DNA of 64,000 bases, taken from the NCBI RefSeq assembly GCF_013403245.1, contig NZ_JACBNQ010000009.1, positions 1-64,000 on the forward strand, given 5' to 3'. How positions within the stretch are numbered: position 1 is the first letter of the stretch; each line of letters opens with the position of its first letter. Under the pieces are notes generated by a model. It did no database searches, had not been told where the DNA came from, and saw only the letters and a program-made list of their open reading frames with translations. Positions 1 to 64,000 of this stretch are shown here, in pieces. This stretch comes from Sedimentibacter hydroxybenzoicus DSM 7310 (GTDB taxonomy: Bacteria > Bacillota > Clostridia > Tissierellales > Sedimentibacteraceae). Both the position numbers and the translations under genes were made by a program.

Positions 1-155
1 TAAAAGTTATTATTATGGAACAACAATACATTTTAACAGAGTTAAAAAAAGTGTTTCATTTTAACTTGCATTTAGCGACCGGTTTTATAAATATTTTTTT
101 CATTTCATTTTTATATAAAACATGATAAAATAATATAAATAATGGAGGTGGTGAG

Positions 156-842
156 GTGAGAACAATAAAGCTTTTGATGATAGAGGACGAGGTTGATGTA
201 CTGGAAATCAATCGTGAATATTTTGAAGGTAAGGGATATGAGGTGATTTGTGCAACTACCTTGACAAAGGCACGTTTTCTTCTAGAGGAACATGCGCCTG
301 ACCTGATTCTTTTGGATGTGATGATGCCCGACGGATCAGGCTTTGATTTTTGCGCTGAGCTGAGAAAGAAAACAAATGCCCCCATTATCTTCCTGACGTG
401 CAGAGATGAAAACGAAAGCGTGGTAAAGGGACTACTTCAGGGAGGGGACGATTATGTCACCAAGCCTTATGACCTGAATATTCTTAATGCACGTGTAGCT
501 GCACAGCTCCGCAGGACCGGCATCATGACTGCGGGAAGAATTGAGCTGTCTCCGCTGACCGTTGATTTTTTATCGGGAGAAGCCACTCTTGACGGGAAAA
601 AAATCTCTCTGACACAAAAGGAGCTGCAGCTTTTGGGCTGCTTTGCCCTGTTTTCTGGACGACGTCTGAGCGTTGAGGAAATTTACCGACGAGCTTGGGG
701 AGAGATGTCTCCGGGAGCTACAGGAACAATTAAGACCCATGTGGCGAATTTACGGAAGAAGCTGAAGCTGGATGATTCCGGTTGGTTTGAACTGGCAAGC
801 TCCGACAAAAATGAATATATCTTCAGCAAGATACGCTATTAA
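156..842 (+). CDS. OmpR/PhoB-family response regulator (orphan)
   Basis: Two-component response regulator of 228 residues. The receiver domain (about 1-120) shows the acidic pair near residue 10 (IEDE), the phospho-acceptor Asp in LLDVMMPDGSG, the switch Thr in FLTC and the conserved Lys in TKPYD. A winged-helix DNA-binding domain (about 130-228) follows, with recognition-helix residues TIKTHVANLRKKL. It should bind DNA as a phosphorylated dimer in the cytoplasm. The start is GTG at 156, chosen because GGAGGTGG lies just upstream. No histidine kinase follows; the next genes are decayed LytTR regulators. Its base composition looks richer in G+C than the surroundings, which suggests transfer. 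Function is certain at family level; target genes are unknown. Confidence 0.93.
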   Translation: MRTIKLLMIEDEVDVLEINREYFEGKGYEVICATTLTKARFLLEEHAPDLILLDVMMPDGSGFDFCAELRKKTNAPIIFLTCRDENESVVKGLLQGGDDYVTKPYDLNILNARVAAQLRRTGIMTAGRIELSPLTVDFLSGEATLDGKKISLTQKELQLLGCFALFSGRRLSVEEIYRRAWGEMSPGATGTIKTHVANLRKKLKLDDSGWFELASSDKNEYIFSKIRY

Positions 843-1003
843 CCTGCATTAATTGCAGCTTTGCTCTATGATAAATTCTTCGTTCTCAGCCAATTCTGAA
901 TATACATTCGTGTATTGATGAATTATCACTTCTGCAAAAGGAGGTGTAACAACTGATATGTTAAAGAATACAATAATAGCAACACTATACAGGAATGGTA
1001 TTT

Positions 1004-1588
1004 ATGCTGAAAATATTGTTGTACGGCAGTGCCCATGAACGTCAAATTCTGGAAGATGCATTGAAGAAATCCTTAAAGAAAATGAAATTTCGTTTAATAT
1101 TCGATATTTATCAAATCCTCAGCAGCTCATGAAAAAATTATATGCTGAACAGGCATTACAAACTTATTGTAGCATGCATGGACGGCAGGACTTCTTATGT
1201 AATTAAAGGTGACATCAATAAGCCTGACTCTTACATTGCCAAGGGTACTATGAGCGTTCCCCCTACTCATGAGGAAATAGATTATATACAAAGATATAAT
1301 AGAAAAACCATGATGTTTCTGACAAGCGGAGATAAGGAAATTATCCCAAAGGGTATAGAAAAGGTAGATAACGAAATCAACAGAAAATATTTTGTAAAAT
1401 GCTGCACCGGAGTTATTGTAAATACACGTAATATACGAAAAATACACCGTTCGGAAGAAAAAAGCAGAATTATAGAGCTTAAGTCAGGCGCCAAGGTCAT
1501 AATGACAAAAGTGTATTTTGATAATTTTTTGAAAGCCTATTCAATGTCGGTTTCAAGGCTGGCAAACCTGAAAACTCTTGAAGATTAA
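1004..1588 (+). pseudogene. Decayed LytTR-type response regulator
   Basis: The 3' part from 1142 is an open frame of 148 codons whose last about 95 residues look like a LytTR DNA-binding domain (KYFVKCCTGVIVNTRNIRKI, then a segment rich in basic residues). Upstream coding sequence continues in two other frames: it begins MLKILLYGSAHERQILEDAL at 1004, switches frame near 1060, and switches again near 1145. These two shifts break what would be one regulator of about 195 residues with a degenerate receiver domain. A 26-codon frame at 958 with an AAAGGAGGTG site overlaps the start; I cannot assign it. I infer loss of function, but programmed shifting or sequencing error cannot be excluded. Confidence 0.6.
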
Positions 1589-1772
1589 AACGTCGCATAT
1601 ATGTTCAAAATAAGGGTGCACTGTTTTGTTATTTTTCTTCACGAACTACACCTTCAAATCTCGTCAACTTAAATATTCGTTGAAATACTCACATTGTTAA
1701 AATGTAAATATATGCAGACTAAATGTATGCAAATGCAATATCTTGTTAAAACCAAAACAAAGGACTGACTGA

Positions 1773-1978
1773 ATGAAAAATAAAATAGCCTTGTACGGAA
1801 ACTATAAAAGCTGAATCAAATAGAAGACGTATTGTCCGGATACCTGGATGAAAATGATGTTCCCTATGAAATACACCGGATTTCCGATTCGGAGCAATTC
1901 CTGCAAGAATTCTTGACCAAGGATGATTACCTGCTATTTATAATAAGCGAAAAGGGCAGCGTATCATACCTGCTGCCA
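1773..1978 (+). pseudogene. 5' fragment of a second LytTR-type regulator
   Basis: ATG at 1773 opens MKNKIALYGNYKS and then hits TGA. Coding resumes in the same frame as IEDVLSGYLDENDVPYEIHR and runs to about 1978. The opening resembles that of the neighbouring decayed regulator at 1004, so the two are probably tandem paralogs. The gene loses its DNA-binding half at about 1975, where the sequence becomes the antisense of a GyrI-like gene. It carries both an internal stop and a 3' truncation, so it is surely dead. Confidence 0.5.
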
Positions 1979-2136
1979 TACAATAATTCTATTGATTTTT
2001 TATACTCTCCGTTTTCATCATTTGGATTTCCTTTTCCCCTTACTGCAATATAATTCATTTTAGGAATAGTTACTATGCTGGGTTTGTTTTTAGGCATATA
2101 AAATTCCTTATATTCTTTCTTATAATCAAAAGCCAT
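1975..2136 (-). pseudogene. 5' fragment of a GyrI-like small-molecule-binding protein
   Basis: Reading leftward from ATG at 2136, the first about 53 residues match the start of the clostridial GyrI-like / effector-binding family (MAFDYKKEYKEFYMP, then MNYIAVRGKGNPNDENGEYK and the SIELLYG segment). Family members run to about 200 residues. Here the homology stops after ELLYG and the frame continues into the antisense of the adjacent LytTR fragment, ending at 1927. The junction lies near 1972-1979. A GAGGTG ribosome binding site sits upstream of the start. Confidence 0.65.
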
Positions 2137-2185
2137 ATTTATTCACCTCTCATAAATTTTAAAATTATAGCTCAAAATATCATCT

Positions 2186-2602
2186 TTATGCTTGGTCTGT
2201 ATAATACTTCTCAATTAGTTCTGCCAGATTGCCTGCAATCGGAACAACTGAGTTGTCTTCATGCTCCCAGCGAACTATATCGGTAGAAATGATAGCTCCA
2301 TCTGTAACCTTATAGGCAAAATAATCTCCGCAGCCGTTTCCGGCAATAAACAATAAATTATCAATTTCATCATATACCTCCCTGTAATCTCTTCTGGAGT
2401 CAATGTTATACGTGATAATTTGCTCTATAGAAAATAAAAGAACGTCATCTCCATTAACCTCTGACAGCAATGAAATTAACTCTGGTGTAAACTGAACTCC
2501 CAGCTTTTGTTCGGCCTCTTTGATAACTACAAAGTCAACACCACTTTTCGGTTTGATAAATTGATTATGTGCCATATAAGGTTTTATTTTTTCAATCCAC
2601 AT
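2186..2602 (-). CDS. SMI1/KNR4 (SUKH)-family protein
   Basis: A 138-residue protein with the SUKH pattern: an amphipathic start (I..AE..LGVQFTPELISLLSEVNG), the central ISTDIVRWEHEDN segment, and the final AGNLAELIEKYY helix. In bacteria such proteins often act as immunity proteins against polymorphic toxins, although many are orphans. No toxin gene lies beside it. The ribosome binding site AAGGAG lies just upstream of ATG 2602 and overlaps the end of a coding remnant at 2614-2718. The family call is fairly firm; an immunity role is inference. Confidence 0.75.
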   Translation of the reverse strand: MWIEKIKPYMAHNQFIKPKSGVDFVVIKEAEQKLGVQFTPELISLLSEVNGDDVLLFSIEQIITYNIDSRRDYREVYDEIDNLLFIAGNGCGDYFAYKVTDGAIISTDIVRWEHEDNSVVPIAGNLAELIEKYYTDQA

Positions 2603-2613
2603 GTTTGTTCTCC

Positions 2614-2718
2614 TTATTCAACTCTAATATTATCATTTTGTTCATAACGAACAATAATTTCTCTTGTTTTCCAATAGGAAGCTATCAATTCATTGTTAAC
2701 AACCACTACTGCTTCTTT
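2614..2718 (-). pseudogene. Remnant resembling the DUF1016 (YhcG-like) N-terminal domain
   Basis: A 34-codon stretch reads KEAVVVVNNELIASYWKTRE and ends in TAA at 2614. It resembles the helix of DUF1016 nuclease-like proteins in which a run of small residues precedes N-ELI-YW. No start codon and no remainder of the gene is present. It is a broken internal piece lying between the alpha/beta hydrolase and SUKH genes. Confidence 0.4.
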
Positions 2719-2753
2719 TTAATATCCTAACATGGAAAATGATTTACTGTGAT

Positions 2754-3524
2754 TTAGGATTTATCATCAAAAAAATTCATACTTAATTCATAAAATTCTG
2801 TTAAATTTGTAAGCATAGCAGGATGTCCACCCTCACTGAATAAATGACTTTTTCCATGCCCAATTTTTTTAATCATTTTACCATAAACTTTTTCAAAATA
2901 ATCCGGTGATACCATAGATACAAACTCATCCTTTTTACTGCCAGTCAAAAGTATGTCAGCTTTCAAGAATTGTAAATGCTTATGGAAAAATACACCTATA
3001 TCTTTGCTGTGCTGAATAATGGCATTTGTGTCATTATCAACAATTTGCTCCCAATCAGAACCGTGCATATAGTAATAGAACATTTTTACATCTTCATTAT
3101 TCTTGGAAAGTTCCCTATCGTTTTTAACGTTTTCCGTAAATGATTTAAGAGGTTTTTCTCCCATAAAACTATCCGCAATAACTTTATTAACAAGCTCAGG
3201 AGCTTCTAATGCAACATTGATGGCAACCAATGCCCCTCCACTACTTCCAATAATATTTACTTTTGAATAATTCTTCTCATTTAAAAATGCTATAATCTGT
3301 TCAGCTTCGTAAAACCATAAATCAACAGGAAATTTTTGCAATCTGTCTGACTTTCCATGACCTAAGAAATCAATTAAAATAACTTTAAAATTTTGTTGAT
3401 ATTTCTCAGCAATTTCAGAAAACATCTTTGAGGAAGCGGTGTTTCCGTGAAGAAATAATAATGGCATTCCTATACCAATTTCATTATAATATACTTGTTT
3501 GTCATCAAAAGTAAAATAGCTCAT
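2754..3524 (-). CDS. Alpha/beta hydrolase
   Basis: A 256-residue alpha/beta hydrolase. The oxyanion-hole segment is LFLHGNTASS (about 23-32), the nucleophile elbow is GSSGGALVA (Ser near 93), the acid is probably Asp in GSKKDEFV, and the catalytic His is in EGGHPAML near 236. The length is normal for proline iminopeptidase/esterase-like members. There is no signal peptide, so it is cytoplasmic. ATG 3524 has AGGAGG just upstream. It stands alone between two gene fragments. The substrate cannot be predicted. Confidence 0.88.
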   Translation of the reverse strand: MSYFTFDDKQVYYNEIGIGMPLLFLHGNTASSKMFSEIAEKYQQNFKVILIDFLGHGKSDRLQKFPVDLWFYEAEQIIAFLNEKNYSKVNIIGSSGGALVAINVALEAPELVNKVIADSFMGEKPLKSFTENVKNDRELSKNNEDVKMFYYYMHGSDWEQIVDNDTNAIIQHSKDIGVFFHKHLQFLKADILLTGSKKDEFVSMVSPDYFEKVYGKMIKKIGHGKSHLFSEGGHPAMLTNLTEFYELSMNFFDDKS

Positions 3525-3571
3525 TGAAACCTCCTGTTTTGCATTCTAAAAAATCGCCAAGTAAAAAAACC

Positions 3572-3640
3572 TCATTTTATTACATTAACTGCTTCAATCG
3601 CATAATCAATATCCAGTTTGGTACACCTGATAACTTTCAC
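3572..3640 (-). pseudogene. 5' fragment of a GNAT acetyltransferase
   Basis: A GTG at 3640 preceded by AGGTGGTG opens a 22-codon frame, MKVIRCTKLDIDYAIEAVNV and two more residues, which resembles the first strand and helix of a GNAT acetyltransferase. The frame then stops and the rest of the gene is missing. It is one of several gene 5' ends in this array that keep their ribosome binding site. Confidence 0.4.
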
Positions 3641-3683
3641 CTTAACACCACCTAATATAAATAATCTACAAACTACTACCCCC

Positions 3684-3701
3684 GGTAAATTGAAATTTAC
3701 C
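3684..3701. repeat. Boundary palindrome GGTAAATT-N2-AATTTACC
   Basis: A perfect inverted repeat with 8-bp arms, GGTAAATT and AATTTACC, around a 2-bp centre. It begins immediately after the TAA stop codon of the methyltransferase gene and precedes the next gene start on the minus strand. It contains the 12-bp core AAATTNNAATTT found at seven other boundaries in this array. Confidence 0.6.
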
Positions 3702-4394
3702 TTATATTTTTCTTATCCGGACAATAATCACATCCGGTTTTTCTTTTATCCCATAGCTTTCCTCATAAAATCCGTCTATCACGAAGCCACTTTGAAAGCA
3801 AAGATCAAATATTTCTTGTAATGAGCGGTGATAATAGCACTGCTCTTTGGGTTGACCATTAATCGCTATGCCGTAATAACTATGTGCAGTTGAATATTTC
3901 TCTGTTAATGTCATAAAGCAAGGGTGTTGTGTTGCAAATACAAAGATGCCGTCCTCAGAAAGCAGCTCATTAACACATCGAAATAATTTTGTAATATCGG
4001 CAATATCCATAATTGCCATATTAGAAACCGCTTTCGTATATGGTCTGGTTCTCCTCAGCGATAATAATGCCTGCTCATCTGTTGCGTCAATAATGCAAAA
4101 CTCTATTTTCTTACTGTATTTTGACTGCCTTTTTTGAGCAAGAGCAATCATCTTTTCGCTATAATCAAAGGCAACTATGTCCGCCCCTTGTTCCGCAATA
4201 TAGGCAGAGTAATTTCCATTTCCACAAGCAACATCCAATATAAAATCGTCTTCTTTTATATTCAAAAGCTCACTTACCTTGGGTCTAACAACCTCTCTAT
4301 GGAATTGATTCGACTGATCTCCCATACAGTCGTCCCAAAATTTGGCATTGGCTTCCCATGCTTCTAAGCTCTCGTCAACAGAATACCTTTTCAT
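3702..4394 (-). CDS. Class I SAM-dependent methyltransferase
   Basis: A 230-residue cytoplasmic methyltransferase. Motif I is ILDVACGNGNYSAYIAEQGA (about 52-71), motif II is the acidic VAFDYSEKM, and FCIIDATDEQALL matches motif III. The N-terminal KFWDDCMGDQSNQFHREVV segment is common in the Methyltransf_25/11 families of Clostridia. ATG 4394 is preceded by AGGGGGATG. It lies only 30 bp after the small HhH gene. Substrate unknown; the fold and cofactor call are strong. Confidence 0.88.
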   Translation of the reverse strand: MKRYSVDESLEAWEANAKFWDDCMGDQSNQFHREVVRPKVSELLNIKEDDFILDVACGNGNYSAYIAEQGADIVAFDYSEKMIALAQKRQSKYSKKIEFCIIDATDEQALLSLRRTRPYTKAVSNMAIMDIADITKLFRCVNELLSEDGIFVFATQHPCFMTLTEKYSTAHSYYGIAINGQPKEQCYYHRSLQEIFDLCFQSGFVIDGFYEESYGIKEKPDVIIVRIRKI

Positions 4395-4424
4395 ATTTTC
4401 ATCCCCCTAAGTTAAATTGGTTTG

Positions 4425-4619
4425 TTAGTCTCTTAATTTCATTCCCACATTATTTAAACATTCAATAACTATCTGCAGTGATTTTGGACCGATTCCATGT
4501 ATTGAAAGTAATTCTTTTTTTCTCAATGATGCTAATTTTTCAAAGTTATTAATACCCTCGTATCTAAGTGCACTTCTTGCCGGATTAGATAACTTGTTTA
4601 AAAAATCTTCACATTCCAT
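4425..4619 (-). CDS. Small helix-hairpin-helix protein
   Basis: A 64-residue protein resembling a free-standing C-terminal domain of RNA polymerase alpha: PARSALRYEGINNFEKLASL, then KELLSIHGIGPKSLQIV, which carries the HhH turn GIGPKS. Such proteins bind nucleic acid backbone non-specifically. ATG 4619 has a GGGGAG site upstream. It lies in tandem with the methyltransferase. A role in DNA or RNA binding is likely; the partner is unknown. Confidence 0.75.
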   Translation of the reverse strand: MECEDFLNKLSNPARSALRYEGINNFEKLASLRKKELLSIHGIGPKSLQIVIECLNNVGMKLRD

Positions 4620-4726
4620 GTTTTATTCTCCCCATGACTAAATTGATAATTTCATGTTTGTTTACTTGTTATGACTAAATAGTTCATTACAAATTAGTAT
4701 TTCACAAACAAAGACTAGCTCATTAT

Positions 4727-5314
4727 CTATGTTATGGCAAGAGTCTTTTTGCTTTTAACAGACATTATAAGGTTATCTCTTAATTCTCCATCGAATAACT
4801 CTCTTTTTTCTATAACTTTTATTGGCGTAAATCCGCTTTTCTCATAACATCTTATAGCACGCTGATTCCATGTTTGCGGGTCAATAAAAACCTCATCTGC
4901 ATTTTTCTGTTCAAATAGGTAAGTTAGAAGAAGTTGAATAATTATTGTGCCAAATCCGTTGTTTCTATTCTTTTCGTCATATATGAATAAATCTATACCA
5001 TAGTTATTCTTTGAAAAATCTATTGTAATTTTATTTTTTAAGTCATAGTCTTCATCGCTCTTTATTGGATAATATTGTATATATCCTTCTGGTTCTCCTT
5101 GAATTTCAATTATACAAGCAACAACATGACTTTCACTCAAAACCCTTGGGCGATATTTTTTTATAATGATTTCTAAATCAACGGCATTATTTAACCCACC
5201 ATAATACTCCTTAACCATAGGGTTTGACAGCCAGTTGACCATTAGGTTGTAATCATTAGTGCTATCTTCCATTTTACGAACACCTACGGATGAGCTTTTA
5301 CAGATATAAATCAT
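4727..5314 (-). CDS. AAC(6')-like GNAT acetyltransferase
   Basis: A GNAT protein of 195 residues from ATG 5314, which has GAGGAG at proper spacing; an earlier ATG at 5347 lacks one. Residues typical of aminoglycoside 6'-N-acetyltransferases are present: the acetyl-CoA loop after YGIDLFIYDEKNRNNGFGT, the FIDPQTWNQRAIRCYEKSGF block, and the acidic ELFDGELRDNLIM near the end. It would transfer acetyl from acetyl-CoA to an amine in the cytoplasm. Aminoglycoside acetylation is inferred from family resemblance only. Confidence 0.8.
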   Translation of the reverse strand: MIYICKSSSVGVRKMEDSTNDYNLMVNWLSNPMVKEYYGGLNNAVDLEIIIKKYRPRVLSESHVVACIIEIQGEPEGYIQYYPIKSDEDYDLKNKITIDFSKNNYGIDLFIYDEKNRNNGFGTIIIQLLLTYLFEQKNADEVFIDPQTWNQRAIRCYEKSGFTPIKVIEKRELFDGELRDNLIMSVKSKKTLAIT

Positions 5315-5378
5315 AGAATGTTTCTCCTCATAATATATAAATTTCATATCTAATGGGACTATTTAAAGCGCTCTCCGG

Positions 5379-5687
5379 TTATTTTGCAGCCTTAATAATC
5401 CAATCAATGATATAATCAAATTTTTCTGATGTTAGAGCATGTCCGCCTTCACTCTTGCCAAGATTTCTTTCTCTGTTATGTTGATGGTTTATTAAAATTG
5501 CCGGACACTTTCCTTCCTTATCCGGAATAAGTAAAAAAGCAAGATTTTTACGACCATGAACAAAATATTGAATAAGTTCCCTTTTATATCCATTGCATTG
5601 CGATGTTTCTAAAATCTCATAATCAATTTTGTCACTCACAGACTCCAAGCCAATAAGTTTAATCATATTTTCATAGCTTTTTTCCAT
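5379..5687 (-). pseudogene. Alpha/beta hydrolase with internal deletion
   Basis: This 102-codon frame joins two ends of a dienelactone-hydrolase-like enzyme. Residues 1-78 match the N-terminal region (ELIQYFVHGRKNL, LIPDKEGKCPAILINHQHNR, GKSE). They are followed directly by GGHALTSEKFDYIIDWIIK, which looks like the C-terminal helix with the catalytic His. The central about 150 residues, including the nucleophile elbow, are absent. The frame is kept, so a small protein could be made, but it cannot be a working hydrolase. Confidence 0.6.
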
Positions 5688-5755
5688 ACGCCCTCCGTAT
5701 AATGTATATTTATATATAATATATTACTTTTTCATATTTCATAGATAGTTGATAA

Positions 5756-5875
5756 TTATGAACTGATTAAATGAAAATAAATCATCCTGAAATATTTGCG
5801 GTAATGGTATCTTATTGTGAAAATCAATATTTCCGCAATCCTTGTAATATCATTTTCAAATGTTTTTCTAATCAC
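5756..5875 (-). pseudogene. 5' fragment of a GNAT acetyltransferase, frameshifted
   Basis: GTG at 5875 with GAGGTG upstream opens MIRKTFENDITRIAEI, a typical GNAT N-terminus. After about 25 residues the likely frame shifts to one reading FQDDLFSFNQF, which continues the GNAT pattern, and then both frames end. Everything after about 45 residues is lost. It starts 14 bp downstream of one arm of the paired palindromic site at 5890-5954. Confidence 0.5.
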
Positions 5876-5889
5876 TATTTCACCTCAAT

Positions 5890-5954
5890 AAATTCTAATT
5901 TGTCCGGCAATATAAACTGCTAAGTATATGTAATATGCAGATAAATTAGAATTT
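5890..5954. repeat. Paired inverted boundary site (attC-like layout)
   Basis: Two copies of the 12-bp core AAATTNNAATTT lie at 5890-5901 (AAATTCTAATTT) and 5943-5954 (AAATTAGAATTT). Each is nearly self-complementary, and the two are exact reverse complements of each other, so they can form a 12-bp stem. Between them CTGC and GCAG form an inner stem. The element sits between the stop of the SnoaL gene and the start of a GNAT fragment, where an integron would have attC. Confidence 0.5.
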
Positions 5955-5982
5955 AGCGAATTTCTATTACACTCAAGTTGTG

Positions 5983-6342
5983 TTACTCAATCGGTAACCC
6001 ATGTTGTTTCATGAAGGAGAGCTTATCCCAGTATCCACGTTGGAAAATGATTTTATCATTCACAACCTGAAAAAATCCGCAACCGCGCAGTCCGAGGGGA
6101 TCACGCCATTCCATAATTGCCCATTGCCCATCCTCAAACATGTTTTCTACAATACAAACCATCTTTGCTTGTGCGAATTCATTCTCAAACATCTTTTTAA
6201 TATTTTCACGACCAAAGATCGGCTCATTTGCAACTTGATGGTTGATGGCATCTTCGGCATAGAGCAAAGACAGAGCTTCAGTATCGGCCTGATTGAAAGC
6301 ATCAACAAACATTTGCAAAACTTCTTTTGGCTTCATTCTCAA
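5983..6342 (-). CDS. SnoaL-like / NTF2-fold protein
   Basis: A 119-residue protein with the SnoaL-like pattern: VDAFNQADTEALSLLYAEDA at the start, FEDGQWAIMEWRDPLGLRG in the middle, and FFQVVNDKIIFQRGYWDKLS as the final strands. NTF2-fold proteins of this type are small-molecule isomerases, hydratases or simple binding proteins. ATG 6342 has GGAGG seven bases upstream. Function beyond the fold is unknown. Confidence 0.8.
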   Translation of the reverse strand: MRMKPKEVLQMFVDAFNQADTEALSLLYAEDAINHQVANEPIFGRENIKKMFENEFAQAKMVCIVENMFEDGQWAIMEWRDPLGLRGCGFFQVVNDKIIFQRGYWDKLSFMKQHGLPIE

Positions 6343-6383
6343 ATCCTCCTATTTATAAAAAAAATCTGCACTTCGAATTCTTG

Positions 6384-6515
6384 TTTATTTGTCTTTTGAC
6401 TTTTTCCCGTGATACACAACAAATACAACCGCATTAAGTACAATTGTAACTACAAGAAGCAATGTAGAAGCCATTGCCACCGCAGAGGAAGTATCCATAA
6501 GCGCCGACCAATCCT
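6384..6515 (-). pseudogene. C-terminal fragment of a membrane protein
   Basis: A frame ending in TAA at 6384 encodes one hydrophobic segment, VAMASTLLLVVTIVLNAVVF, followed by a basic tail (YHGKKSKDK), with MDTSSA just before it. This looks like the last transmembrane helix of a transporter permease or similar protein. No upstream part of the gene exists; the isoprenylcysteine-methyltransferase-like gene ends at 6577. It is a 3' remnant, and the parent family is not certain. Confidence 0.35.
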
Positions 6516-6576
6516 CTATCTTTACCAGATGATTTGTATAGAAGATTGCTCATTTGACGAATATATTTATGAATTT

Positions 6577-7095
6577 CTAAATATAACGCCGTACTTTATT
6601 CATATAATTTATGTACTCTTCCCCGAATTTCTTTATGCACCATCTTTCTTCTGATAGGATAATCCAGTGAGCTGATATTTGAAAAACTAAAAGTATTACA
6701 AGCAATATCAACGACTGAGTAAGCAAAACACAGCCTAAAAAATAAACAAAATATGCCACATACATCGGATTGCGGGAAATTCGGTAGAGTCCCTTAAGAT
6801 TGATGCCATTTTCCGCAGGCTTTGCAAAATTTAATACAGACACAAGACACAACAAAACACCTAATCCATATATCACCAACCCTACATAAAACCAGTATGA
6901 ATCAGTCGTGATCTTCAGGAAGCACAGATATATAAAAATCAGTATGTTTGAAATCTGATAAAACAAGTATGCCGCTTTTTCTATTCCAATCAGTGGAGCG
7001 AAAGAAGCCGCACGTTTTAACGCCTTCTTGTCTAATATGCTTAAAATTCCAAACCTTATAATTATAAGTGGTATTACTGTGAAAAATGCATTCAT
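6577..7095 (-). CDS. Isoprenylcysteine carboxyl methyltransferase-like membrane protein
   Basis: An integral membrane protein of 172 residues from ATG 7095, which has AAGGAGTG upstream (a start at 7125 has none). It has four to five hydrophobic segments. The family signature is GLYRISRNPMYVAYF, which binds SAM in ICMT/PEMT proteins, followed by EERWCIKKFGEEYINYM near the C-terminus. Bacterial members methylate lipids or other small substrates; the actual substrate is unknown. It is an isolated gene between fragments. Confidence 0.82.
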   Translation of the reverse strand: MNAFFTVIPLIIIRFGILSILDKKALKRAASFAPLIGIEKAAYLFYQISNILIFIYLCFLKITTDSYWFYVGLVIYGLGVLLCLVSVLNFAKPAENGINLKGLYRISRNPMYVAYFVYFLGCVLLTQSLILLVILLVFQISAHWIILSEERWCIKKFGEEYINYMNKVRRYI

Positions 7096-7184
7096 ATACC
7101 CACTCCTTCTTAAAATGAATAACAATATAAATAGTTAGGTAGTTCAAAACTTTCTGTTTGTTTCATAAAAGTTGACTGGAATAT

Positions 7185-7271
7185 TCAATACTTCACAGTT
7201 GAATACCAGAGCTCCATGAGGAAATTATTTACCTGTTCTCTGTTATCTTCATTTATATCTATAAATTTCAT
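7185..7271 (-). pseudogene. 5' fragment of a GNAT acetyltransferase
   Basis: ATG at 7271 with TGGAGAT upstream starts a 28-codon frame, MKFIDINEDNREQVNNFL followed by MELWYSTVKY and a stop. It resembles the first 28 residues of clostridial GNAT proteins. The remainder is missing. The sequence just upstream, GTAAATTTTACATTTG, is a degenerate relative of the boundary palindrome. Confidence 0.45.
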
Positions 7272-7381
7272 TCTGTTATCTCCACAAATGTAAAATTTAC
7301 GCACTGGCCTTCTCGTCAACTACTGTTGAAACTATGCCCGCCTTATGACTCCCATCATAGCATATAAATATTGGCTTGACG

Positions 7382-7795
7382 CTATTCAAAAAATCGCAGG
7401 GCATATCCGTCAGGGGTATTTATTGTACACATTTTTGCTCCCCATGGTTGCATTTGAATCTCTGAAATATCTTTATATTTTTTTGCTTTGACATACTTAT
7501 ATAACGCTTCAATTCCTTGAACCTGCATGAATGCTGCAACGCCACCCTTGGATTCTCCGCAAAACATATGGATACCTGTAAATGGTGCAATATGCAGTAT
7601 TTCAACTTCTTTTGGTATATTGTAAACACAGCCGTAAACACCTTTTCCATCTGCATCTCGTTCATCAATTTCATAATACCAACCAAGAATCTCTTCAAAC
7701 CATTTTGCAGTCTCGTCCATGTCCTGCGTGTAATATACCGGTCCTGTTTCCTTAACAACATAGCCTCTGTCAGCAAAAACTTTTAAACTATCCAA
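7382..7795 (-). CDS. VOC/glyoxalase-family protein
   Basis: A 137-residue vicinal-oxygen-chelate protein with the two beta-alpha-beta-beta-beta repeats: GPVYYTQDMDETAKWFEEIL in the first, GVAAFMQVQGIEALYKYVK in the second, ending in INTPDGYALRFFE. The start is TTG at 7795, chosen for GGAGG at good spacing. The last 46 bases (7376-7421) recur almost exactly at 29357-29402. Members range from lyases and dioxygenases to antibiotic-binding proteins, so no reaction can be named. Confidence 0.8.
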   Translation of the reverse strand: MDSLKVFADRGYVVKETGPVYYTQDMDETAKWFEEILGWYYEIDERDADGKGVYGCVYNIPKEVEILHIAPFTGIHMFCGESKGGVAAFMQVQGIEALYKYVKAKKYKDISEIQMQPWGAKMCTINTPDGYALRFFE

Positions 7796-7868
7796 TTTGT
7801 TTCCTCCGCTTCATAAACTTAACATTTAAACCAAAGATGTTCGCCAAATTTCTTAATATCATTCAGTT

Positions 7869-7891
7869 TTGTATAACAATCAGTTATACAA
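7869..7891. other. Inverted repeat at a stop codon
   Basis: TTGTATAAC and GTTATACAA form perfect 9-bp arms around five bases. On the minus strand the repeat overlaps the TAA stop of the PhnB-like gene. It may be a weak terminator or a boundary structure, but no T-run follows. It does not match the AAATTNNAATTT core. Confidence 0.35.
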
Positions 7892-8252
7892 ACAAGCACC
7901 AATTAACACCAAATTTATCTATAAAACCAACCATACATGAACTAAAAAAACATGGTCCTAAGGGAAACAAAATTTGTGCGTCTTTCTCTAACACTCGAAA
8001 TGCTTTTTCAACAAGTTCTTTATCGTCTTCATTAAATTGCAAGCAAAATTGCATAGTATTGCCGATTATATTCTTTTCTTCTGTCGATTCGGACAATGCC
8101 AATATTTGTCCAAATATATCTAATTCAGCATGCAAATAACTTCCGTCTTCATTTTGATGCTCACTTATTAATTTAGCATCAAATGCTCTTTGATATAATT
8201 GGGCTGCTTCAACACTACCCTTAACATACACCTGCATCATTGATCTTATCAT
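7884..8252 (-). CDS. PhnB-like VOC protein
   Basis: A 122-residue VOC-superfamily protein of the PhnB/DUF1338-type branch. It has VYVKGSVEAAQLYQRAFDAK at the N-terminus, LDIFGQILALSES in the middle, and ends with FGVNWCLFV, close to the usual FGVxWxI motif. GGAGAG precedes ATG 8252. The metal-ligand positions typical of glyoxalase I are not obvious, as is usual for the PhnB group. Function unknown. Confidence 0.8.
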   Translation of the reverse strand: MIRSMMQVYVKGSVEAAQLYQRAFDAKLISEHQNEDGSYLHAELDIFGQILALSESTEEKNIIGNTMQFCLQFNEDDKELVEKAFRVLEKDAQILFPLGPCFFSSCMVGFIDKFGVNWCLFV

Positions 8253-8315
8253 ATACTCTCTCCTAATTTATTTAGCGCAAACTGTTCATCCTGATATCAT
8301 CTAATTCTTCCGCTG

Positions 8316-8456
8316 TTACAAATCTTTTGTTTTCATTGCCATCTCATAGCAAAATCCGTTATTATAACCAAAAGAACAATCCAGCAAATATTTATTAGTC
8401 AAATACTGAATAACTATATCTCCCTCTAATAACCAATCAATTATTTTAATAAGCAT
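8316..8456 (-). pseudogene. 5' fragment resembling a squalene-cyclase-like protein
   Basis: A 46-codon frame starts at ATG 8456 and reads MLIKIIDWLLEGDIVIQYLT at its start. This opening (IIEWLLEGDxSIQY) is known to me from prenyltransferase/squalene-oxidase-repeat proteins of Firmicutes, which continue for 250 or more residues. Here only the start survives. It lies immediately after the APH-like gene. Confidence 0.4.
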
Positions 8457-8463
8457 TCCTCAC

Positions 8464-9366
8464 TTACATTTCAAATTCAGATTTATACCATATTGGAACA
8501 GTGTTTTTCATATCATCAAACCAGTATAGAATATCTTTATTTAATTTTAAAATTGAATTCATCCTATCTGGTGCAAAATATTTTGACCATACAATAGAAG
8601 TTATTGCGCTTACCGATAAGTAATATGCCAATAGCTTCCAAAATTCTTCCGGTGGATTATAATTAAAATAACCATCAATTTGTCCTGATGCAAATGCAGG
8701 AAACTCTGTACCTAAGCGATTAAATTCATACCAAGGATCTCCGTAATTGTTAAAATCAACAGTATGCCAATCAATAACAAATAATTCTCCATCTTTTGAT
8801 AGTATCATATTACCCATATGATAGTCTCCATGATGATAACATTGAGGGCGATTTTCTAATAAAGGCTTATTAGTTTCAATGTAATCTAAAATTATTTTAT
8901 CTCCGTCAAAAGGTATACCTTCAGAACGAAATGCTTCTAATCGTTCATCAATAACTGAGAAATAACGTATTGACCAATCATCAATCCCTTGTGGAGCAGG
9001 CAAGCTGTGAATTTTACGAAGATTTTTTCCTGATTCTATACCTAACTTATACTGTTCTTTTTCTGTTAACGTTGATAAAATAGTTTCAACTTCTTCACCT
9101 TCAATCCAGCTAAGCAAGGTATACACACTTTTACCCTCGTTACAAACTCCGAAATCAATAGGAAATGGCATGTTGACATCAAAATTAATTAATTTCTTTA
9201 TTAAATCGTACTCTATTTTCTTCTGATCATATTCAGAAAAATCTGAAATGCGCAGCAATAAATGTTTTTTGTCCACCGTTTCAATATAATATTTTTTATC
9301 ACCTGACATTCCTTTATTTATCGATTCAATTTTTTTAAAAGTACTGTATAAAGGTATTTCTCTCAT
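8464..9366 (-). CDS. Aminoglycoside-phosphotransferase-family kinase
   Basis: A cytoplasmic APH/choline-kinase-fold protein of 300 residues. The Brenner-type catalytic loop is CYHHGDYHMGNMIL and the metal-binding Asp is in FVIDWHTVDFNNYGDP. The N-terminal lobe has the KKHLLLRISDF strand with the ATP-binding Lys region. I chose ATG 9366, which has GGGAG eight bases upstream; earlier TTG and ATG starts exist at 9399 and 9384. It follows the DinB-like gene with almost no gap, so the two are probably co-transcribed. Such kinases may phosphorylate antibiotics or metabolites. Confidence 0.85.
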   Translation of the reverse strand: MREIPLYSTFKKIESINKGMSGDKKYYIETVDKKHLLLRISDFSEYDQKKIEYDLIKKLINFDVNMPFPIDFGVCNEGKSVYTLLSWIEGEEVETILSTLTEKEQYKLGIESGKNLRKIHSLPAPQGIDDWSIRYFSVIDERLEAFRSEGIPFDGDKIILDYIETNKPLLENRPQCYHHGDYHMGNMILSKDGELFVIDWHTVDFNNYGDPWYEFNRLGTEFPAFASGQIDGYFNYNPPEEFWKLLAYYLSVSAITSIVWSKYFAPDRMNSILKLNKDILYWFDDMKNTVPIWYKSEFEM

Positions 9367-9401
9367 ATAATTTTCTCCCGGCATAATCAGATCCGCCAAT
9401 T

Positions 9402-10097
9402 TTAGCTTCTGTAAAAAGTTTTTTTGGTTCTAAATAATTCTTTCCATCTGCAGCAATCATTTATATGAAGCATTACATGTCTTGTTGGCGGCATTAATAA
9501 AATTCCCGCAATATCTTTTTTAGACCAAAAGTCTAAAAGCCATATTGAGTTTTCTTGTTCTGAGACACCGCCTTCAAGCATAATTTTCTCTAATTTATGA
9601 GGAGACACCTTTTGTTTCATGTCATCAGATTTTAAGTTTTGTACAATTTGTCTTGTTCTTTTTCCAACTTCATTTCTATAGTGCATTAATTCCTGTATAA
9701 CAAGAGTTTTACTTAAATTTATAATTTCATCATCAGATAATGCATTTCCTGTATCAGTTATAGCTGCATTCAATTTTTGCTTCCATTCATAATTGAATAA
9801 TTGATCCTCCCCGGCTACTAAAATAGACATCGTCAGATCCTCAATTCTTGCAATATGCCAGATTACCCATGCGATGGTTTCATCTTTTGCTGTTGGCATT
9901 ATTGCATATTCATTATCATTCAAATCGCATATAAGATTGTCAACTTCATTGTGTTCCGTGTTGGATATTTCTGATAAATGCAGTTTCGCGTGAATTTCTA
10001 AAAACAGTTCCTTGGCTTGTTCAATTTTATCTGCCTTATGTATAATCCGATTCAGTTCTTTATGCTTCTCACTTAATCCATCTCCAAAATATTTCAT
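9402..10097 (-). CDS. DinB/YfiT-like protein
   Basis: A 231-residue four-helix-bundle protein of the DinB-like superfamily. Probable metal-ligand histidines lie in EIHAKLHLSE, VIWHIARIEDLT and RHVMLHINDC. Related enzymes include thiol-dependent S-transferases (BstA-like), while others have no known activity. GAGGAGG precedes ATG 10097. The APH-like kinase follows in the same direction. The reaction is not predictable. Confidence 0.78.
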   Translation of the reverse strand: MKYFGDGLSEKHKELNRIIHKADKIEQAKELFLEIHAKLHLSEISNTEHNEVDNLICDLNDNEYAIMPTAKDETIAWVIWHIARIEDLTMSILVAGEDQLFNYEWKQKLNAAITDTGNALSDDEIINLSKTLVIQELMHYRNEVGKRTRQIVQNLKSDDMKQKVSPHKLEKIMLEGGVSEQENSIWLLDFWSKKDIAGILLMPPTRHVMLHINDCCRWKELFRTKKTFYRS

Positions 10098-10135
10098 ACA
10101 ACAACCTCCTCACAAATTGAATCTATTGGTTTGAA

Positions 10136-10566
10136 TTATATATATTTTCTCACGGTATTCCAATTAGGCATCCATTCCTGTAATATAAAGCTTTTAGCTC
10201 CTAATTCAAGGTGGAGTTCATTATCATCCAACGATCACCTATCCCTGCATAGAATTCATATTTCTTTTTCAGATATTTAACAATATTCATCCTTTCATCT
10301 TGGCTCTTACCACAATAAACTTCCCCGTCAGCGAATCCTTTTGCCGTGTACCATTTTGCTGTTATCTCATTGTATTCGGATGGTCTTGCCCCCATATATA
10401 CCAAATGATAATTCTCTGCCAATTCATTCATACATTCTACACTTCCGGCTGTTGGTATATCCTTCATAATATTTTCATCAGAAAAAAAATCATCCGCTCC
10501 TTGTAACGTTATACGATGTCTCATATCACATGTTGTTCCATCAATAAAAACTAATATTGCTTTCAT
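10136..10566 (-). pseudogene. HAD-like phosphatase, frameshifted near its 3' end
   Basis: From ATG 10566 the frame reads MKAILVFIDGTTCDMRHR, with an HAD motif-I-like FIDGT, and later YHLVYMGARPSEYN and FYAGIGDRW. After GIGDRW one base seems to be missing near 10223. In the shifted frame the expected motif continues as DNELHLELGAKSFILQEW and ends NTVRKYI with a TAA at 10136. The unshifted frame ends early at 10201. The protein belongs to a family of small HAD proteins that handle 5'-nucleotide-like substrates. A sequencing error would restore it. Confidence 0.6.
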
Positions 10567-10612
10567 ATTACTATTCCATAAACTTTTTATTTTCCAATTT
10601 AAGTTAAGCAAT

Positions 10613-10999
10613 CTACAGTTTAACCTCAAATATTGACCCTTCTCTCCTGTAGCCAAGCTTTTCATAATATAAGTCTACATCACTCATCACATAAACAGGT
10701 TGATCCGGAAAATCCTTGCATGCCTGTTCCATAAGCATTTTTCCAATTTGTTTCCCTCGATAAGTTTTTCTTACAAGCAAATCATAAACATAAACGCCAA
10801 AACCATCATCTTCACGGCAACGGGTATATCCACATAGCAGGCTGTCCTCATAAGCTAAATATGTAATACTTGACTCTAATGCCTTCAAATATTTATCGTA
10901 CCCCTTTGCCCCATGATAATCGATCCAGTCATCCCCCTCTTCCCTGAGCATATCAAACAAAGGTATTTCGTCCATTGTAGAATATCTTTTTATAATCAT
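10613..10999 (-). CDS. GNAT-family N-acetyltransferase
   Basis: A small GNAT protein of 128 residues from ATG 10999, which has AAGGAG at ideal spacing. The acetyl-CoA-binding segment is VRKTYRGKQIGKMLMEQACK and the last motif is VDLYYEKLGYRREGSIF. Its length is near the minimum for the fold. It ends 47 bp before the HAD-like pseudogene starts. The acceptor substrate is unknown. Confidence 0.82.
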   Translation of the reverse strand: MIIKRYSTMDEIPLFDMLREEGDDWIDYHGAKGYDKYLKALESSITYLAYEDSLLCGYTRCREDDGFGVYVYDLLVRKTYRGKQIGKMLMEQACKDFPDQPVYVMSDVDLYYEKLGYRREGSIFEVKL

Positions 11000-11090
11000 T
11001 TGAATCTCCTTTTTCATTCTCCGAATATGACAGCATACGTTCAAATAAATAAAACCCACCGACTATAGATGCGGGGACATCTTAATTTAG

Positions 11091-11606
11091 TTATAATGTG
11101 ATTTTATAAATATCCGCTTGTATGCCCTCATAATCAAAGCTTCTTTCATAAATTCCACCATTGTTAATAATTGTTTTTACAGAAGGTAAATTATCCCGTT
11201 CAACGGATAAGTGAAGCTGCTTTAATCCTGCTTCTTTCGCAACAATAAGTAACTGTTTTAACATTCCTGTAGCATAGCCCTTTTTACGTTCAGATGGTCT
11301 CACACTGTATCCGCAGTTACCGAAATTAATAAGGAATTCGTTTAATGTATGCCGCAAATCAATAATACCAACTATCTTATTTTCACTGTCAATAGCAAAA
11401 AATGTGTCTGTTAATACCCACTCGGGACTTACAGTCAATGGATTTGCATTACGTGCAACAGAAGCGAGCCATTCTTCATATGACTCTGTTTTATCAAGTA
11501 GTTCACTGCCATTAATCGTCATTTCACCATGTTCAAAATGTTCCTGTCGATAGCTTAATGCTTCTTTTTTCAGTTCTAGTGATGGTCTTACCAATATCAA
11601 TTTCAC
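11091..11606 (-). CDS. GNAT-family N-acetyltransferase
   Basis: A 171-residue GNAT protein. IVGIIDLRHTLNEFLINFGN forms the central strands, SVRPSERKKGYATGMLKQLL binds acetyl-CoA, and LSVERDNLPSVKTIINNGG is the last motif. The acceptor side resembles proteins annotated as YjdF/RimJ-like acetyltransferases. The start is GTG at 11606 behind GGAGGGGG. Substrate unknown. Confidence 0.85.
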   Translation of the reverse strand: MKLILVRPSLELKKEALSYRQEHFEHGEMTINGSELLDKTESYEEWLASVARNANPLTVSPEWVLTDTFFAIDSENKIVGIIDLRHTLNEFLINFGNCGYSVRPSERKKGYATGMLKQLLIVAKEAGLKQLHLSVERDNLPSVKTIINNGGIYERSFDYEGIQADIYKITL

Positions 11607-11629
11607 TATGTTTCCCCCTCCTGAATTAT

Positions 11630-12247
11630 TTAGAACCCGTACTCCTGATTTATAAGAATTACTTTTATCCTATCTTTAACAAACTGTCCTGTAATCAGGA
11701 CAAAATCATTGCAAATTCTTTGCTCATGTCTGCAATCAATGCATCTGTCCAGCTTTGTGCACGGCGTATCCTTATTAAGCCTTTTCGCATCTAAAGGTGC
11801 CGCAACCTGCCTCGTGCGATTGATAGCATCCTCTACAGTATCCGTCAATTTATTGATACCGGCTACAACGATTATTTGTTTGGGTCCATATAGCATAGGA
11901 GCAACACGACTTCCATTTCCATCAATGTTAAACAGCTTCCCATCAAGTGTAATAGCATTAGTACCTGTCAAAAATGTATCAGCATCAAAATTTTTCAGGT
12001 ATATTTCACGCTTTTCCTCGGGTGTCAGCCCTTTCTGATGTTTATCGTAAAAAACAAAGTCTCCACCCCGCATAAATTCAAATACTCCTGTCTCTTCCAA
12101 TGTAACAGAATCGCCGCATCCAACTTTTTCCCCTTTTTTAATCAGTGAAGCTATAAGTTGTATCAAATCTTCTTTATTTTCAACAAAATAGCCGGCCATA
12201 TTGTTACGCTGCAAATTTAAAATTACTTTATTTATCTTTTCGTCCAT
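11630..12247 (-). CDS. LUD-domain (LutC/YkgG-like, DUF162) protein
   Basis: A 205-residue LUD-domain protein. Typical blocks are VGCGDSVTLEETGVFEFM, ADTFLTGTNAITLDGKLFNI, GPKQIIVVAGINKL and a Cys cluster, CTKLDRCIDCRHEQRIC. LUD proteins occur in lactate-utilisation complexes with iron-sulfur proteins, but stand-alone single-gene members like this are common in Clostridia. The lutA and lutB partners are not here, so lactate oxidation is not implied. Confidence 0.82.
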   Translation of the reverse strand: MDEKINKVILNLQRNNMAGYFVENKEDLIQLIASLIKKGEKVGCGDSVTLEETGVFEFMRGGDFVFYDKHQKGLTPEEKREIYLKNFDADTFLTGTNAITLDGKLFNIDGNGSRVAPMLYGPKQIIVVAGINKLTDTVEDAINRTRQVAAPLDAKRLNKDTPCTKLDRCIDCRHEQRICNDFVLITGQFVKDRIKVILINQEYGF

Positions 12248-12289
12248 ATTAACCCCTATAAAATCAAACGTAATATTACCCGATTATAC

Positions 12290-12883
12290 TCATTTCTTTA
12301 TATATGAAAGTTCATTAAAACCATCAACTATGAAAGAAATTTCATCTTCAGCTTCTGTAAAAACATCCGTCTTTAAATATATGCTAAATTGTTCTGACGG
12401 ACCCTGCCCATGCACTGAAACAGCTTTGTCAAACACCTTAGATTTATCCTTTGCTTGTTTTGAATGCATGACAATTCTAAATGAATATGAAGTACTATCA
12501 TGTTCAGCTAATACTTCATAAGGAACGATTATTGTTCCCTCTTGGGGTAAATCATAATAGAAATCAAAAGTAAGACTCAGATATTCTTTATCTGAATTTT
12601 CATATTCAATTGATTTGAGATACATCGTGCTTGTATCTGTCTTATAAAGTATAATATCATCTTTTTCAAATGAAATAACTTCATCTAAGTCTATGTTTGG
12701 AGACAGGTCGTCTTTGTCTATTTTAATTTCTATTGATTTTTCGTTTTGACCGGTTATAATATAGCCCTTTTGCTGCGTAATTTTATTCAAGCCTGGATTC
12801 AATAAACCTCTTATAAAAATAAGTGCTATAATCATGCATATAAGAACTGCTATTAAAACTATAAATTTCATGTTTCTTCTCAA
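12290..12883 (-). CDS. Membrane-anchored protein of unknown function
   Basis: A 197-residue protein with one N-terminal hydrophobic segment (FIVLIAVLICMIIALIF, residues 6-22) and a following extracytoplasmic domain rich in beta-strand pattern. There is no lipobox Cys. The start is TTG at 12883 with CAGGAGG upstream, giving MRRNMKF; ATG 12871 is an alternative. I do not recognise the domain. It follows the boundary palindrome at 12947-12958. Confidence 0.65.
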   Translation of the reverse strand: MRRNMKFIVLIAVLICMIIALIFIRGLLNPGLNKITQQKGYIITGQNEKSIEIKIDKDDLSPNIDLDEVISFEKDDIILYKTDTSTMYLKSIEYENSDKEYLSLTFDFYYDLPQEGTIIVPYEVLAEHDSTSYSFRIVMHSKQAKDKSKVFDKAVSVHGQGPSEQFSIYLKTDVFTEAEDEISFIVDGFNELSYIKK

Positions 12884-12946
12884 TGTAGTATTCCTCCTGT
12901 TATTTAATATATCGTCTGTTAATTACTGATACGTGAAGCTACCTGC

Positions 12947-12958
12947 AAATTTTAATTT
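12947..12958. repeat. Boundary palindrome AAATTTTAATTT
   Basis: A copy of the AAATTNNAATTT core. On the minus strand it directly follows the TGA stop of the GNAT gene at 12960. The neighbouring sequence ATTTGCAGGTAG is shared exactly with the boundary at 26261-26278, which argues for a common origin. Confidence 0.5.
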
Positions 12959-12959
12959 A

Positions 12960-13418
12960 TCAGTATTTAATCATTTTATAATTTATTAGTTCAGTACCAT
13001 TGCGTATGACTTTATTTTCTGTTACAACGCTATACCCTTGTTTTTCAAAAAAAGGCTTGGCAGTAATTGATGCATATGTTTCAAAATTAAATACACCGGC
13101 TTTTCGTGCACGCTGTTCTAATTCATTTACTAAAGCAGTGGAAATACCTATTCGCTGATAATTCTTATGAACATAAAGACGGTCAATATAGCCTTTTTTA
13201 TCCATATCCGCAAAACCAACGACTTTACCATGTACTTCTGCAATCAAAGTATCGTGCTCCAAAAATGAACAATTCCATGCTTCCAAATCAATATTTCCTG
13301 TCGCCCATGCGTCAAGCTGCTCATTTGTGTAATGCTTTGCATTGATTGTGTGTACAGTATCATAAAACAGCTTTGCCATATTTGTGCAATCACTCGGTTT
13401 ATAGTCTCGTATTATCAT
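12960..13418 (-). CDS. GNAT-family N-acetyltransferase
   Basis: A 152-residue GNAT protein. It begins IIRDYKPSDCTNMAKLFYDT, and VVGFADMDKKGYIDRLYVHK leads into the acetyl-CoA loop NYQRIGISTALV. The final TYASITAKPFFEKQGYSVV is the last motif. This resembles the YafP/PA4534-type branch of GNAT enzymes. Its stop codon abuts a boundary palindrome. Substrate unknown. Confidence 0.86.
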   Translation of the reverse strand: MIIRDYKPSDCTNMAKLFYDTVHTINAKHYTNEQLDAWATGNIDLEAWNCSFLEHDTLIAEVHGKVVGFADMDKKGYIDRLYVHKNYQRIGISTALVNELEQRARKAGVFNFETYASITAKPFFEKQGYSVVTENKVIRNGTELINYKMIKY

Positions 13419-13447
13419 GATAATTTCTTTTTAAACTCCTGTTGTAT

Positions 13448-13948
13448 TTATAATCTTTTTATAAATTCTCTTATCTTCTTATGATTTTTAAATATAACAA
13501 TCTTGATATTATCTGTGTTATTCAGCATAGCATAATATCGCTTTCTGTTATTTTTATTAAAATTCCAAACAGATTTTAAAAATTTAAAATCAAATTTTTC
13601 CGGACAATATCCACCCATGTCAGAACGACTTTTACCATAGTTTTTTATAACTCTTTCTATTACTCCGTAAATGCATTTTATTCGTGGAAAATCCATATAA
13701 ATAACGGTATCACAATATTTTAACCTGAGTGGTATTGTACGTCCAAAGTTTCCATCCATAATCCACCTTGGCTTTATAAGTTCCCGCAGCAAAAGTTCGT
13801 CAAATTCATCATTAGAAGCATTTTGCCAATTATCTCTCCAATATAATGTATCAAGATGAATTAAAGGCAAATTCAACTTGGAAGATATCTCTTTTGAAAA
13901 TGTCGTCTTTCCGCAGCCGTTACCACCTATAATAATTATACGTTCCAA
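13448..13948 (-). CDS. P-loop nucleotide kinase-like (FlaR/topology-modulation family)
   Basis: A 166-residue P-loop protein with Walker A GGNGCGKTTFS at residues 8-18, then LPLIHLDTLYWRDNWQ and MDGNFGRTIPLRL, the pattern of adenylate-kinase-like proteins labelled DNA topology modulation protein (FlaR). Helicase features are absent. It probably phosphorylates a small molecule; the topology-modulation name comes from early work and may be misleading. ATG 13948 follows GGAGGC. Confidence 0.8.
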   Translation of the reverse strand: MERIIIIGGNGCGKTTFSKEISSKLNLPLIHLDTLYWRDNWQNASNDEFDELLLRELIKPRWIMDGNFGRTIPLRLKYCDTVIYMDFPRIKCIYGVIERVIKNYGKSRSDMGGYCPEKFDFKFLKSVWNFNKNNRKRYYAMLNNTDNIKIVIFKNHKKIREFIKRL

Positions 13949-13997
13949 ATATGCCTCCTGAATATATATAACAAATAACTAAGACAAATACTTAATT

Positions 13998-14438
13998 TTA
14001 TGTATCTATTCTTTTTAAATCTGTCAGTGCCTTATTTCTGTAATTCAAATCCTCTCTTGTATTAAACCCTTTGCGCTCCCAAAATGTGTTCCCAATACCA
14101 TTGTTTTTAAAAACTACAAGTGCGACCTTGTGAATACCTTCGCCTTTCAAGGCTTTTAATGCAGTGTCAATCAAGGCGGAGCCAATACCTTTGTTTCTAT
14201 CTGCAATTGAAACTGCTGTATGGTGAATATAACCGCGCCGACCATCGTGACCGGATAATATTACTCCTGCGATTTTGCCGGATACAAGCGCAACAAAACA
14301 AGTATTTGGATTTCGCTTCAGGTATTTATCAATACCTGATTTTGAATCATCTATGTCGTTCAGACCCATTCCGGGCGTTGACATCCATAGTTCATATATT
14401 TCTTCATAATCATTAATAGTTAGTTTTCTTATTTCCAT
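13998..14438 (-). CDS. GNAT-family N-acetyltransferase
   Basis: A 146-residue GNAT protein from ATG 14438, which has CAGGTG upstream; an ATG at 14492 adds an unsupported extension. Key blocks are CFVALVSGKIAGVILSGHDG, YIHHTAVSIADRNKGIGSAL for acetyl-CoA binding, and VVFKNNGIGNTFWERKGFNT. It resembles the YpeA group of uncharacterised acetyltransferases. Substrate unknown. Confidence 0.85.
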   Translation of the reverse strand: MEIRKLTINDYEEIYELWMSTPGMGLNDIDDSKSGIDKYLKRNPNTCFVALVSGKIAGVILSGHDGRRGYIHHTAVSIADRNKGIGSALIDTALKALKGEGIHKVALVVFKNNGIGNTFWERKGFNTREDLNYRNKALTDLKRIDT

Positions 14439-14498
14439 ATTTTCACCTGCATTTTGGGGATGAAACAGAAAATGCCCCAAATATATTTCCATATAATA

Positions 14499-14912
14499 TT
14501 ATTTTCTGTTTGGCCTTCTCTTAATTCCCAATAACTGACTAAAGTCATTAAACATAGAAGTATCAACCGGCTTAAACATTATCCATTTTCCGTCATGATA
14601 TGTCGTTGCTTCATCATAGATTTTCTGTACATCTTCAGAATAATTCTCTCTGCCTGCCTCAAATTTTACACGCTCATCTTTTCCGAAGATGATCATAAAG
14701 CCAATACAATTTTCCTTTGCAAATAAAGTACAAAGAGTCTTTCCGCCTCTGCGATATTTATACTCATATACCCATTCTCTGTACCCCTTGTTCCAAAGAG
14801 TATCCATATCATATTTTGTATCAATTAATTGGCATAATTCTGTCCACACATTGTACAGTGGCTGCCCCAATAAGTCCGTCATTTCTTTATCATTTGGTAT
14901 TTTATCTAACAT
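14499..14912 (-). CDS. DUF3788-family protein
   Basis: A 137-residue protein whose pattern I recognise as DUF3788: WTELCQLIDTKYDM, the EWVYEYKYRRGGKTLCTLFA block, IIFGKDERVKFEAGRE, and KWIMFKPVD near the end. These stand-alone cytoplasmic proteins are frequent in Clostridia and Bacteroidetes and have no established function. The neighbouring DUF3781 gene follows the same arrangement of isolated genes. Confidence 0.78.
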   Translation of the reverse strand: MLDKIPNDKEMTDLLGQPLYNVWTELCQLIDTKYDMDTLWNKGYREWVYEYKYRRGGKTLCTLFAKENCIGFMIIFGKDERVKFEAGRENYSEDVQKIYDEATTYHDGKWIMFKPVDTSMFNDFSQLLGIKRRPNRK

Positions 14913-14935
14913 ATTCTCAACTCCCCTTGCTATAT

Positions 14936-15196
14936 TTATTTTAACTTATGAGCCGTAATTATAGTATAACTATAAGCATTTACTGTTATTTTACAATCAC
15001 CAGCATCTATGTACCAATTCTTGCCTTTCCTGATCATACTGCTATCAGGCTCTTCAATTTTATTCTTACACCAACTGACAACATCGTCTACACCTAAACA
15101 AAGATTTCTTTTAATTCGTTCTATTCCTAAATCAGTTGTATGCAACTTATCCATGTTTAAAATCAGTTCATTTTTATCATTCATTTTTTGCACCAT
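14936..15196 (-). CDS. DUF3781-family protein
   Basis: An 86-residue protein matching DUF3781: LHTTDLGIERIKRNLCL, VDDVVSWCKNKIEEPDSSMI, and GKNWYIDAGDCKITVNAYSY followed by TIITAHK. Starts at 15196 and 15184 are both possible, and neither has a strong ribosome binding site. No function is known for the family. It is followed by the DUF3788 gene's upstream neighbour fragment rather than an operon partner. Confidence 0.75.
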   Translation of the reverse strand: MVQKMNDKNELILNMDKLHTTDLGIERIKRNLCLGVDDVVSWCKNKIEEPDSSMIRKGKNWYIDAGDCKITVNAYSYTIITAHKLK

Positions 15197-15242
15197 TTAT
15201 TAACCTTTTAAATTCTTATTTGTCTATCAACTTTAACATCTG

Positions 15243-15474
15243 TTATTTTATTACTGCTTCTATTATCGCTCTGCAAACTCCACAAGGAGAATAATAATCA
15301 GAAGCATCAATAATAATACCGTTGTTTTCTGCTTCCTTTAACATTTCTCTAATGCCAATTTCCAATAATGCTTTTGTAACGGCCTTCCGAACAATGCTTG
15401 CACCTTCCTGTACAACTATTTGTTACAGTAAATTCTAATCTATCAATTTCCTTTATGTATTTATTTAAACTCAT
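15243..15474 (-). pseudogene. Chimera: radical SAM 5' end joined to a deaminase-like 3' end
   Basis: ATG 15474 opens MSLNKYIKEIDRLEFTVTNS and reaches CTGRCKHCSEG, the CX3CX2C cluster of a radical SAM protein, before a stop at 15350. In another frame the same strand reads EGASIVRKAVTKALLEIG, then DASDYYSPCGVCRAIIEAVI and a stop at 15243. The latter looks like the C-terminus of a cytidine-deaminase-like protein, with zinc-ligand motif PCGVC. The join lies somewhere within about 15395-15435. Neither gene is complete. Confidence 0.6.
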
Positions 15475-15520
15475 ACTTGTCTCCCCTTCACAGAAACCAA
15501 AGTTTGTCTCATAAATTGGA

Positions 15521-16309
15521 TTATATCTCTCTAGCTATTCCAAGCAATTCAAGTGAATTTTGAATTTGCCCTTTTGTCTTGAAGTTTATTATCGGAGACT
15601 TATAATCATAAACCATAAGATACTCTTGATTTCTCGGTGCTTCATCTATGATAATTCCATTAAAATCAATTACTGCCGTCGGTGCTGTCTGATATTTTGA
15701 TATGCTGTTAACGGATATTACATTCATTGTATTTTCTAAAGCTCTTGTAACGAGAGCAGATTTAATTATGTTATATCTTTCAATCGAATCATTTTCTAAA
15801 ACATCACAAAAACTAACAAAACACAGTTCAACACCTGATTTGAATAATTCCCTGAAACTTTCGGGAAATTTAACTTCATAGCAAATTCGAAATCCTACCT
15901 TTATATCGTCAATTTGATATACACCTTGTTTGTTTCCCTTTGTAAAATTATCTAAATCCCATCCCCATAATATCCTCTTATCATAATCTCCGATAATATC
16001 ACCATCAGAATTTATTAAAAGAAGTGAATTATAATACTTAGATGATTCTTTTCTGATCGTACCTAAAGCAATATACATATCATTTTCTTTTGCAAGTAAT
16101 TGAATTTCTTTAATAACAGAGTTTAGGAGTTCAAAATCAATATTTTTAATTTCAGGCGTTTCGACAGGCGGATAGCCACAAACCGCACATTCTTGAAAAA
16201 CAAGAAGCCTGACCTTATTTTTAGCCGCTTCCGTAACAGCTCTAACAATGTGTTTGTAATTTTCAGTTATATTTGAACTGCCCGGAAACTGAAAAATTCC
16301 AATTTTCAT
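15521..16309 (-). CDS. Carbon-nitrogen hydrolase (nitrilase superfamily)
   Basis: A 262-residue nitrilase-superfamily amidase. The catalytic triad is visible: Glu in VFQECAVCGYPP (about 41), Lys in GDYDKRILWGW (about 110), and Cys in GFRICYEVKFPE (about 144). The length is normal. It hydrolyses or transfers a C-N bond in the cytoplasm; the substrate is unknown. ATG 16309 follows GGAGGGG and directly abuts a truncated methyltransferase gene. Confidence 0.87.
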   Translation of the reverse strand: MKIGIFQFPGSSNITENYKHIVRAVTEAAKNKVRLLVFQECAVCGYPPVETPEIKNIDFELLNSVIKEIQLLAKENDMYIALGTIRKESSKYYNSLLLINSDGDIIGDYDKRILWGWDLDNFTKGNKQGVYQIDDIKVGFRICYEVKFPESFRELFKSGVELCFVSFCDVLENDSIERYNIIKSALVTRALENTMNVISVNSISKYQTAPTAVIDFNGIIIDEAPRNQEYLMVYDYKSPIINFKTKGQIQNSLELLGIAREI

Positions 16310-16576
16310 TTACTTCCCCTCCTCGCGTAACACAAAAATACCGGGACCACAGCCTAAGTCTAATAATCTTTTCTCTGATGTATTTTTAAACATAGTACTA
16401 ATCCACTCAACAGACTTCTTTATAAAATCCAATTGCCTTGAAGCCGCTTCTATATTTGGATTCAAGTGTGCATCCAGCATATATTTAGAAATGTTTTCAT
16501 CATCCCAAAATGGAGCTGTACTCGGCTCATATAACTTGGGCTTACATTTTAAATAATTTAAAATATTTTCGTACAT
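16310..16576 (-). pseudogene. 5' fragment of a SAM-dependent methyltransferase
   Basis: The frame encodes 88 residues. The first about 82 match methyltransferases that begin with WDDENISKYMLDAHLNPNIE, then ISTMFKNTSEKRLLDLGCGP. Homology breaks right after motif I (GCGPGIF) and is replaced by VLREEGK and a stop. The family is about 250 residues, so the catalytic domain is lost. The break coincides with TGTTACGCGAGGAGG, the leader of the nitrilase gene. Confidence 0.7.
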
Positions 16577-16730
16577 AGTTATTTATCATCACCTATTTAT
16601 CATTCTATAATATACTATTACTTACTTTACATCATTTACTGTAAGAACCCTTGTATTGCAATTATTATGGCTTCCGCAAGCGGTTATACTTCTCAGTAAG
16701 AACCGTCCCCTATTGGTTGAAGACTTTATT
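16577..16730. other. Non-coding gap with GGGGACGGTTCT-type motif
   Basis: No gene seen. On the minus strand it contains GGGGACGGTTCTTACTG (around 16682-16698), related to GGGGGATGGTTCTCA near 29560-29575, and a second AGTAAGAACC-like copy at about 16637-16648 on the + strand. The motif looks like a dispersed short repeat of unknown role. Confidence 0.35.
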
Positions 16731-17189
16731 TTATATAACTAAACCTTTTTTCTTGGCTTCTTCATCTTTTGCTGTTCCAATTGCTAAGCCTATGGAAAGC
16801 CCTATAGGTAATCCAAGTGCAATATTGTCAAACACAGATAATCCAAATATAAGACCTAAAGTAATTCCTAATGACATATATATTCCAATATAATAATCTT
16901 TAGTTACTAACTTATGTTCCTTCTGTAAATGTGAGATGACATTATTCTTCATTTTATTATATTCTTTTATATCTTTCTCATTTATTGCATTGTGTTTTTG
17001 TTTAAGGATCGCGATTTGATCATTTATTACTTTTAAATATTTCTTACATTCTTCACATTCAAATGAATGTAACCTCTTAATTATACGTTCCAACAATTCC
17101 ATGTCTAACTTCTTATTCTTCGTTTCGTCAATTTCATTTTTTAGTTCTAATAAATCACTTAATAGTTTATTATAAAATTTGTCATCCAT
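16731..17189 (-). CDS. Glycine-zipper membrane protein with coiled-coil N-terminus
   Basis: A 152-residue protein. The N-terminal about 100 residues are charged and helical with a FECEECKKYL Cys pair, and likely form a coiled coil. The C-terminal part has two hydrophobic segments with small-residue spacing, SLGITLGLIFGLSVF and ALGLPIGLSIGLAIGTA, a glycine-zipper hairpin. A related hairpin (DNLAIGISLGAGLGIVIGA) ends the protein at 26848-27093. Similar proteins are toxins, phage-defence effectors or membrane stress proteins; none is proven here. Confidence 0.7.
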   Translation of the reverse strand: MDDKFYNKLLSDLLELKNEIDETKNKKLDMELLERIIKRLHSFECEECKKYLKVINDQIAILKQKHNAINEKDIKEYNKMKNNVISHLQKEHKLVTKDYYIGIYMSLGITLGLIFGLSVFDNIALGLPIGLSIGLAIGTAKDEEAKKKGLVI

Positions 17190-17284
17190 TTTTTAACCTT
17201 TCTATAAACTGTGCCAATACTATCTAATCAAAACTCCTGCCGATTATCAATCTCTATTTATTTCATAAAACCTATCAACTACTC

Positions 17285-17629
17285 TCATTGTCGGCAGAAG
17301 CCTAATTCGTTTCCATCCAAATCTTTTATTGTAAATTTTCTTGTTCCGTATGGTGTATCAAAAATCGGTTCTACAATCTCAACCTTATATTTTAACTTCT
17401 CCCATAATATATCTACATCATCAACGACAAAATTATAGCGTCCAAGTGATGGCTTTTCATCAACCATTATCGAAAAACATGCGCCCTCTTCAAATTCAAA
17501 GCTGACATACACAGGATTTTCTGACGGATACGGAGCTTCTGCCGCAAAACCAATAACATTTTCGTACCATTCAATTGATTTCTGCAGATTTTTTACGTTT
17601 GCTCTGACATGTGTTAATCGTGTTTTCAT
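17285..17629 (-). CDS. VOC/glyoxalase-family protein
   Basis: A 114-residue VOC protein from ATG 17629, which has TGGAGGAACAC upstream. Residues TRLTHVRANVKNLQKSIEWY form the first module, and GRYNFVVDDVDILWEKLK with GTRKFTIKDLDGNELGFCRQ the second. It contains the Glu typical of the last strand in metal-binding VOC enzymes. Substrate unknown. It stands alone between a GNAT gene and the glycine-zipper gene. Confidence 0.83.
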   Translation of the reverse strand: MKTRLTHVRANVKNLQKSIEWYENVIGFAAEAPYPSENPVYVSFEFEEGACFSIMVDEKPSLGRYNFVVDDVDILWEKLKYKVEIVEPIFDTPYGTRKFTIKDLDGNELGFCRQ

Positions 17630-17735
17630 TTTCGTGTTCCTCCATGATTTTATGAACATTATACTAAATATTTTAAGAAATATATTATTAGGTCATCGTC
17701 ATTTACACAGTTTGAGTAAGGGTCTAATATCCTTT

Positions 17736-18254
17736 TTACCGCTCTATCCTTCTCAAGTAATTCAAAGAATTTTTTAAAGAAAATTCATATTTAATTTCAA
17801 CTAAATCTTTCCCGCCAATGTTTATTATTTGTTCAATGTTAGTATTTATCATGCCCATTTTTTCATAGAATCTTAGTGCTCCGAAATTATCCTTCAGCAC
17901 CCAAAGGTAAAATTTCTCATATCCCAATTCCTCCAATTTTTTCGTAACAGAGGAAAATAGAAGTTGTCCAAAGCCTTTCATCCAAAACTCAGGCAAGATA
18001 TAAATAGACCATAATTCACCTATGTTTTCACATCTCTTATCTCTGGCTTCTCCAAATCTTGTCAACCCAACTATAATCCCATTATCCTCAATAACGAGAG
18101 TATCATTTGAGTTTATTTTATTTGGAGAACATTTTTCAATAGTCAATGAATTCAAATATTCATCGGGGACTATGTTTTTATATGCTTCTTTCCAAGAAAA
18201 ACAATATATTTTACCCAATGCCATACGATCTTGTTCAGTAGCTTGTCGTATCAT
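17736..18254 (-). CDS. GNAT-family N-acetyltransferase
   Basis: A 172-residue GNAT protein of the common clostridial type. MIRQATEQDRMALGKIYCFS is the first helix, IVGLTRFGEARD the central strand, LWSIYILPEFWMKGFGQLLF the acetyl-CoA loop and LKDNFGALRFYEKMGM the final motif. Substrate unknown. Its upstream neighbour is a DUF3795 gene. Confidence 0.87.
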   Translation of the reverse strand: MIRQATEQDRMALGKIYCFSWKEAYKNIVPDEYLNSLTIEKCSPNKINSNDTLVIEDNGIIVGLTRFGEARDKRCENIGELWSIYILPEFWMKGFGQLLFSSVTKKLEELGYEKFYLWVLKDNFGALRFYEKMGMINTNIEQIINIGGKDLVEIKYEFSLKNSLNYLRRIER

Positions 18255-18297
18255 TATCTCACTCCTTAAAAAGTATAATAAATCTTATATGCTATAT

Positions 18298-18879
18298 TTA
18301 CGCTTTCTCTTCTTGCGTTTTCTGCTTATTCTTAGCTGACTTTTTACGTAGTTTAAGTATAAGTCCCTGCTTATGCGCAATATCTTGGAAAAGGGAAACT
18401 ATATTTTCCGCCTTTTCTTTTGTTGTAAGCTTATCACATGAAGTATTTTCAACCTGTTTCATCACATTTTCTATATCCTGCAACGGTAAAAGGTTTATAG
18501 CAACACAATAGAATGTTTTTCTGCGTCCGTCATTGTAATCTGACAGCAGCATTTTTAGAATTTCAGCCTTTTGGCGTTGTTCTTCACAATAGGACTCTAT
18601 TCCCATTTCCTGCGCCTTTATTGTATCTTTTAACTGTCGCTGATGGGTAATAAATGAATCATATTCTTCTATGCCTTCATATTTCCGGCAGGGATATTCA
18701 GGACAGAGAAAGCAGAATTCAACTTTGCCATGCTGCAAACTGCATCTTGCTATTGTACAAGATTGGTTACCGGCACCTCCTCCACAGCCGGGGCAATACC
18801 CGTCTAAGTGCATAGAACATAATTCGCAGTTAAGACCACAAAGTGAAAAGGATAAATTTGTTCTGTTAAAATCCTTCAT
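18298..18879 (-). CDS. DUF3795-type Cys-rich protein
   Basis: A 193-residue protein from ATG 18879, preceded by GAGGTAGC. The N-terminal half carries the DUF3795 cysteine pattern: CGLNCELCSMHLDGYCPGCG, then CTIARCSLQHGKVEFCFLCP and YPCRKYEG. These probably bind zinc or an iron-sulfur cluster. The C-terminal part is helical and ends in a very basic tail (KLRKKSAKNKQKTQEEKA). No function is established for the family. Confidence 0.8.
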   Translation of the reverse strand: MKDFNRTNLSFSLCGLNCELCSMHLDGYCPGCGGGAGNQSCTIARCSLQHGKVEFCFLCPEYPCRKYEGIEEYDSFITHQRQLKDTIKAQEMGIESYCEEQRQKAEILKMLLSDYNDGRRKTFYCVAINLLPLQDIENVMKQVENTSCDKLTTKEKAENIVSLFQDIAHKQGLILKLRKKSAKNKQKTQEEKA

Positions 18880-18924
18880 TTTAGCTACCTCTAAATTCAT
18901 ATACATTTTAAAACATAAGTAATT

Positions 18925-19377
18925 TTACAGCTTTTTATAATATATTCTTGTATCTTCATCCAAATAGTCTTTACGTGTTTCCAAATATGTATAACCATAT
19001 TTTTCGTACAGTCCTATATGGTCTGTTGCAAGATATACAATCGGATGATTATCTGATATTGCCTGTTCTTCAGCATACTTTAAAAGTTTTTCGCTATATC
19101 GATTTCCCCTGTAGGCTGGATACGTATATAAAAACCCAAGCCACGGAAACATGTTTTCATCACGAATGCAATCTTGTCTTGTAAGAGTTACGAATGACAC
19201 TATATTTTCTCCGTCAAGCAGAAAAAATAATTTTCCGTCTCCTCCCAGCAATTCATCGAATTTCTGCGTATTGTTCAATAGTTTAAGCAGGAATTTTGCT
19301 GCACTCCAATCTGCAAGTGCAATTTGCTCCTTCCAATGCTCTTTATTTTCACTTGTAAAATATTCAATAACTTTCAC
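18925..19377 (-). CDS. GNAT-family N-acetyltransferase
   Basis: A 150-residue GNAT protein. The start is GTG at 19377 behind TGGAGAT. LFFLLDGENIVSFVTLTRQD precedes LGFLYTYPAYRGNRYSEKLL, the acetyl-CoA loop, and YLATDHIGLYEKYGYTYLET is the last motif. The Trp-rich start and IALADWSAAKFLLKLL helix are shared by a widespread clostridial subgroup. Substrate unknown. Confidence 0.85.
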   Translation of the reverse strand: MKVIEYFTSENKEHWKEQIALADWSAAKFLLKLLNNTQKFDELLGGDGKLFFLLDGENIVSFVTLTRQDCIRDENMFPWLGFLYTYPAYRGNRYSEKLLKYAEEQAISDNHPIVYLATDHIGLYEKYGYTYLETRKDYLDEDTRIYYKKL

Positions 19378-19417
19378 TTTTTATCTCCATAAATCTTCTA
19401 TTCAATTTCATGATTTT

Positions 19418-19505
19418 TTATAACAACGCAAAATGATCACTCTCAATAATTGATTTCATTTGACATAGGCAAAACGGATGTCCGGCGGAGTCAAGCATAA
19501 CTCTT
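19418..19505 (-). pseudogene. 3' fragment of a VOC/glyoxalase gene
   Basis: A frame ending in TAA at 19418 reads RVMLDSAGHPFCLCQMKSII and then ESDHFALL. The segment LDPAGHPFCLC is characteristic of the last strands of one glyoxalase-like subfamily. There is no start and no first module. It sits directly behind the stop of the TIGR04076 gene. Confidence 0.5.
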
Positions 19506-19524
19506 CAACTCTTTGATTAGCAAG

Positions 19525-19854
19525 CTATTCAATTGAATTCAAGTTATCACCAATCGTCTCAACATTGAACACAACAGGTCGTATACCATCTGTACAGCAC
19601 ACTATAGTTTGCCCATCCTTTTTGTTCCACGGCTTACATGTAGAACCGGATGACATTGAACTAATACTTCGATATATATCAATCCATGCCCAAGGGCAAA
19701 ACCCTTCCGGCATTTTTGCACTGCCTTCAAAAATAAATTCATTACCAACATCTAACAACGGACACGGCCCTACCTTTTTACCATCTGTCAGGTATTCATC
19801 CGCAAGCTCAGGATAGAATTCCTTGCGCAGCACGGTAATTTTCACTTTTTTCAT
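19525..19854 (-). CDS. TIGR04076-family protein
   Basis: A 109-residue protein from ATG 19854, chosen for GGAGG at good spacing. It shows the TIGR04076 pattern: KKVKITVLRKEFYPELADEY, VGPCPLLDVGNEF, MPEGFCPWAWIDIYR, and CCTDGIRPVVFNVE. The conserved Cys residues suggest redox or metal binding. The function is unknown. A decayed copy of its first half lies at 22888-23075. Confidence 0.8.
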   Translation of the reverse strand: MKKVKITVLRKEFYPELADEYLTDGKKVGPCPLLDVGNEFIFEGSAKMPEGFCPWAWIDIYRSISSMSSGSTCKPWNKKDGQTIVCCTDGIRPVVFNVETIGDNLNSIE

Positions 19855-20030
19855 ATGCTTTTCCTCCAAATCGTATAAATTCACAAATTCTTATTTTATA
19901 TATGTATTTTGTAAATATTCATAATATTATTCTGAAAAATGTTCCAATTCTTCTTCCGGGTAAACATTGGTCCCATCCACAGCATGTATTCATCAAATAT
20001 AAGTACATTTTAAAATTTTTCTCTAATAAA

Positions 20031-20498
20031 CTAAAACTTAGATTTTTCATAGTTGTAAGGTATGCTTGTTCCCACTACTACATCTTCAATTTTATCAATA
20101 ATCAGCCAATCGTCCATATTTCCCTGATGGTCAAATGCAAGCGGAGGTTCGATTTGCTTAAGATCTCCGAATTCTACAAGACATAAGCATTTCTTATGCC
20201 AGCGCTCTTTTTGTTTCTCAGTTAAGTTTAACTTGTCCTGATTGTCTTTCAGTGTCTTTGTAATCTCGTCCTCAGTCAGCTTCACATAATTTTGAACAAC
20301 TTTCACCGTAGCAAAGGCAGAAATACTTGATGTTCCTTTTTCCATAAAGTAGACCGTCTCACCTTCAAATACCCTGCTGTGAGGTATTTTGCGGCCGGCT
20401 GCCCCTCTTACTACCATTGTCTTGGTTCCGGATAAAATTTTATCCAAAACACGTTCACCTTTTTTCCCTGTATTATCACAATACACTAAATGCACCAT
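20031..20498 (-). CDS. ASCH/PUA-like domain protein
   Basis: A 155-residue protein with an ASCH/PUA-like pattern: LDKILSGTKTMVVRGAAGRK, VFEGETVYFMEKGTSSISAF, and a helical middle VKLTEDEITKTLKDNQDKLN with CLCLVEFGDLKQIEPP. ASCH-type domains bind RNA or modified nucleotides. The specific role is unknown. ATG 20498 has AGAGG upstream. A short coding remnant (QIGWYRYAYDDIADIEYST) lies between it and the next gene upstream. Confidence 0.65.
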   Translation of the reverse strand: MVHLVYCDNTGKKGERVLDKILSGTKTMVVRGAAGRKIPHSRVFEGETVYFMEKGTSSISAFATVKVVQNYVKLTEDEITKTLKDNQDKLNLTEKQKERWHKKCLCLVEFGDLKQIEPPLAFDHQGNMDDWLIIDKIEDVVVGTSIPYNYEKSKF

Positions 20499-20623
20499 TT
20501 TGATTTCCTCTCATTCTTTTTAATTAGTAAATTTCTGTTTTACACAATATATTCTATATTTGTTCAACAATCAGGTGGAATATTCAATATCAGCTATATC
20601 ATCGTAAGCATACCTGTACCAAC

Positions 20624-21163
20624 CTATTTGCTGAAGATTGAACCTCTATCTCTATGTAGTGTTTTTGAAGTCAGATTAATTATCAATTCCTCAGCTGCCG
20701 AAATACTCGCTATACAACAAATAATAATTGATGTTATTTCTTTTCCTAAAACAGAAAATAGAAAAGGAAAGAAAAACAAGATTATACCCGTAGCTTTGTT
20801 GGCATAAGTATGTAAAAAAGCAAGCTGATGATATCTTACAATACCAAAAAATATTGAAAGCAAGCGTATTACAGCAATAACAACTATCCAGCAGATAATC
20901 CACAGTGGAAAGTTCATAATTGGTATAAAAATTGACAACACAATACTAATAAATATCAAATCAGCAATACTATCTAATACCTGCCCTGATTTGCTGGTAA
21001 CATCCATTTTTCTTGCAATATATCCGTCTAAAACGTCACTAATTCCACACGTAAGATAAAAGAAAAAGAAAAATGCTGAAAATGGTTTTACAAGCAACAA
21101 ACTGACAGATGCAAATATTCTGATAATTGTAATGCCGTTAGGAACGTATTTAATAGATTTCAC
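20624..21163 (-). CDS. CDP-alcohol phosphatidyltransferase-family protein
   Basis: A 179-residue integral membrane enzyme with about five hydrophobic segments. The CDP-alcohol phosphotransferase signature is complete: DVLDGYIAR, then SGQVLDSIAD, fitting D-x2-D-G-x2-A-R-x8-G-x3-D-x3-D. It should transfer a phosphatidyl group from CDP-diacylglycerol, or a related CDP-alcohol, at the membrane. It resembles PgsA-like paralogs. It overlaps a GrpB 5' fragment at its start. The acceptor alcohol is not predictable. Confidence 0.87.
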   Translation of the reverse strand: MKSIKYVPNGITIIRIFASVSLLLVKPFSAFFFFFYLTCGISDVLDGYIARKMDVTSKSGQVLDSIADLIFISIVLSIFIPIMNFPLWIICWIVVIAVIRLLSIFFGIVRYHQLAFLHTYANKATGIILFFFPFLFSVLGKEITSIIICCIASISAAEELIINLTSKTLHRDRGSIFSK

Positions 21164-21254
21164 CCCCGTTGATTATTTGGATTTGAAAAAATTTGTTTAC
21201 CCATTCCTTATTATACGGAAGTAGCCTTATTTTATATCTTTCTATGCCTTCCAC
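21150..21254 (-). pseudogene. 5' fragment of a GrpB (UPF0157) gene
   Basis: GTG at 21254 behind TTAGGAGG opens a 34-codon frame, MEGIERYKIRLLPYNKEW followed by VNKFF, like the start of GrpB/UPF0157 nucleotidyltransferase-like proteins. Homology ends after about 23 residues and the frame runs into the start of the CDP-alcohol transferase gene, stopping at 21150. The rest of the gene is missing. Confidence 0.55.
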
Positions 21255-21307
21255 AAACAAGCCTCCTAAATTCCTGTTCATTGCTGTTAAGAATTTTCAA
21301 AAATAAT

Positions 21308-21646
21308 TCAGATACCAAAATGAATTAAATAGTTTTTGTTTTCTTTTGCCTGATTGGCTAAGTGAATCAAAGGATCATATGCTTCATTATTTTGGAGTAA
21401 CAAAATATTTATAAACGATTCCATTGATTCGTATGGAATAAGAGTAACACCACAATATGCAAGACCCTTTTCCGATCTCTGCAAGGTATGCCAATAACAA
21501 TCTATACTTTGCAGCTCATCCATAATGGGTTCGATAAAGTCATCATCAATATAAATACAATTGTATTTTTGCGGTTCGTAAGAATCGAATCGTTCTTCAT
21601 AACTTGGATTTTTTTGCATAATACCAAACTCATGTGCAGCCATCAT
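21308..21646 (-). CDS. Conserved protein of unknown function
   Basis: A 112-residue soluble protein beginning MMAAHEFGIMQKNPSYEERF, with NCIYIDDDFIEPIMDELQSI, YWHTLQRSEKGLAYCGVTLI and a C-terminal IHLANQAKENKNYLIHFGI. I know similar stand-alone proteins from Clostridia but no function. Its start overlaps the stop of the peptide deformylase gene by four bases, so the two are translationally coupled. That could hint at a shared role, or at cassette joining. Confidence 0.65.
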   Translation of the reverse strand: MMAAHEFGIMQKNPSYEERFDSYEPQKYNCIYIDDDFIEPIMDELQSIDCYWHTLQRSEKGLAYCGVTLIPYESMESFINILLLQNNEAYDPLIHLANQAKENKNYLIHFGI

Positions 21647-22146
21647 AAATCCCTTTTCATATGTTCCAGATAAAACGACTTATTGTCAACTGCACGCATG
21701 GTAGCTAAGATTCCATCTAAGTGATCGTACTCATGCTGTAATAGCTCTGAGAGATCGCCCTCCAAATGCATTTTTTGAGGACTAAAATTCTCATCCAAAT
21801 AAAGAATATCCGCTCTTTTATACCGCTCTACCTTAACTATCAGTCCGGGAAAGGACATACAATCATCTTTCAACATATATCTTTCATCATCTGGAAAACT
21901 CATCACCGGGTTTACGAAAATATAGGGTTTGTCCGTAAGCATATATAGAAGCCTTTTCTTAATTCCTATCTGAGGTGCAGCAACTGCACGTCCTGCTCCA
22001 TATTTTTTACTATAATCCATAAGAGTATCATGTAAGTCTTCTACCCACTCCGGCAAAAAACCAAGGTCGTCCTTCGTAATTTCTTCACTTATTTCATATA
22101 ACTGCGGGTTCCCAAGTTTCAATATTTCTCTTACCATATACTTCAT
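21643..22146 (-). CDS. Peptide deformylase paralog
   Basis: A 167-residue deformylase-like protein. Motif 1 is GAGRAVAAPQIG, motif 2 is DDCMSFPG where housekeeping enzymes have EGCLS, and motif 3 is LLQHEYDHLDG with the HExxH zinc-binding pair. The three metal ligands (Cys and two His) and the catalytic Glu are present, so activity on formyl-methionine ends is possible. AGGAGG precedes ATG 22146. Its place in an accessory array suggests a second, non-essential copy, perhaps protective against deformylase inhibitors. Confidence 0.83.
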   Translation of the reverse strand: MKYMVREILKLGNPQLYEISEEITKDDLGFLPEWVEDLHDTLMDYSKKYGAGRAVAAPQIGIKKRLLYMLTDKPYIFVNPVMSFPDDERYMLKDDCMSFPGLIVKVERYKRADILYLDENFSPQKMHLEGDLSELLQHEYDHLDGILATMRAVDNKSFYLEHMKRDL

Positions 22147-22209
22147 TACCTCCTTTTGTTCAATTATTAAGATTGCAAATCATGATATATTCCTGCTCAT
22201 TTTCAACAC

Positions 22210-22611
22210 TTATTTCAAAGCCTGCCTTTTTCCGGCACTTATCTCGCTCAATGCCTTCGTTAAAAATGGCGAAGCTATATAGAGTGCTCTGAGATTATTA
22301 CTTAACATCGTATGCTGCCATGTACCCTGTGCTAATTTTTTCTGTGCTTTCTCAGATTTACTGATCAGAGAAGCTATCGGTGCAAGTGCTTTTTCCAAAT
22401 CTTCTTTGGTATAACAATCCATACCATTACTCTCTTTTAATTCTTTCGATATTAACGATGAAACTATATTTAGCGCTCTAAGCCTGTTCTTTTGCAATGT
22501 ATACTGGGAAGTGCCTTGAGCAAATTTTTCTTTTGATTTCTCCGTCCTGCTAATCATTGAAGTTATAGCTCGAAGTGCCTCCTCCATATCTTCCTTTGTA
22601 AAATCATTCAT
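22210..22611 (-). CDS. Duplicated small helical-domain protein
   Basis: A 133-residue protein from ATG 22611 (GGAGG upstream). It is an internal duplication of a helical unit of about 60 residues: FTKEDMEEALRAITSMISRT is repeated as YTKEDLEKALAPIASLISKS, and FAQGTSQYTLQKNRLRAL as LAQGTWQHTMLSNNLRAL. Single units of this type are common small proteins in Clostridia, with no known function. The last part is nearly identical in DNA to the 3' end of the gene at 27200-27478. Confidence 0.6.
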   Translation of the reverse strand: MNDFTKEDMEEALRAITSMISRTEKSKEKFAQGTSQYTLQKNRLRALNIVSSLISKELKESNGMDCYTKEDLEKALAPIASLISKSEKAQKKLAQGTWQHTMLSNNLRALYIASPFLTKALSEISAGKRQALK

Positions 22612-22638
22612 CAATTCAGCCTCCATAAATATTAACAA

Positions 22639-22887
22639 ATGTCTATGTGTTAAAAGTTTCTATCTATAATTGGGGTTATTCTTTCCTTAAGCAACTTGAG
22701 ATCAAACTCCTTCTATCCCCTTTAAGTTATTATATAATCCATATCCTTGACTTGTATAATAATCTATGAATCCATTAATCCATCTACTCCCGGAAAATTC
22801 ATTGCCAAGAACATTTGTTCTTTTATATTGTATGTTATATTTTATAATTAGTCAAGTTTTTGAAGTTGCATAAAAGTATTCCGTTAG
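22639..22887. other. Gap with coding remnant and promoter-like sequence
   Basis: No intact gene. On the minus strand a frame reading NEFSGSRWINGFIDYYTSQG and ending KGIEGV looks like the C-terminus of a lost gene. A promoter-like pair and a GAAC-N4-GTTC palindrome lie at 22807-22855 and are listed separately. Confidence 0.35.
22807..22855 (-). promoter_or_regulatory. Promoter-like sequence with LexA-like palindrome
   Basis: On the minus strand TTGACT (22850-22855) and TACAAT (22827-22832) are separated by 17 bp. Just downstream lies AAGAACATTTGTTCTT (22807-22822), containing GAAC-N4-GTTC, the Bacillus-type LexA operator core. No intact gene follows until 22611. It could be the leftover promoter of a lost gene. 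Confidence 0.35.
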
Positions 22888-23075
22888 TCCGCTATATATA
22901 TCAATCCATGCCTAAGGGCAAAACCCTTCCGGCATTTTCGCACTGCCTTCAAAGATAAATTCATTTCCTACATCCAGTAATGGACATGGTCCACTTCTTT
23001 TACATCTGTCAAGTACTCATCCGCAAGGTCCGGATAGAATTTCTTGCATAGCACAGTAATTCTCACTTTTTTCAA
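22888..23075 (-). pseudogene. 5' half of a second TIGR04076 gene
   Basis: From TTG 23075 the sequence parallels the intact TIGR04076 gene (19525-19854) down to the AWIDIY segment and then stops abruptly near 22888. A one-base deletion in the stretch after the DEYLTD codons breaks the frame. The ribosome binding site GAGG is kept. It is a paralog that was truncated at its 3' end, not an exact recent duplicate. Confidence 0.7.
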
Positions 23076-23116
23076 ATACTTTTCCTCAAATTGAACAAAA
23101 AATTTGCAAATTCTCC

Positions 23117-23146
23117 TTAACATATCCGTATGTTAAATTGAAATTT
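23117..23146. repeat. Boundary palindrome plus hairpin
   Basis: AAATTGAAATTT (23135-23146) is a copy of the boundary core, six bases after the stop of the GNAT gene. It adjoins a perfect hairpin with arms TTAACATA and TATGTTAA around CCGA/TCCG (23117-23136). Together they give a two-part structure between a gene stop and the next gene's start on the minus strand. Confidence 0.5.
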
Positions 23147-23152
23147 GAATAA

Positions 23153-23578
23153 TTATTTTTCAATTTTTATTCTCATACCGTTCCCATTATAACCGAAGGG
23201 TACGGCTTCAAATCCGCAACTTTCATAAAATTTTTCCATACCTTTTATCGATATCAAGTTAATGGTACTATACTCTCCAGCAATTGTATTTTCTTTTATA
23301 TCATCTATTATAGAATTTACAAGCTTTTTTCCTATTCCTTTTTTCTGATATTTTGAATTTACCACTACATCAACTAAAAGATATGACATGCCATCTCCAA
23401 TTGCTCTAGCCATTCCAACTGCAAAATTATCATATATAGCTTTTTTCACAATAGTGCTATTTTTTATAGCTTTTTCTACAACGATTGGATTTTTAGGTTC
23501 CCATCCAACTTGTTTTCTTAAATTATTATATTCATCAATATTTAAACTATCTCTTATCTCAATTCCTATTTCATTCAT
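23153..23578 (-). CDS. GNAT-family N-acetyltransferase
   Basis: A 141-residue GNAT protein. GMARAIGDGMSYLLVDVVVN leads into SKYQKKGIGKKLVNSII, the acetyl-CoA loop, and ISIKGMEKFYESCGFEAVPF is the last motif. The N-terminal DEYNNLRKQVGW is typical of the small YhbS/aac-like clostridial group. ATG 23578 follows GAGGTG, 16 bp after a boundary palindrome. Substrate unknown. Confidence 0.87.
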   Translation of the reverse strand: MNEIGIEIRDSLNIDEYNNLRKQVGWEPKNPIVVEKAIKNSTIVKKAIYDNFAVGMARAIGDGMSYLLVDVVVNSKYQKKGIGKKLVNSIIDDIKENTIAGEYSTINLISIKGMEKFYESCGFEAVPFGYNGNGMRIKIEK

Positions 23579-23593
23579 AAAATCACCTCGCTA

Positions 23594-23605
23594 AATTCTA
23601 ATTTA
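23594..23605. repeat. Boundary palindrome AAATTCTAATTT
   Basis: A copy of the AAATTNNAATTT core, 16 bp upstream of the GNAT start at 23578. On the minus strand TAGAATTTAGCGAGGTGATTTT joins the palindrome to the ribosome binding site, and the same TTAGAATTT string precedes the GNAT fragment at 5875. Confidence 0.5.
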
Positions 23606-23770
23606 TCAATTTCGTAGAATGCACATAACATTATTCGGAAGAATGTTACAAACTTCAAATGCGCTTCACACATAGCGCCAACTTCTACATACAGTTGTAC
23701 GCTATTGTCAACAGCATCCAGTGGAACATTTGTAAAATAATTATCACTTAAAATTGGGAATTTATAGCTA
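23600..23770 (-). pseudogene. Unassigned coding remnant
   Basis: An open frame of about 55 codons reads NYFTNVPLDAVDNSVQLYVE and then CEAHLKFVTFFRIMLCAFYE, which has real-protein character. It has no ribosome binding site and runs straight into the boundary palindrome before the GNAT gene. I cannot name the family; it is probably the 3' part of a lost gene behind the ANT(6)-like gene. Confidence 0.35.
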
Positions 23771-23773
23771 ATG

Positions 23774-24631
23774 TTATTTTTTATAATCAAGCTTATTTTT
23801 AATAAAATAAATATATTTCATCATATTTTCATCTTCTTGTTTATTGTAGGTATAATCGAAAGAGCTTGCCACTTCTAATGCTAATAATCTAAAAAGCTCA
23901 CAGGCTGTAAGAACAGATTTCCATATATTTTGATAATCACTGTCAGAATAAGTCAGTGCATACATTTCATAAAGATGCACAGGTAAATATCTTTTATAAT
24001 ACTTACCCATTTTACCTGCTGAAACGTTAAAATTATTTTTTATACCGATATACCATTCTACCATTTGATTTAACATATCACGTACGTAATGCGAAAACAT
24101 ATCCATAACATATGGCAGTTCATCACGTGCAATTCCTTTGGCAACATTGTTGAGACACCACCAAAATTCATTGCAAGTATTATGATATATTTCAGGAGTC
24201 GGTCTTTTTATATAGAAAAATGATGGATTTACTTCAATATCAGGTAAAAAACCTTTTTTATCAAGTAGAATTACAGCAGGTTCGCCATTGTAAATGTATG
24301 GATATTTTTCTATTGTTAAATCAATTCGGTTTCCATCGGGAAATAGCATAAGATAAGTAAAATGTCCGTCATTTGCCGGTGGTAAAAGCGGGTGTGTACT
24401 AAGCTCAGGCAATTGCATTGCAGATGGTTTGCCAAAGTTTCCTTCCATCCACTCTAAATTGTTGTAAAACGGCTCAACACTATCCACAGAATATATAATA
24501 TCATAATCCTGATATATATCTTTAGGACAATCAGGATTTGCACGGGAACCAACCATAATTACGGCTTTTATACGTTCATCAGCATTTGCAACATTAAGGA
24601 TTAGATCAAACATTTCTTTTTCTGTTCTCAT
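23774..24631 (-). CDS. Aminoglycoside 6-adenylyltransferase-like (AadE/ANT(6) family)
   Basis: A 285-residue nucleotidyltransferase of the ANT(6)/AadE family, from ATG 24631 with GGAG upstream. The nucleotidyltransferase motif is VIMVGSRANPDCPKDIYQDYD (SRAN with the later Asp pair DYDII), followed by MLFPDGNRIDLTIEKYPYI with a third Asp, and the family-typical CNEFWWCLNNVAKGIARDEL and LPVHLYEMYALTYSDSDYQN segments. Family members adenylylate streptomycin; many chromosomal relatives are not proven resistance enzymes. Confidence 0.88.
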   Translation of the reverse strand: MRTEKEMFDLILNVANADERIKAVIMVGSRANPDCPKDIYQDYDIIYSVDSVEPFYNNLEWMEGNFGKPSAMQLPELSTHPLLPPANDGHFTYLMLFPDGNRIDLTIEKYPYIYNGEPAVILLDKKGFLPDIEVNPSFFYIKRPTPEIYHNTCNEFWWCLNNVAKGIARDELPYVMDMFSHYVRDMLNQMVEWYIGIKNNFNVSAGKMGKYYKRYLPVHLYEMYALTYSDSDYQNIWKSVLTACELFRLLALEVASSFDYTYNKQEDENMMKYIYFIKNKLDYKK

Positions 24632-24705
24632 TTTATATCTCCGCAAATATTTTTATCATTCTTTCTTTATCCCTATTAAGTTCTTAGGCTTACTCATCAA
24701 AAGTC

Positions 24706-25027
24706 TTATCTTCCAAGAATGTTTTCCTGAGAACCATCATCAAGCAATCGTTTGGAGAATTTGAAATGAAAATTATTCATGCATTCCCTTGTATAAAAGC
24801 GATGTGCATCTTTACGTAATTGGTTGCAGGCAAGTTCAATTTGAGAGCAGACATTATCCTTTGCAATTTGATAGCTTTGAGCTAACATTTCTTTTCCTAT
24901 ACCTCTGCCTCTGTATTCAAATGCAACTGCAAATTCAAGAATTTCAGCAATTCGCTCCAAATGATGCAATTGTCCTTCAAAACGTAAATTTAATATTCCA
25001 ATCATCTAAAACGCTTTTTCTGTACAT
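24706..25027 (-). pseudogene. GNAT acetyltransferase with internal deletion
   Basis: ATG 25027 behind AGGGGGGG opens MYRKSVLDDW and soon stops. In another frame the gene continues as IGILNLRFEGQLHHLERIAE, EYRGRGIGKEMLAQSYQIAK and FHFKFSKRLLDDGSQ to 24706. In the family I recall, about 45 residues separate these pieces. They have been deleted here with a frame change. The 3' part retains the acetyl-CoA motif, but the protein lacks its first strands. It is non-functional unless started from the internal ATG. Confidence 0.6.
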
Positions 25028-25093
25028 TATCAATACCCCCCCTATATAAAATTATACTCAACAAATTAATTTCAAATAATATAAAATTAAAAG

Positions 25094-25330
25094 TTATTTA
25101 TCTAAATTTAATAATTGTTCTTTCAATGATTTTATATCAATATAAATAATCTCCCATATTAATTTAAGATTTACTCCTTCATAATCATGAATTATGCGGT
25201 TTCTTAAGCCTTTCATCTTTTTCCACGGAACTTCCGGATATTTAAGTATATATTCTTTATCAAGCTTATTAACTAATTCACCAATTTGGCTTAAATTAAA
25301 TATGCATGCTTCTATCATCATGCTATTCAC
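25094..25330 (-). CDS. HepT-like toxin, N-terminally shortened
   Basis: A 78-residue HepT/DUF86 protein from GTG 25330. It has FNLSQIGELVNKLDKEYILK and the catalytic Rx4HxY motif in LRNRIIHDYEGVNLKLIWEI. Relatives are about 110-140 residues; the in-frame upstream sequence NNITYEEFI still looks homologous, but there is no start further up before a stop. HepT is the RNase or adenylylated toxin partner of MntA, encoded directly upstream. The missing first helix suggests a weakened or dead toxin. Confidence 0.75.
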   Translation of the reverse strand: MNSMMIEACIFNLSQIGELVNKLDKEYILKYPEVPWKKMKGLRNRIIHDYEGVNLKLIWEIIYIDIKSLKEQLLNLDK

Positions 25331-25365
25331 AATAAATTCTTCATAAGTTATATTATTTGTGTATT

Positions 25366-25698
25366 TTAATTATCTTTTGAATAATTTTCTGATTGTTCAT
25401 ATATTATTATCCCTCCATTTTCTATCTCTTGAAGTATTAAAGAATTAGGTTCTATATGAGACTTGTCAATTAAATCAACATCTTTTCCAAGAATTTCAAC
25501 AAGAATTTCAAGAAATTCAAGAAAATCCAGTCCTTTTAATTTTTCATCTGTATCAATATATAAATCAATATCACTGTTCTTGACTGCTTCTCCATAAGCA
25601 TATGATCCAAATAATATTGCCCTGTTCACATGATACTTTTTTAATATTGGAGTAATTGTTTTCTTTATTTGTTCAATTGAAATATTGTCAGAATCCAT
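25366..25698 (-). CDS. MntA-like nucleotidyltransferase antitoxin
   Basis: A 110-residue minimal nucleotidyltransferase. The motif GSYAYGEAVKNSDIDLYID supplies GSx10DxD with the metal-binding Asp pair, and KDVDLIDKSHIE gives the third Asp. In characterised MntA/HepT pairs this protein AMPylates the toxin on its active-site Tyr to neutralise it. It is encoded 35 bp upstream of the HepT-like gene, the usual order. Family assignment is strong; activity of the pair is uncertain because the toxin is shortened. Confidence 0.85.
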   Translation of the reverse strand: MDSDNISIEQIKKTITPILKKYHVNRAILFGSYAYGEAVKNSDIDLYIDTDEKLKGLDFLEFLEILVEILGKDVDLIDKSHIEPNSLILQEIENGGIIIYEQSENYSKDN

Positions 25699-25731
25699 AT
25701 TCTCATCTCCTTCACTTTTGAGTTTTAAACC

Positions 25732-26247
25732 TTATTGCATCCTTTTATGGTATTTCCAGAAATCAATAGTTTCTTCTAAATCTGCATCATCCTCAAATAA
25801 TTCTAATTCTTTTGCAACTTCAATTGCAAAATCAACATAAGTATTGGCTCTTGAAGTAATAATTTTGCTATCGTTCATTATATCCTCATCTGTAGAATGT
25901 GTAGATTTTATATCTCTTAATATCCCGGCGTCATCCAACAAATCAACACCAGCACATATTCCTGCAATCAGAACATTCTTCTTTTTCAGGTCTTGTAATA
26001 TATTTTTAACTTCTTTGTTGTTAATAATTGATATATCACCGCCAGGTACGATAAAACTTCTTACTTCGCTTAAATTTATTTCATCTAATGCTGTATCAAC
26101 ATTAACAGAATATCCTTCTGCAGTGCGTATTGCTTTTCCGTCCAATGAGCATAATATTACTTCACATTTTGTGAAACTCATAAAATAATTCAAAATAACT
26201 ATTTCATAAAAACAGCTTGTATCGTATACCAAAAAAACATCTTTCAT
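25732..26247 (-). CDS. DJ-1/PfpI-family protein
   Basis: A 171-residue DJ-1/PfpI-superfamily protein from ATG 26247. The nucleophile elbow is LIAGICAGVDLLDDAG with the conserved Cys, the PGGD segment is in SFIVPGGDISI, and HSTDEDIM and ITSRANTYVDFAIEV match the family's later blocks. Activities vary (chaperone, deglycase, hydratase). A boundary palindrome lies in the 38-bp gap to the upstream gene. Confidence 0.85.
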   Translation of the reverse strand: MKDVFLVYDTSCFYEIVILNYFMSFTKCEVILCSLDGKAIRTAEGYSVNVDTALDEINLSEVRSFIVPGGDISIINNKEVKNILQDLKKKNVLIAGICAGVDLLDDAGILRDIKSTHSTDEDIMNDSKIITSRANTYVDFAIEVAKELELFEDDADLEETIDFWKYHKRMQ

Positions 26248-26266
26248 CATTATCTCTCCTACCTGC

Positions 26267-26278
26267 AAATTGGAATTT
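26267..26278. repeat. Boundary palindrome AAATTGGAATTT
   Basis: A copy of the boundary core. On the minus strand GGTAAATTCCAATTTGCAGG begins ten bases after the stop of the nucleotidyltransferase gene and merges with the ribosome binding site of the DJ-1 gene. The copy at 26799-26810 is identical over GGTAAATTCCAATTTG. Confidence 0.6.
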
Positions 26279-26288
26279 ACCAGTTACT

Positions 26289-26783
26289 TTACTTGTATTC
26301 ATTCGGAACAGGAATATCAAATCTCTCGCACAATAGTTTTACATCATGCACATCATTTTCATCATGCTCATAGCCCAAGTGAAATAAAACTTGATTTTCA
26401 GCATCAATACACTTTACCATTTTATCGCCTACTTTCCCGATACCGCTAAACACGCTTGGAGGATATGCTTCTCCCTCAAAAACAATGTATTCTTGTTCGT
26501 TGAATTTAAATATATGAAGATCAATTATCCTACCTTTAGTATCCTTCCAAACCGTGTGAGATGTGGTTGTATATGCTTCTGTAACTTCAGCAAAGCCTTT
26601 TTCTATTAATATTTCAATAAACTTTTTACTGTTACCTTCTTCCAAAAATAGATCAATATCGTTGTGTGCTCTTGTTTCCACTCCTAATAGCGCATCTACT
26701 CCCCAACCGCCATCTATCCAAATACTAATTCCATTTTCTTCAGCATATGTTATTATCTCAATGGCATCTGTTTTATTTACCAT
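26289..26783 (-). CDS. Lnu/ANT(2'')-like nucleotidyltransferase
   Basis: A 164-residue nucleotidyltransferase. The start at ATG 26783 has GGAGGG upstream; a longer frame to 26885 is spurious. The motif ISIWIDGGWGVDALLGVETR with AHNDIDLFL is the hallmark of lincosamide and aminoglycoside 2''-nucleotidyltransferases (GGWG-D..D-DIDL). GRIIDLHIFKF carries a third acidic residue. It could adenylylate an antibiotic; in chromosomal genes of this kind resistance is often not demonstrated. Confidence 0.85.
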   Translation of the reverse strand: MVNKTDAIEIITYAEENGISIWIDGGWGVDALLGVETRAHNDIDLFLEEGNSKKFIEILIEKGFAEVTEAYTTTSHTVWKDTKGRIIDLHIFKFNEQEYIVFEGEAYPPSVFSGIGKVGDKMVKCIDAENQVLFHLGYEHDENDVHDVKLLCERFDIPVPNEYK

Positions 26784-26798
26784 GCAATCCCTCCGTTC

Positions 26799-26810
26799 AA
26801 ATTGGAATTT
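26799..26810. repeat. Boundary palindrome AAATTGGAATTT
   Basis: A copy of the boundary core between the glycine-zipper gene and the Lnu-like gene. On the minus strand it runs directly into the ribosome binding site as CCAATTTGAACGGAGGG. Confidence 0.6.
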
Positions 26811-26847
26811 ACCAACTATTGCTGTATTTATTATTGACCCATGGTTC

Positions 26848-27093
26848 TTATTTTTTCTTTTTTGCAGATTCAACAACTGCACCAATCACTATACCAAGTC
26901 CAGCGCCAAGGGAAATACCGATGGCTAAATTATCGAATAAAATTCCAAACGAAACTCCTATCCCAGCACCTATAGTCAGAAAAACACCTGTATAATTTGT
27001 TTCGTTAGTACCATTTATCTCTGTACTTTCATCATCCGGCCTATCAATGTTTTCTTGCAAGTCTTTATGATTGGTTCTATTATCGTCATCCAT
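26848..27093 (-). CDS. Small glycine-zipper membrane protein
   Basis: An 81-residue protein. The first about 35 residues are highly acidic and polar. The rest is a hydrophobic hairpin with regular small residues, YTGVFLTIGAGIGVSFGILF and NLAIGISLGAGLGIVIGAVV, ending in a KKKK tail. The hairpin parallels that at the end of the protein encoded at 16731-17189. A membrane-inserting or pore-forming role is a possibility only. GGAG precedes ATG 27093. Confidence 0.65.
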   Translation of the reverse strand: MDDDNRTNHKDLQENIDRPDDESTEINGTNETNYTGVFLTIGAGIGVSFGILFDNLAIGISLGAGLGIVIGAVVESAKKKK

Positions 27094-27199
27094 CTTGATT
27101 ACTCCTATCTTTTTCTATAATTAATGAATATTTTAAACAACGACAAATTCTATTTTTCTATAAGTCTTATATGATTCTCACCATTGCCTGATTATTCTA

Positions 27200-27478
27200 C
27201 TACTCTTTTTCAGCACTTACCTCGCTCAATACCTTCGTATAGAGTGCTTTGAGATTATTGCTTAACATCGTATGCTGCCATGTACCCCGTGATGTTGTTC
27301 GTTTTTTTTCATATTCTTCATGTATCTTAGGTGTTATTCTTCGTATGAATCTATTGCTTCGATAAGGTCTTTTTTCTCCTTTCAGGATTCTATCAAGCTC
27401 CTTTTCAGCATGAAGCAGCTTCTTTTTCTGAATTTTCAGCTTAGGTATATCATGTAATATCGAATAGTTTGTGACCAT
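27200..27478 (-). CDS. Chimeric small protein sharing its 3' end with the gene at 22210
   Basis: A 92-residue frame. Residues 1-62 are a basic, helical segment of unknown family (HDIPKLKIQKKKLLHAEKEL, RSNRFIRRITPKIHEEYEKK). Residues 65-92, RGTWQHTMLSNNLKALY and a LSEVSAEKE tail, are nearly identical, also in DNA (about 27205-27300), to the end of the duplicated protein at 22210-22611. A junction between two unrelated sequences is therefore likely near residue 63. There is no clear ribosome binding site, so it may be a pseudogene. Confidence 0.45.
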   Translation of the reverse strand: MVTNYSILHDIPKLKIQKKKLLHAEKELDRILKGEKRPYRSNRFIRRITPKIHEEYEKKRTTSRGTWQHTMLSNNLKALYTKVLSEVSAEKE

Positions 27479-27720
27479 AACGAGCGAATAGACGGTAGGT
27501 TTAGGAAGCCCTTTTCTAAAAACAACTTTTCTAACGAATCATCCGCTCCGCACAAATATCATCCACATGTAATAATAGCAATTATTTTGCTTACATTTTT
27601 AAATTCGTTCTCTCGTATGAAAGCTTCCATCCGGGCTGAAATCCCCCGTTTGTTTATTGGCACAAGAAATCTCGTTTATATATTTTTCAATGAATCCTGA
27701 TGATTTTGTAACTTAGGTGG
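27479..27720. other. Gap with decayed coding sequence
   Basis: No intact gene. Minus-strand pieces in different frames, YINEISCANKQTGDFSPDGS and CGADDSLEKLFLEKGFLNLP, have protein-like character and suggest a decayed gene with several stops. I cannot assign a family. Confidence 0.3.
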
Positions 27721-28164
27721 TCAATAATTAAGAACTTCTTTGAAATCAATATCATACCTTGTGCCGTGACTAAAAAGAACTGCGTCTGTCAATCTGATAC
27801 GTAGAATAATTGTATTAGGGTTATTTTCATCTGTATGGCCATTGTAATACCATGCTGAAAATACTTTTCTCAGTTTCGTGGCAATTTCTGTGTTTGAATC
27901 ATCACAAATATATCCTATGTTTTCACCAACACCATGAGCAGTAAACCATTCACCGCATATTGCAACTGTAGAATTTACTTCTATTTGCTTAATCTTATTG
28001 GAGAGTGCATGCGTGATTGTATAAAATGCCCCATTTTCATAGTAACTGTTTATAATGCGTACAGCAGGAATATTACCGTCAGTAGTAGCGAGTGAAATGA
28101 GTGTATCATGTCCGAATCGTTCATTCATAACTTCAAGTGATTTGGTAAGCTTAGCTTTGTCCAT
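27721..28164 (-). CDS. Pyridoxamine-5'-phosphate-oxidase-like flavin-binding protein
   Basis: A 147-residue split-barrel protein: LISLATTDGNIPAVRIINSY at the N-terminus, GAFYTITHALSNKIKQIEVN for FMN-phosphate contact, STVAICGEWFTAHGVGENIG and the C-terminal TDAVLFSHGTRYDIDF. It belongs to the general PNPOx-like/FMN-binding group rather than true PdxH. Some clostridial relatives (Nim-like) reduce nitro compounds; that is only a possibility. ATG 28164 has a GAAAGGA site upstream. Confidence 0.8.
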   Translation of the reverse strand: MDKAKLTKSLEVMNERFGHDTLISLATTDGNIPAVRIINSYYENGAFYTITHALSNKIKQIEVNSTVAICGEWFTAHGVGENIGYICDDSNTEIATKLRKVFSAWYYNGHTDENNPNTIILRIRLTDAVLFSHGTRYDIDFKEVLNY

Positions 28165-28215
28165 GTTTTATCCTTTCTATTATCTAAGTAATTTACACTA
28201 CAAATTCCTATTTTC

Positions 28216-28437
28216 CTAACTAATTATAACACAAATGAAACAACTATTACCACAAGCGTACTTAAAAGAGTTCCTTATTCGTTCTGTCGTACCTATAAAC
28301 CTTCCCGCATTATTCAATTCTTCCTTGTCACTAATAGGTTTATATATTGCCAATAATTTTTGTATTGCAATATTAGACGGCTTATGTATCAGTAATAGTG
28401 CAAACACCCAAGAAACAATCGAAAATCCGGTAGTCCT
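28216..28437 (-). pseudogene. 3' fragment of a membrane protein (DUF3307-like?)
   Basis: A frame behind the CPBP gene reads FSIVSWVFALLLIHKPSNIA, then KPISDKEELNNAGRFIGTTE, before losing sense near KYACGNSCF and stopping at 28216. The NAGRFIG-ERI segment resembles the second half of DUF3307 membrane proteins, which I judge by pattern only. The gene start is absent. Confidence 0.3.
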
Positions 28438-29298
28438 CTATGTGTATGCACGAAATGTGGACTTTTTGTGTGCTCCACTTTTCCAATAGATAAATAGGAC
28501 AATCAGAAACGATACCGTTTGCGCAATTGTAATACGAATTACTTGTAATTCGTCAGCACCGGAAAGCGATACGATGTGTAGAGTATTAACAATACTATTA
28601 TTGAAAAAATGGTCTGCCATCGGCATCCAAAGAGATCCGGTGATTTTGGTAAGTAAGCAGAATTTGGCTCCCGTAACCCCTGTTGTTAAAACGAGCATCA
28701 GGGCATACATAACGGCTCCTGATGTGCTCATTTCTCCGTCCAGCATACTGCGTACAGGAGCTGCAATATGCCATATGCCAAAAAGTGCAGAAGATAAAAT
28801 TACTGCTTTTATAAAAGAATACCTCTTTTGCGCCAGCTTAATGAATAAACCTCTGAAAATACCTTCTTCCATAACAACATTGATAATATTTCCGACGATA
28901 CAAAAAACGAAAAACAATAAATCAGTTTGCTTCCCCTGATTACCGTCAATCCCATAGCTTGTGACATAGATTTGCATTGATGGGGACCTTCCTCTTGACA
29001 ACTGCATAAAAAACTCGGCTGCGTATGAGATTATAAATACGGATACCCCAAGGATCAGACCATAAAAGATATATTTTATCATCGATTTGTTTGTAAATCC
29101 TACTTCCGACCACATGATAGAAAAATACCTTACTGCCAGTAAGAGTACGAAGATTCCTATCAACTTATGTATGAATGCCTCTCCAAAAATACTTTGATCC
29201 GTGCGAACAACCATATATTCAACTATTCTGAATAAAAAACATATCAAATAAATAATCAAGATAGATTTTACGGGATTTAAAGATTGTTTCTCTTTCAT
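28438..29298 (-). CDS. CPBP-family intramembrane metalloprotease
   Basis: A 286-residue multi-spanning membrane protein from ATG 29298 (GGAGGTTT upstream). The three CPBP (CAAX protease and bacteriocin-processing) motifs are in place: [19 protein letters not shown] with the Glu pair and Arg, [12 protein letters not shown] with FxxxH, and MADHFFNN with the last His. Members process prenylated or peptide substrates or give bacteriocin immunity. Nothing nearby identifies the substrate. Confidence 0.87.
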
Positions 29299-29356
29299 AT
29301 AAACCTCCATTATATAAAAACCCAGAATAGGCATTATGCTTATAACTCAAATCCAT

Positions 29357-29402
29357 TGACGCTATTCAAAAAATCGCAGGGAATATCCGTCAGGGGTATT
29401 TA
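29357..29402 (-). repeat. Duplicated 3' end of a VOC gene
   Basis: These bases repeat 7376-7421 with very few differences. On the minus strand they encode NTPDGYSLRFFE and a stop, the last residues of a VOC protein like that at 7382-7795. The rest of this second copy is absent. It marks the right side of the accessory array. Confidence 0.6.
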
Positions 29403-29471
29403 ACTTTATACTATTATTATACTATGGAATAAGCTGGATTGATAGAAATTTTTCATTAGTACAAATTTATA

Positions 29472-29517
29472 TAACCCTATACACGAATATGTGAGCATTA
29501 TTCATGTATAGGGTTAT
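29472..29517. terminator. Long hairpin, possible terminator
   Basis: TAACCCTATACACGAATA and TATTCATGTATAGGGTTA form an almost perfect 18-bp stem with a loop of about ten bases. A TTATTTTT run follows on the + strand, where no gene ends. On the minus strand it lies downstream of the gene at 29582, with only a weak T-run. It may end transcription before the accessory array. Confidence 0.5.
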
Positions 29518-29581
29518 TTTTAGCAATCCGGAGAGAACAATTTTAATTATTGGTAGGGTGAGAACCATCCCCCATGTGTTT

Positions 29582-30088
29582 TTATAATACCACATCTCTT
29601 AGATGAGGAGGTATATCTATTCTTTCTTCTAAAACAGGAGTCCTCTCAATTGGTGTAATCGGAATCATCACTATATCAAAATCAGTTGTTGTATTTGGGA
29701 ATAAACGAATATTATATACAATATTGGCAAAGTACCCAAAAGCATCTATCCTTATATTATAGGTAGAAAAGTTATATTCCGGTCCTGCAATTTGAGTTCC
29801 TAATTCATAGGCCATAGGCAATTCTATTCTAATTGGGTTTATAGTTGTAATTAGATGCATGACCGGAATATCACGTTCTATGCCATCAGTAACATATATT
29901 GTTATTGTAGCGTTAGTAACAGGGGGTTCACCCCTTTGATTTACAATATTTAATCTTATAAAACCAGTATTGTTTGTGCTTTCTAACATATTAAATTGGC
30001 TTGAATTTATGTTTTTCGGATAATATAAGTTATTATATTGCTTCATATAATAATCGAATAATTGTCGTTGATACGTATTTCTAATCAT
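29582..30088 (-). CDS. Protein of unknown function with beta-sandwich-like domain
   Basis: A 168-residue protein with no signal peptide. After a polar N-terminus (QLFDYYMKQYNNLYYP), residues about 42-150 look like a carboxypeptidase-regulatory/transthyretin-like beta-sandwich: GFIRLNIVNQRGEPPVTNAT, then ITIYVTDG and YNIRIDAFGYFANIVYNIRL. In Clostridia such domains occur at the N-terminus of spore-cortex or peptidoglycan-binding proteins. A spore or envelope role is speculation. It lies between the ABC operon and the array. Confidence 0.6.
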   Translation of the reverse strand: MIRNTYQRQLFDYYMKQYNNLYYPKNINSSQFNMLESTNNTGFIRLNIVNQRGEPPVTNATITIYVTDGIERDIPVMHLITTINPIRIELPMAYELGTQIAGPEYNFSTYNIRIDAFGYFANIVYNIRLFPNTTTDFDIVMIPITPIERTPVLEERIDIPPHLRDVVL

Positions 30089-30204
30089 ATAAAATACCCT
30101 TTCTTAGGAATAATTTAATTAATAAACATTTAATAGTATTATATGCAATAAAGGTATTTTGTTTATGGTTCAAATTATATAAAACAATTTAATTAAACTA
30201 ATTA

Positions 30205-30816
30205 CTAAAACTCTTTTTTCTTATAGATTGACACTGATACTAAAATTGATAATACATATGTTATTATAGCTGCTACAGGCAGATATTTTAAAAACATTTC
30301 TATTGTTTCTTGCTCAGGTGCCGGAATTCCTAATTTAGGCAGCATTACTATAATGGCTACCGGTGTAAAAATTACTATCATCATAAGTATACGTCCTTTT
30401 TCAACACCGAATTTTAAAATTATCGGCAGGATAAAAGATATCATTATGATACCAACCGAGAAAGTTGTCAAATTAATCATAAGATTTTCATATAAAATAA
30501 TTTCAGTAAATATAATGTTAGTTATAAATGCTAAAGTAAAAGCTGCAATTAGAAATATCAAGCCTAAAATGTACTTGCTCAGAACTATTGTGCCTCTCAT
30601 CAGGGGCATCGTCAAAGCATATCTATCCCATTTGTTTTTTTCATCGTATGACAATGCAGTTATAGGAATCATAACAGCAAGCATAACTATCATTCCACCA
30701 AACATATCCTGATTTCCGCCTGCAATACTTACTATAAAGTAAAATAATAATATTAATAAATATATTTTTGAAAGCTTTTTTAAATTTATTAAATCTTTAA
30801 TAATAAGACCTATCAT
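30205..30816 (-). CDS. ABC-2 type transporter permease
   Basis: A 203-residue membrane protein with six hydrophobic segments, typical of the small ABC-2 permeases (YtrC/YhcI-like) paired with a single ATPase. It begins MIGLIIKDLINLKKLSKIYL, and ITALSYDEKNKWDRYALTMP is the cytoplasmic loop characteristic of the family. Its start overlaps the end of the ATPase gene by four bases (ATGA), so they are co-translated. The substrate is unknown; related GntR-linked transporters respond to cell-wall antibiotics. Confidence 0.87.
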   Translation of the reverse strand: MIGLIIKDLINLKKLSKIYLLILLFYFIVSIAGGNQDMFGGMIVMLAVMIPITALSYDEKNKWDRYALTMPLMRGTIVLSKYILGLIFLIAAFTLAFITNIIFTEIILYENLMINLTTFSVGIIMISFILPIILKFGVEKGRILMMIVIFTPVAIIVMLPKLGIPAPEQETIEMFLKYLPVAAIITYVLSILVSVSIYKKKEF

Positions 30817-31661
30817 AAAACCTGCTCCTTTACATGAAATAACATTATATCTTCAATATTAGCTTTATCTATAACATAGCTTCCTTTAATCTTGTTCTTA
30901 AATACCAATGCCTCAACTCCGAATTTGTTTTTTCTTATCCCTTTAACAGCAGAAACCTCTATTTTTTCTAATTCCTTTTCTGAACATTTTAATATGCCGT
31001 ATTTCTCTAATAATTCATCTTTAGGCTCTGAAAATACAACCTTACCCCTATGAATAAATGTTATATAATCACAGATTTTTTCTAAATCGCTGATAATATG
31101 AGATGAAATAAATATGGAATTGGATTCGTCCTGTATAAATTCTAAAAAAATATCCAAAATTTCTTCTCTTACTATTGGATCTAATCCGCTGGTGGCTTCA
31201 TCCATTATCAATATTTTAGAATCATGAGACAATGAAACCGCTATAGAAAACTTCATTTTCATTCCTCTTGAATAATCCTTTATGCTTTTATCTTCGGCAA
31301 TTGAAAATTGCTTAAGTAATTTAAAAAATTTATCCTCATCCCATGTTTTATAAATTCTTTTCATGAATTTATTAATTTCTTTTGCATTTAAATTATCAGG
31401 AAAGCTTGATTCATCCATTACGACACCAATATTTTCTTTAATTGAATTAAAGTCAATTTTATTGTCCTTCCCCAACACAGTTATTTGACCTCTATCACGG
31501 TTTATTAAATCTAATATAAGTTTAATAGTTGTACTTTTCCCGGCTCCGTTTTCTCCTACAAAGCCCATTATACAGCCCTGTGGCAGTTTAATATTAATAT
31601 TGTCTAACTTGAAATCTTTATATTGTTTTGTCACATTTATTAACTGCAGCGCATATTCCAT
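30813..31661 (-). CDS. ABC transporter ATP-binding protein
   Basis: A 282-residue ABC ATPase from ATG 31661. Walker A is GFVGENGAGKSTTIKLILDL, the Q-loop region is ENIGVVMDESSF, the signature is DYSRGMKMKFSIAVSLSHDS, Walker B is ILIMDEATSGLD, and the switch His is in ISSHIISDLEKI. The C-terminal about 60 residues are of the kind found in CcmA/YtrB-type exporters. It energises the ABC-2 permease encoded next. The gene starts three bases after the GntR stop. Confidence 0.92.
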   Translation of the reverse strand: MEYALQLINVTKQYKDFKLDNINIKLPQGCIMGFVGENGAGKSTTIKLILDLINRDRGQITVLGKDNKIDFNSIKENIGVVMDESSFPDNLNAKEINKFMKRIYKTWDEDKFFKLLKQFSIAEDKSIKDYSRGMKMKFSIAVSLSHDSKILIMDEATSGLDPIVREEILDIFLEFIQDESNSIFISSHIISDLEKICDYITFIHRGKVVFSEPKDELLEKYGILKCSEKELEKIEVSAVKGIRKNKFGVEALVFKNKIKGSYVIDKANIEDIMLFHVKEQVL

Positions 31662-31663
31662 AA

Positions 31664-32038
31664 TCATTCTCCTTCATAAATCAAATTCATCATCTCTGTC
31701 AATTCATCCAGTCCTATTCCACAATTATTTGCCAATATAATAATTTCCTGCATATAATTTTCTATTTCTTTAAGCTGCTGTTCTCTGATTAAATCAATAT
31801 TTTTACTCGCAACAAAACTTCCCTTTCCCGTAAAAGATACTATGAAGCCCTCTCTTTCAAGTTCTTCATATGCACGTTTTGTTGTAATTACACTGATTCT
31901 GAGTTCCTTCGCCAATATTCTCATTGATGGCAAGGCATCACCCTCATTCAATTCACCTGATATGATAAGTGATTTTATCTGAGAAACTATTTGCTCATAA
32001 ATTGGTTGACCGCTTGAATTACTTATTATAATATTCAT
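31664..32038 (-). CDS. GntR-family regulator (YtrA subfamily)
   Basis: A 124-residue repressor. The winged helix includes PIYEQIVSQIKSLIISGELN and LRISVITTKRAYEELEREGF, with a wing of FTGKGSFVA. The short C-terminal helical part and the adjacent ABC genes place it in the YtrA subfamily. It likely represses its own operon through the inverted repeat at 32057-32077 that covers the -10 box. Inducers of such systems are often antibiotics acting on the cell wall. Confidence 0.9.
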   Translation of the reverse strand: MNIIISNSSGQPIYEQIVSQIKSLIISGELNEGDALPSMRILAKELRISVITTKRAYEELEREGFIVSFTGKGSFVASKNIDLIREQQLKEIENYMQEIIILANNCGIGLDELTEMMNLIYEGE

Positions 32039-32056
32039 AAGTTAACCTCGCATTAT

Positions 32057-32097
32057 TGTATATATCCATTATATACATTATATAATGTTTCTGTCAA
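32057..32097 (-). promoter_or_regulatory. Promoter and GntR operator of the ABC operon
   Basis: On the minus strand TTGACA (32092-32097) and TATAAT (32068-32073) are spaced by 18 bp. The inverted repeat TGTATAT-N7-ATATACA (32057-32077) overlaps the -10 box and is the expected binding site for the GntR protein encoded immediately downstream. A nested CATTATATAATG palindrome lies in the spacer. Confidence 0.75.
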
Positions 32098-32161
32098 CAG
32101 AAATTTATAAATTTTAAGAATGTACTTCTATATTTTGTTCTGATTGCAGTTAAAATTTGAA

Positions 32162-32215
32162 AGCAGATGACCCAAATATTTGATTTGGTGCCAGTCGCTT
32201 ATGCTGTAAGTGAAA
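32162..32215 (+). repeat. REP-like element, single copy
   Basis: One copy of a repeat of about 53 bp. It has AGCAGATGACCCAAAT, a short centre, ATTTGGTGCCAGTCGCTT, then ATGCTGTAAGTGAAA. The first part folds as an imperfect stem around the AAAT/ATTT centre. A second small hairpin forms from GCTTA and TAAG. It directly follows, on the minus strand, the T-run of the pnp terminator. Confidence 0.75.
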
Positions 32216-32243
32216 TAAAAAAATAGCAATTTTATTTGCTATC
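32216..32243 (-). terminator. Terminator of pnp
   Basis: On the minus strand GATAGCAAATAAAATTGCTA forms an AT-rich hairpin followed by TTTTTTTATT. It lies 14 bp after the pnp stop codon. Confidence 0.75.
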
Positions 32244-32256
32244 TTTCTTGCTGTTA

Positions 32257-34350
32257 TTATTTATTTTCTGTTTCTTTCAGTGCTTCTTTTCTTGAAAGCT
32301 TGATTTTGCCTTGTTGGTCAATTTCAATTACTTTTACAAGGATTTCATCTCCTAAGTTCAATACATCCTCTACCTTTGCAACTCTCTTGTCAGAGATTTG
32401 AGAAATGTGGAGTAGTCCGTCCTTGTTATCTGTAAGCTCTACAAATGCTCCGAAAGCAGCTATTCTTACAACCTTACCAAGTAATATTTCGCCAACTTCT
32501 ATTTCTTTAACAATGTTTTCAATTATTTTTTTAGCTTTGTATGCATTTTCAACATTTTCAGCAGCTATTAAAACTGAACCGTCATCATCGATATCAATTT
32601 TAACTCCTGTTTCTTCAATGATTTTGTTGATAACCTTTCCGCCTGCACCGATTACATCTCTGATTTTATCAGGCTTAATAGTCATTGAAATAATTTTAGG
32701 TGCGTACTTGCTCACTTCTTCTCTCGGCTTATCTATGCATTGAAGCATCTTGTCAAGTATAAACATTCTTCCGGCATGTGCTTTTTTTAAAGCGTTTGTA
32801 AGAACATTTCTGTCTATTCCATGAACCTTGATGTCCATCTGAATAGCCGTTATACCTTCTTGTGTACCTGCAACCTTAAAGTCCATGTCCCCAAGGAAGT
32901 CTTCCATGCCTTGTATGTCTGTTAATACAACTACGTTATCTCCTTCCTTCATCAAGCCCATAGCAACTCCTGCTACCGGTGCTTTAATAGGAACACCTGC
33001 GTCCATTAATGACAAGGTACTTCCGCATACTGACGCCTGAGATGTTGAACCGTTAGAGCTCAATACTTCGGAAACTAATCTTATTGTGTAGGGAAATACT
33101 TCTTCAGGCGGCAGAACAGGTTCCAATGCTCTTTCAGCCAATGCTCCGTGACCGATTTCTCTTCTTCCCGGACCTCTTGATGGTCTGGTTTCTCCAACTG
33201 AGTATGAAGGGAAATTATAATGGTGCATATATCTTTTAGAGGTTTCTTCGGATATTCCGTCTAAAGTCTGCTCATCACTGGATACACCAAGTGTAGCAAC
33301 TGTAAGTACCTGTGTCTGGCCTCTTGTAAATATTGCAGAACCGTGAGTTCTCGGAAGCATTCCAACCTCACATGTTATTTTTCTTATTTCATCAATTGTT
33401 CTGTTGTCAGGTCTGATGCCTCTTAAGAGAATGTTCTCTCTTACCTTTTCTTTTATTATGGAGTACAGAGCATCTTCTATGTCTGATCCGTTTTCAGGGT
33501 ATTTTTCTAAAAATATTTCTTTAGCTGTTGCCTTGAAGTTATCAATTTTTTCTTGTCTTGTAAGCTTATCTTCCTCGATGATTGCTTCGTTGATTATAGG
33601 TGTTGCATATTGTCTGATTTCCTGTTCTATGGTTTCATCACATGCAAACTTAACATAATCTGATTTTTCTTTACCAACCTGCGCTCTTATTTCTTCAATA
33701 AAATCACAAATCTTCTTTATTTCTTCGTGAGCGAACAAAATTGCCTCAAGCATTTTTTCTTCGGTAATTTCATTGGCTCCTGCTTCAACCATCATTATTG
33801 CTTCTTTTGTACCTGATACCGTTAAATTAAGGTCTGTTATTTCTCTTTCCTTACTGTTTGGATTTACTACAAATTCGTTGTTTATAAGCCCTAAGTTTAC
33901 AGCTCCCGTTGGTCCTTCAAATGGTATATCGGATATGGATAATGCTATGGATGATCCTATCATTCCTGCTATTTCAGGAGAACAATCCTGATCTACAGAC
34001 AATACGGTCACAATTACCGACACGTCATTTCTGAATCCTTTCGGGAACAATGGTCTGAGTGGTCTGTCAATCAGCCTTGATGTAAGTATTGCCTTTTCTC
34101 CCGGTCTTCCTTCTCTTTTTATAAATCCGCCGGGTATTTTTCCTACTGAGTAAAGCTTCTCCTCAAAATCTACACTCAATGGGAAAAAATCTATTCCTTG
34201 CCTCGGTTCTTTAGATGCGGTTACATTTGCCATGATTACGGTATCGCCATACCTTACTAAGCAACTTCCGTTAGTAAGCTCTGCAATTTTACCTGTTGTA
34301 ACCGTAAGCTCTCTGCCGGCAAGCATATATTTAAAAATTCGTTCTTCCAT
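32257..34350 (-). CDS. pnp: Polyribonucleotide nucleotidyltransferase
   Basis: PNPase of 697 residues: a phosphorolytic 3'-5' exoribonuclease that also adds tails to RNA, a trimer in the RNA degradosome. Two RNase PH domains (about 1-230 and 310-540) carry [20 protein letters not shown] and the [13 protein letters not shown] segment. [15 protein letters not shown] and the active-site Asp region [20 protein letters not shown] are conserved. KH ([20 protein letters not shown]) and S1 domains end the protein. ATG 34350 has AAAGGAGGT. It lies downstream of rpsO, the usual order, but REP repeats separate them. Confidence 0.97.
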
Positions 34351-34369
34351 TTTACCTCCTTTTAATTTA

Positions 34370-34527
34370 AGCAGATGACCCAAATTTTTAATTTGGTGTC
34401 AGTCGCTTATGCTGTATGCGAAAGCAGATGACCCAAATTTTAATTTGGGGTCAGTCGCTTATGCTGTATGCGAAAGCAGATGACCCAAATTTTAATTTGG
34501 GGTCAGTCGCTTATGCTGTAAGTGAAA
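34370..34527 (+). repeat. REP-like element, three tandem copies
   Basis: Three direct copies (34370-34422, 34423-34474, 34475-34527) of the 52-53 bp unit beginning AGCAGATGACCCAAATTT. The first two end in TGTATGCGAA and the last in TGTAAGTGAAA. Each unit can form the AAATT/AATTT hairpin with flanking GAC(C)C/GGGTC pairing. The array fills the gap between the rpsO terminator and the pnp ribosome binding site. Confidence 0.85.
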
Positions 34528-34531
34528 AAAT

Positions 34532-34552
34532 AGAGCGGGATTCCCCCGCTCC
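34532..34552 (-). terminator. Terminator of rpsO
   Basis: GAGCGGG and CCCGCTC form a GC-rich stem with a short loop, followed on the minus strand by a TATTTTTT run. It lies 10 bp after the rpsO stop. Confidence 0.85.
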
Positions 34553-34562
34553 TTAATTTCAC

Positions 34563-34826
34563 TTATCTTCTTAATCCTAATCTTGCAACAATACTTCTGT
34601 ATCTTTCGATGTCGTTATTTTTTAAGTAGTTAAGAAATCCTCTTCTTTGACCAACCATTTGTAAAAGACCTCTTCTTGAGTGATGATCTTTTTTGTTGTC
34701 TTTTAAGTGTTCAGTCAGATTGTTGATTCTGAAAGTCAACATAGCTATCTGAACTTCCGGAGATCCTGTGTCCTTTTCATTGATTCTGTATTGTTCGATA
34801 ATTTGTGTTTTTTGTTCTTTTGTCAT
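34563..34826 (-). CDS. rpsO: 30S ribosomal protein S15
   Basis: S15 of 87 residues, normal length. The family pattern is complete: [40 protein letters not shown], and [19 protein letters not shown]. It binds 16S rRNA early in small-subunit assembly. GGAGG precedes ATG 34826. A leader of about 80 bases with an 8-bp stem may serve autoregulation. It is transcribed from its own promoter and followed by a strong terminator before pnp. Confidence 0.97.
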
Positions 34827-34857
34827 TTTTTATTCCTCCATATTAATTATTATTTCA

Positions 34858-34904
34858 CCATAATCCATGCAATACGTTGAGGATTCGTAAAACTTAGATT
34901 ATGG
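34858..34904 (-). promoter_or_regulatory. rpsO leader stem-loop (possible S15 autoregulatory site)
   Basis: CCATAATC and GATTATGG form a perfect 8-bp stem enclosing about 30 bases in the untranslated leader of rpsO. S15 binds its own leader in several Firmicutes. Whether this stem is such a site cannot be judged without structure comparison. Confidence 0.45.
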
Positions 34905-34915
34905 AAATACAATAA

Positions 34916-34944
34916 ATTCTACCATAATACTATGTTTTTGTAAA
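34916..34944 (-). promoter_or_regulatory. rpsO promoter
   Basis: On the minus strand TTTACA (34939-34944) and TAGAAT (34916-34921) are 17 bp apart, a good sigma-A promoter about 90 bp before the rpsO start codon. Confidence 0.7.
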
Positions 34945-34962
34945 CATAAATTTATAAATATT

Positions 34963-35715
34963 TTAATGTGCTCTGTCTAAAAAAATTATATCTTCATCTC
35001 GTTCTAATTTATCAAAAATCAAAATCGAGTTATCTTTATTTGTATTGATGGTTAACAAAGCTTCCTTTCCACCTGTCATGACCTTATATCTTCCGTCGGG
35101 AGGAATTATGATACTTGAATTATTATCTGCAAAAGCAATCTTTTTATTATAATCTATATTCAGCTCATTATTATAAATAGTGTAATTGTTAATTAAAAGC
35201 TTGTTAACCTCTAATATCTTCCCTTCATTTAATAAGTTTCTCACCAACGTAGAACTTACGGCAATGCCGTTATACTTAACAGGAAATATTTCTTCAACCT
35301 TGTAATTATATGTACTTTCGAATTCTCTTAATGTATTTATATTTCCGCTTGCCTTGTGTCCGAAGGTAAAATTATAGCCAACCACAATATTTTTAGCATT
35401 GTATTTGTCTATAAGAATTTCCTTTATAAACTGTTCGGGAGAATATTTTGATATGACTTCATCAAGCTCAATCTCTGCAACTTCAGTAACATTATATGAT
35501 TTTAACAGCTCCAGTTTAATGTTCCTGCTGTTTATGTATTTAATATTATATGTGGATTTTTTTAAATCCCTTCTTACAAACCTGAATGTTATAATTATGC
35601 TGTCTTGATTTTCTTCATTGCTTAACTCAATCATTCTTCTGATCAGTGCATCATGTCCAATATGTATACCATCAAAATTACCAATGGCAATACAAGAGGG
35701 TTTTCTGTTATTCAT
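34963..35715 (-). CDS. RibF-like FAD synthetase lacking the riboflavin kinase domain
   Basis: A 250-residue protein from ATG 35715. The N-terminal FAD synthetase (FMN adenylyltransferase) domain is intact: AIGNFDGIHIGHDALIRRMI with the nucleotidyl-transfer HxGH motif, VVGYNFTFGHKASGN, and VSSTLVRNLLNEGKI. In normal RibF (about 300 residues) a flavokinase domain with a GRxLGFPTAN motif follows. Here about 75 unrelated residues replace it (IPPDGRYKVMTGGKEALLTI). So FMN production would need another kinase. Position after truB is the normal ribF position. Confidence 0.85.
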   Translation of the reverse strand: MNNRKPSCIAIGNFDGIHIGHDALIRRMIELSNEENQDSIIITFRFVRRDLKKSTYNIKYINSRNIKLELLKSYNVTEVAEIELDEVISKYSPEQFIKEILIDKYNAKNIVVGYNFTFGHKASGNINTLREFESTYNYKVEEIFPVKYNGIAVSSTLVRNLLNEGKILEVNKLLINNYTIYNNELNIDYNKKIAFADNNSSIIIPPDGRYKVMTGGKEALLTINTNKDNSILIFDKLERDEDIIFLDRAH

Positions 35716-35730
35716 TAGTTCCACCTGTGT

Positions 35731-36606
35731 CTATACCAACATTTTTTCTATTTTTACCAAGTTGTTATTTATTTTTTTGCCGATTCCGATAAGCTCATCA
35801 TTACAATATATATAGAATACCTCATCTTCAATTGTATCAGCTTGTGCATATACTTCATTGCCTGCTGTAAGCCTGTCGTAATAATCCATATGAACATTTA
35901 TTTTTTTTAACGGATAAACTTTATCAATAGGTATCAGACATTCTTGCAGTCTGTTATTATCATATAAAAATTTAAGTTCATTTAGGGTTACGGAATTTTC
36001 AATATGTAAACCTTTTGTTTCTGTCCTTACTAATACACCCATATGTCCCAATGCTCCCAATTTTTCGCCTATATCGTTACACAAGGTTCTCATGTAGGTT
36101 CCCTTGGAGCAATTGACCCTCATAAGTACTCTTTCATTATCGTATTTTATAAGATTGATATCTTTAATATGAATTTCCTTTGCTTCTTTTTCCACCGATA
36201 TATTTTGTCTCGCGTATTCATACAGTTTTTTACCGTTTAATTTAACTGCCGAATACGCCGGTGGAATCTGCTGCTGTCTGCCTTTAAAATCTTCTAAAGC
36301 ATTTAACAGTGTACGTTCACTAATACTCTTGAACTTTTTTTCTTCCACAATCTTTCCATAGCTGTCCTGAGTATCGGTTTTTTGCCCTAAAATCAATTCG
36401 CAAACATACTCCTTGTCTTGATTCATGAGATACTCACTTATTTTAGTTCCTTTGCCTACGCATACAACCATGACTCCGGAAACATTGGGATCTAATGTAC
36501 CGGCATGCCCAACCTTTTTTATATTCAATATTTTTCTTACTGAACTGACAACATCGTGAGAAGTCATTCCGGTTGGTTTTAATATGTTCAATACTCCATT
36601 CATCAT
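35731..36606 (-). CDS. truB: tRNA pseudouridine(55) synthase
   Basis: TruB of 291 residues, making pseudouridine 55 in tRNA. Catalytic Asp lies in KKVGHAGTLDPNVSGVMVVC (GTLDP), followed by KEYVCELILGQKTDTQDSYG, PPAYSAVKLNGKKLYEYAR, and the RMNCSKGTYMRTLCNDIGEKLG-type segment with the conserved GTYMRTL. A C-terminal PUA-like tail ends the protein. The start overlaps the nrnA stop, so translation is coupled. ribF follows 16 bp downstream. Confidence 0.95.
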   Translation of the reverse strand: MMNGVLNILKPTGMTSHDVVSSVRKILNIKKVGHAGTLDPNVSGVMVVCVGKGTKISEYLMNQDKEYVCELILGQKTDTQDSYGKIVEEKKFKSISERTLLNALEDFKGRQQQIPPAYSAVKLNGKKLYEYARQNISVEKEAKEIHIKDINLIKYDNERVLMRVNCSKGTYMRTLCNDIGEKLGALGHMGVLVRTETKGLHIENSVTLNELKFLYDNNRLQECLIPIDKVYPLKKINVHMDYYDRLTAGNEVYAQADTIEDEVFYIYCNDELIGIGKKINNNLVKIEKMLV

Positions 36607-37565
36607 TCCTGAAAATATTCCTTAAATGTTTCTATAAGTATTTTTTTAGTGTTTTCAATTGTTTCCTTTATTTCAAATCCGGCTGCCTTTGCGTGACCGC
36701 CTCCGCCGTATTTTACCGAAATATGTGATACATCGATATTATTTTTCGCCCTTAAGCTGACCTTTGTATCGCTTGAATCATATTCCTTTAAAACACAGGA
36801 AACTTCAACCTCTTCGATTTCTCTTAAAAATTCAACGACGCCGTCTATATCGCCCATTTCTGCATTGTTTCTTTCAAGTATATCATTGGTGATGCAGGTA
36901 ATTGCAAATTTATTGCTATAATAAAGCTCTAAACTGCTTATGCATTCTATATATGCTTTTACGATGTTAGAGGGTTTGGAGTTATAAATAATATTGTCAA
37001 TTTGTGATATATCAACGCCAAGCTCTATCAGCTCCGCAGTTTTTTTATGAGTTTCTCCGTTGGTGTTTGAATAGCTGAATTTACCTGTATCAGTCAATAT
37101 TGCTATATATATATTGGTTGCTATCTTTTTCGTTAATTCTCTTCCGGAAATTTTTAATATATCATATAAAAGCTCACCGGTAGAGCTGATTTCCGTATCA
37201 ATTATATTTATGTCGGCAAAACCTTCATTAGTTTTATGATGATCTATACAAACAGAAGTTTTAATGTTATTAAAAACATCTTTAAACTTTCCCAATCTTT
37301 CTTTATCACTGCAATCAAGTACAAACAACAAATCAAATTCTTCGTTGTTATATTCTTTTAACAGGATATCTTCGTCCATAAATTGCTTATAATTATAAGG
37401 AATTATACCATCAATACAGACAGTCAATTTTTTATTCAGAGGCTTTATAAACTCGTATAGGGCCATCACAGACCCTATACAATCTCCGTCAGGTGCCTTG
37501 TGTCCTGCGATGCAGATATTTTTAGAATTATTTATTAAATTAAATATTTCCGTTACATCATTCAT
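36603..37565 (-). CDS. nrnA: Bifunctional oligoribonuclease / pAp phosphatase (DHH family)
   Basis: A DHH/DHHA1 phosphoesterase of 320 residues, from ATG 37565. Metal-binding motifs are ICIAGHKAPDGDCIGSVMAL, FVLDCSD, the DHH itself in SVCIDHHKTNEGFADINII, and TGKFSYSN. The DHHA1 GGGGHAKAAGFE closes the protein. NrnA degrades short RNA oligomers and pAp. Its start overlaps the end of rbfA, as often seen in Firmicutes. A longer frame to 37607 lies within rbfA and lacks support. Confidence 0.93.
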   Translation of the reverse strand: MNDVTEIFNLINNSKNICIAGHKAPDGDCIGSVMALYEFIKPLNKKLTVCIDGIIPYNYKQFMDEDILLKEYNNEEFDLLFVLDCSDKERLGKFKDVFNNIKTSVCIDHHKTNEGFADINIIDTEISSTGELLYDILKISGRELTKKIATNIYIAILTDTGKFSYSNTNGETHKKTAELIELGVDISQIDNIIYNSKPSNIVKAYIECISSLELYYSNKFAITCITNDILERNNAEMGDIDGVVEFLREIEEVEVSCVLKEYDSSDTKVSLRAKNNIDVSHISVKYGGGGHAKAAGFEIKETIENTKKILIETFKEYFQE

Positions 37566-37935
37566 CTTCAGATTCATCTTTCGGCTTCCTGCTTTCTTCA
37601 TCTTCAATTACCTTATTAATCAAGCTTGACATATATATTCCCTTTTCTATGGAATCATCCTTTTCAAACAACAATTCAGGAGTTAAGCGCATTTTAATTC
37701 TCTTTCCAACTTCTCTTCTTATGAATCCCTTTGCGCTTCTCAAAGCCTCAAGAGTCGGTTCGATGTCACCGTATACGGAAATATACACTTTTGCATATTT
37801 CAAATCCTCCATAACATCAACATCCGTTACACTTAACAGTTCAGATAAGCGAGGATCTTTAACCTCATTTCTGATAACTTCAGATATAACTCTTTTCATC
37901 TCTCCCGACAATCTGTTATTTCGTCTGTTTGCCAT
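37558..37935 (-). CDS. rbfA: Ribosome-binding factor A
   Basis: RbfA of 125 residues, needed for 16S rRNA 5' end maturation and cold growth. The KH-like fold shows LSGEMKRVISEVIRNEVKDP, TDVDVMEDLKYAKVYISVYG, and SAKGFIRREVGKRIKMRLTP with ELLFEKDDSIEKG. A short acidic tail (EDEESRKPKDESEDE) follows. It lies 30 bp after infB and overlaps nrnA. Confidence 0.95.
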   Translation of the reverse strand: MANRRNNRLSGEMKRVISEVIRNEVKDPRLSELLSVTDVDVMEDLKYAKVYISVYGDIEPTLEALRSAKGFIRREVGKRIKMRLTPELLFEKDDSIEKGIYMSSLINKVIEDEESRKPKDESEDE

Positions 37936-37965
37936 GTTATACCCTCTTTCTAAATTTATCTTTTA

Positions 37966-40185
37966 TTATCTTTTTATTTCTTCCATTATATACGCTTCCA
38001 TGGAGTCGCCTTCTTTTATGTCATTGTACTTTTCAATGCCAATGCCGCCTTCATATCCGGTATTTAATTCAGATACGTCATCTTTAAATCTCTTTAATGA
38101 TGCTATATCTCCTTCATGTATTACTATATCATTTCTTAACAATCTGATTTTTGATTTTCTTGTTATTTTCCCGCTTGTAACATAGACACCTGCTACTATA
38201 CCTACATTAGGCACCTTAAATGTCTGTCTTACATCTGCTCTTCCCAGAACAACTTCTTTATAGACAGGTGCAAGCATACCCTTAACTGCCTGTTGAATAT
38301 CTTCGATAGCAGTATAAATTATATTATAGGTACGGATATCTACATTTTCTTTTTTGGCAAGATCCATGGCTGCAATGGACGGTCTTACGTTAAAGCCTAT
38401 AACTATTGCATTGGAAGCAGAGGCAAGCATAACGTCATTTTCATTGATTCCGCCCACTCCGCCGTGTATTGGATTAACCTTAACCTCATCCATACTCAGC
38501 TTTAACAATGATTGTTTTACTGCTTCTATAGAGCCGCTCACATCAGCTTTAATAATGATATTTAAATCCTTAACTTCACCCTTTTGGATTCTGTCAAACA
38601 AATCATCCAATGATACCTTAGATGAAGCATTCATAGTTTCTAAGTGTCTTTTATTCTTGCGTTTTTCCGCAATATTTTTAGCATCCTTTTCATTGTCCAT
38701 GGCCATCAAAATATCTCCGGCCTGCGGAGTTTCTGATAAGCCCAATATTTCTACAGGTACTGACGGTCCTGCCTGATTTATTTTCTTTCCTTTAGAGTTA
38801 AACATTGCTCTGACCTTACCGTAAGCACTTCCAACTAAAACAACATCACCTTTGTTTAATGTTCCCTTTTCTATCAGTACGGTCGCAACTGAACCTCTGC
38901 CTTTATCAAGCTTAGCTTCAATGATGGTGCCCTTGGCGCTTCTGTTTGGATTTGCTTTAAATTCCTGTACTTCCGCTACTAAAAGTATCATTTCCAACAA
39001 ATCTTCTATACCCATGTGCTGCTTTGCAGAAACAGGTACAAATATTGTATCTCCGCCCCAGTCCTCGGAAATTATTCCTTGCTCTGATAATTCCTGTTTT
39101 ACTCTGTCCATATTGGCCGTTGGCTTATCTATTTTATTTACTGCAACAATTATAGGAACTCCTGCTGCCTTTGAATGGTTTATAGCTTCTATTGTCTGAG
39201 GCATAACTCCATCGTCTGCTGCAACTACTATTATTGCTATATCAGTAACCTTGGCACCTCTTGCTCTCATAGCCGTAAATGCCTCATGACCCGGTGTATC
39301 AAGCAGGGTTATTTTTTTACCGTTAATTTCTACCTGAGAAGCTCCTATGTGCTGAGTTATACCGCCTGCTTCCTGGGATGTAACCGCAGTATTTCTGATT
39401 GCATCCAGCAATGATGTTTTGCCGTGATCAACATGACCCATAACCGTTACAATCGGCGGTCTTGGTATTAGGTCAGCCTCATTATCCGTATCTTCCTTAG
39501 ATAAAGAATCCTCTAAATCTTGAAGTACATCTACTACCTCAATCTTTGATATTTTTGCATTAAATTCTTCGCCGATTAATTGTGCCGTATCAAAATCAAT
39601 TTCCTGATTCATATTACACATAACACCGAGAAGTATAAGCTTTGATATCACTGCATTTACAGGCACACCTAATTTGTCGGCCAAAGTTCTTACCACAATT
39701 GAATCTTCCATTTCAATATTTTTAATCTTAATTTCTTTTTTTACCGGCTGCTCCTGTTGTTTTTGCTGAAACGGTTGGAACGGTTTTTTAAATTTATTCT
39801 GATGATTATTCTTTTTAGGGAACTTCTGATTAAAATCCTTTGCACTTTTATCCTCATCTGCCACTTTTGGAACCGGTTTTGCAGTACCTGGCTTTTTAAC
39901 AGGTGTAATTATTTTTTTGTCAACCTTTTTAAATTTTGCAGTATTTAAATCGATTTTCTCATCAACAAGCGGTTCATCATCTATTATTTCAGTTTTTGCA
40001 GACTTTGCGGGTTTTACTTTTTTATTATTGTTAATTATATTTAAAGCTTTTTTTAACCTTATAACTTCTAAATCGGTTATAGAACTCATATGGTTCTTAA
40101 TAGTGATTCCTAATTCTTGCTCAGCTAATACAACCAAATCTTTACTATTCATTTTTAATTCTTTTGCAAGTTCATATATTCTCAT
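37966..40185 (-). CDS. infB: Translation initiation factor IF-2
   Basis: IF-2 of 739 residues, which brings fMet-tRNA to the 30S subunit. The N-terminal IF2_N helix bundle ([20 protein letters not shown]) is followed by a low-complexity Lys/Gln-rich linker (about 60-160) and a second IF2_N. The GTPase has G1 [15 protein letters not shown]3 DTPGHEAF, and G4 NKID. Domains II-IV follow, with [20 protein letters not shown]. It sits in the standard nusA-ylxR-ylxQ-infB-rbfA operon. Confidence 0.97.
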
Positions 40186-40199
40186 TAAGCCACCTCCGT

Positions 40200-40493
40200 T
40201 TATATATTATTAATTATATATGATGCTATGTTCTTATCAGTAATTGACAAAACACCCACCACCTTTCTCCCGAGACATTTTCCCAGGACTTCTTTCTCCC
40301 CGTATTCAATGTACTTTGCGTCGTATTGATCACAAAAAAATTGAACATTTTTTTTGGTTTTATCTGAAGCATCAGATGCTAATAATACTAATTCACTTTT
40401 ATTGCTTTTAATATTTATTAAAGTTGCATCGTAACCAATTGATATATTGCCGCCCTTTTTCGCTATACCCAGCATAGAATAAATTTTATTCAT
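40200..40493 (-). CDS. ylxQ: L7Ae-family RNA-binding protein (YlxQ)
   Basis: A 97-residue L7Ae/L30e-fold protein, a k-turn RNA binder. [20 protein letters not shown] starts it, and [20 protein letters not shown] is the family's second block, followed by [20 protein letters not shown]. Its start overlaps the ylxR stop by eight bases. The conserved position between ylxR and infB supports the call. Confidence 0.9.
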
Positions 40494-40755
40494 TTTTTTC
40501 TATCTCAAGCTTTATAGCTTCGTATATTTCCTCAGGAATTTCTGCTTCAAGAGATTTGGATAATCTCTTTGATTTTATTGATTTTTCAAAGCATTCGGTT
40601 TTTTTACAAATATATGTACCTCTGCCGTTAAGCTTGCCGGTTGCATCAAAGAATATTTCATTTTCCTTTGTCTTTACTATTCGGCATAATTCCTTTTTAG
40701 GAAAGCTTTCCATGCATCCGATACATTTTCTCATGGGAATCTTTTTTGCTTTCAT
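40486..40755 (-). CDS. ylxR: YlxR-family (RnpM) RNA-binding protein
   Basis: An 89-residue YlxR protein. It has KKIPMRKCIGCMESFPKKEL at the start, FDATGKLNGRGTYICKKTEC in the middle, and KSKRLSKSLEAEI at the end. The Cys pairs are conserved. Related proteins bind RNase P RNA and modulate its activity (RnpM). Overlaps nusA by four bases. Confidence 0.92.
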   Translation of the reverse strand: MKAKKIPMRKCIGCMESFPKKELCRIVKTKENEIFFDATGKLNGRGTYICKKTECFEKSIKSKRLSKSLEAEIPEEIYEAIKLEIEKNE

Positions 40756-41813
40756 ATTTCCTCCTCTGAGCTTCTTTCCTTTTCCTGAGTTTCACTGATT
40801 ATATCTATTTTCCAGCCTGTCAGCTTTGCTGCTAATCTCACATTTTGTCCTTCTTTTCCTATTGCAAGCGACAATTGATTGTCAGGTACTACGGCAACGG
40901 CACTTTTTTCCTTTTCATTAGCTGTAACCTTAACTATTTTAGCAGGTCCCAAGCTGTTGGCTATGAATTTTTCGGGGTCTTTATCATAAATAATTATATC
41001 GATTTTTTCCTGATTGATTTCATCTATGATATTTTTAACTCTGACTCCTTTATTACCGACACATGAACCGATTGGTTCTACATTTGAGTCATGTGAAAAT
41101 ACAGCAATTTTAGTTCTTGAACCGGCTTCTCTTGAAATTGAAAAAATTTCGATGGTACCGTCATGAATTTCCGGTACTTCAAGCTCAAACAATCTTTTTA
41201 CAAGATTAGGATGACTTCTTGACAGCATTATGCTTGCACCCTTTCCGGAATTCTTAACTTCTACTATTACCGTCTTGATCCTATCACCCGTATTATATAC
41301 TTCTCCGGGTATTTGCTCTCCGGGAGTTATGATGCCTTCAATTTTACCTAGGTCAACATAAATATTACCCTTGCTTTCTCTTTGAACTATACCCGTAAGA
41401 ATGTCTGATTCTCTCCCGTAAAATTCACTGAATATTGACTCTCTTTCTGCCTCACGAATTTTTTGAAGTATTACCTGTCTTGCAGTTTGTGCCGCAATTC
41501 TTCCAAAATCTTTTTTTGGTTTAATTTCAATTTTTACAACATCATCGATTTCATATTTGCTGTCAATTGACTTTGCTTCACTGAGAGTAATTTCCTGATT
41601 AGGGTTTTCAACAATTTCCGAAACCACCTTATCCTGAAATAATCTATATTCTCCGTTTTCTTCATCAATATCAATACTGAAATTAGTTGCTTTACTGAAA
41701 TTTTTCTTGTAACCTGTTTCCAATGCAGCTTTGATTGCTTCTAATACGACGTCTTTACGAATTCCCTTCTCTTTCTCTAATTCGCTTAACGCACTCAATA
41801 TTTCCTTGTTCAT
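40752..41813 (-). CDS. nusA: Transcription termination/antitermination factor NusA
   Basis: NusA of 353 residues, which binds RNA polymerase and controls pausing, termination and antitermination. The N-terminal domain begins MNKEILSALSELEKEKGIRK, S1 runs near residues 135-200 (DILTGIVQRESKGNIYVDLG), and two KH domains contain GSCVGNKGVRVKNIIDEI and LAIGKEGQNVRLAAKLTGW. The E. coli C-terminal repeats are absent, as usual in Firmicutes. I chose ATG 41813, which has GGAGG upstream. Confidence 0.96.
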   Translation of the reverse strand: MNKEILSALSELEKEKGIRKDVVLEAIKAALETGYKKNFSKATNFSIDIDEENGEYRLFQDKVVSEIVENPNQEITLSEAKSIDSKYEIDDVVKIEIKPKKDFGRIAAQTARQVILQKIREAERESIFSEFYGRESDILTGIVQRESKGNIYVDLGKIEGIITPGEQIPGEVYNTGDRIKTVIVEVKNSGKGASIMLSRSHPNLVKRLFELEVPEIHDGTIEIFSISREAGSRTKIAVFSHDSNVEPIGSCVGNKGVRVKNIIDEINQEKIDIIIYDKDPEKFIANSLGPAKIVKVTANEKEKSAVAVVPDNQLSLAIGKEGQNVRLAAKLTGWKIDIISETQEKERSSEEEI

Positions 41814-41824
41814 AACGTCCTCCA

Positions 41825-42289
41825 CTAAAAATCCTCTATAACTTTATTTATTTTAGAAATATCTTTAATTTCAATTGCAATTATTTCTTCACCGTCTTGT
41901 ATTACTACACCGTCCTCATTTTTTTCGATCAATTTGCCCTTAATCGCCTTTTTCCCGTCTAACGGTTTAAAAAGCTTCGCTTCTACTGTTTCTCCTATAT
42001 TTTTTTGATAATCTGCATCTGTTTTAAAGGGTCTTTCAACTCCCGGAGAAGATACCTCCAAGAAATATTGTTCTTTTATTAAATCAATTTCGTCAAGCTT
42101 TTTATTAAGCGCTCTGCTTATATCGGCAGTGTCGTCCACAGTAATTCCCCCGGGCTTGTCAATAAATATTCTTAAATACTTAAATGGTCCCTCTTTCACA
42201 TATTCAATATCTACCAATTCAATATCTGTGTTATGTACTATCTCGTTAACTATTTTCCGAGTTGAGCCTTCTATAGATTTTTTGTTCAT
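41825..42289 (-). CDS. rimP: Ribosome maturation factor RimP
   Basis: RimP of 154 residues, for 30S assembly. The family pattern reads DIELVDIEYVKEGPFKYLRI, FIDKPGGITVDDTADISRAL, and YFLEVSSPGVERPFKTDADY. A final Sm-like domain with KGKLIEKNEDGVVIQDG is present. ATG 42289 is favoured over 42307. It heads the nusA-infB operon; the only sequence between it and the upstream terminator is a REP-like element, so the operon promoter must lie there or further up. Confidence 0.94.
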   Translation of the reverse strand: MNKKSIEGSTRKIVNEIVHNTDIELVDIEYVKEGPFKYLRIFIDKPGGITVDDTADISRALNKKLDEIDLIKEQYFLEVSSPGVERPFKTDADYQKNIGETVEAKLFKPLDGKKAIKGKLIEKNEDGVVIQDGEEIIAIEIKDISKINKVIEDF

Positions 42290-42320
42290 TTGTTCTTCCT
42301 TTCCCAATACCTAATGTATG

Positions 42321-42371
42321 AGCAGATGACCCAAAGTTAATTTGGTATCAGTCGCTTATAATGCAGGTGCA
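42321..42371 (+). repeat. REP-like element, diverged single copy
   Basis: AGCAGATGACCCAAAGTTAA, then TTTGGTATCAGTCGCTTATA and ATGCAGGTGCAA. It is the most diverged copy. It lies between the terminator at 42375-42402 and rimP, in the same relation to the terminator as the other copies. Confidence 0.65.
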
Positions 42372-42374
42372 ATT

Positions 42375-42402
42375 AGAAAGAGTGGGCTACCCCACTCTTT
42401 CT
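42375..42402. terminator. Terminator after the YgjP-like gene
   Basis: AGAAAGAGTGGG and CCCACTCTTTCT form a 12-bp perfect stem with a four-base loop. It lies downstream of the minus-strand gene ending at 42499 and ends the polC operon. Confidence 0.8.
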
Positions 42403-42498
42403 GTCAAAAATAAACTTTTTTATATTATACCACAGTTGTTTTAAATAATCAAATATAAATTTTAATTTTCACAAATTTTTGATGCATATTATTTTATA

Positions 42499-43206
42499 TT
42501 ACAACTTGCTGTTATCAAACGTTAAGCCGTTTAATTCATCGCGGATACTCTTCCAATCGGGAAGAAATTTATTCATATACGATTTAAAAATATCATTATG
42601 ATGTCTTTCTAACAGATGTACCATTTCATGTACAACTATATATTCGAGACATCTTGGATTCTTCTTGGCAAGTTCAAGATTTATCCAAATCCTTTTATCT
42701 CTTACATTGCAGGTTCCCCATCTGGTCTTCATAAGCTTTATGTGCCATTCATTTACCGTTACGCCAATAATCTTCTCCCACTTTTCAATATATTCGGGAA
42801 TAATTTGTTTTAAATTATACCTGTACCATTCATTCATTACCTTTTCACGTTTTTCAGCCGTGCTGCCCGCTCTTACATATAAGTCAATGTATTTGTTATC
42901 TCTAAGCTCAGCATGCTGTCTGCCTGTCGTTTCATATACATTTAGCAAATAACTTTCACCAAAGTAATAATGACTTTCACCTGACACGTATATTTTGACT
43001 TGTTGTTCCTGCAAAGAATACTTTTCTCTTTGTTTTTTAATCCATAACAGCTTTGATTCTACAAAGAGTTTTATCGCTTTATCATCCATCCTGTATGGTA
43101 CAGAAAGGCTAACCCTTCCATCCGGAGGACGAACAGACAGATGAATGTTGTTTATTTTCTTTTTGACCAATTCTATATCTATGTTTTCTACAGTTATTTT
43201 GTCCAT
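42499..43206 (-). CDS. YgjP/WSS1-like zinc metallopeptidase
   Basis: A 235-residue M48-like DUF45/YgjP protein. The zinc motif is YIVVHEMVHLLERHHNDIFK (HExxH with a third His). KLMKTRWGTCNVRDKRIWIN is the family's signature and HLSVRPPDGRVSLSVPYRMD is the N-terminal strand block. Relatives include SprT-like proteases that may act on DNA-protein crosslinks. The gene ends the polC-lipoprotein-ygjP transcription unit. Confidence 0.87.
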   Translation of the reverse strand: MDKITVENIDIELVKKKINNIHLSVRPPDGRVSLSVPYRMDDKAIKLFVESKLLWIKKQREKYSLQEQQVKIYVSGESHYYFGESYLLNVYETTGRQHAELRDNKYIDLYVRAGSTAEKREKVMNEWYRYNLKQIIPEYIEKWEKIIGVTVNEWHIKLMKTRWGTCNVRDKRIWINLELAKKNPRCLEYIVVHEMVHLLERHHNDIFKSYMNKFLPDWKSIRDELNGLTFDNSKL

Positions 43207-43212
43207 TATTAT

Positions 43213-44859
43213 CTACTCTGCTTCATTAATGATTTCCAGCTCTTCAATTTCAGCCAATCTTGCATAATACTCTTTATTCGGTAAACCGGTTATATCATTA
43301 TTATAAGTATATCTCAAAGATAATCCATATGGATCCCAGTGTGAAACAGTACTGTTGTAGAAGCATTCATAGGCATCGCCCTGACTGTATCCTATAAATG
43401 AACCGACCCATTTTACATTAACCATTGTCTTTACCCAGACACCGCTTCCGCTGTTACTTATATGCCCTGAATTAAAACCGGTAAACCCGCCTATGCCAAA
43501 GGGCATATTATCTATAAACATGCCTTCGTTGTTTTTTGTTTCATCACATGTGACAACACCTTCGACACTGCAATTTACTATATCCGCCCCGTTGCTGCCT
43601 ATAAATCCGCCAATCCAGCTTTCACCAAAAACCTCAATATCAGCATGGCAATTAATAATCTCGCATATTTGTTCTTCTCCGTTCAGTTTTTCTCCGCTAT
43701 ATGCTTCTGAGGCCAATCCTCCTACATTTACCGTACCTTTGACAGTACCGCTCACATAACAATTGTCTATTTTTGATCCGTATATTCTGCCTGCAAGTAT
43801 TCCGGATTTCACAGGGTTACTTTCACCGGTGTATCCTATATCGGCATCTTTAATTTTCAAATCTCTTATTTCCGCCCCCTGACCAAGTATGGAAAAAAAA
43901 CCGTAACATTCATTCATATAGTCGGTCTTGTCCGCATCTGCAACAATATTCAGATTGTTTATCGAATAGTTATTGCCGTAAAGAATTCCGCAAAATCCTA
44001 TTTTATTGGGTCTTCTGAGGTCATATTGTTCCATGTAATCCGGATATTTACCCATGGGCATAAAATCAATACCGTTCATATCAATATCACACATAAGATT
44101 GTAGGTTGAACATATTTCACTGTACAAACCGCTGTTCACACGCTTTGACATTTCCACTACATCTTCAGGGCTTGATATATCATATGATTTTCCGACTAGT
44201 AATTCACCATATCCATTGTTTGTATATATTTCCTTCGCACTGTCTATATCATAGATATTTTCAACATATATAATACGGTACATCTGTTCCCCTGCCTCAT
44301 ATATGTCCGATAAAATATCCGGAATATCCTCTTCTGACAATATATAAGGCACGGCAGTATACCTTACGGGATAAAGCCAATGCTTACTTCCGTCACCATT
44401 ATTAATGAATCTTCCGTACAATACATTTATTTGTCCGTTTACATCGCTTATTTCAAACGGTTCAAGACTTATGTCCGGATACTTTGGAAGGGGATAAAAA
44501 TAGTTGCCGTCATAGCTTCCCCTTGATATAAACTCTTTATCAAGAAAGAGAGATGCAATTTCCTTTGCAGCTTCGTCTGGTATTTTAATAGTTGAATCAT
44601 CAACAAATTTATCCTGCTTATTCAAATCAACCAACAAGCCCATGGCATATGTAATAGGTGTAGATTCATTAAGATCATATCCCCATGCATATTTTTCATT
44701 CATTACAGTAAATTCATGCAGCTTTGAATAATCAACCTTCGGCTCTTCCTTAATGCTGTTTTCTGTTGGTGATTCATTTGAAATAATATTATCCGCCTGT
44801 CTGTTGCATGAACACAAAAATATAAATGAAATTATTACTAAAATAAAATACTTTTTCAT
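43213..44859 (-). CDS. GLUG-repeat lipoprotein
   Basis: A 548-residue surface lipoprotein from ATG 44859. A signal peptide, KKYFILVIISFIFLC, ends in the lipobox LCSC, so Cys about 18 is lipidated. The C-terminal half (from about residue 220) contains GLUG-like repeats that make a right-handed beta-helix: GFCGILYGNNYSINNLNIVA, SGILAGRIYGSKIDNCYVSG and WIGGFIGSNGADIVNCSVEG. The function is unknown, perhaps adhesion or envelope. Its start is only 16 bp after the polC stop, an unusual place for such a gene. Confidence 0.8.
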   Translation of the reverse strand: MKKYFILVIISFIFLCSCNRQADNIISNESPTENSIKEEPKVDYSKLHEFTVMNEKYAWGYDLNESTPITYAMGLLVDLNKQDKFVDDSTIKIPDEAAKEIASLFLDKEFISRGSYDGNYFYPLPKYPDISLEPFEISDVNGQINVLYGRFINNGDGSKHWLYPVRYTAVPYILSEEDIPDILSDIYEAGEQMYRIIYVENIYDIDSAKEIYTNNGYGELLVGKSYDISSPEDVVEMSKRVNSGLYSEICSTYNLMCDIDMNGIDFMPMGKYPDYMEQYDLRRPNKIGFCGILYGNNYSINNLNIVADADKTDYMNECYGFFSILGQGAEIRDLKIKDADIGYTGESNPVKSGILAGRIYGSKIDNCYVSGTVKGTVNVGGLASEAYSGEKLNGEEQICEIINCHADIEVFGESWIGGFIGSNGADIVNCSVEGVVTCDETKNNEGMFIDNMPFGIGGFTGFNSGHISNSGSGVWVKTMVNVKWVGSFIGYSQGDAYECFYNSTVSHWDPYGLSLRYTYNNDITGLPNKEYYARLAEIEELEIINEAE

Positions 44860-44875
44860 ATGAAATGCCCCCGTT

Positions 44876-47800
44876 TTACACATTAAATATTGATATCTGG
44901 TTTGTTTTGTCGAGGTTTTTTAAGCTGCCGTGCTTTTCTAACACTTCGATGACGGTCTTGCTTACCTTTGCTCTTTTTATTATATCTTCGATTGATATAA
45001 ATTCCCCGTTTTCTCTTTCCGCTTTGATGCTTGCTGCCGCATTGGCACCAACACCCTGTAATGCCGAAAGCGGAGGAAGGATGCCGTCTTCTGTAAGCAA
45101 AAATTTGCGGTCATCGGATTTATATAAATCAACCTTTGCAAACTTATATCCTCTTTTATACATTTCAAATGCAACCTCTAGCACGGTTATCAGGTTCTTT
45201 TCTTTTGCTGTTTTATCATTACCTTTTTCTTCAAGGGATTTTATATTACTCAATATGTTATTTTCGCCCTTTGTTATTATTTCCGCATCAAAATCTTCAA
45301 CCTTCGTAGTAAAATATGTTGCATAAAATGCTTCAGGATAATGAACTTTGAAGTATGCAATTTTTACGGACATGGTTACATAAGCTACAGCATGTGCCTT
45401 AGGGAACATATATTTAATCTTATTGCAGGAATCTATGTACCACTGAGGAACATCCTGTTTTTTCATAACCTCTTCGTCTTCTTCCCTGAGTCCTTTACCC
45501 TTTCTTACACGCTCCATAATATCAAACGCCTTTTTCTTCTCAACGCCCTTTTGGATCAGGTAAACCATAATGTCATCACGGGTTGAAATAACCTCACCAA
45601 TGAGAGCATGTCCCTGTCGTATAACTTCCTGTGCATTGTTAATCCAAACATCGGTTCCGTGAGAAAGACCGCTTATACGAACCAAGTCAGCAAATGATTT
45701 AGGTTTTGTATCCATAATCATCTGTCGAACAAAAGGCGTACCGAATTCAGGTATAGCCAATGTTCCCGTTTCACAATTTATTTCATTTAGTTTAATCCCA
45801 AGCACCTCAGGGCTGGTGAAAATTTTCATAGTATCAATGTCATCCGTTGGCACATCCTTACTGTTAACTCCCGTAAAATCCTCAAGCATACGGATGATGC
45901 TGGGTGTATCGTGGCCAAGAAGGTCAAGCTTTAATATACGTCCCGAAATAGAATGATAATCAAAGTGTGTGGTAATAGTTCCTGATTTATCATTGTTTGC
46001 AGGATACTGTACGGGTGTGAAATCATGTATGTCCTTGTCTCCCGGCACAATCATAACTCCGCCGGGATGCTGACCGGAAGTACGCTTAACACCCAGGCAT
46101 CCTTGAATCAGGCGGTCCAATTCAGCTTTTCTCTTGCTGATTCCTTTTTCTTCAAAGTAATTCTTAACAAAACCGTACGCAGTTTTATCCGCTATGGTAC
46201 CTATGGTGCCTGCTCTGTATACCTTACCCTTACCGAAAAGCTCTTCGGTATATTTCATGCATATACCTTGTTCCTCTCCTGCAAAATTTAAGTCTATATC
46301 CGGCTCCTTGTCTCCTTCAAACCCCAGAAAAACTTCAAACGGTATATCATGACCGTCTTTAGTTAAATTGCTTCCACAGCTTGGACAGCTTTTATCCGGT
46401 AAATCATAACCCGAACCGTAGCTTCCATCTTCAATAAATTCTGAATACTTGCAATTCGGGCAAACATAATGGGGAACTAAGGGATTAACCTCTGTAATTC
46501 CCGCCATCGTAGCTGCAAATGAAGAGCCGACCGATCCACGCGAGCCGACCAGGTAGCCGTCTTCGTTGGACTTCCACACAAGCTTTTGGGCAATTATATA
46601 CATTACGGAATAACCGTTACCGATTATAGAATTTAATTCTCTTTCCAATCTTTTTTCGACTATTTCGGGGAGCTTTTCACCATAGATTGATTTTGCCTTA
46701 TTGTTGCAAATATTTCTTAGTTCTTCATCGGAACCCTCTATTATAGGTGGAAATGTTCCCTTTGGTATAGGCAGTATGTGCTCAACAGAATCTGCAATTA
46801 TATTTGTGTTTCTGACCACTACCTCGTAGGCGCGCTCTTCTCCTAAGTATGAAAAATCCTCAAGCATTTCGCCGGTGGTTTTTAAATAAAGGGGAGCTTG
46901 ATTTTCAGCATCTTCAAAGCCCTGACCCGTCATAAGGATTCTTCGGTATACTTCGTCCTCTTCCTCTAAGAAGTGGACATCTCCTGTTGCTATAGTAAGT
47001 TTGTTTAACTTATCCCCAAGATTTATAATTTTTCTGTTTATATCTTTCAAATCATCTACGCTTCTGACTCTTTCGTTGTTTACGAGAAACATGTTGTTTT
47101 GAAGAGGCTGTATTTCCAAAAAATCATAAAATGCTGCAATTTCTTCTAACTTTTCATCACTTGCACCGTTTAGTACTGCATTGTACAATTCTCCTGATTC
47201 GCATGCCGTTCCAATAATAAGTCCCTCTCTCAGAAGTTTTAAGTTAGATTTTAATATTCTTGGTTTTTTGTAATAGTATTGTATATGAGACTCTGAAACT
47301 AAATTGTATAAATTTTTAAGCCCCGTATAGTTTTTAACCAAAATATTTACATGATATGAAGACTTTTTTACAATGTCTATATCTTCCTTTAAATTTTCAT
47401 TGAGATTTCCGATTTCATACAAATTTCTGTCATTTAATATGTTCATTAAATATATAAACAACTGAGCTGTTGCATTTGCATCATCAACTGCTCGGTGATG
47501 GTTTTCCAGTCTTATTCCGAGTTTTTTAGTAAGTGTATTTAATCTGTGATTCTTAACATCCTTTATAAGTGCTTTGGACAGTTCTAATGTGTCAAGCACA
47601 GATGGATCATACAATTCATCAAAATTCTCTAACATCTTATTCTTTATAAAGCTTACATCAAAGCTTGCATTATGGGCCACAAGTACACTGTCACCAACAA
47701 AATTTATAAAATCAGACAATACACTTGTTATTTCCGGTTGATCCTGAAGCATATCGTCAGTTATAGATGTCAGCTCAATTATTTTTGCCGGCAAATTTCT

Positions 47801-49147
47801 GTCGATATGAACGAAGGTGGAAAAGCTGTCAATAACTTTTCTGTTTTCTACCTTGACAGCACCTATTTCTATAATGTCGTCCGTTCTTGGGCTTAATCCC
47901 GTGGTTTCTATGTCGAATACTACAAATTCACTGTCAATATTAAAATTCTCACATTTATGTACAATATTAACAGTGTCGCTAATCAAATAACCTTCCATTC
48001 CATATATAACCTTAAAATTCTCATCGGCACACTCCATAGCCTCGGGAAATCCCTGCACTACTCCGTGGTCAGTAATAGCCATCGCTTTATGACCCCATAG
48101 CTTTGCCTTCTTTGCATATTCTTTGAATCCATTTATACCATCCATAGAGCTCATACCTGTATGCAGATGAAGTTCAACTCTTTTTTCTTTTGAATTATCT
48201 ATTTTTGAAGGTTCCTTTTCTATTAGCTGCATACCATTAATCTTAACAACAAGCTGTTTTTCATAATCATCCTTTTCTGCATTTCCCACAATTTGTATGT
48301 ACCTACCCTTTTCAAAACCATCATCTTCAAAGCCTTTCGGACAAAAATATTTGCAGCTTATTGAATCAGTCAAATCTGTAACCGCTATAACCATAAGGAC
48401 TGTGCCGGTTTTTAACTCCTTCTTATCTAAGCTTATAATTTTTCCTTTTATGTTAACAATACCTGAGTCCTCTGTTATTTCTGAAATTTTAGAAAGAGGT
48501 ATACTGAAATCTGTTTCATTTTTCTTTCTTCTTCTTGGAAAATTACCTGATTTTTTATATGATTCGGCGTTTGTCTTCTTTTCTGCTACGATACTCACAT
48601 TATTTTTTATTATTTCCATACTTTTTTTAAGCTCTTCATCTAATATCTGCTGAGCCGTTACAGCCGTTTCACCGTATGTTTCATCTAAAATAATCTTTAT
48701 GCTGTCAGAGCATCTATAGTTTTTCAGAATATTTGCTAATTTTTTTTCTATACTGTTATTTTCCAGTTCATTCATCAACAATGTATTGTTTGCTTTGATA
48801 ACAAATTCATCGTTACTAAATTCAATTTTTATGCTTTCTGCCGCTTTAGAAAGTACCGCGGAATATTTTTTTATACAATAAAAAAAGTTATTTATAACCT
48901 TTTCTATAAATAATTTATCACTTTTATATGTATCATCCAAATCATAATCTATGTTTAATTCAATATTTACATTATATTGCTTTTGAATTTTGTCCGTCGC
49001 ATAATCTATTTCATAAAAATCGATTATTGAGCTGCTGACTGCATTGAATTTTACAATATTTTGGTTTTTTATAACCTCAATTTTTTCAATCGTCAAATCT
49101 TTAAAGCTTTTAAGTTCATCCGTCTTTAAAATATTATTAAAAAACAT
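44876..49147 (-). CDS. polC: DNA polymerase III alpha subunit, PolC type
   Basis: PolC of 1423 residues, the replicative polymerase of low-GC Gram-positives. In order: an OB domain (about 230-310), the PHP domain (RVELHLHTGMSSMDGINGFK), a DnaQ-type 3'-5' exonuclease inserted in PHP (EFVVFDIETTGLSPRTDDII, with AHNASFDVSF and HHRAVDDANATA), then the polymerase core with the Zn-binding Cys cluster CPNCKYSEF/CPSCGSNL, DPDIDLNF-type acidic triad in EPDIDLNFAGEEQ and the HhH end. ATG 49147 has AGGGAG. It has its own promoter. Confidence 0.97.
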   Translation of the reverse strand: MFFNNILKTDELKSFKDLTIEKIEVIKNQNIVKFNAVSSSIIDFYEIDYATDKIQKQYNVNIELNIDYDLDDTYKSDKLFIEKVINNFFYCIKKYSAVLSKAAESIKIEFSNDEFVIKANNTLLMNELENNSIEKKLANILKNYRCSDSIKIILDETYGETAVTAQQILDEELKKSMEIIKNNVSIVAEKKTNAESYKKSGNFPRRRKKNETDFSIPLSKISEITEDSGIVNIKGKIISLDKKELKTGTVLMVIAVTDLTDSISCKYFCPKGFEDDGFEKGRYIQIVGNAEKDDYEKQLVVKINGMQLIEKEPSKIDNSKEKRVELHLHTGMSSMDGINGFKEYAKKAKLWGHKAMAITDHGVVQGFPEAMECADENFKVIYGMEGYLISDTVNIVHKCENFNIDSEFVVFDIETTGLSPRTDDIIEIGAVKVENRKVIDSFSTFVHIDRNLPAKIIELTSITDDMLQDQPEITSVLSDFINFVGDSVLVAHNASFDVSFIKNKMLENFDELYDPSVLDTLELSKALIKDVKNHRLNTLTKKLGIRLENHHRAVDDANATAQLFIYLMNILNDRNLYEIGNLNENLKEDIDIVKKSSYHVNILVKNYTGLKNLYNLVSESHIQYYYKKPRILKSNLKLLREGLIIGTACESGELYNAVLNGASDEKLEEIAAFYDFLEIQPLQNNMFLVNNERVRSVDDLKDINRKIINLGDKLNKLTIATGDVHFLEEEDEVYRRILMTGQGFEDAENQAPLYLKTTGEMLEDFSYLGEERAYEVVVRNTNIIADSVEHILPIPKGTFPPIIEGSDEELRNICNNKAKSIYGEKLPEIVEKRLERELNSIIGNGYSVMYIIAQKLVWKSNEDGYLVGSRGSVGSSFAATMAGITEVNPLVPHYVCPNCKYSEFIEDGSYGSGYDLPDKSCPSCGSNLTKDGHDIPFEVFLGFEGDKEPDIDLNFAGEEQGICMKYTEELFGKGKVYRAGTIGTIADKTAYGFVKNYFEEKGISKRKAELDRLIQGCLGVKRTSGQHPGGVMIVPGDKDIHDFTPVQYPANNDKSGTITTHFDYHSISGRILKLDLLGHDTPSIIRMLEDFTGVNSKDVPTDDIDTMKIFTSPEVLGIKLNEINCETGTLAIPEFGTPFVRQMIMDTKPKSFADLVRISGLSHGTDVWINNAQEVIRQGHALIGEVISTRDDIMVYLIQKGVEKKKAFDIMERVRKGKGLREEDEEVMKKQDVPQWYIDSCNKIKYMFPKAHAVAYVTMSVKIAYFKVHYPEAFYATYFTTKVEDFDAEIITKGENNILSNIKSLEEKGNDKTAKEKNLITVLEVAFEMYKRGYKFAKVDLYKSDDRKFLLTEDGILPPLSALQGVGANAAASIKAERENGEFISIEDIIKRAKVSKTVIEVLEKHGSLKNLDKTNQISIFNV

Positions 49148-49176
49148 AATACTCTCCCTTATCTTTCTAACTTAGT

Positions 49177-49205
49177 ATTATATCATCAAAAAAAGCTAAA
49201 TTCAA
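49177..49205 (-). promoter_or_regulatory. polC promoter
   Basis: On the minus strand TTGAAT (49200-49205) and TATAAT (49177-49182) are separated by 17 bp, about 30 bp before the polC start codon. Confidence 0.7.
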
Positions 49206-49539
49206 TACGATAAAGGCGTATGATATATTATGTTCAAAAAATTAATTTGACGTTTCGTCCGATTACGATTCGTAAAAATTTCGTAAATTTTCATGTAATC
49301 GCTTTACTAATTCCGAAAATTATGCTAAAATACTAAAAATGTATTTTTCACATTTAATCTTAGTATTTTTCAAAAATAATTATCGAAATTATCATATCTC
49401 AATTCACTTATAAGTTTTTCACACGAAAATTTTTATGAATTTTTTTAATGCATAAGCAAAGTATAATTTTGCGATATATTTTATTTGTTAAATTGTTGAT
49501 ATTGTAATGATAATAAATAATATGATTGGAGTTGAACGT
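49206..49539. other. AT-rich gap between divergent polC and kamA-like genes
   Basis: About 330 bases without a gene. It contains several CGTAAAAATTTCGTAAA-like and AAAATACTAAAAATG-like short repeats and a TATAAT at 49462-49467 that may be the -10 box for the + strand gene, though no good -35 is seen. No riboswitch fold was recognised. Confidence 0.4.
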
Positions 49540-50646
49540 ATGGATTGGAAAACATCACTTAAAAACAACATTACTACAGCAGATGAAATTAATGAGGCTC
49601 TGAATTGGAATTTATCTGAAAAAGAAAAAAACAAATTTAATGAAATAATTGACAGATATCCTATGTCGATACCTCATTATTACTTATCTTTAATTAATAA
49701 GGATGACCCTGAAGACCCTATCAAAAAGCTGTGTGTGCCTTCTATATTAGAAACCGACATGAGCGGAAGCTTTGACACAAGCGGTGAAGCAAGTAATACT
49801 GTCGTTAACGGTCTTCAGCATAAGTATAAGCAGACAGGAATGTATTTATCAACCAACAGATGTGCTATGTATTGCAGACACTGTTTCAGAAAGCGTTTGG
49901 TAGGAGTAAATGACGATGAAATAAACAAAGATTTCGATGATGTGGTTAACTATATAAAGGAACATAAGGAAATGAGCAATGTTTTGATTTCCGGCGGAGA
50001 TTCCTTTATGAACAGCAATAAAAAAATAGAAAAAATATTAGATGAATTTACAAAAATTGAACATTTAAGCTTTTTGCGATTCGGTACAAGAACTCCGGTA
50101 GTTCTTCCCTCAAGAATTTACGGTGACGATGAACTGCTTAATATATTAGAGCACTACAATAAAATAAAACAAATATATGTTATTACACATTTTAATCACC
50201 CAAATGAAATTACAAAAGAATCCACCATGGCGATCGAGGCCTTGAGAAATATAGGTATTATTGTAAGAAACCAAACAGTTTTATTAAAGGGGATAAATGA
50301 TAATTCCGAAACATTGGCAAGCTTGATGAGGGGATTAGTTGAAATAGGAGCTAACCCATATTATATATTCCAGTGCAGACCTGTATCCGGAGTTAAAAAT
50401 CAATTTCAGGTGCCTTTCATAGAAGCGGTAGATATAATAGATGAAGCAAGAACAAAAATAAGCGGAATAAGTAAAAGCTTTAAATACGCAATGAGCCATC
50501 CTACCGGTAAAATCGAAATAGTCGGAAAATTAAACGAAGATGAAATACTCTTTAAGTATCATCAGGCAAAGTATGAAAAAGATCAAGGAAGGTTAATCAG
50601 TATTAAGGTAACACCGGAGCAGGCATGGCTCGATAATATAATATAA
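49540..50646 (+). CDS. KamA-family radical SAM aminomutase
   Basis: A 368-residue radical SAM protein of the lysine 2,3-aminomutase family, from ATG 49540 with GGAGTTG upstream. The cluster motif is TNRCAMYCRHCFRKRLVG (CX3CX2C), followed by NVLISGGDSF (GGD) and LRFGTRTPVVLPSRI, which bind SAM and PLP. The probable PLP Lys is in SHPTGKIEIV near 345. The C-terminal Cys ligands for structural zinc of classical KamA are not seen. It could act on lysine, glutamate or an EF-P residue; substrate undecided. Confidence 0.87.
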   Translation: MDWKTSLKNNITTADEINEALNWNLSEKEKNKFNEIIDRYPMSIPHYYLSLINKDDPEDPIKKLCVPSILETDMSGSFDTSGEASNTVVNGLQHKYKQTGMYLSTNRCAMYCRHCFRKRLVGVNDDEINKDFDDVVNYIKEHKEMSNVLISGGDSFMNSNKKIEKILDEFTKIEHLSFLRFGTRTPVVLPSRIYGDDELLNILEHYNKIKQIYVITHFNHPNEITKESTMAIEALRNIGIIVRNQTVLLKGINDNSETLASLMRGLVEIGANPYYIFQCRPVSGVKNQFQVPFIEAVDIIDEARTKISGISKSFKYAMSHPTGKIEIVGKLNEDEILFKYHQAKYEKDQGRLISIKVTPEQAWLDNII

Positions 50647-50696
50647 AATAATATAAGCTGTTGTTTATATTGAACGTAGTGATAGGGAAAATTATA

Positions 50697-50722
50697 AAGC
50701 GGAATGAGAATTTCGCTTTTTT
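50697..50722 (+). terminator. Terminator of the kamA-like gene
   Basis: AAGCGGAAT and ATTTCGCTT form a 9-bp stem with one G-U pair, followed by TTTTTT. It lies 50 bp after the stop codon. Confidence 0.8.
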
Positions 50723-50829
50723 AATATCATCATTATTTAAGTAGCATATATAATATATAAATATTTAATACTAAAAATAAGATTGAAATCATATATTTAT
50801 GGTATTAATGTGTCAAGGACGGTGATATT

Positions 50830-51507
50830 ATGGAAAATATTTACGAATTAAATATGACCTCAGTTATTATAAGAATAGTTTTATCAATGCTGTGCGGAGG
50901 CTTAATCGGTCTTGAAAGAAGCATTAAAAGCAGACCGGCAGGCTTTAGAACATATATGATTGTGTGCCTGAGCTCAAGCTTGGTTATGATGACAAATGAA
51001 TTTATTTTCAATAAATTTAGTGGCGGTGATCCTGCACGTTTAGGAGCACAGGTAATCAGCGGCATTGGTTTTTTAGGCGCCGGAACAATTTTAGTCACAA
51101 GCCGCAGTCAGGTGAAGGGCTTAACTTCGGCTGCCGGCTTATGGTCATCAGCATGCCTTGGCTTAGCCATAGGAATAGGCTTTTATTACGGAGCTATTAT
51201 CGTTGCTGTTGCTGTCTTATTAATAGTAACATTATTTAAAAAAATAGAGGGTTATATAACTTCAAACAATAAAACCATAACCTTATATACTTCGTTTTCA
51301 TCTTTAGAGCATTTTGATAAATTTATAAGCTACTGCCATAAGTTAAACTTTAAGATGACAGATATTGAAATTTCAAAAGATTCTTCTTTAAAAGAATTAT
51401 CGGTAATTGCAATACTTGTACTGGAGTCCAACAAAACATTTAACCATACCGAAACAATACACAAATTCAGTTCCTTTGAAGGCTTGATACATTTAGAGGA
51501 ATTATAG
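50830..51507 (+). CDS. MgtC/SapB-family membrane protein
   Basis: A 225-residue inner-membrane protein. The MgtC domain (about 10-140) has four to five membrane helices with the conserved IRIVLSMLCGGLIGLERSIK, RPAGFRTYMIVCLSSSLVMM, ARLGAQVISGIGFLGAGTIL and VKGLTSAAGLWSSACLGLAI blocks. A cytoplasmic C-terminal domain follows (about 150-225). Relatives act in magnesium-limited growth or in acid and virulence control. The 183 bp upstream are too short for a clear M-box and none was seen. Confidence 0.92.
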   Translation: MENIYELNMTSVIIRIVLSMLCGGLIGLERSIKSRPAGFRTYMIVCLSSSLVMMTNEFIFNKFSGGDPARLGAQVISGIGFLGAGTILVTSRSQVKGLTSAAGLWSSACLGLAIGIGFYYGAIIVAVAVLLIVTLFKKIEGYITSNNKTITLYTSFSSLEHFDKFISYCHKLNFKMTDIEISKDSSLKELSVIAILVLESNKTFNHTETIHKFSSFEGLIHLEEL

Positions 51508-51510
51508 CAC

Positions 51511-51609
51511 ATGACCCAAATTTTTAAGCAGATGTACCAAATTTTTAATTTGGTGACAGTCGCTTATGCTGTATGCGAAATTCGGTGTCAGTCGCTTATG
51601 CTGTAAGTT
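51511..51609 (+). repeat. REP-like element, nested arrangement
   Basis: A left arm (ATGACCCAAATTTTT) is followed by a full inner copy starting AAGCAGATGTACCAAATTTT and ending TGTATGCGAAA, then by a right arm TCGGTGTCAGTCGCTTATGC ending TGTAAGTTGC. This reads as one unit inserted into, or recombined with, another. It begins right after the mgtC-like stop codon and adjoins the ctc terminator. Confidence 0.75.
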
Positions 51610-51616
51610 GCATTAA

Positions 51617-51650
51617 AATATCCCCCATTTTTTTCTTGGGGGATATTTTA
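51617..51650. terminator. Bidirectional terminator between mgtC-like and ctc
   Basis: AAAATATCCCCCA and TGGGGGATATTTT form a strong stem with T-runs on both sides, serving the convergent + and - strand genes. Confidence 0.85.
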
Positions 51651-51656
51651 ATTTGT

Positions 51657-52265
51657 TTATATTAATTCTTCTTCTGAAGCTTCTTCTGTTTCTTCAGCAG
51701 ATGATTTTCCTCTTTTTGTTTCAACTATTGATAAAACAATTTGTTCAGGGCTTCCATCCGGTACAATGCCCTGTGGGAATTCTATATCAGAAATATTAAT
51801 ATTTTCTACTCCCTTTACATTCGAAACATCTACTATTACGTCGTCAGGTATATCCTGAGGCAATCCTTTAACTGATATTGTATCAAGCTGTCTCAGTGCC
51901 ATCAGCTTATTGTGTTCAAGCACATCTGCTCCCTTGATCCTTATTGGCAATTCAGCTCTGATTTCTTCACTTAATGATACCTGCTGTATATCTACATTCA
52001 GCATATTACGGCTAAGAGGTGAATAATGGATATCCTTTACCATCCCAATCATAGGCTTTTCACCTTTCATTTCAAGCTTGAAAAGTGCGTATCTTCCATA
52101 AGATGATAATCCCTTTCTCAGTTCATCTGCTTTAACCGCAACTGAAATGGATTCCTTACCCCTGCTTGAAATACTAGCCGGAACATATCCGTTATTTCTA
52201 AGCTTTTTGCTCGTTCTTGAGTTTGTAACAGTTCTTCTTTCAATGTTTAAAATTCCTTGTTGCAT
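51657..52265 (-). CDS. ctc: 50S ribosomal protein L25/general stress protein Ctc
   Basis: A 202-residue bL25/Ctc protein that binds 5S rRNA. The L25 domain (1-90) has RRTVTNSRTSKKLRNNGYVP and MVKDIHYSPLSRNMLNVDIQ; the beta-barrel TL5 C-domain has LPIRIKGADVLEHNKLMALR and ends in a Glu-rich tail. The long two-domain form is the stress-associated version. GGAGG precedes ATG 52265. A REP-like element lies just upstream. Confidence 0.93.
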   Translation of the reverse strand: MQQGILNIERRTVTNSRTSKKLRNNGYVPASISSRGKESISVAVKADELRKGLSSYGRYALFKLEMKGEKPMIGMVKDIHYSPLSRNMLNVDIQQVSLSEEIRAELPIRIKGADVLEHNKLMALRQLDTISVKGLPQDIPDDVIVDVSNVKGVENINISDIEFPQGIVPDGSPEQIVLSIVETKRGKSSAEETEEASEEELI

Positions 52266-52327
52266 TGTATCCTCCTTATAATACGTTAATTATGTTTTAA
52301 TAACACCCCACTATATTTTAAGTTATA

Positions 52328-52431
52328 AGCAGATGACCCAAATTTTTAAGCAGATGTCCCAAATTTTTAATTTGGTGACAGTCGCTTATGCTGTATGCGA
52401 AATCTGGTGTCAGTCGCTTATACTGTAAGTG
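52328..52431 (+). repeat. REP-like element, nested arrangement
   Basis: The same nested layout as at 51511-51609: AGCAGATGACCCAAATTTTT, then an inner copy from AAGCAGATGTCCCAAATTTT to TGTATGCGAAA, then the outer right arm TCTGGTGTCAGTCGCTTATA. The two nested elements on either side of ctc share their unusual junctions, so one may derive from the other. Confidence 0.8.
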
Positions 52432-52435
52432 CAAA

Positions 52436-52470
52436 AATAAGCTGAATTTCTTTGAAAATTCAACTTATTT
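52436..52470 (-). terminator. Terminator of the WG-repeat protein gene
   Basis: AATAAGCTGAATTT and AAATTCAACTTATT form a 13-14-bp stem with one mismatch. It lies downstream of the gene ending at 52609 and abuts the REP-like element. Confidence 0.7.
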
Positions 52471-52608
52471 TATTCTATATTAAATTATACTATAATCTTA
52501 CATTACTGTCAATCAGTTTCCAATTTTTTCGATTTTTTTGGAAATTGTTCCATTGAGAGAACCGGAGCGTATTGAAATAATGCAAACAAAGATGAATACA
52601 TTAGAATG

Positions 52609-54078
52609 TTAATTGCGGGAATTTATTATCAGACCCTCATCCTTGGAGTAACGATATTCCCAACCCAATTCATTTGCAAAAAGCTTATATACCATCGGCA
52701 AATATGTTATATCCTTGTATGTAAGCAGCGGATAATGCCCCGCCAACTCATCAATGCTTTTTCCATTCAAATATACATCATAATCCACCGTGAATACTTT
52801 AATTGAATGAGGGTTTGGCTCCTCTGCAAGCTCTGTTTTATATTCATCATACCCCATATGTGAGCCGAAACCTGTTATTTTCAATCCGGATACCGAATCC
52901 CATTTTGTCTCAAGACCTAAAAGCCTGCTGTCATAATATGTCATTGGAAAATAGGCTATATTCGCATATCCTATAACCGGATACAGTCTCTCATGGTTCT
53001 CCATCTTTATACCGTTTAAAGTAACATCATATACGGGAAAATATGCCTGAGTTTCAATCGGAGCCTCCGGTTGAGACCCGGTATCAGGTGCTTCCTCCGT
53101 TTCTTCACTGATATCAGCTTCTCCCGGAAGTTTTATTTTTGCATACGTACCATCATCTTCATCGTATGAATGGAACCCCGTACTTTTATCCCAACGTATT
53201 TTTTTGTATAAAAAGTCAACTGCTGTGTTCCCGCTCTTATCAATTATTCCGTACATTCCGTTCAAATCTTTTGCAATAAAATAATTGCCCACCGGCTCAA
53301 GAACTGTATATGACCAATTTGAAAGCTCGCTATAATCATTTGTGTCAAGAATATTTACTCTTCCGTCTTTTGTAACCCTTATATAATCAGCCAATATCTC
53401 TATATAATCATATTTTGCTTCTGTAAGCACCTCTACGGAAGAATTTAAAAGCTGCCCGTCAGCGACTATCTTACTGCCTGTTTCGTATGCGCCGGTATTT
53501 ATGTATCTGATAATGTACGGATCCTGTACTAAGTATACATATTTATCAGTAAATGGCATAATAAAATTGCCGGACTTGTCTATTACACCGTAATGTTTAT
53601 GCTGCCTGTCCGCTACTGCAATCATGTCTCCGCTGAATGCACTGCTATTAATATTTTCAAAGCCTCCGAAAGCCGATTCAAGACGTACCGCGAAGCTTAA
53701 ATTCATGCAGTACATCTCAGAATTTATTTTTTCAAGTCCCCGATCGGTTATTTTGTAAATATCACCGTACCCTGCATATATGTCCATAAACGCGTAAATT
53801 ATGTTTTCCTCATAAGAATCATAGGTTATCCAGTAATATGCAGGCTCAACCACAACATTATAATCCTTGTCTATGAGTCCGTAAAGCATACTCCTGCTGT
53901 ACCCTTCCGAATTTTGTATTATACCGTATCCGTTTATAAATTTATTTTCATCTCCGATTGGCAAGCAGCAGCCCTTGAGTCTGCTTTCGTCAATCGTATT
54001 TTCATCGGCATAGCATAATATTTTTGATGATAAAACAACAATTAACGCAAGTATAATAATAAATTTATATTTTTTCAT
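52609..54078 (-). CDS. Secreted WG-repeat protein with copper-amine-oxidase-like C-terminus
   Basis: A 489-residue exported protein. A signal peptide (KKYKFIIILALIVVLSSKIL) is followed by WG-type beta repeats such as YGLIDKDYNVVVEPAYYW, YGVIDKSGNFIMPFTDKYVY and YGIIDKSGNTAVDFLYKKIR. An acidic linker (about 325-350) leads to two copper-amine-oxidase-N-like units: VTLNGIKMENHERLYPVIGY and VYLNGKSIDELAGHYPLLTY, each followed by the YFPM/YLPM block. The role is unknown, presumably at the cell surface. It may be co-transcribed after ispG, from which 70 bp separate it. Confidence 0.82.
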   Translation of the reverse strand: MKKYKFIIILALIVVLSSKILCYADENTIDESRLKGCCLPIGDENKFINGYGIIQNSEGYSRSMLYGLIDKDYNVVVEPAYYWITYDSYEENIIYAFMDIYAGYGDIYKITDRGLEKINSEMYCMNLSFAVRLESAFGGFENINSSAFSGDMIAVADRQHKHYGVIDKSGNFIMPFTDKYVYLVQDPYIIRYINTGAYETGSKIVADGQLLNSSVEVLTEAKYDYIEILADYIRVTKDGRVNILDTNDYSELSNWSYTVLEPVGNYFIAKDLNGMYGIIDKSGNTAVDFLYKKIRWDKSTGFHSYDEDDGTYAKIKLPGEADISEETEEAPDTGSQPEAPIETQAYFPVYDVTLNGIKMENHERLYPVIGYANIAYFPMTYYDSRLLGLETKWDSVSGLKITGFGSHMGYDEYKTELAEEPNPHSIKVFTVDYDVYLNGKSIDELAGHYPLLTYKDITYLPMVYKLFANELGWEYRYSKDEGLIINSRN

Positions 54079-54148
54079 AAAGTCCGCCCCCGGTTAAAAT
54101 TGTTTACTGTCACAATCAGAATTATACCGTAATCTCTGTATAATCAAT

Positions 54149-55210
54149 TTACAGTTTTTCGATTTCCTCCAACAATGTTTTAACAATGTCTTCTTCTTTA
54201 ACTTTACGTATAATTTCCCCTTTTTTAAACAGCAGAGCTTCCCCTGCTCCGCCTGCAATACCTATATCGGATTGTCTTGCTTCTCCCGGACCGTTAACAG
54301 CGCAGCCCATAATTGCAACAGTTATGGGCTTATTAACATTCTTTAAGCCTCCCTGAATTTTTTTCGAAAGCTCAATCAGCTCTATTTTGGTTCTTCCGCA
54401 AGTGGGACAAGTAATATAGTTTATACCGAAATTCCTTAGCTCTAAGCTTTTTAAAATTTCTCTGGCAACCTTAACTTCTTCTCTCGGGTCATCAGTTAAA
54501 GAGATTCTCAAGGTATCTCCTATACCATCTGCCAATAAGGCTCCCACACCGATGGCTGATTTTATGCTTCCTTCAAATAGAGTTCCTGCATGAGTTATAC
54601 CTAAATGAAGGGGGTAATCTCTTTTTTGAGCCATATTTCTATATGCCTCAATCGTCATTTTAATGTCTGTCCCCTTCATGGATATAACTATATTATTATA
54701 ATCTAAATCCTCTAATATTTTAACATGCTCCAATGCCGACTCAACCATTCCCTCGGATGTTACCCTGCCGTCATATTTTTTTAATATTTCCTTATGTACG
54801 CTCCCTGCATTCACACCGATTCTTATGGGAATGTTTCTCGGCTTAGCCATTTCTACAATTTTTTGAACTCTTTCCATACTGCCTATATTGCCCGGATTAA
54901 TTCTTAGTTTATCAATTCCGTTTGCAATGCTTTTAAGCGCGAGACGATAATCAAAATGAATATCCGCAACCATAGGTATATGTACCTGCTTCTTTATTTC
55001 CTCTATTGCCTCCGCATCTTCCATATCAGCTACGGCAACTCTTATAATTTCACAGCCTGCATCCTGCAGCTGATGTATCTGATTAACGGTTGATTTTATA
55101 TCTTTGGTAAAGGTATTGGTCATAGATTGTACGGTAATAATTGCATCACCGCCTATTTGAACGCCCCCAACCATAACCTTTCTTGATTTTCTCCTGATTA
55201 TTTGATCCAT
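54149..55210 (-). CDS. ispG: 4-hydroxy-3-methylbut-2-enyl diphosphate synthase
   Basis: IspG of 353 residues, the penultimate MEP-pathway step: it converts MEcPP to HMBPP using a [4Fe-4S] cluster. The TIM-barrel part has VMVGGVQIGGDAIITVQSMT and HIPMVADIHFDYRLALKSI; the cluster Cys lie in NYITCPTCGRTKIEL and AIMGCAVNGPGEARQSDIG. ATG 55210 has GGGAGG. It lies in the uppS-cdsA-rseP-ispG run. dxr, often a member of this run, is not present. Confidence 0.96.
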   Translation of the reverse strand: MDQIIRRKSRKVMVGGVQIGGDAIITVQSMTNTFTKDIKSTVNQIHQLQDAGCEIIRVAVADMEDAEAIEEIKKQVHIPMVADIHFDYRLALKSIANGIDKLRINPGNIGSMERVQKIVEMAKPRNIPIRIGVNAGSVHKEILKKYDGRVTSEGMVESALEHVKILEDLDYNNIVISMKGTDIKMTIEAYRNMAQKRDYPLHLGITHAGTLFEGSIKSAIGVGALLADGIGDTLRISLTDDPREEVKVAREILKSLELRNFGINYITCPTCGRTKIELIELSKKIQGGLKNVNKPITVAIMGCAVNGPGEARQSDIGIAGGAGEALLFKKGEIIRKVKEEDIVKTLLEEIEKL

Positions 55211-55342
55211 ACAACCTCCCATATCAATAAATTTGCAATAGAAAAGCAATTGATTTGCAATTGAATTGCAATTGGTTAATCTTACGTTTATCCATTGCTT
55301 ATCCTTAGCCTATCTATTGCTTATCCATTGATTATTCTATTG
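55211..55342. repeat. Degenerate short tandem repeats between rseP and ispG
   Basis: On the minus strand variants of GCAATGGATAA and GCAATAGATAG repeat about four times (near 55290-55335). Then CAATTGCAATTCAATTGC-type repeats with ATTGCAA recur (near 55240-55275). No gene and no terminator is seen. The region is transcribed within the operon. Confidence 0.5.
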
Positions 55343-56587
55343 TTATATTCTGAATATTCTCAATATATCTTTATAGGTTATAAAAAGCATGAAGCCGATT
55401 AATGCAACAAAACCTATAAAATGAATGTATCCTTCTTTATCTGCGGAAATTCTTTTACCTCTTATTCCTTCTACTAATAGGAAAATAAGCTTACTGCCGT
55501 CAAGTGCAGGTATGGGTAATAAATTCATAAATCCAAGGTTTATGCTGATAAAAGCTGCTAAATTTAACAGTGATAGCAATCCGCTTTCCGCCGCTTCTCC
55601 AACCATTGATATTACCATAATAGGTCCGCCCAAGGCGTCACTGCCTAATTTCCCGGTTACTAACTGACTTATTGTTTTAAACATCAGTTCTATATAGTAA
55701 ACCGTCTTATATGCTGACGATGAAATTGCGGTTGTAAAGGATTTTTCAAGCTGAGTGTTAAACTTTACAGTGATTTGGCTCTGCGGTGTAATACTGAAAT
55801 CAATTATTTCACCTTTTCTGTCAACTGTAACCTTTACCGGCTCTCCTTCAATTGACTTTTCCACCTCTGCGGTTAATTCTTCCCATGTGTTTATATTAAC
55901 ATCATTTATTTTTATAACCTTATCGCCATCCTTTATGCCCGCCTTATAAGCAGGAGAAGTAACGTCCGATGGCGAAACCGTTGTCGTTGCATTTCCGTCT
56001 ACGATTGAAGTCGATATACCAATCATTTTTCTGTAATTATTCTCTATTGTTGCCTGCTTTAGCTGTCCGTTTCTTTCATATTCTACAGTATAATAAGTAT
56101 TGTTGGGATCAACTATTTCATAAAAAATATTTTCCCAAATATATGCTCTGTCACCGTTTATCGATACTATTTTATCGCCTGTCCTGAGTCCTGCTCTGTA
56201 TTCATTTGAATTTTCATCGATATAATCAATATGATTTCCGTAAACTCCGAAGGAAAATGCGATAATTATAAATAGAGCAAGTGCCAAAGCGTAATTCATC
56301 AAAGGTCCCGCAGCAATTACCTTAGCTCTTTGCCATATTGTCTTGGTGCTAAAGCTTGTTGAGGATATTACTTCCTCTTCTTCGCCTTCCATTTGTACAA
56401 ATCCACCGATTGGTATAGCTCTTATGGAAAAAATTGTACCTTTTTTTTCTTTCTTTATTAAAGTAGGCCCCATGCCTATTGCAAATTCATATACCTTTAT
56501 ACCTACACTTTTTGCTGCCTTATAATGACCGTATTCATGCACGAGCACAATTGCAGAAAATACAAGTATAGATGCAACTATTGTCAA
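55343..56587 (-). CDS. rseP: RIP metalloprotease RseP (site-2 protease)
   Basis: An intramembrane zinc protease of about 414 residues. The active site is LVHEYGHYKAAK (HExxH) in the first membrane helix, with the third ligand in NLLPIPALDGSKLIFLLVEG (LDG). Two PDZ-like domains lie between about 120 and 300, with EYRAGLRTGDKIVSINGDRA and AYKAGIKDGDKVIKINDVNI. RseP-type enzymes cleave anti-sigma factors and leader peptides. The start is probably TTG at 56587 or 56590, behind AGGAGG; there is no good ATG. Confidence 0.93.
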   Translation of the reverse strand: MTIVASILVFSAIVLVHEYGHYKAAKSVGIKVYEFAIGMGPTLIKKEKKGTIFSIRAIPIGGFVQMEGEEEEVISSTSFSTKTIWQRAKVIAAGPLMNYALALALFIIIAFSFGVYGNHIDYIDENSNEYRAGLRTGDKIVSINGDRAYIWENIFYEIVDPNNTYYTVEYERNGQLKQATIENNYRKMIGISTSIVDGNATTTVSPSDVTSPAYKAGIKDGDKVIKINDVNINTWEELTAEVEKSIEGEPVKVTVDRKGEIIDFSITPQSQITVKFNTQLEKSFTTAISSSAYKTVYYIELMFKTISQLVTGKLGSDALGGPIMVISMVGEAAESGLLSLLNLAAFISINLGFMNLLPIPALDGSKLIFLLVEGIRGKRISADKEGYIHFIGFVALIGFMLFITYKDILRIFRI

Positions 56588-56600
56588 CAAATTATACCTC

Positions 56601-57371
56601 CTATAGGAAATGCTGAACAAAGTAATAAACAATCGGAGCTACAAAAAGAACACTGTCAAATCTGTCAAGAATTCCACCGTGCCCCGGCAACATTTTGCCA
56701 AAATCCTTTATTCCGGTTTCCCTTTTAATTTTTGAAGCTGTAAGGTCACCTGCCATTGAAAAAACAGATGCACTCATACTAAATATTATAATGTAAATAT
56801 ATTTATTTATTCTTAAATAATTGAAAAACAAAAGTGAAAATATAGTGCATCCAATGATGCCTCCTATAGCACCTTCTATGGTTTTATTGGGGCTCACCTC
56901 AGGATAAAGCTTATGCCTGCCTAATAATTTCCCCGTAAAATATGCGAAAGTATCAGTTCCGAAAGCAATAATATATACAAGCCATACGTAGGGAGAACCG
57001 TTTAACATCATCATATGATACATGAAAAACACCGCATATGTTCCTATAAAAATGATTTTGGCTAATTTACCAACATCAACTTTTTTAGTAAATACAAATA
57101 TTAAAAAGTTCAATGATATGTACAAAAATAGAAAGAAATCAAAAAAATGTCTATATTCTGTTACTTTTTCAATAAATAGAGAAATTGCAAACAAATAATT
57201 GACAATTGCTCCATAATCAAAGCCATTGTTGAAATAAACCTTTGAAAGCTCATAAATTGCAATACAAGTAATGCCAAAATACACAAAATCGTATATATCT
57301 CCACCTAAATAGGTTACCAATGCAATAAAAGCTCCGCCTGCAATTCCTGTAATCACCCTTTTTCTCATCAC
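56601..57371 (-). CDS. cdsA: Phosphatidate cytidylyltransferase
   Basis: CdsA of 256 residues, an integral membrane enzyme making CDP-diacylglycerol from phosphatidate and CTP. The signature ASKIKRETGIKDFGKMLPGH with GGILDRFDSVLF is complete, and FAYFTGKLLGRHKLYPEVSP with NKTIEGAIGG is the other conserved block. About seven to eight membrane helices. It is followed by rseP with a ten-base gap; the dxr gene that often lies between them is absent. Confidence 0.95.
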   Translation of the reverse strand: MMRKRVITGIAGGAFIALVTYLGGDIYDFVYFGITCIAIYELSKVYFNNGFDYGAIVNYLFAISLFIEKVTEYRHFFDFFLFLYISLNFLIFVFTKKVDVGKLAKIIFIGTYAVFFMYHMMMLNGSPYVWLVYIIAFGTDTFAYFTGKLLGRHKLYPEVSPNKTIEGAIGGIIGCTIFSLLFFNYLRINKYIYIIIFSMSASVFSMAGDLTASKIKRETGIKDFGKMLPGHGGILDRFDSVLFVAPIVYYFVQHFL

Positions 57372-57380
57372 GATACCGCC

Positions 57381-58103
57381 TTAATTTCCGAATCTCCTTT
57401 TTCTGTTCTGAAAATTATGAATAGCTTTAATTAGTTCTTCTTTATTAAAATCCGGCCACAAAACATCCGTAAAATAAAATTCTGTGTAAGCAAGCTGATA
57501 CAAAAGAAAATTGCTTAATCGTATTTCGCCGCTGGTTCTTATTAAAAGATCGGGATCCGGCATATTCTCTGTAAATAAATAACCCTTAAATTTTTCATCA
57601 TCTAATTCATCTATATTAATATTGTTGTTTTCATAATCGTTTATTATGCTTTTAACGGCATTTATTATTTCGTCTCTTGAACCGTAGCTTAAAGCAATAT
57701 TTAAGTGAAGTGTTTTATTGTTCTTAGTCAGCTCTATAGAACGCTTTACTTCAGCCTTGGTTTTTTCGGGCAAATCTTCTATATTTCCCATTAATGTTAT
57801 TTTGACGTCATTTTTATGTAAATAATCAAGTTCCTTTACAATGAATTCTACCAGTAAATTCATTAAATAATCAACTTCTTTTTTATCTCTTCTCCAATTT
57901 TCGGTTGAAAAAGCATATATAGATAAATACTTTATACCCAAAGAAACACAATTTCTAACTAAATCTGTTACCCTTTGTGCACCTTCTTTATGTCCAAATT
58001 TTGCAGGCAGGTTTTTTAATTTAGCCCACCTTCTGTTTCCATCCATTATAACTGCAAGATGCTCAGGAATTAATCCTGATATCACTTGTTCTTCTAAATT
58101 CAT
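57381..58103 (-). CDS. uppS: Isoprenyl transferase (undecaprenyl diphosphate synthase)
   Basis: UppS of 240 residues, a cis-prenyltransferase making the C55 lipid carrier for cell-wall synthesis. Conserved regions are LAVIMDGNRRWAKLKNLPAK with the catalytic Asp, FGHKEGAQRV, YAFSTENWRRDKKEVDYLMN, and DLLIRTSGEIRLSNFLLYQL with FTDVLWPDF. ATG 58103 has AAGGAG. It follows a terminator and a REP-like element, so it likely has its own promoter near 58110-58150, which I cannot define. Confidence 0.96.
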   Translation of the reverse strand: MNLEEQVISGLIPEHLAVIMDGNRRWAKLKNLPAKFGHKEGAQRVTDLVRNCVSLGIKYLSIYAFSTENWRRDKKEVDYLMNLLVEFIVKELDYLHKNDVKITLMGNIEDLPEKTKAEVKRSIELTKNNKTLHLNIALSYGSRDEIINAVKSIINDYENNNINIDELDDEKFKGYLFTENMPDPDLLIRTSGEIRLSNFLLYQLAYTEFYFTDVLWPDFNKEELIKAIHNFQNRKRRFGN

Positions 58104-58150
58104 TTAAACATCTCCTTAAATAATGCGGAATGTATACAAAAAATACAGCT

Positions 58151-58177
58151 CAGGCCTATTTTTATAATTAGGCCTGA
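58151..58177. terminator. Terminator after the frr operon
   Basis: CAGGCCTA and TAGGCCTG form a strong stem around an AT loop. On the minus strand TATTTTTTG follows after a short spacer. It ends the rpsB-to-frr operon before uppS. Confidence 0.75.
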
Positions 58178-58185
58178 ATTTTCTT

Positions 58186-58275
58186 TCGCTTACAGCATAA
58201 GCGACCGACACCAAATTTCGCATACAGCATAAGCGACTGTCACCAAATTAAAAATTTGGGATTGGGTCGCTGCTT
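58186..58275 (-). repeat. REP-like element, nested arrangement, inverted
   Basis: Here the element is read on the minus strand: AGCAGCGACCCAATCCCAAA starts it, an inner copy ends TGTATGCGAAA, and an outer right arm TTTGGTGTCGGTCGCTTATG ends TGTAAGCGAAA. Relative to transcription it lies before its terminator, opposite to the other copies. It overlaps the stop codon of the small PASTA-like gene. Confidence 0.8.
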
Positions 58276-58459
58276 AATAGTATGAAACATATAATGTAAC
58301 TGAGCTATTTGTAACTTGCTGTCTTATTACATACGGTTTATTTAAATCATTAAACTTCTTATTAGTTCCAATTATCTTTTTTATACTAATAACTCTATAA
58401 TTATTATCTTCAAAAAATTTCAAAGCATCCTTTAATGGGTAACCTGTTAAATTATCCAT
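58274..58459 (-). CDS. Small PASTA-like protein
   Basis: A 61-residue protein, MDNLTGYPLKDALKFFED at the start, VISIKKIIG in the middle and VIRQQVTNSSVTLYVSYY at the end, matching one PASTA-type unit (the first helix, then strands ending in V-L-VS). It has no membrane anchor. Small PASTA-like proteins at this operon position occur in related Clostridia, as I recall, but without a known role. It lies one base after frr. The stop lies inside a REP-like element, which may have replaced part of the end. Confidence 0.65.
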   Translation of the reverse strand: MDNLTGYPLKDALKFFEDNNYRVISIKKIIGTNKKFNDLNKPYVIRQQVTNSSVTLYVSYY

Positions 58460-58460
58460 A

Positions 58461-59018
58461 CTAAACCTCTAAAATTTCTTTTTCCTTTTCCTTATAGATG
58501 TCATCAATAAGCTTTATGTATTTATCGGTAATTTTTTGCGCTTCTTCTTCGGCTTTTTTAAGGTCGTCTTTAGTTAATTCACTTGCTTTTTCAAGTTTTT
58601 TAAACTCTTCTATAGCATCTCTTCTTATATTTCTGATAGCGATCTTAGAATTTTCTGTTTCTTTTTTTACTACCTTCAATAAATCTTTTCTTCTTTCCTC
58701 AGTTAAAGGAGGAATAGACAACCTGATGAGCTTGCCGTCATTAGACGGGTTAATGCCTAAATCAGATGTTAAAATAGCTTTTTCAATGTCTTTAACCAAA
58801 CTTCCATCCCACGGTTGAATAACAATAGTTCTTGGATCCGGCACAGATATATTTGCCACTTGGTTTATAGGAGTCATAGTGCCATAGTAACTTACCTGAA
58901 TTTTGTCCACTAATTTAGGATTAGCTTTTCCTGCTCTGATTGTAGCTAACTCATCTTTTAAATAAGCAATTGATTTTTTCATTGATTCTTCTGAATTTTT
59001 AATTAAATCTTTATACAT
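58461..59018 (-). CDS. frr: Ribosome recycling factor
   Basis: RRF of 185 residues, standard length. It splits post-termination ribosomes together with EF-G. Conserved pieces are YLKDELATIRAGKANPKLVD, VPDPRTIVIQPWDGSLVKDI, DLGINPSNDGKLIRLSIPPL and TEERRKDLLKVVKKETENSK. It follows pyrH by one base and GGAGGT precedes its ATG. Part of rpsB-tsf-pyrH-frr. Confidence 0.97.
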   Translation of the reverse strand: MYKDLIKNSEESMKKSIAYLKDELATIRAGKANPKLVDKIQVSYYGTMTPINQVANISVPDPRTIVIQPWDGSLVKDIEKAILTSDLGINPSNDGKLIRLSIPPLTEERRKDLLKVVKKETENSKIAIRNIRRDAIEEFKKLEKASELTKDDLKKAEEEAQKITDKYIKLIDDIYKEKEKEILEV

Positions 59019-59019
59019 C

Positions 59020-59733
59020 TCATACCTCCTTTATTATTGTTCCTATATCGTCACCCTTAATTATTTTTTCAATATTTTCCGTGTTTTCAATTCCGAAGAC
59101 TAATATAGGAATTTTATTGTCCATACATAAAGATGTTGCAGTTGAGTCCATTATTTTAAGACCCTTGTTAAGAACATCAATATATTTCAGCTCATGATAT
59201 TTTATTGAATTTGGATTTTTATTCGGGTCGTCGGAATATACACCGTCAACTCCATTTTTTGCAAGAAGTATAATATCTGCATTTATTTCCGCAGCTCTTA
59301 ACGCTGCTGTTGTATCAGTTGAAAAATATGGGTTTCCCGAACCGCCTGAAAAAATAACTACTCTGCCCTTTTCTAAATGTCTTACGGCCCTTCTTCTGAT
59401 ATATGGTTCTGCTATTTGTCTCATTTCTATTGCAGTTTGCACTCTCGTTTCAACTCCTATTTTTTCAAGAGCATCCTGTAATGCAAGACTGTTTATAATA
59501 GTTCCCAGCATTCCCATATAATCTGACGTTGTTCTGTCCATTTCCGTGGCACTTGCTCCGCGCCAGAAATTTCCGCCGCCTACTACTATTGCAACCTCTA
59601 CACCCATTTCAATGATATTCTTTATAACATTTGAAATTCTGTTAACTATTTTCGCATCAATACCGTGTCCGGCATTTCCTGACAATGCTTCTCCGCTTAC
59701 TTTTAAAATAATTCTTTTATACTTAAGGTCCAT
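59020..59733 (-). CDS. pyrH: UMP kinase
   Basis: PyrH of 237 residues, a hexameric amino-acid-kinase-fold enzyme phosphorylating UMP to UDP. Conserved pieces are [60 protein letters not shown] and [21 protein letters not shown] chose ATG 59733 with GGAGGAAAT upstream. The gene is tightly coupled to frr. Confidence 0.97.
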
Positions 59734-59762
59734 AATTTCCTCCAAGGTTTTATTGTATTAAA

Positions 59763-59782
59763 GGAGAACCATAAAGTTCTCC
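59763..59782 (-). terminator. Hairpin between tsf and pyrH
   Basis: GGAGAAC and GTTCTCC form a 7-bp stem with a six-base loop, followed on the minus strand by a weak TTTAAT run. It may be a partial terminator or a processing stem that lowers pyrH-frr expression relative to tsf. Confidence 0.55.
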
Positions 59783-59807
59783 ATTATAAGATATATTTAC
59801 CTCAGGA

Positions 59808-60722
59808 TTATTGACCCATTTGTTTTGCTACTTCTTCAGCAAAGTTTTCAGATTTCTTTTCTATTCCTTCACCGACTTCGTATCTTTGAACACCTGCAAC
59901 CTTTATATCTTTACCTATATTTTTAGCAGTATTTTCAATATGTTTTTTAACAGTGATATCTCCGTCTTTTACATAAGCCTGTTCTAACAAACAAACTTCC
60001 TTAAGCTCTTTTTGCAATCTTCCTTCAACCATTTTTTCTACAATGTTTTTTGGCTTTCCTTCATTTAAAGCTTGAGCAATCAATATTTCTCTTTCATGAG
60101 CTATGAATTCAGGATCAACATCATCCGTAGAAATATATTTAGGATTCATTGCAGCTACCTGCATAGCTAAATCTTTTCCAAGAACGTCAAGAGCTTCCTT
60201 ATTTCCTTCTGATTCTAAAGCAACTATTACGGATATTTTACCGCCCGCATGTATATAAGCTACAACAGCACCGTTTTCAACTTTTTCAACAGCAAATCTT
60301 CTGATTGACATATTTTCGCCTATCTTAGCTATTTTATCTGTCAATGTTTCCTGTAAAGTTTTTCCGCCTTCTACTTTAACAGCCTTTAAAGCTTCTACGT
60401 CTTTAACCTCTTGATTTAATACTACCTGAGCAACAGTTTCAACAAAGTTTTTGAATTCTTCATTTTTGGCAACAAAGTCTGTTTCTGAATTTACTTCTAC
60501 AACAGCACCTTTTTTACCGCATTCTGATACCAAAGCGTATGTGAGTCCTTCAGCAGCTATTCTGTCAGCTTTTTTAGAAGCCTTTGATAATCCTTTTTCT
60601 CTTAAATAATCAATTGCTTTTTCAATATCTCCGCTTGTTTCTGCCAATGCTTTTTTGCAGTCCATCATACCTGCATTCGTTTTGTCTCTTAGTTCTTTTA
60701 CCATTGAAGCTGTAATTTCCAT
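59808..60722 (-). CDS. tsf: Elongation factor Ts
   Basis: EF-Ts of 304 residues, the nucleotide exchange factor for EF-Tu. The N-terminal UBA-like domain MVKELRDKTNAGMMDCKKAL, the core VNSETDFVAKNEEFKNFVET and VAYIHAGGKISVIVALESEG, and the dimerisation-type ending are all seen. GGAGG precedes ATG 60722. A terminator-like stem separates it from rpsB, giving partial read-through control. Confidence 0.97.
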   Translation of the reverse strand: MEITASMVKELRDKTNAGMMDCKKALAETSGDIEKAIDYLREKGLSKASKKADRIAAEGLTYALVSECGKKGAVVEVNSETDFVAKNEEFKNFVETVAQVVLNQEVKDVEALKAVKVEGGKTLQETLTDKIAKIGENMSIRRFAVEKVENGAVVAYIHAGGKISVIVALESEGNKEALDVLGKDLAMQVAAMNPKYISTDDVDPEFIAHEREILIAQALNEGKPKNIVEKMVEGRLQKELKEVCLLEQAYVKDGDITVKKHIENTAKNIGKDIKVAGVQRYEVGEGIEKKSENFAEEVAKQMGQ

Positions 60723-60744
60723 TTAATAACCTCCAAATTTAAAA

Positions 60745-60783
60745 AAGCAAGGCGTAAGGAAAAAATTCCTAACCCCTTACTTT
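60745..60783 (-). terminator. Terminator/attenuator between rpsB and tsf
   Basis: On the minus strand AAGTAAGGGGTTAGG pairs with CCTTACGCCTTGCTT (two G-U pairs and one mismatch) and is followed by TTTTTT. As tsf has no evident promoter of its own, this should work as a leaky terminator. Confidence 0.75.
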
Positions 60784-60796
60784 GTTTTCTATTTTA

Positions 60797-61561
60797 TTAT
60801 TCTTCAATATTTTCTTCTACTTTTTCTAATTCTTCTTCTGTTACATCATCATTTTCAGGCTCTTCTTCAGTAAGCTGAACACCTTGTTTTCCTTCAAGAA
60901 CCGCGTCTGCCAATGTAGCTGTCAATAACTTAACCGCTCTTATAGCATCGTCGTTACCGGGAATAACGAAATCTACTTCATCAGGGTCACAGTTAGTATC
61001 TACTATTGCCACTACCGGTATTCCTAATATTTTAGCTTCCTGAACAGCTATCTTTTCTTTTCTCGGGTCTACAACAAACAATGCACCTGGAAGTTTTTCC
61101 ATATTCTTAATTCCGCCTAAGAATTTTTCCAATCTTTCAGCTTCATTTTTTAATTTAATAACTTCTTTTTTAGTAAGAAGAGCAAAGGTTCCGTCTTCCT
61201 CCATTGCCTTTAAAGAATTTAATTTGTCAATTCTTTTTCTGATTGTAGAATAATTTGTAAGCATACCGCCCAACCATCTTTGGCTCACAAAGTGCATTCC
61301 GCATCTTGCAGCTTCTGATTTAGTTGATTCCTGAGCTTGTTTTTTTGTTCCGACGAATAAAACTTCATCGCCGTTCGCTACAACTTCTTTAATAAAATTG
61401 TAAGCTTCGTCTACCTTATCACTTGTTTTCTGCAAGTCAATAATGTAGATTCCATTTCTTTCCGTAAAAATGTACTCTGCCATCTTTGGATTCCATCTTC
61501 TTGTTTGATGACCAAAGTGAACACCTGCTTCAAGCAGTTTTTTCATGCTAATAATAGCCAT
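60797..61561 (-). CDS. rpsB: 30S ribosomal protein S2
   Basis: S2 of 254 residues. It begins [20 protein letters not shown] and has [60 protein letters not shown] and [20 protein letters not shown]; the tail is very acidic. It is a late-assembling small-subunit protein. GGAGG precedes ATG 61561, and a promoter with about 100 bases of leader lies upstream. Confidence 0.97.
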
Positions 61562-61662
61562 AATTTTCCTCCTTTTGTTTTTACCTCCGGAATTTTCATC
61601 TCATCCAAAAGACCTTTCGGCACAACTCTTGCATGATCTAATTCTGTGCGTAATTATGTTTA

Positions 61663-61691
61663 AGTATATCATAGCTGTTTTTATTTGGCAA
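61663..61691 (-). promoter_or_regulatory. rpsB promoter
   Basis: On the minus strand TTGCCA (61686-61691) and TATACT (61663-61668) are exactly 17 bp apart. The leader of about 95 bases contains GTTGTGCCGAAAGGTC, which might fold for S2 autoregulation; I cannot confirm a known leader class. Confidence 0.75.
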
Positions 61692-61699
61692 TATATTTT

Positions 61700-61773
61700 T
61701 TTACGAACCCGTGGGGACAGTCCGCAGTGTCGCAAAAAGAGTACGACACCGGGACAGTCCTCGTTCCACGTCG
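61700..61773. other. Spacer with GGGACAGTCC-type repeats after topA
   Basis: The + strand has GGGGACAGTCCGCAGTGTCG and GACACCGGGACAGTCCTCG. GGACAGTCC occurs twice, and GTGTCG/CGACAC can pair as a hairpin around an AAAAAGAGTA loop, possibly acting as the topA terminator. Related GGGAC-GT motifs occur at about 16690 and 29565. Confidence 0.45.
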
Positions 61774-63963
61774 TTAAGAATCTTTGCAGCTTTTATTTAT
61801 GCATGTTGGTTTATTATCCTTTATAACCATCATTTCACCGCAATCCGGACATTTTTGATTTGTAGGTTCAAGCCATGACATATATTTGCAGTCCGGATAA
61901 TTGGTACATCCGAAAAACCTTCTTCTTGCCTTGGAAAACTTAACGGCTATTTTTCCTCCGCAAAGAGGACAATTAACATCTATGGTTTTTAATATAGGTT
62001 TTGTATTTTTACAATCGGGATAATTGGAGCATGCTAAAAATTCTCCGTATCTTCCCTTTCTTTTAAGCATTTTAGAACCGCAGTTTTCACATACCTCATC
62101 GGTTTCTTCCGCTTGCTCACCGGAATTTAAAGGTTTTGTATTTTTACATTCCGGATAATTGGGACATGCTAAAAACTTACCGTATCTTCCCTTTTTTATA
62201 ACCATAAAGGCTCCGCAGTTTTCACATTTTACATCACTTACTTCATCCTTTATTTCAATTTCTTCCATTTCCTTTTCAGCAATGTCAAGCTCTGTTTTAA
62301 ATCCGCGATAAAAATCCTTTATTACTTCATTCCATTCCTTTTTGCCTGATGCGATTTCATCTAAACTGGTTTCCAGCTCTGCAGTAAATTTTTCATTGAC
62401 TATATTTGAAAAGTATTTTTCCATCATTTCAGTTACTAAAAACCCCATATCGGTAGGAACTAAATAATTTTTATCCTTAACAATGTAATCTCTGCTGGTA
62501 ATTGTGGTAATGGTAGGTGCATAGGTACTCGGTCTGCCTATACCCCTCTCTTCTAAATCCTTGATTAGGCTTGCTTCCGTATAACGTGCCGGCGGTTGTG
62601 TAAAATGTTGTTCCGGCAAAATCTTTGCTATTTCTAACTGCTCGCCTGCTTCAACATTTGGCAAAAGCTTACTTTCAGATTCGTCACTGTATTTGTAAAC
62701 TGCTTTATACCCGTCAAAAACCAGAACTCTGCCGTTCGCTTCAAATATGTTGTCATTGTTATTTAACAATACTTTTGTTACATCATATTCTGCATCAACC
62801 ATCTGAGAAGCAACAAATCTTTTCCATATCAGACTGTACAATTTATACTGGTCGTTAGTTAAACTGTCTTTTATTAATTCAGGGTTTCTGAATACAGATG
62901 TAGGTCTGATAGCTTCATGAGCATCCTGCACCTTATTTTCACTTTTTTTGGATTTTGCATATGTCCGGTTTAAAAAATATTTTTCACCGAAATTTCCGCT
63001 GATATATTCTTTGGCACTTGCAGTTGCTTCGTCTGATAATCTGAAGGAATCTGTTCTTATGTATGTAACAAGACCTATACTTCCTTCTCCTTTTACGTTT
63101 ACACCCTCATAGAGCTGCTGAGCAACCATCATCGTTTTCTTAGCTGTAAAATTTATTCTTCTGTTGGCTTCCTGCTGCAGGCTGCTTGTTGTAAATGGTG
63201 CACTCGGCTTGGAATAGCTTTTTGTTTTATCTACCTTAAATACATTTAATTTTTCTTTGTCAAGGCTGTTTAATATTTTATTGATATCATTTTCATTTTT
63301 TATTTTAATTTTATTAACCTTGCCGTTACTGTAATTACCTGCATATTTGGCAGTAAATTTCTTCTTTTGCTTTTTAACCTCCAATTCAAGAGACCAATAT
63401 TCCTCAGGTTTGAATTCCATTATTTCTCTTTCTCTGTCAATAACCAACTTTAACGCAACAGATTGAACTCTTCCCGCACTTAATCCCTTCTCTATCTTTT
63501 TCCACAGCAAAGGGCTGATGTTATAGCCAACCAGCCTGTCAAGAATTCGTCTTGCCTGCTGTGCATCAACTAAATCTATATTTATCTTTCTCGGATTTTT
63601 ACTTGCTTTTTTAATCGCATCCTTCGTTATTTCATTAAATTCGATCCGTATTTCTTTATTTTCATCTAAATTTAAAATTTTAGACAAATGCCATGAAATT
63701 GCTTCACCTTCCCTGTCAGGGTCTGTTGCAAGATATATATTATCAGCTTTTCTTGCTTCTTTCTTCAATTCCTTTATTACATCACCTTTACCCCGTATAG
63801 TGATATAATTTGGCTCAAAATTATTTTCAACATCAATACCCAGTTTGCTTTTAGGCAAATCCCTGATATGTCCGACCGAAGCTTTAACTGTAAAATTTTT
63901 TCCTAAAAATTTACCTATAGTCTTTGCTTTCGCCGGAGATTCAACTATTAACAAATTATTCAT
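61774..63963 (-). CDS. topA: DNA topoisomerase I
   Basis: TopA of 729 residues, relaxing negative supercoils. The Toprim domain begins MNNLLIVESPAKAKTIGKFL, with NIYLATDPDREGEAISWHLS (DxDxE). The catalytic Tyr is in IGLVTYIRTDSFRLSDEAT. Four C-terminal zinc ribbons follow: CENCGAFMVIKKGRYGKFLA, CENCGSKMLKRKGRYGEFLA, CPLCGGKIAVKFSKARRRFF and CPDCGEMMVIKDN. ATG 63963 behind GGAGG is the start. In many Firmicutes dprA lies upstream, outside this window. Confidence 0.97.
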   Translation of the reverse strand: MNNLLIVESPAKAKTIGKFLGKNFTVKASVGHIRDLPKSKLGIDVENNFEPNYITIRGKGDVIKELKKEARKADNIYLATDPDREGEAISWHLSKILNLDENKEIRIEFNEITKDAIKKASKNPRKINIDLVDAQQARRILDRLVGYNISPLLWKKIEKGLSAGRVQSVALKLVIDREREIMEFKPEEYWSLELEVKKQKKKFTAKYAGNYSNGKVNKIKIKNENDINKILNSLDKEKLNVFKVDKTKSYSKPSAPFTTSSLQQEANRRINFTAKKTMMVAQQLYEGVNVKGEGSIGLVTYIRTDSFRLSDEATASAKEYISGNFGEKYFLNRTYAKSKKSENKVQDAHEAIRPTSVFRNPELIKDSLTNDQYKLYSLIWKRFVASQMVDAEYDVTKVLLNNNDNIFEANGRVLVFDGYKAVYKYSDESESKLLPNVEAGEQLEIAKILPEQHFTQPPARYTEASLIKDLEERGIGRPSTYAPTITTITSRDYIVKDKNYLVPTDMGFLVTEMMEKYFSNIVNEKFTAELETSLDEIASGKKEWNEVIKDFYRGFKTELDIAEKEMEEIEIKDEVSDVKCENCGAFMVIKKGRYGKFLACPNYPECKNTKPLNSGEQAEETDEVCENCGSKMLKRKGRYGEFLACSNYPDCKNTKPILKTIDVNCPLCGGKIAVKFSKARRRFFGCTNYPDCKYMSWLEPTNQKCPDCGEMMVIKDNKPTCINKSCKDS

Positions 63964-64000
63964 TATTTCCTCCAATACCGCTGATTTGTTAAAAAAATCA

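Follow-up and report, generated by a model that had tools for sequence, protein, structure and literature searches.

FAD synthesis needs FMN, and the phosphorylation of riboflavin is, to our knowledge, close to universal. The RibF protein of Listeria monocytogenes, lmo0728, has reportedly been described as the first bacterial FAD synthetase to be monofunctional. A class of enzymes termed FADS-type II was defined by Yruela et al. 2010 (PMC2972280) as having an FMN adenylyltransferase (FMNAT) module and a shorter C-terminal module without PTAN. In that paper, type II is the sole FADS type of three genomes, Eubacterium saphenum, Mycoplasma conjunctivae and Treponema pallidum, and another activity is suggested for the C-terminal modules. 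Table 1 of PMC2972280 enters Listeria EGD-e as type I + FMNAT and HCC23 as type I + type II. In the accessible part of a study of L. monocytogenes (PMC12892937), lmo0728 is described as adenylating FMN and RibC (lmo1329) as carrying out both steps. RibU brings in riboflavin, FMN and FAD alike, and exogenous FMN/FAD sustains mutants that lack both flavin enzymes (PMC12892937).

A bacterial RibF of the build reported here is thus already described as FADS-type II, and the missing kinase is the interesting part. As in FADS-type II of PMC2972280, the FMNAT module is kept and the C-terminal module is shortened and lacks PTAN; here, however, this state is clade-wide, in genomes as large as 4.2 Mb, and riboflavin synthesis is encoded in some of them. 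The plant plastid proteins AtRibF1/2 have the same shortened C-terminal module without PTAN, and no kinase activity was detected in them according to PMC2972280. Unlike the present protein, they are plastidic and of cyanobacterial origin in the tree of PMC2972280, and plants have a separate kinase, FHy/RFK. Lmo0728, which may be of type II, is alike in its described role from FMN to FAD, but Listeria also has the bifunctional RibC.

The window, that is, the whole stretch of 64,000 nucleotides analysed, carries ribF on the minus strand in a run of genes with truB and rpsO on either side (domain names from Pfam). We take the run to be rimP-nusA-L7Ae-infB-rbfA-DHH-truB-ribF-rpsO-pnp. The features are as follows.

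34563 to 34826, minus strand: rpsO (Ribosomal_S15), downstream neighbour of ribF
34963 to 35724, minus strand: ribF, FADS-type II-like FMN adenylyltransferase (frame and Pfam)
34966 to 35184, minus strand: reduced C-terminal module, residues 181-253, predicted small six-stranded barrel without kinase active-site motifs (alignment, models, dN/dS)
35086 to 35103, minus strand: PxxGxY, residues 208-213, with P208, G211 and Y213 kept throughout
35110 to 35148, minus strand: loop, residues 193-205, at the place of GxxxGFPTANI of intact RibF (alignment)
35239 to 35256, minus strand: SSTLVR (SSTxxR) motif, residues 157-162, with S157, S158 and R162 invariant in 30 RibFs
35248 to 35709, minus strand: FMN adenylyltransferase module (FAD_syn, PF06574), residues 6-159 (Pfam E 9e-40; matches to CaFADS and TmFADS)
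35653 to 35664, minus strand: HIGH (HxGH) nucleotide-binding motif, residues 21-24, with H21, G23 and H24 invariant in 30 RibFs
35731 to 36606, minus strand: truB, upstream neighbour of ribF

The longest ribF frame runs from GTG 35724 to the stop at 34963 and encodes 253 aa. The ATG at 35715, preceded by AGGTGG and used in the earlier note on this DNA, is probably the start and gives 250 aa. Below, G000 denotes the window's own genome, f1 its family and f3 a second family with short RibF. As judged by eye, truB-like and rpsO-like ORFs also adjoin the short ribF of G025, G026, G045 and G028. Elsewhere in the window, 27721-28164 (minus strand) weakly matches PNPOx_N (E 6e-5, short of the cut-off) and may encode a protein that binds FMN.

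The earlier note had described a RibF with an intact FAD synthetase half and a C-terminus without the GFPTAN motif, and both observations were borne out. The FAD_syn domain has the HxGH and SSTxxR motifs of the FMNAT module of FADS-type II, and H21, G23, H24, G116, F121, S157, S158 and R162 are invariant over 30 aligned RibFs (25 short and 5 intact). In CaFADS, H28, H31, S164 and T165 are important by mutagenesis (PMC2573891), and H28/H31 are equivalent to the HxGH of the window RibF. The NCBIfam models NF045965 (residues 7-241) and PRK07143 (5-241) match the protein below their cut-offs.

At 250-253 aa the window RibF is shorter than its intact relatives (300-329 aa). From residue 181 on it has 73 residues, compared with 71-83 over 29 short RibFs, which come from 24 genus genomes, two further genera of the family and the second family; in the 25th genus genome, G006, ribF is split over two contigs. 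A frameshift or assembly error as the cause of the short C-terminus is ruled out, being incompatible with its occurrence in 29 RibFs. Pfam gave no Flavokinase (PF01687) match in the window RibF at E ≤ 1, and no PTAN-like motif is present, while the intact kinase domains of the order have PTAN, ATAN, RTAN or PTVN. The variant forms are ATAN in G035, G042 and G055, RTAN in G038 and PTVN in G044 (loci L099, L110, L114, L115 and L116); these RibFs are of intact length and their kinase domains are full length.

Ten intact RibFs of the order share 23 invariant residues in the kinase module, including PTAN, a Glu and Gly-x-Tyr. Across 19 short C-terminal modules invariance is limited to P, G, Y and one F, and the first three (P208, G211 and Y213) are all that every one of them keeps of the intact set. 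As aligned with intact RibFs, the short modules are gapped at PTAN, the catalytic Glu and the terminal helix. The gaps cover the positions of T208, N210 and E268, critical kinase residues of CaFADS (PMC2573891), which fall in the PTAN and Glu of intact RibFs. The protein thus lacks the PF01687 domain with PTAN and catalytic Glu of FADS-type I, and has the shortened, PTAN-less C-terminal module of FADS-type II. Compared with bifunctional RibF (C. ammoniagenes 2x0k, T. maritima 1mrz), it has the same predicted whole-length fold and synthetase motifs, but is shorter and is missing PTAN, the catalytic Glu and the C-terminal helix.

In the AlphaFold2 model of the full-length protein (mean pLDDT 89.7), six strands of at least 3 residues are predicted from residue 181 on. 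The model has the whole-length RibF fold: it aligned with CaFADS 3zug_A with Z 25.4 over 243 residues (rmsd 2.3), spanning model residues 4-253 and chain residues 11-292, i.e. without the last 46 residues of CaFADS. The alignment used for this model included five intact RibFs. As a control, the C-terminal module was modelled alone from 19 short sequences with no intact kinase domain (mean pLDDT 91.1). The top eight structure matches of this second model were all FADS (Z 6.2-6.9, 68-71 residues, rmsd 2.0-2.8). Nevertheless, these Z scores are under 8, and the adenovirus fibre head came next with Z 6.2, a tie with unrelated barrels. A Foldseek search with the module alone gave no match at E ≤ 0.001 and ranked F- and V/A-ATPase barrels alongside FADS. 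Aligned by hhalign with intact kinase domains, the module matched at the GxY stretch only (probability 4%), and its profile found only 4nzk (E 0.095) and 1x60 (E 1.4) in the PDB.

Because both models resemble the kinase barrel, the position is the same and PxxGxY is retained, the C-terminal barrel is likely, short of proof, to be a reduced riboflavin-kinase module. The structure prediction proposed in the earlier note thus returned a six-stranded barrel with FADS as its top matches, at scores that leave the relationship short of secure. The note had spoken of a replaced C-terminus; the predicted fold is instead that of a kinase barrel reduced in size, and replacement is probably not what occurred. 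An unrelated new C-terminal domain is not favored given the resemblance of both models to the kinase barrel, though sequence methods find no relation.

The C-terminal module is under purifying selection, as judged from the sequences, and is diverging faster than the synthetase half. Mean pairwise identity in f1 (26 sequences, 325 pairs) is 0.713 for the FMNAT part and 0.514 for the C-terminal module. For 28 intact RibFs of the order (378 pairs; a set without the intact copies of G047, G051 and G059, the second copy of G034, and those of G028 and G058), the values are 0.427 and 0.468. Among 16 close pairs (FMNAT dS 0.05-1.2, out of 120 pairs of 16 sequences), dN/dS was 0.05-0.24 in the C-terminal module and 0.02-0.20 in the FMNAT part, the former being higher in 14. 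Taken together, the identities and dN/dS suggest that the constraint of the kinase is gone and that the module is still selected.

A tree was built from the FMNAT part of 62 sequences (LG+G4+I). In it, a branch supported at 91.1/100 separates the 29 short RibFs (26 of f1 and three of f3) from the rest. Support for f1 alone is 77/95 and for the three f3 sequences 99.9/100. The f3 genomes G028 and G058 have an additional intact RibF, which is encoded on a different contig and sits on a long branch of the tree. The tree indicates a single loss of the kinase, in an ancestor shared by the short RibFs of both families.

On this evidence, ribF of the window probably encodes a monofunctional FMN adenylyltransferase of FADS-type II, whose kinase was lost once, whose barrel was kept and whose FMN comes from elsewhere. 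The protein would make FAD from FMN and ATP and would not phosphorylate riboflavin. The kinase active site would have gone from the common ancestor of the short RibFs with PTAN, the Glu and the C-terminal helix, and selection would have kept the remaining small barrel, probably as structural support of the synthetase half. The scaffold idea arises because CaFADS reduced to its synthetase half showed no activity in crude extracts (PMC2573891). The FMN of the window organism would be imported through a riboswitch-controlled ECF S component (RibU-like), made by a non-homologous riboflavin kinase, or both.

The source of FMN was examined through known kinase families. The earlier note had offered a separate riboflavin kinase, FMN uptake or an unrecognised kinase in the C-terminus as alternatives, and its suggested search for a second ribF or an archaeal-type kinase found none in the window's own genome. 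There were no PF01687 matches in that genome, and a separate homologous kinase is excluded as far as the assembly is complete (98.9%). PF01687 is present in 35 of the 61 genomes searched and absent from 26, all of which have a short RibF (split in G006). Within the genus it occurs in 2 of 25 genomes, in three frames of 154-238 aa (one in G017, two in G024), which are too short for both RibF halves; a domain scan did not find FAD_syn in either G024 frame. Together with G028 and G058, four clade members carry an intact kinase domain. The archaeal CTP-dependent RibK (PF01982) had no match in the window's own genome at E ≤ 1 and none over cut-off in 25 genomes, with weak matches in eight (E 0.017-0.56). 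For the family f1, 25 of the 27 genomes searched had no known enzyme for the FMN step. One of the G024 frames (L076:2409-3116, minus strand) fuses PF01687 (residues 8-128) to a winged-helix Trans_reg_C domain (152-227), and just upstream lies a 94-aa membrane-protein-like ORF that is RibU-like by eye only.

Papers on a riboflavin kinase missing from this group were also sought. None was recognised among open-licence papers seen in part, which is weak evidence of absence. The available portions of PMC4418817 (riboflavin transporters) and PMC12934955 (riboflavin degradation in Lachnospiraceae) have no bearing on the missing kinase.

PF01687 was found in 261 of 293 genomes of the class that are at least 95% complete. 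Of the 32 without it, 20 were listed, one being G000, and the other 19 were tested: 16 also lack FAD_syn, three have it and none has ribH (lumazine synthase). The 16 genomes without FAD_syn measure 0.8-4.2 Mb and are at least 97% complete; these organisms may import FAD or use unknown enzymes. In the other three, the FAD_syn protein has 177-181 aa and no C-terminal module (L093, L094 and L095, beside a truB-like ORF). The barrel is therefore not always needed, and a scaffold role would not be general. Among the genomes tested, FAD_syn kept, kinase lost and ribH present occur together only in f1.

A life on imported FMN/FAD through a RibU-type importer, with no riboflavin kinase at all, is the alternative that survives best, though we regard it as rather unlikely. 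FMN import by the window organism itself is possible, since ribH was not found in its genome and an FMN riboswitch lies ahead of an ECF importer; to this extent the uptake option of the earlier note stands. It is the only FMN riboswitch of G000, and the gene that it precedes encodes an ECF S component (PF12822, E 1e-36) that no NCBIfam model named at 1e-10. Of the 25 genus genomes, 22 have FMN riboswitches, and many loci show an MFS gene after the one for the ECF S component (by eye; scanned in G000). Listeria, with its uptake of FMN and FAD via RibU and its viable flavin-enzyme mutants, offers a precedent (PMC12892937), and the class survey points the same way: 16 of 19 other kinase-less members are without FAD_syn and all 19 without ribH. 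Divergent S components that look RibU-like by eye adjoin FMN riboswitches at L070 (G016), L073 (G002) and L065 (G005); such a locus is the second one in G002 and G016, and only one was found in G005.

Life on imported flavins alone is, however, hard to reconcile with relatives that make riboflavin, which would be useless for their own flavins without a kinase. Ten of 25 genus genomes have ribH, eight of them without PF01687; G026, of another genus, likewise combines ribH with a lack of PF01687, and G025 and G045 have neither. Nine genomes in all thus encode ribH but no known-family kinase. In eight of them, regions of 7-19 kb with the rib genes were read, and the ninth, G007, is covered via search loci only. 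As one example, G021 has an operon ribD-ribE-ribAB-ribH behind an FMN riboswitch, with all four genes over NCBIfam cut-offs. RibD, ribAB and ribH are clustered in all eight regions and ribE in seven; in G018 a longer antisense frame in the ORF filter covers the stretch where ribE would lie. The operons look complete or nearly so, and these relatives seem to need a non-homologous riboflavin kinase. The intact kinase domains of G017, G024, G028 and G058 likewise suggest a need. Chorismate synthase requires reduced FMN, and 12 of the 14 kinase-less genomes tested encode it, G000 among them (G002 and G015 do not).

No kinase-like gene was recognised by eye near the rib operons among ORFs common to at least two loci (first 60 residues). 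A HAD-type gene lies 3' of ribH in five of the eight regions; it is ruled out as a universal kinase, as G014, G021 and G026 do not have it at that place. HAD-type hydrolases follow ribH in six genomes (L086:1934-2572, L087, L088, L089, L090 and L092; the L086 copy was scanned) and are candidates for the phosphatase of riboflavin synthesis, a step that is poorly assigned.

The ribH-bearing relatives also count against the preferred reading of a monofunctional adenylyltransferase, leaving room for the C-terminal module itself as their kinase. On such an account the reduced module would still phosphorylate riboflavin with a rebuilt active site, in which the loop NKNxGFVDNKSSI stands in for GFPTAN. 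In favor of this, G000 has no further known-family kinase, purifying selection acts on the module, and the loop is well conserved in the genus (K194 in 24 of 24 sequences; N201, S203 and S204 in 22 of 24 each). But G025 and G026 retain the loop residues only in part and G045 does not retain them, all three genomes being without PF01687, and the module has no Glu at the expected place. Moreover, with 20 of the 23 invariants of intact domains not preserved across the short modules, the sequences disfavor the unrecognised kinase that the earlier note had allowed for. An additional, intact kinase domain is present in two genomes of the genus and two of f3, and the likely Listeria counterpart, lmo0728, is described only as adenylating in the available part of PMC12892937. 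We consider a C-terminal kinase improbable.

Least probable of all is a known-family kinase that was present but missed through incomplete assemblies or extreme divergence. Most genomes are drafts, and two weak matches came up when PF01687 was searched at E ≤ 10 in seven genomes (E 0.34 in G000, 0.63 in G014). But both span only part of the profile, and the G000 match (L097) lies in a 123-aa ORF that looks by eye like a GntR-type regulator. Completeness reaches 90% or more in 14 kinase-less genomes, G021 and G025 are each assembled into one contig and G013 into two, and the same search detected the domain across the class and the stand-alone domains of G017 and G024.

The reading of ribF as a monofunctional FMN adenylyltransferase is accordingly retained, and with it, more tentatively, the idea that the clade uses a third riboflavin kinase unrelated to PF01687 and PF01982, which we rate somewhat short of an even chance. 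If true, this would explain how RibF could lose its kinase site in the common ancestor while riboflavin synthesis was kept or regained in several members. The family keeps the FAD step, in most of its searched genomes without a known enzyme for the FMN step, which points to either an undiscovered kinase or a dependence on imported FMN, and the question of where FMN comes from presses most in the nine relatives that encode ribH.
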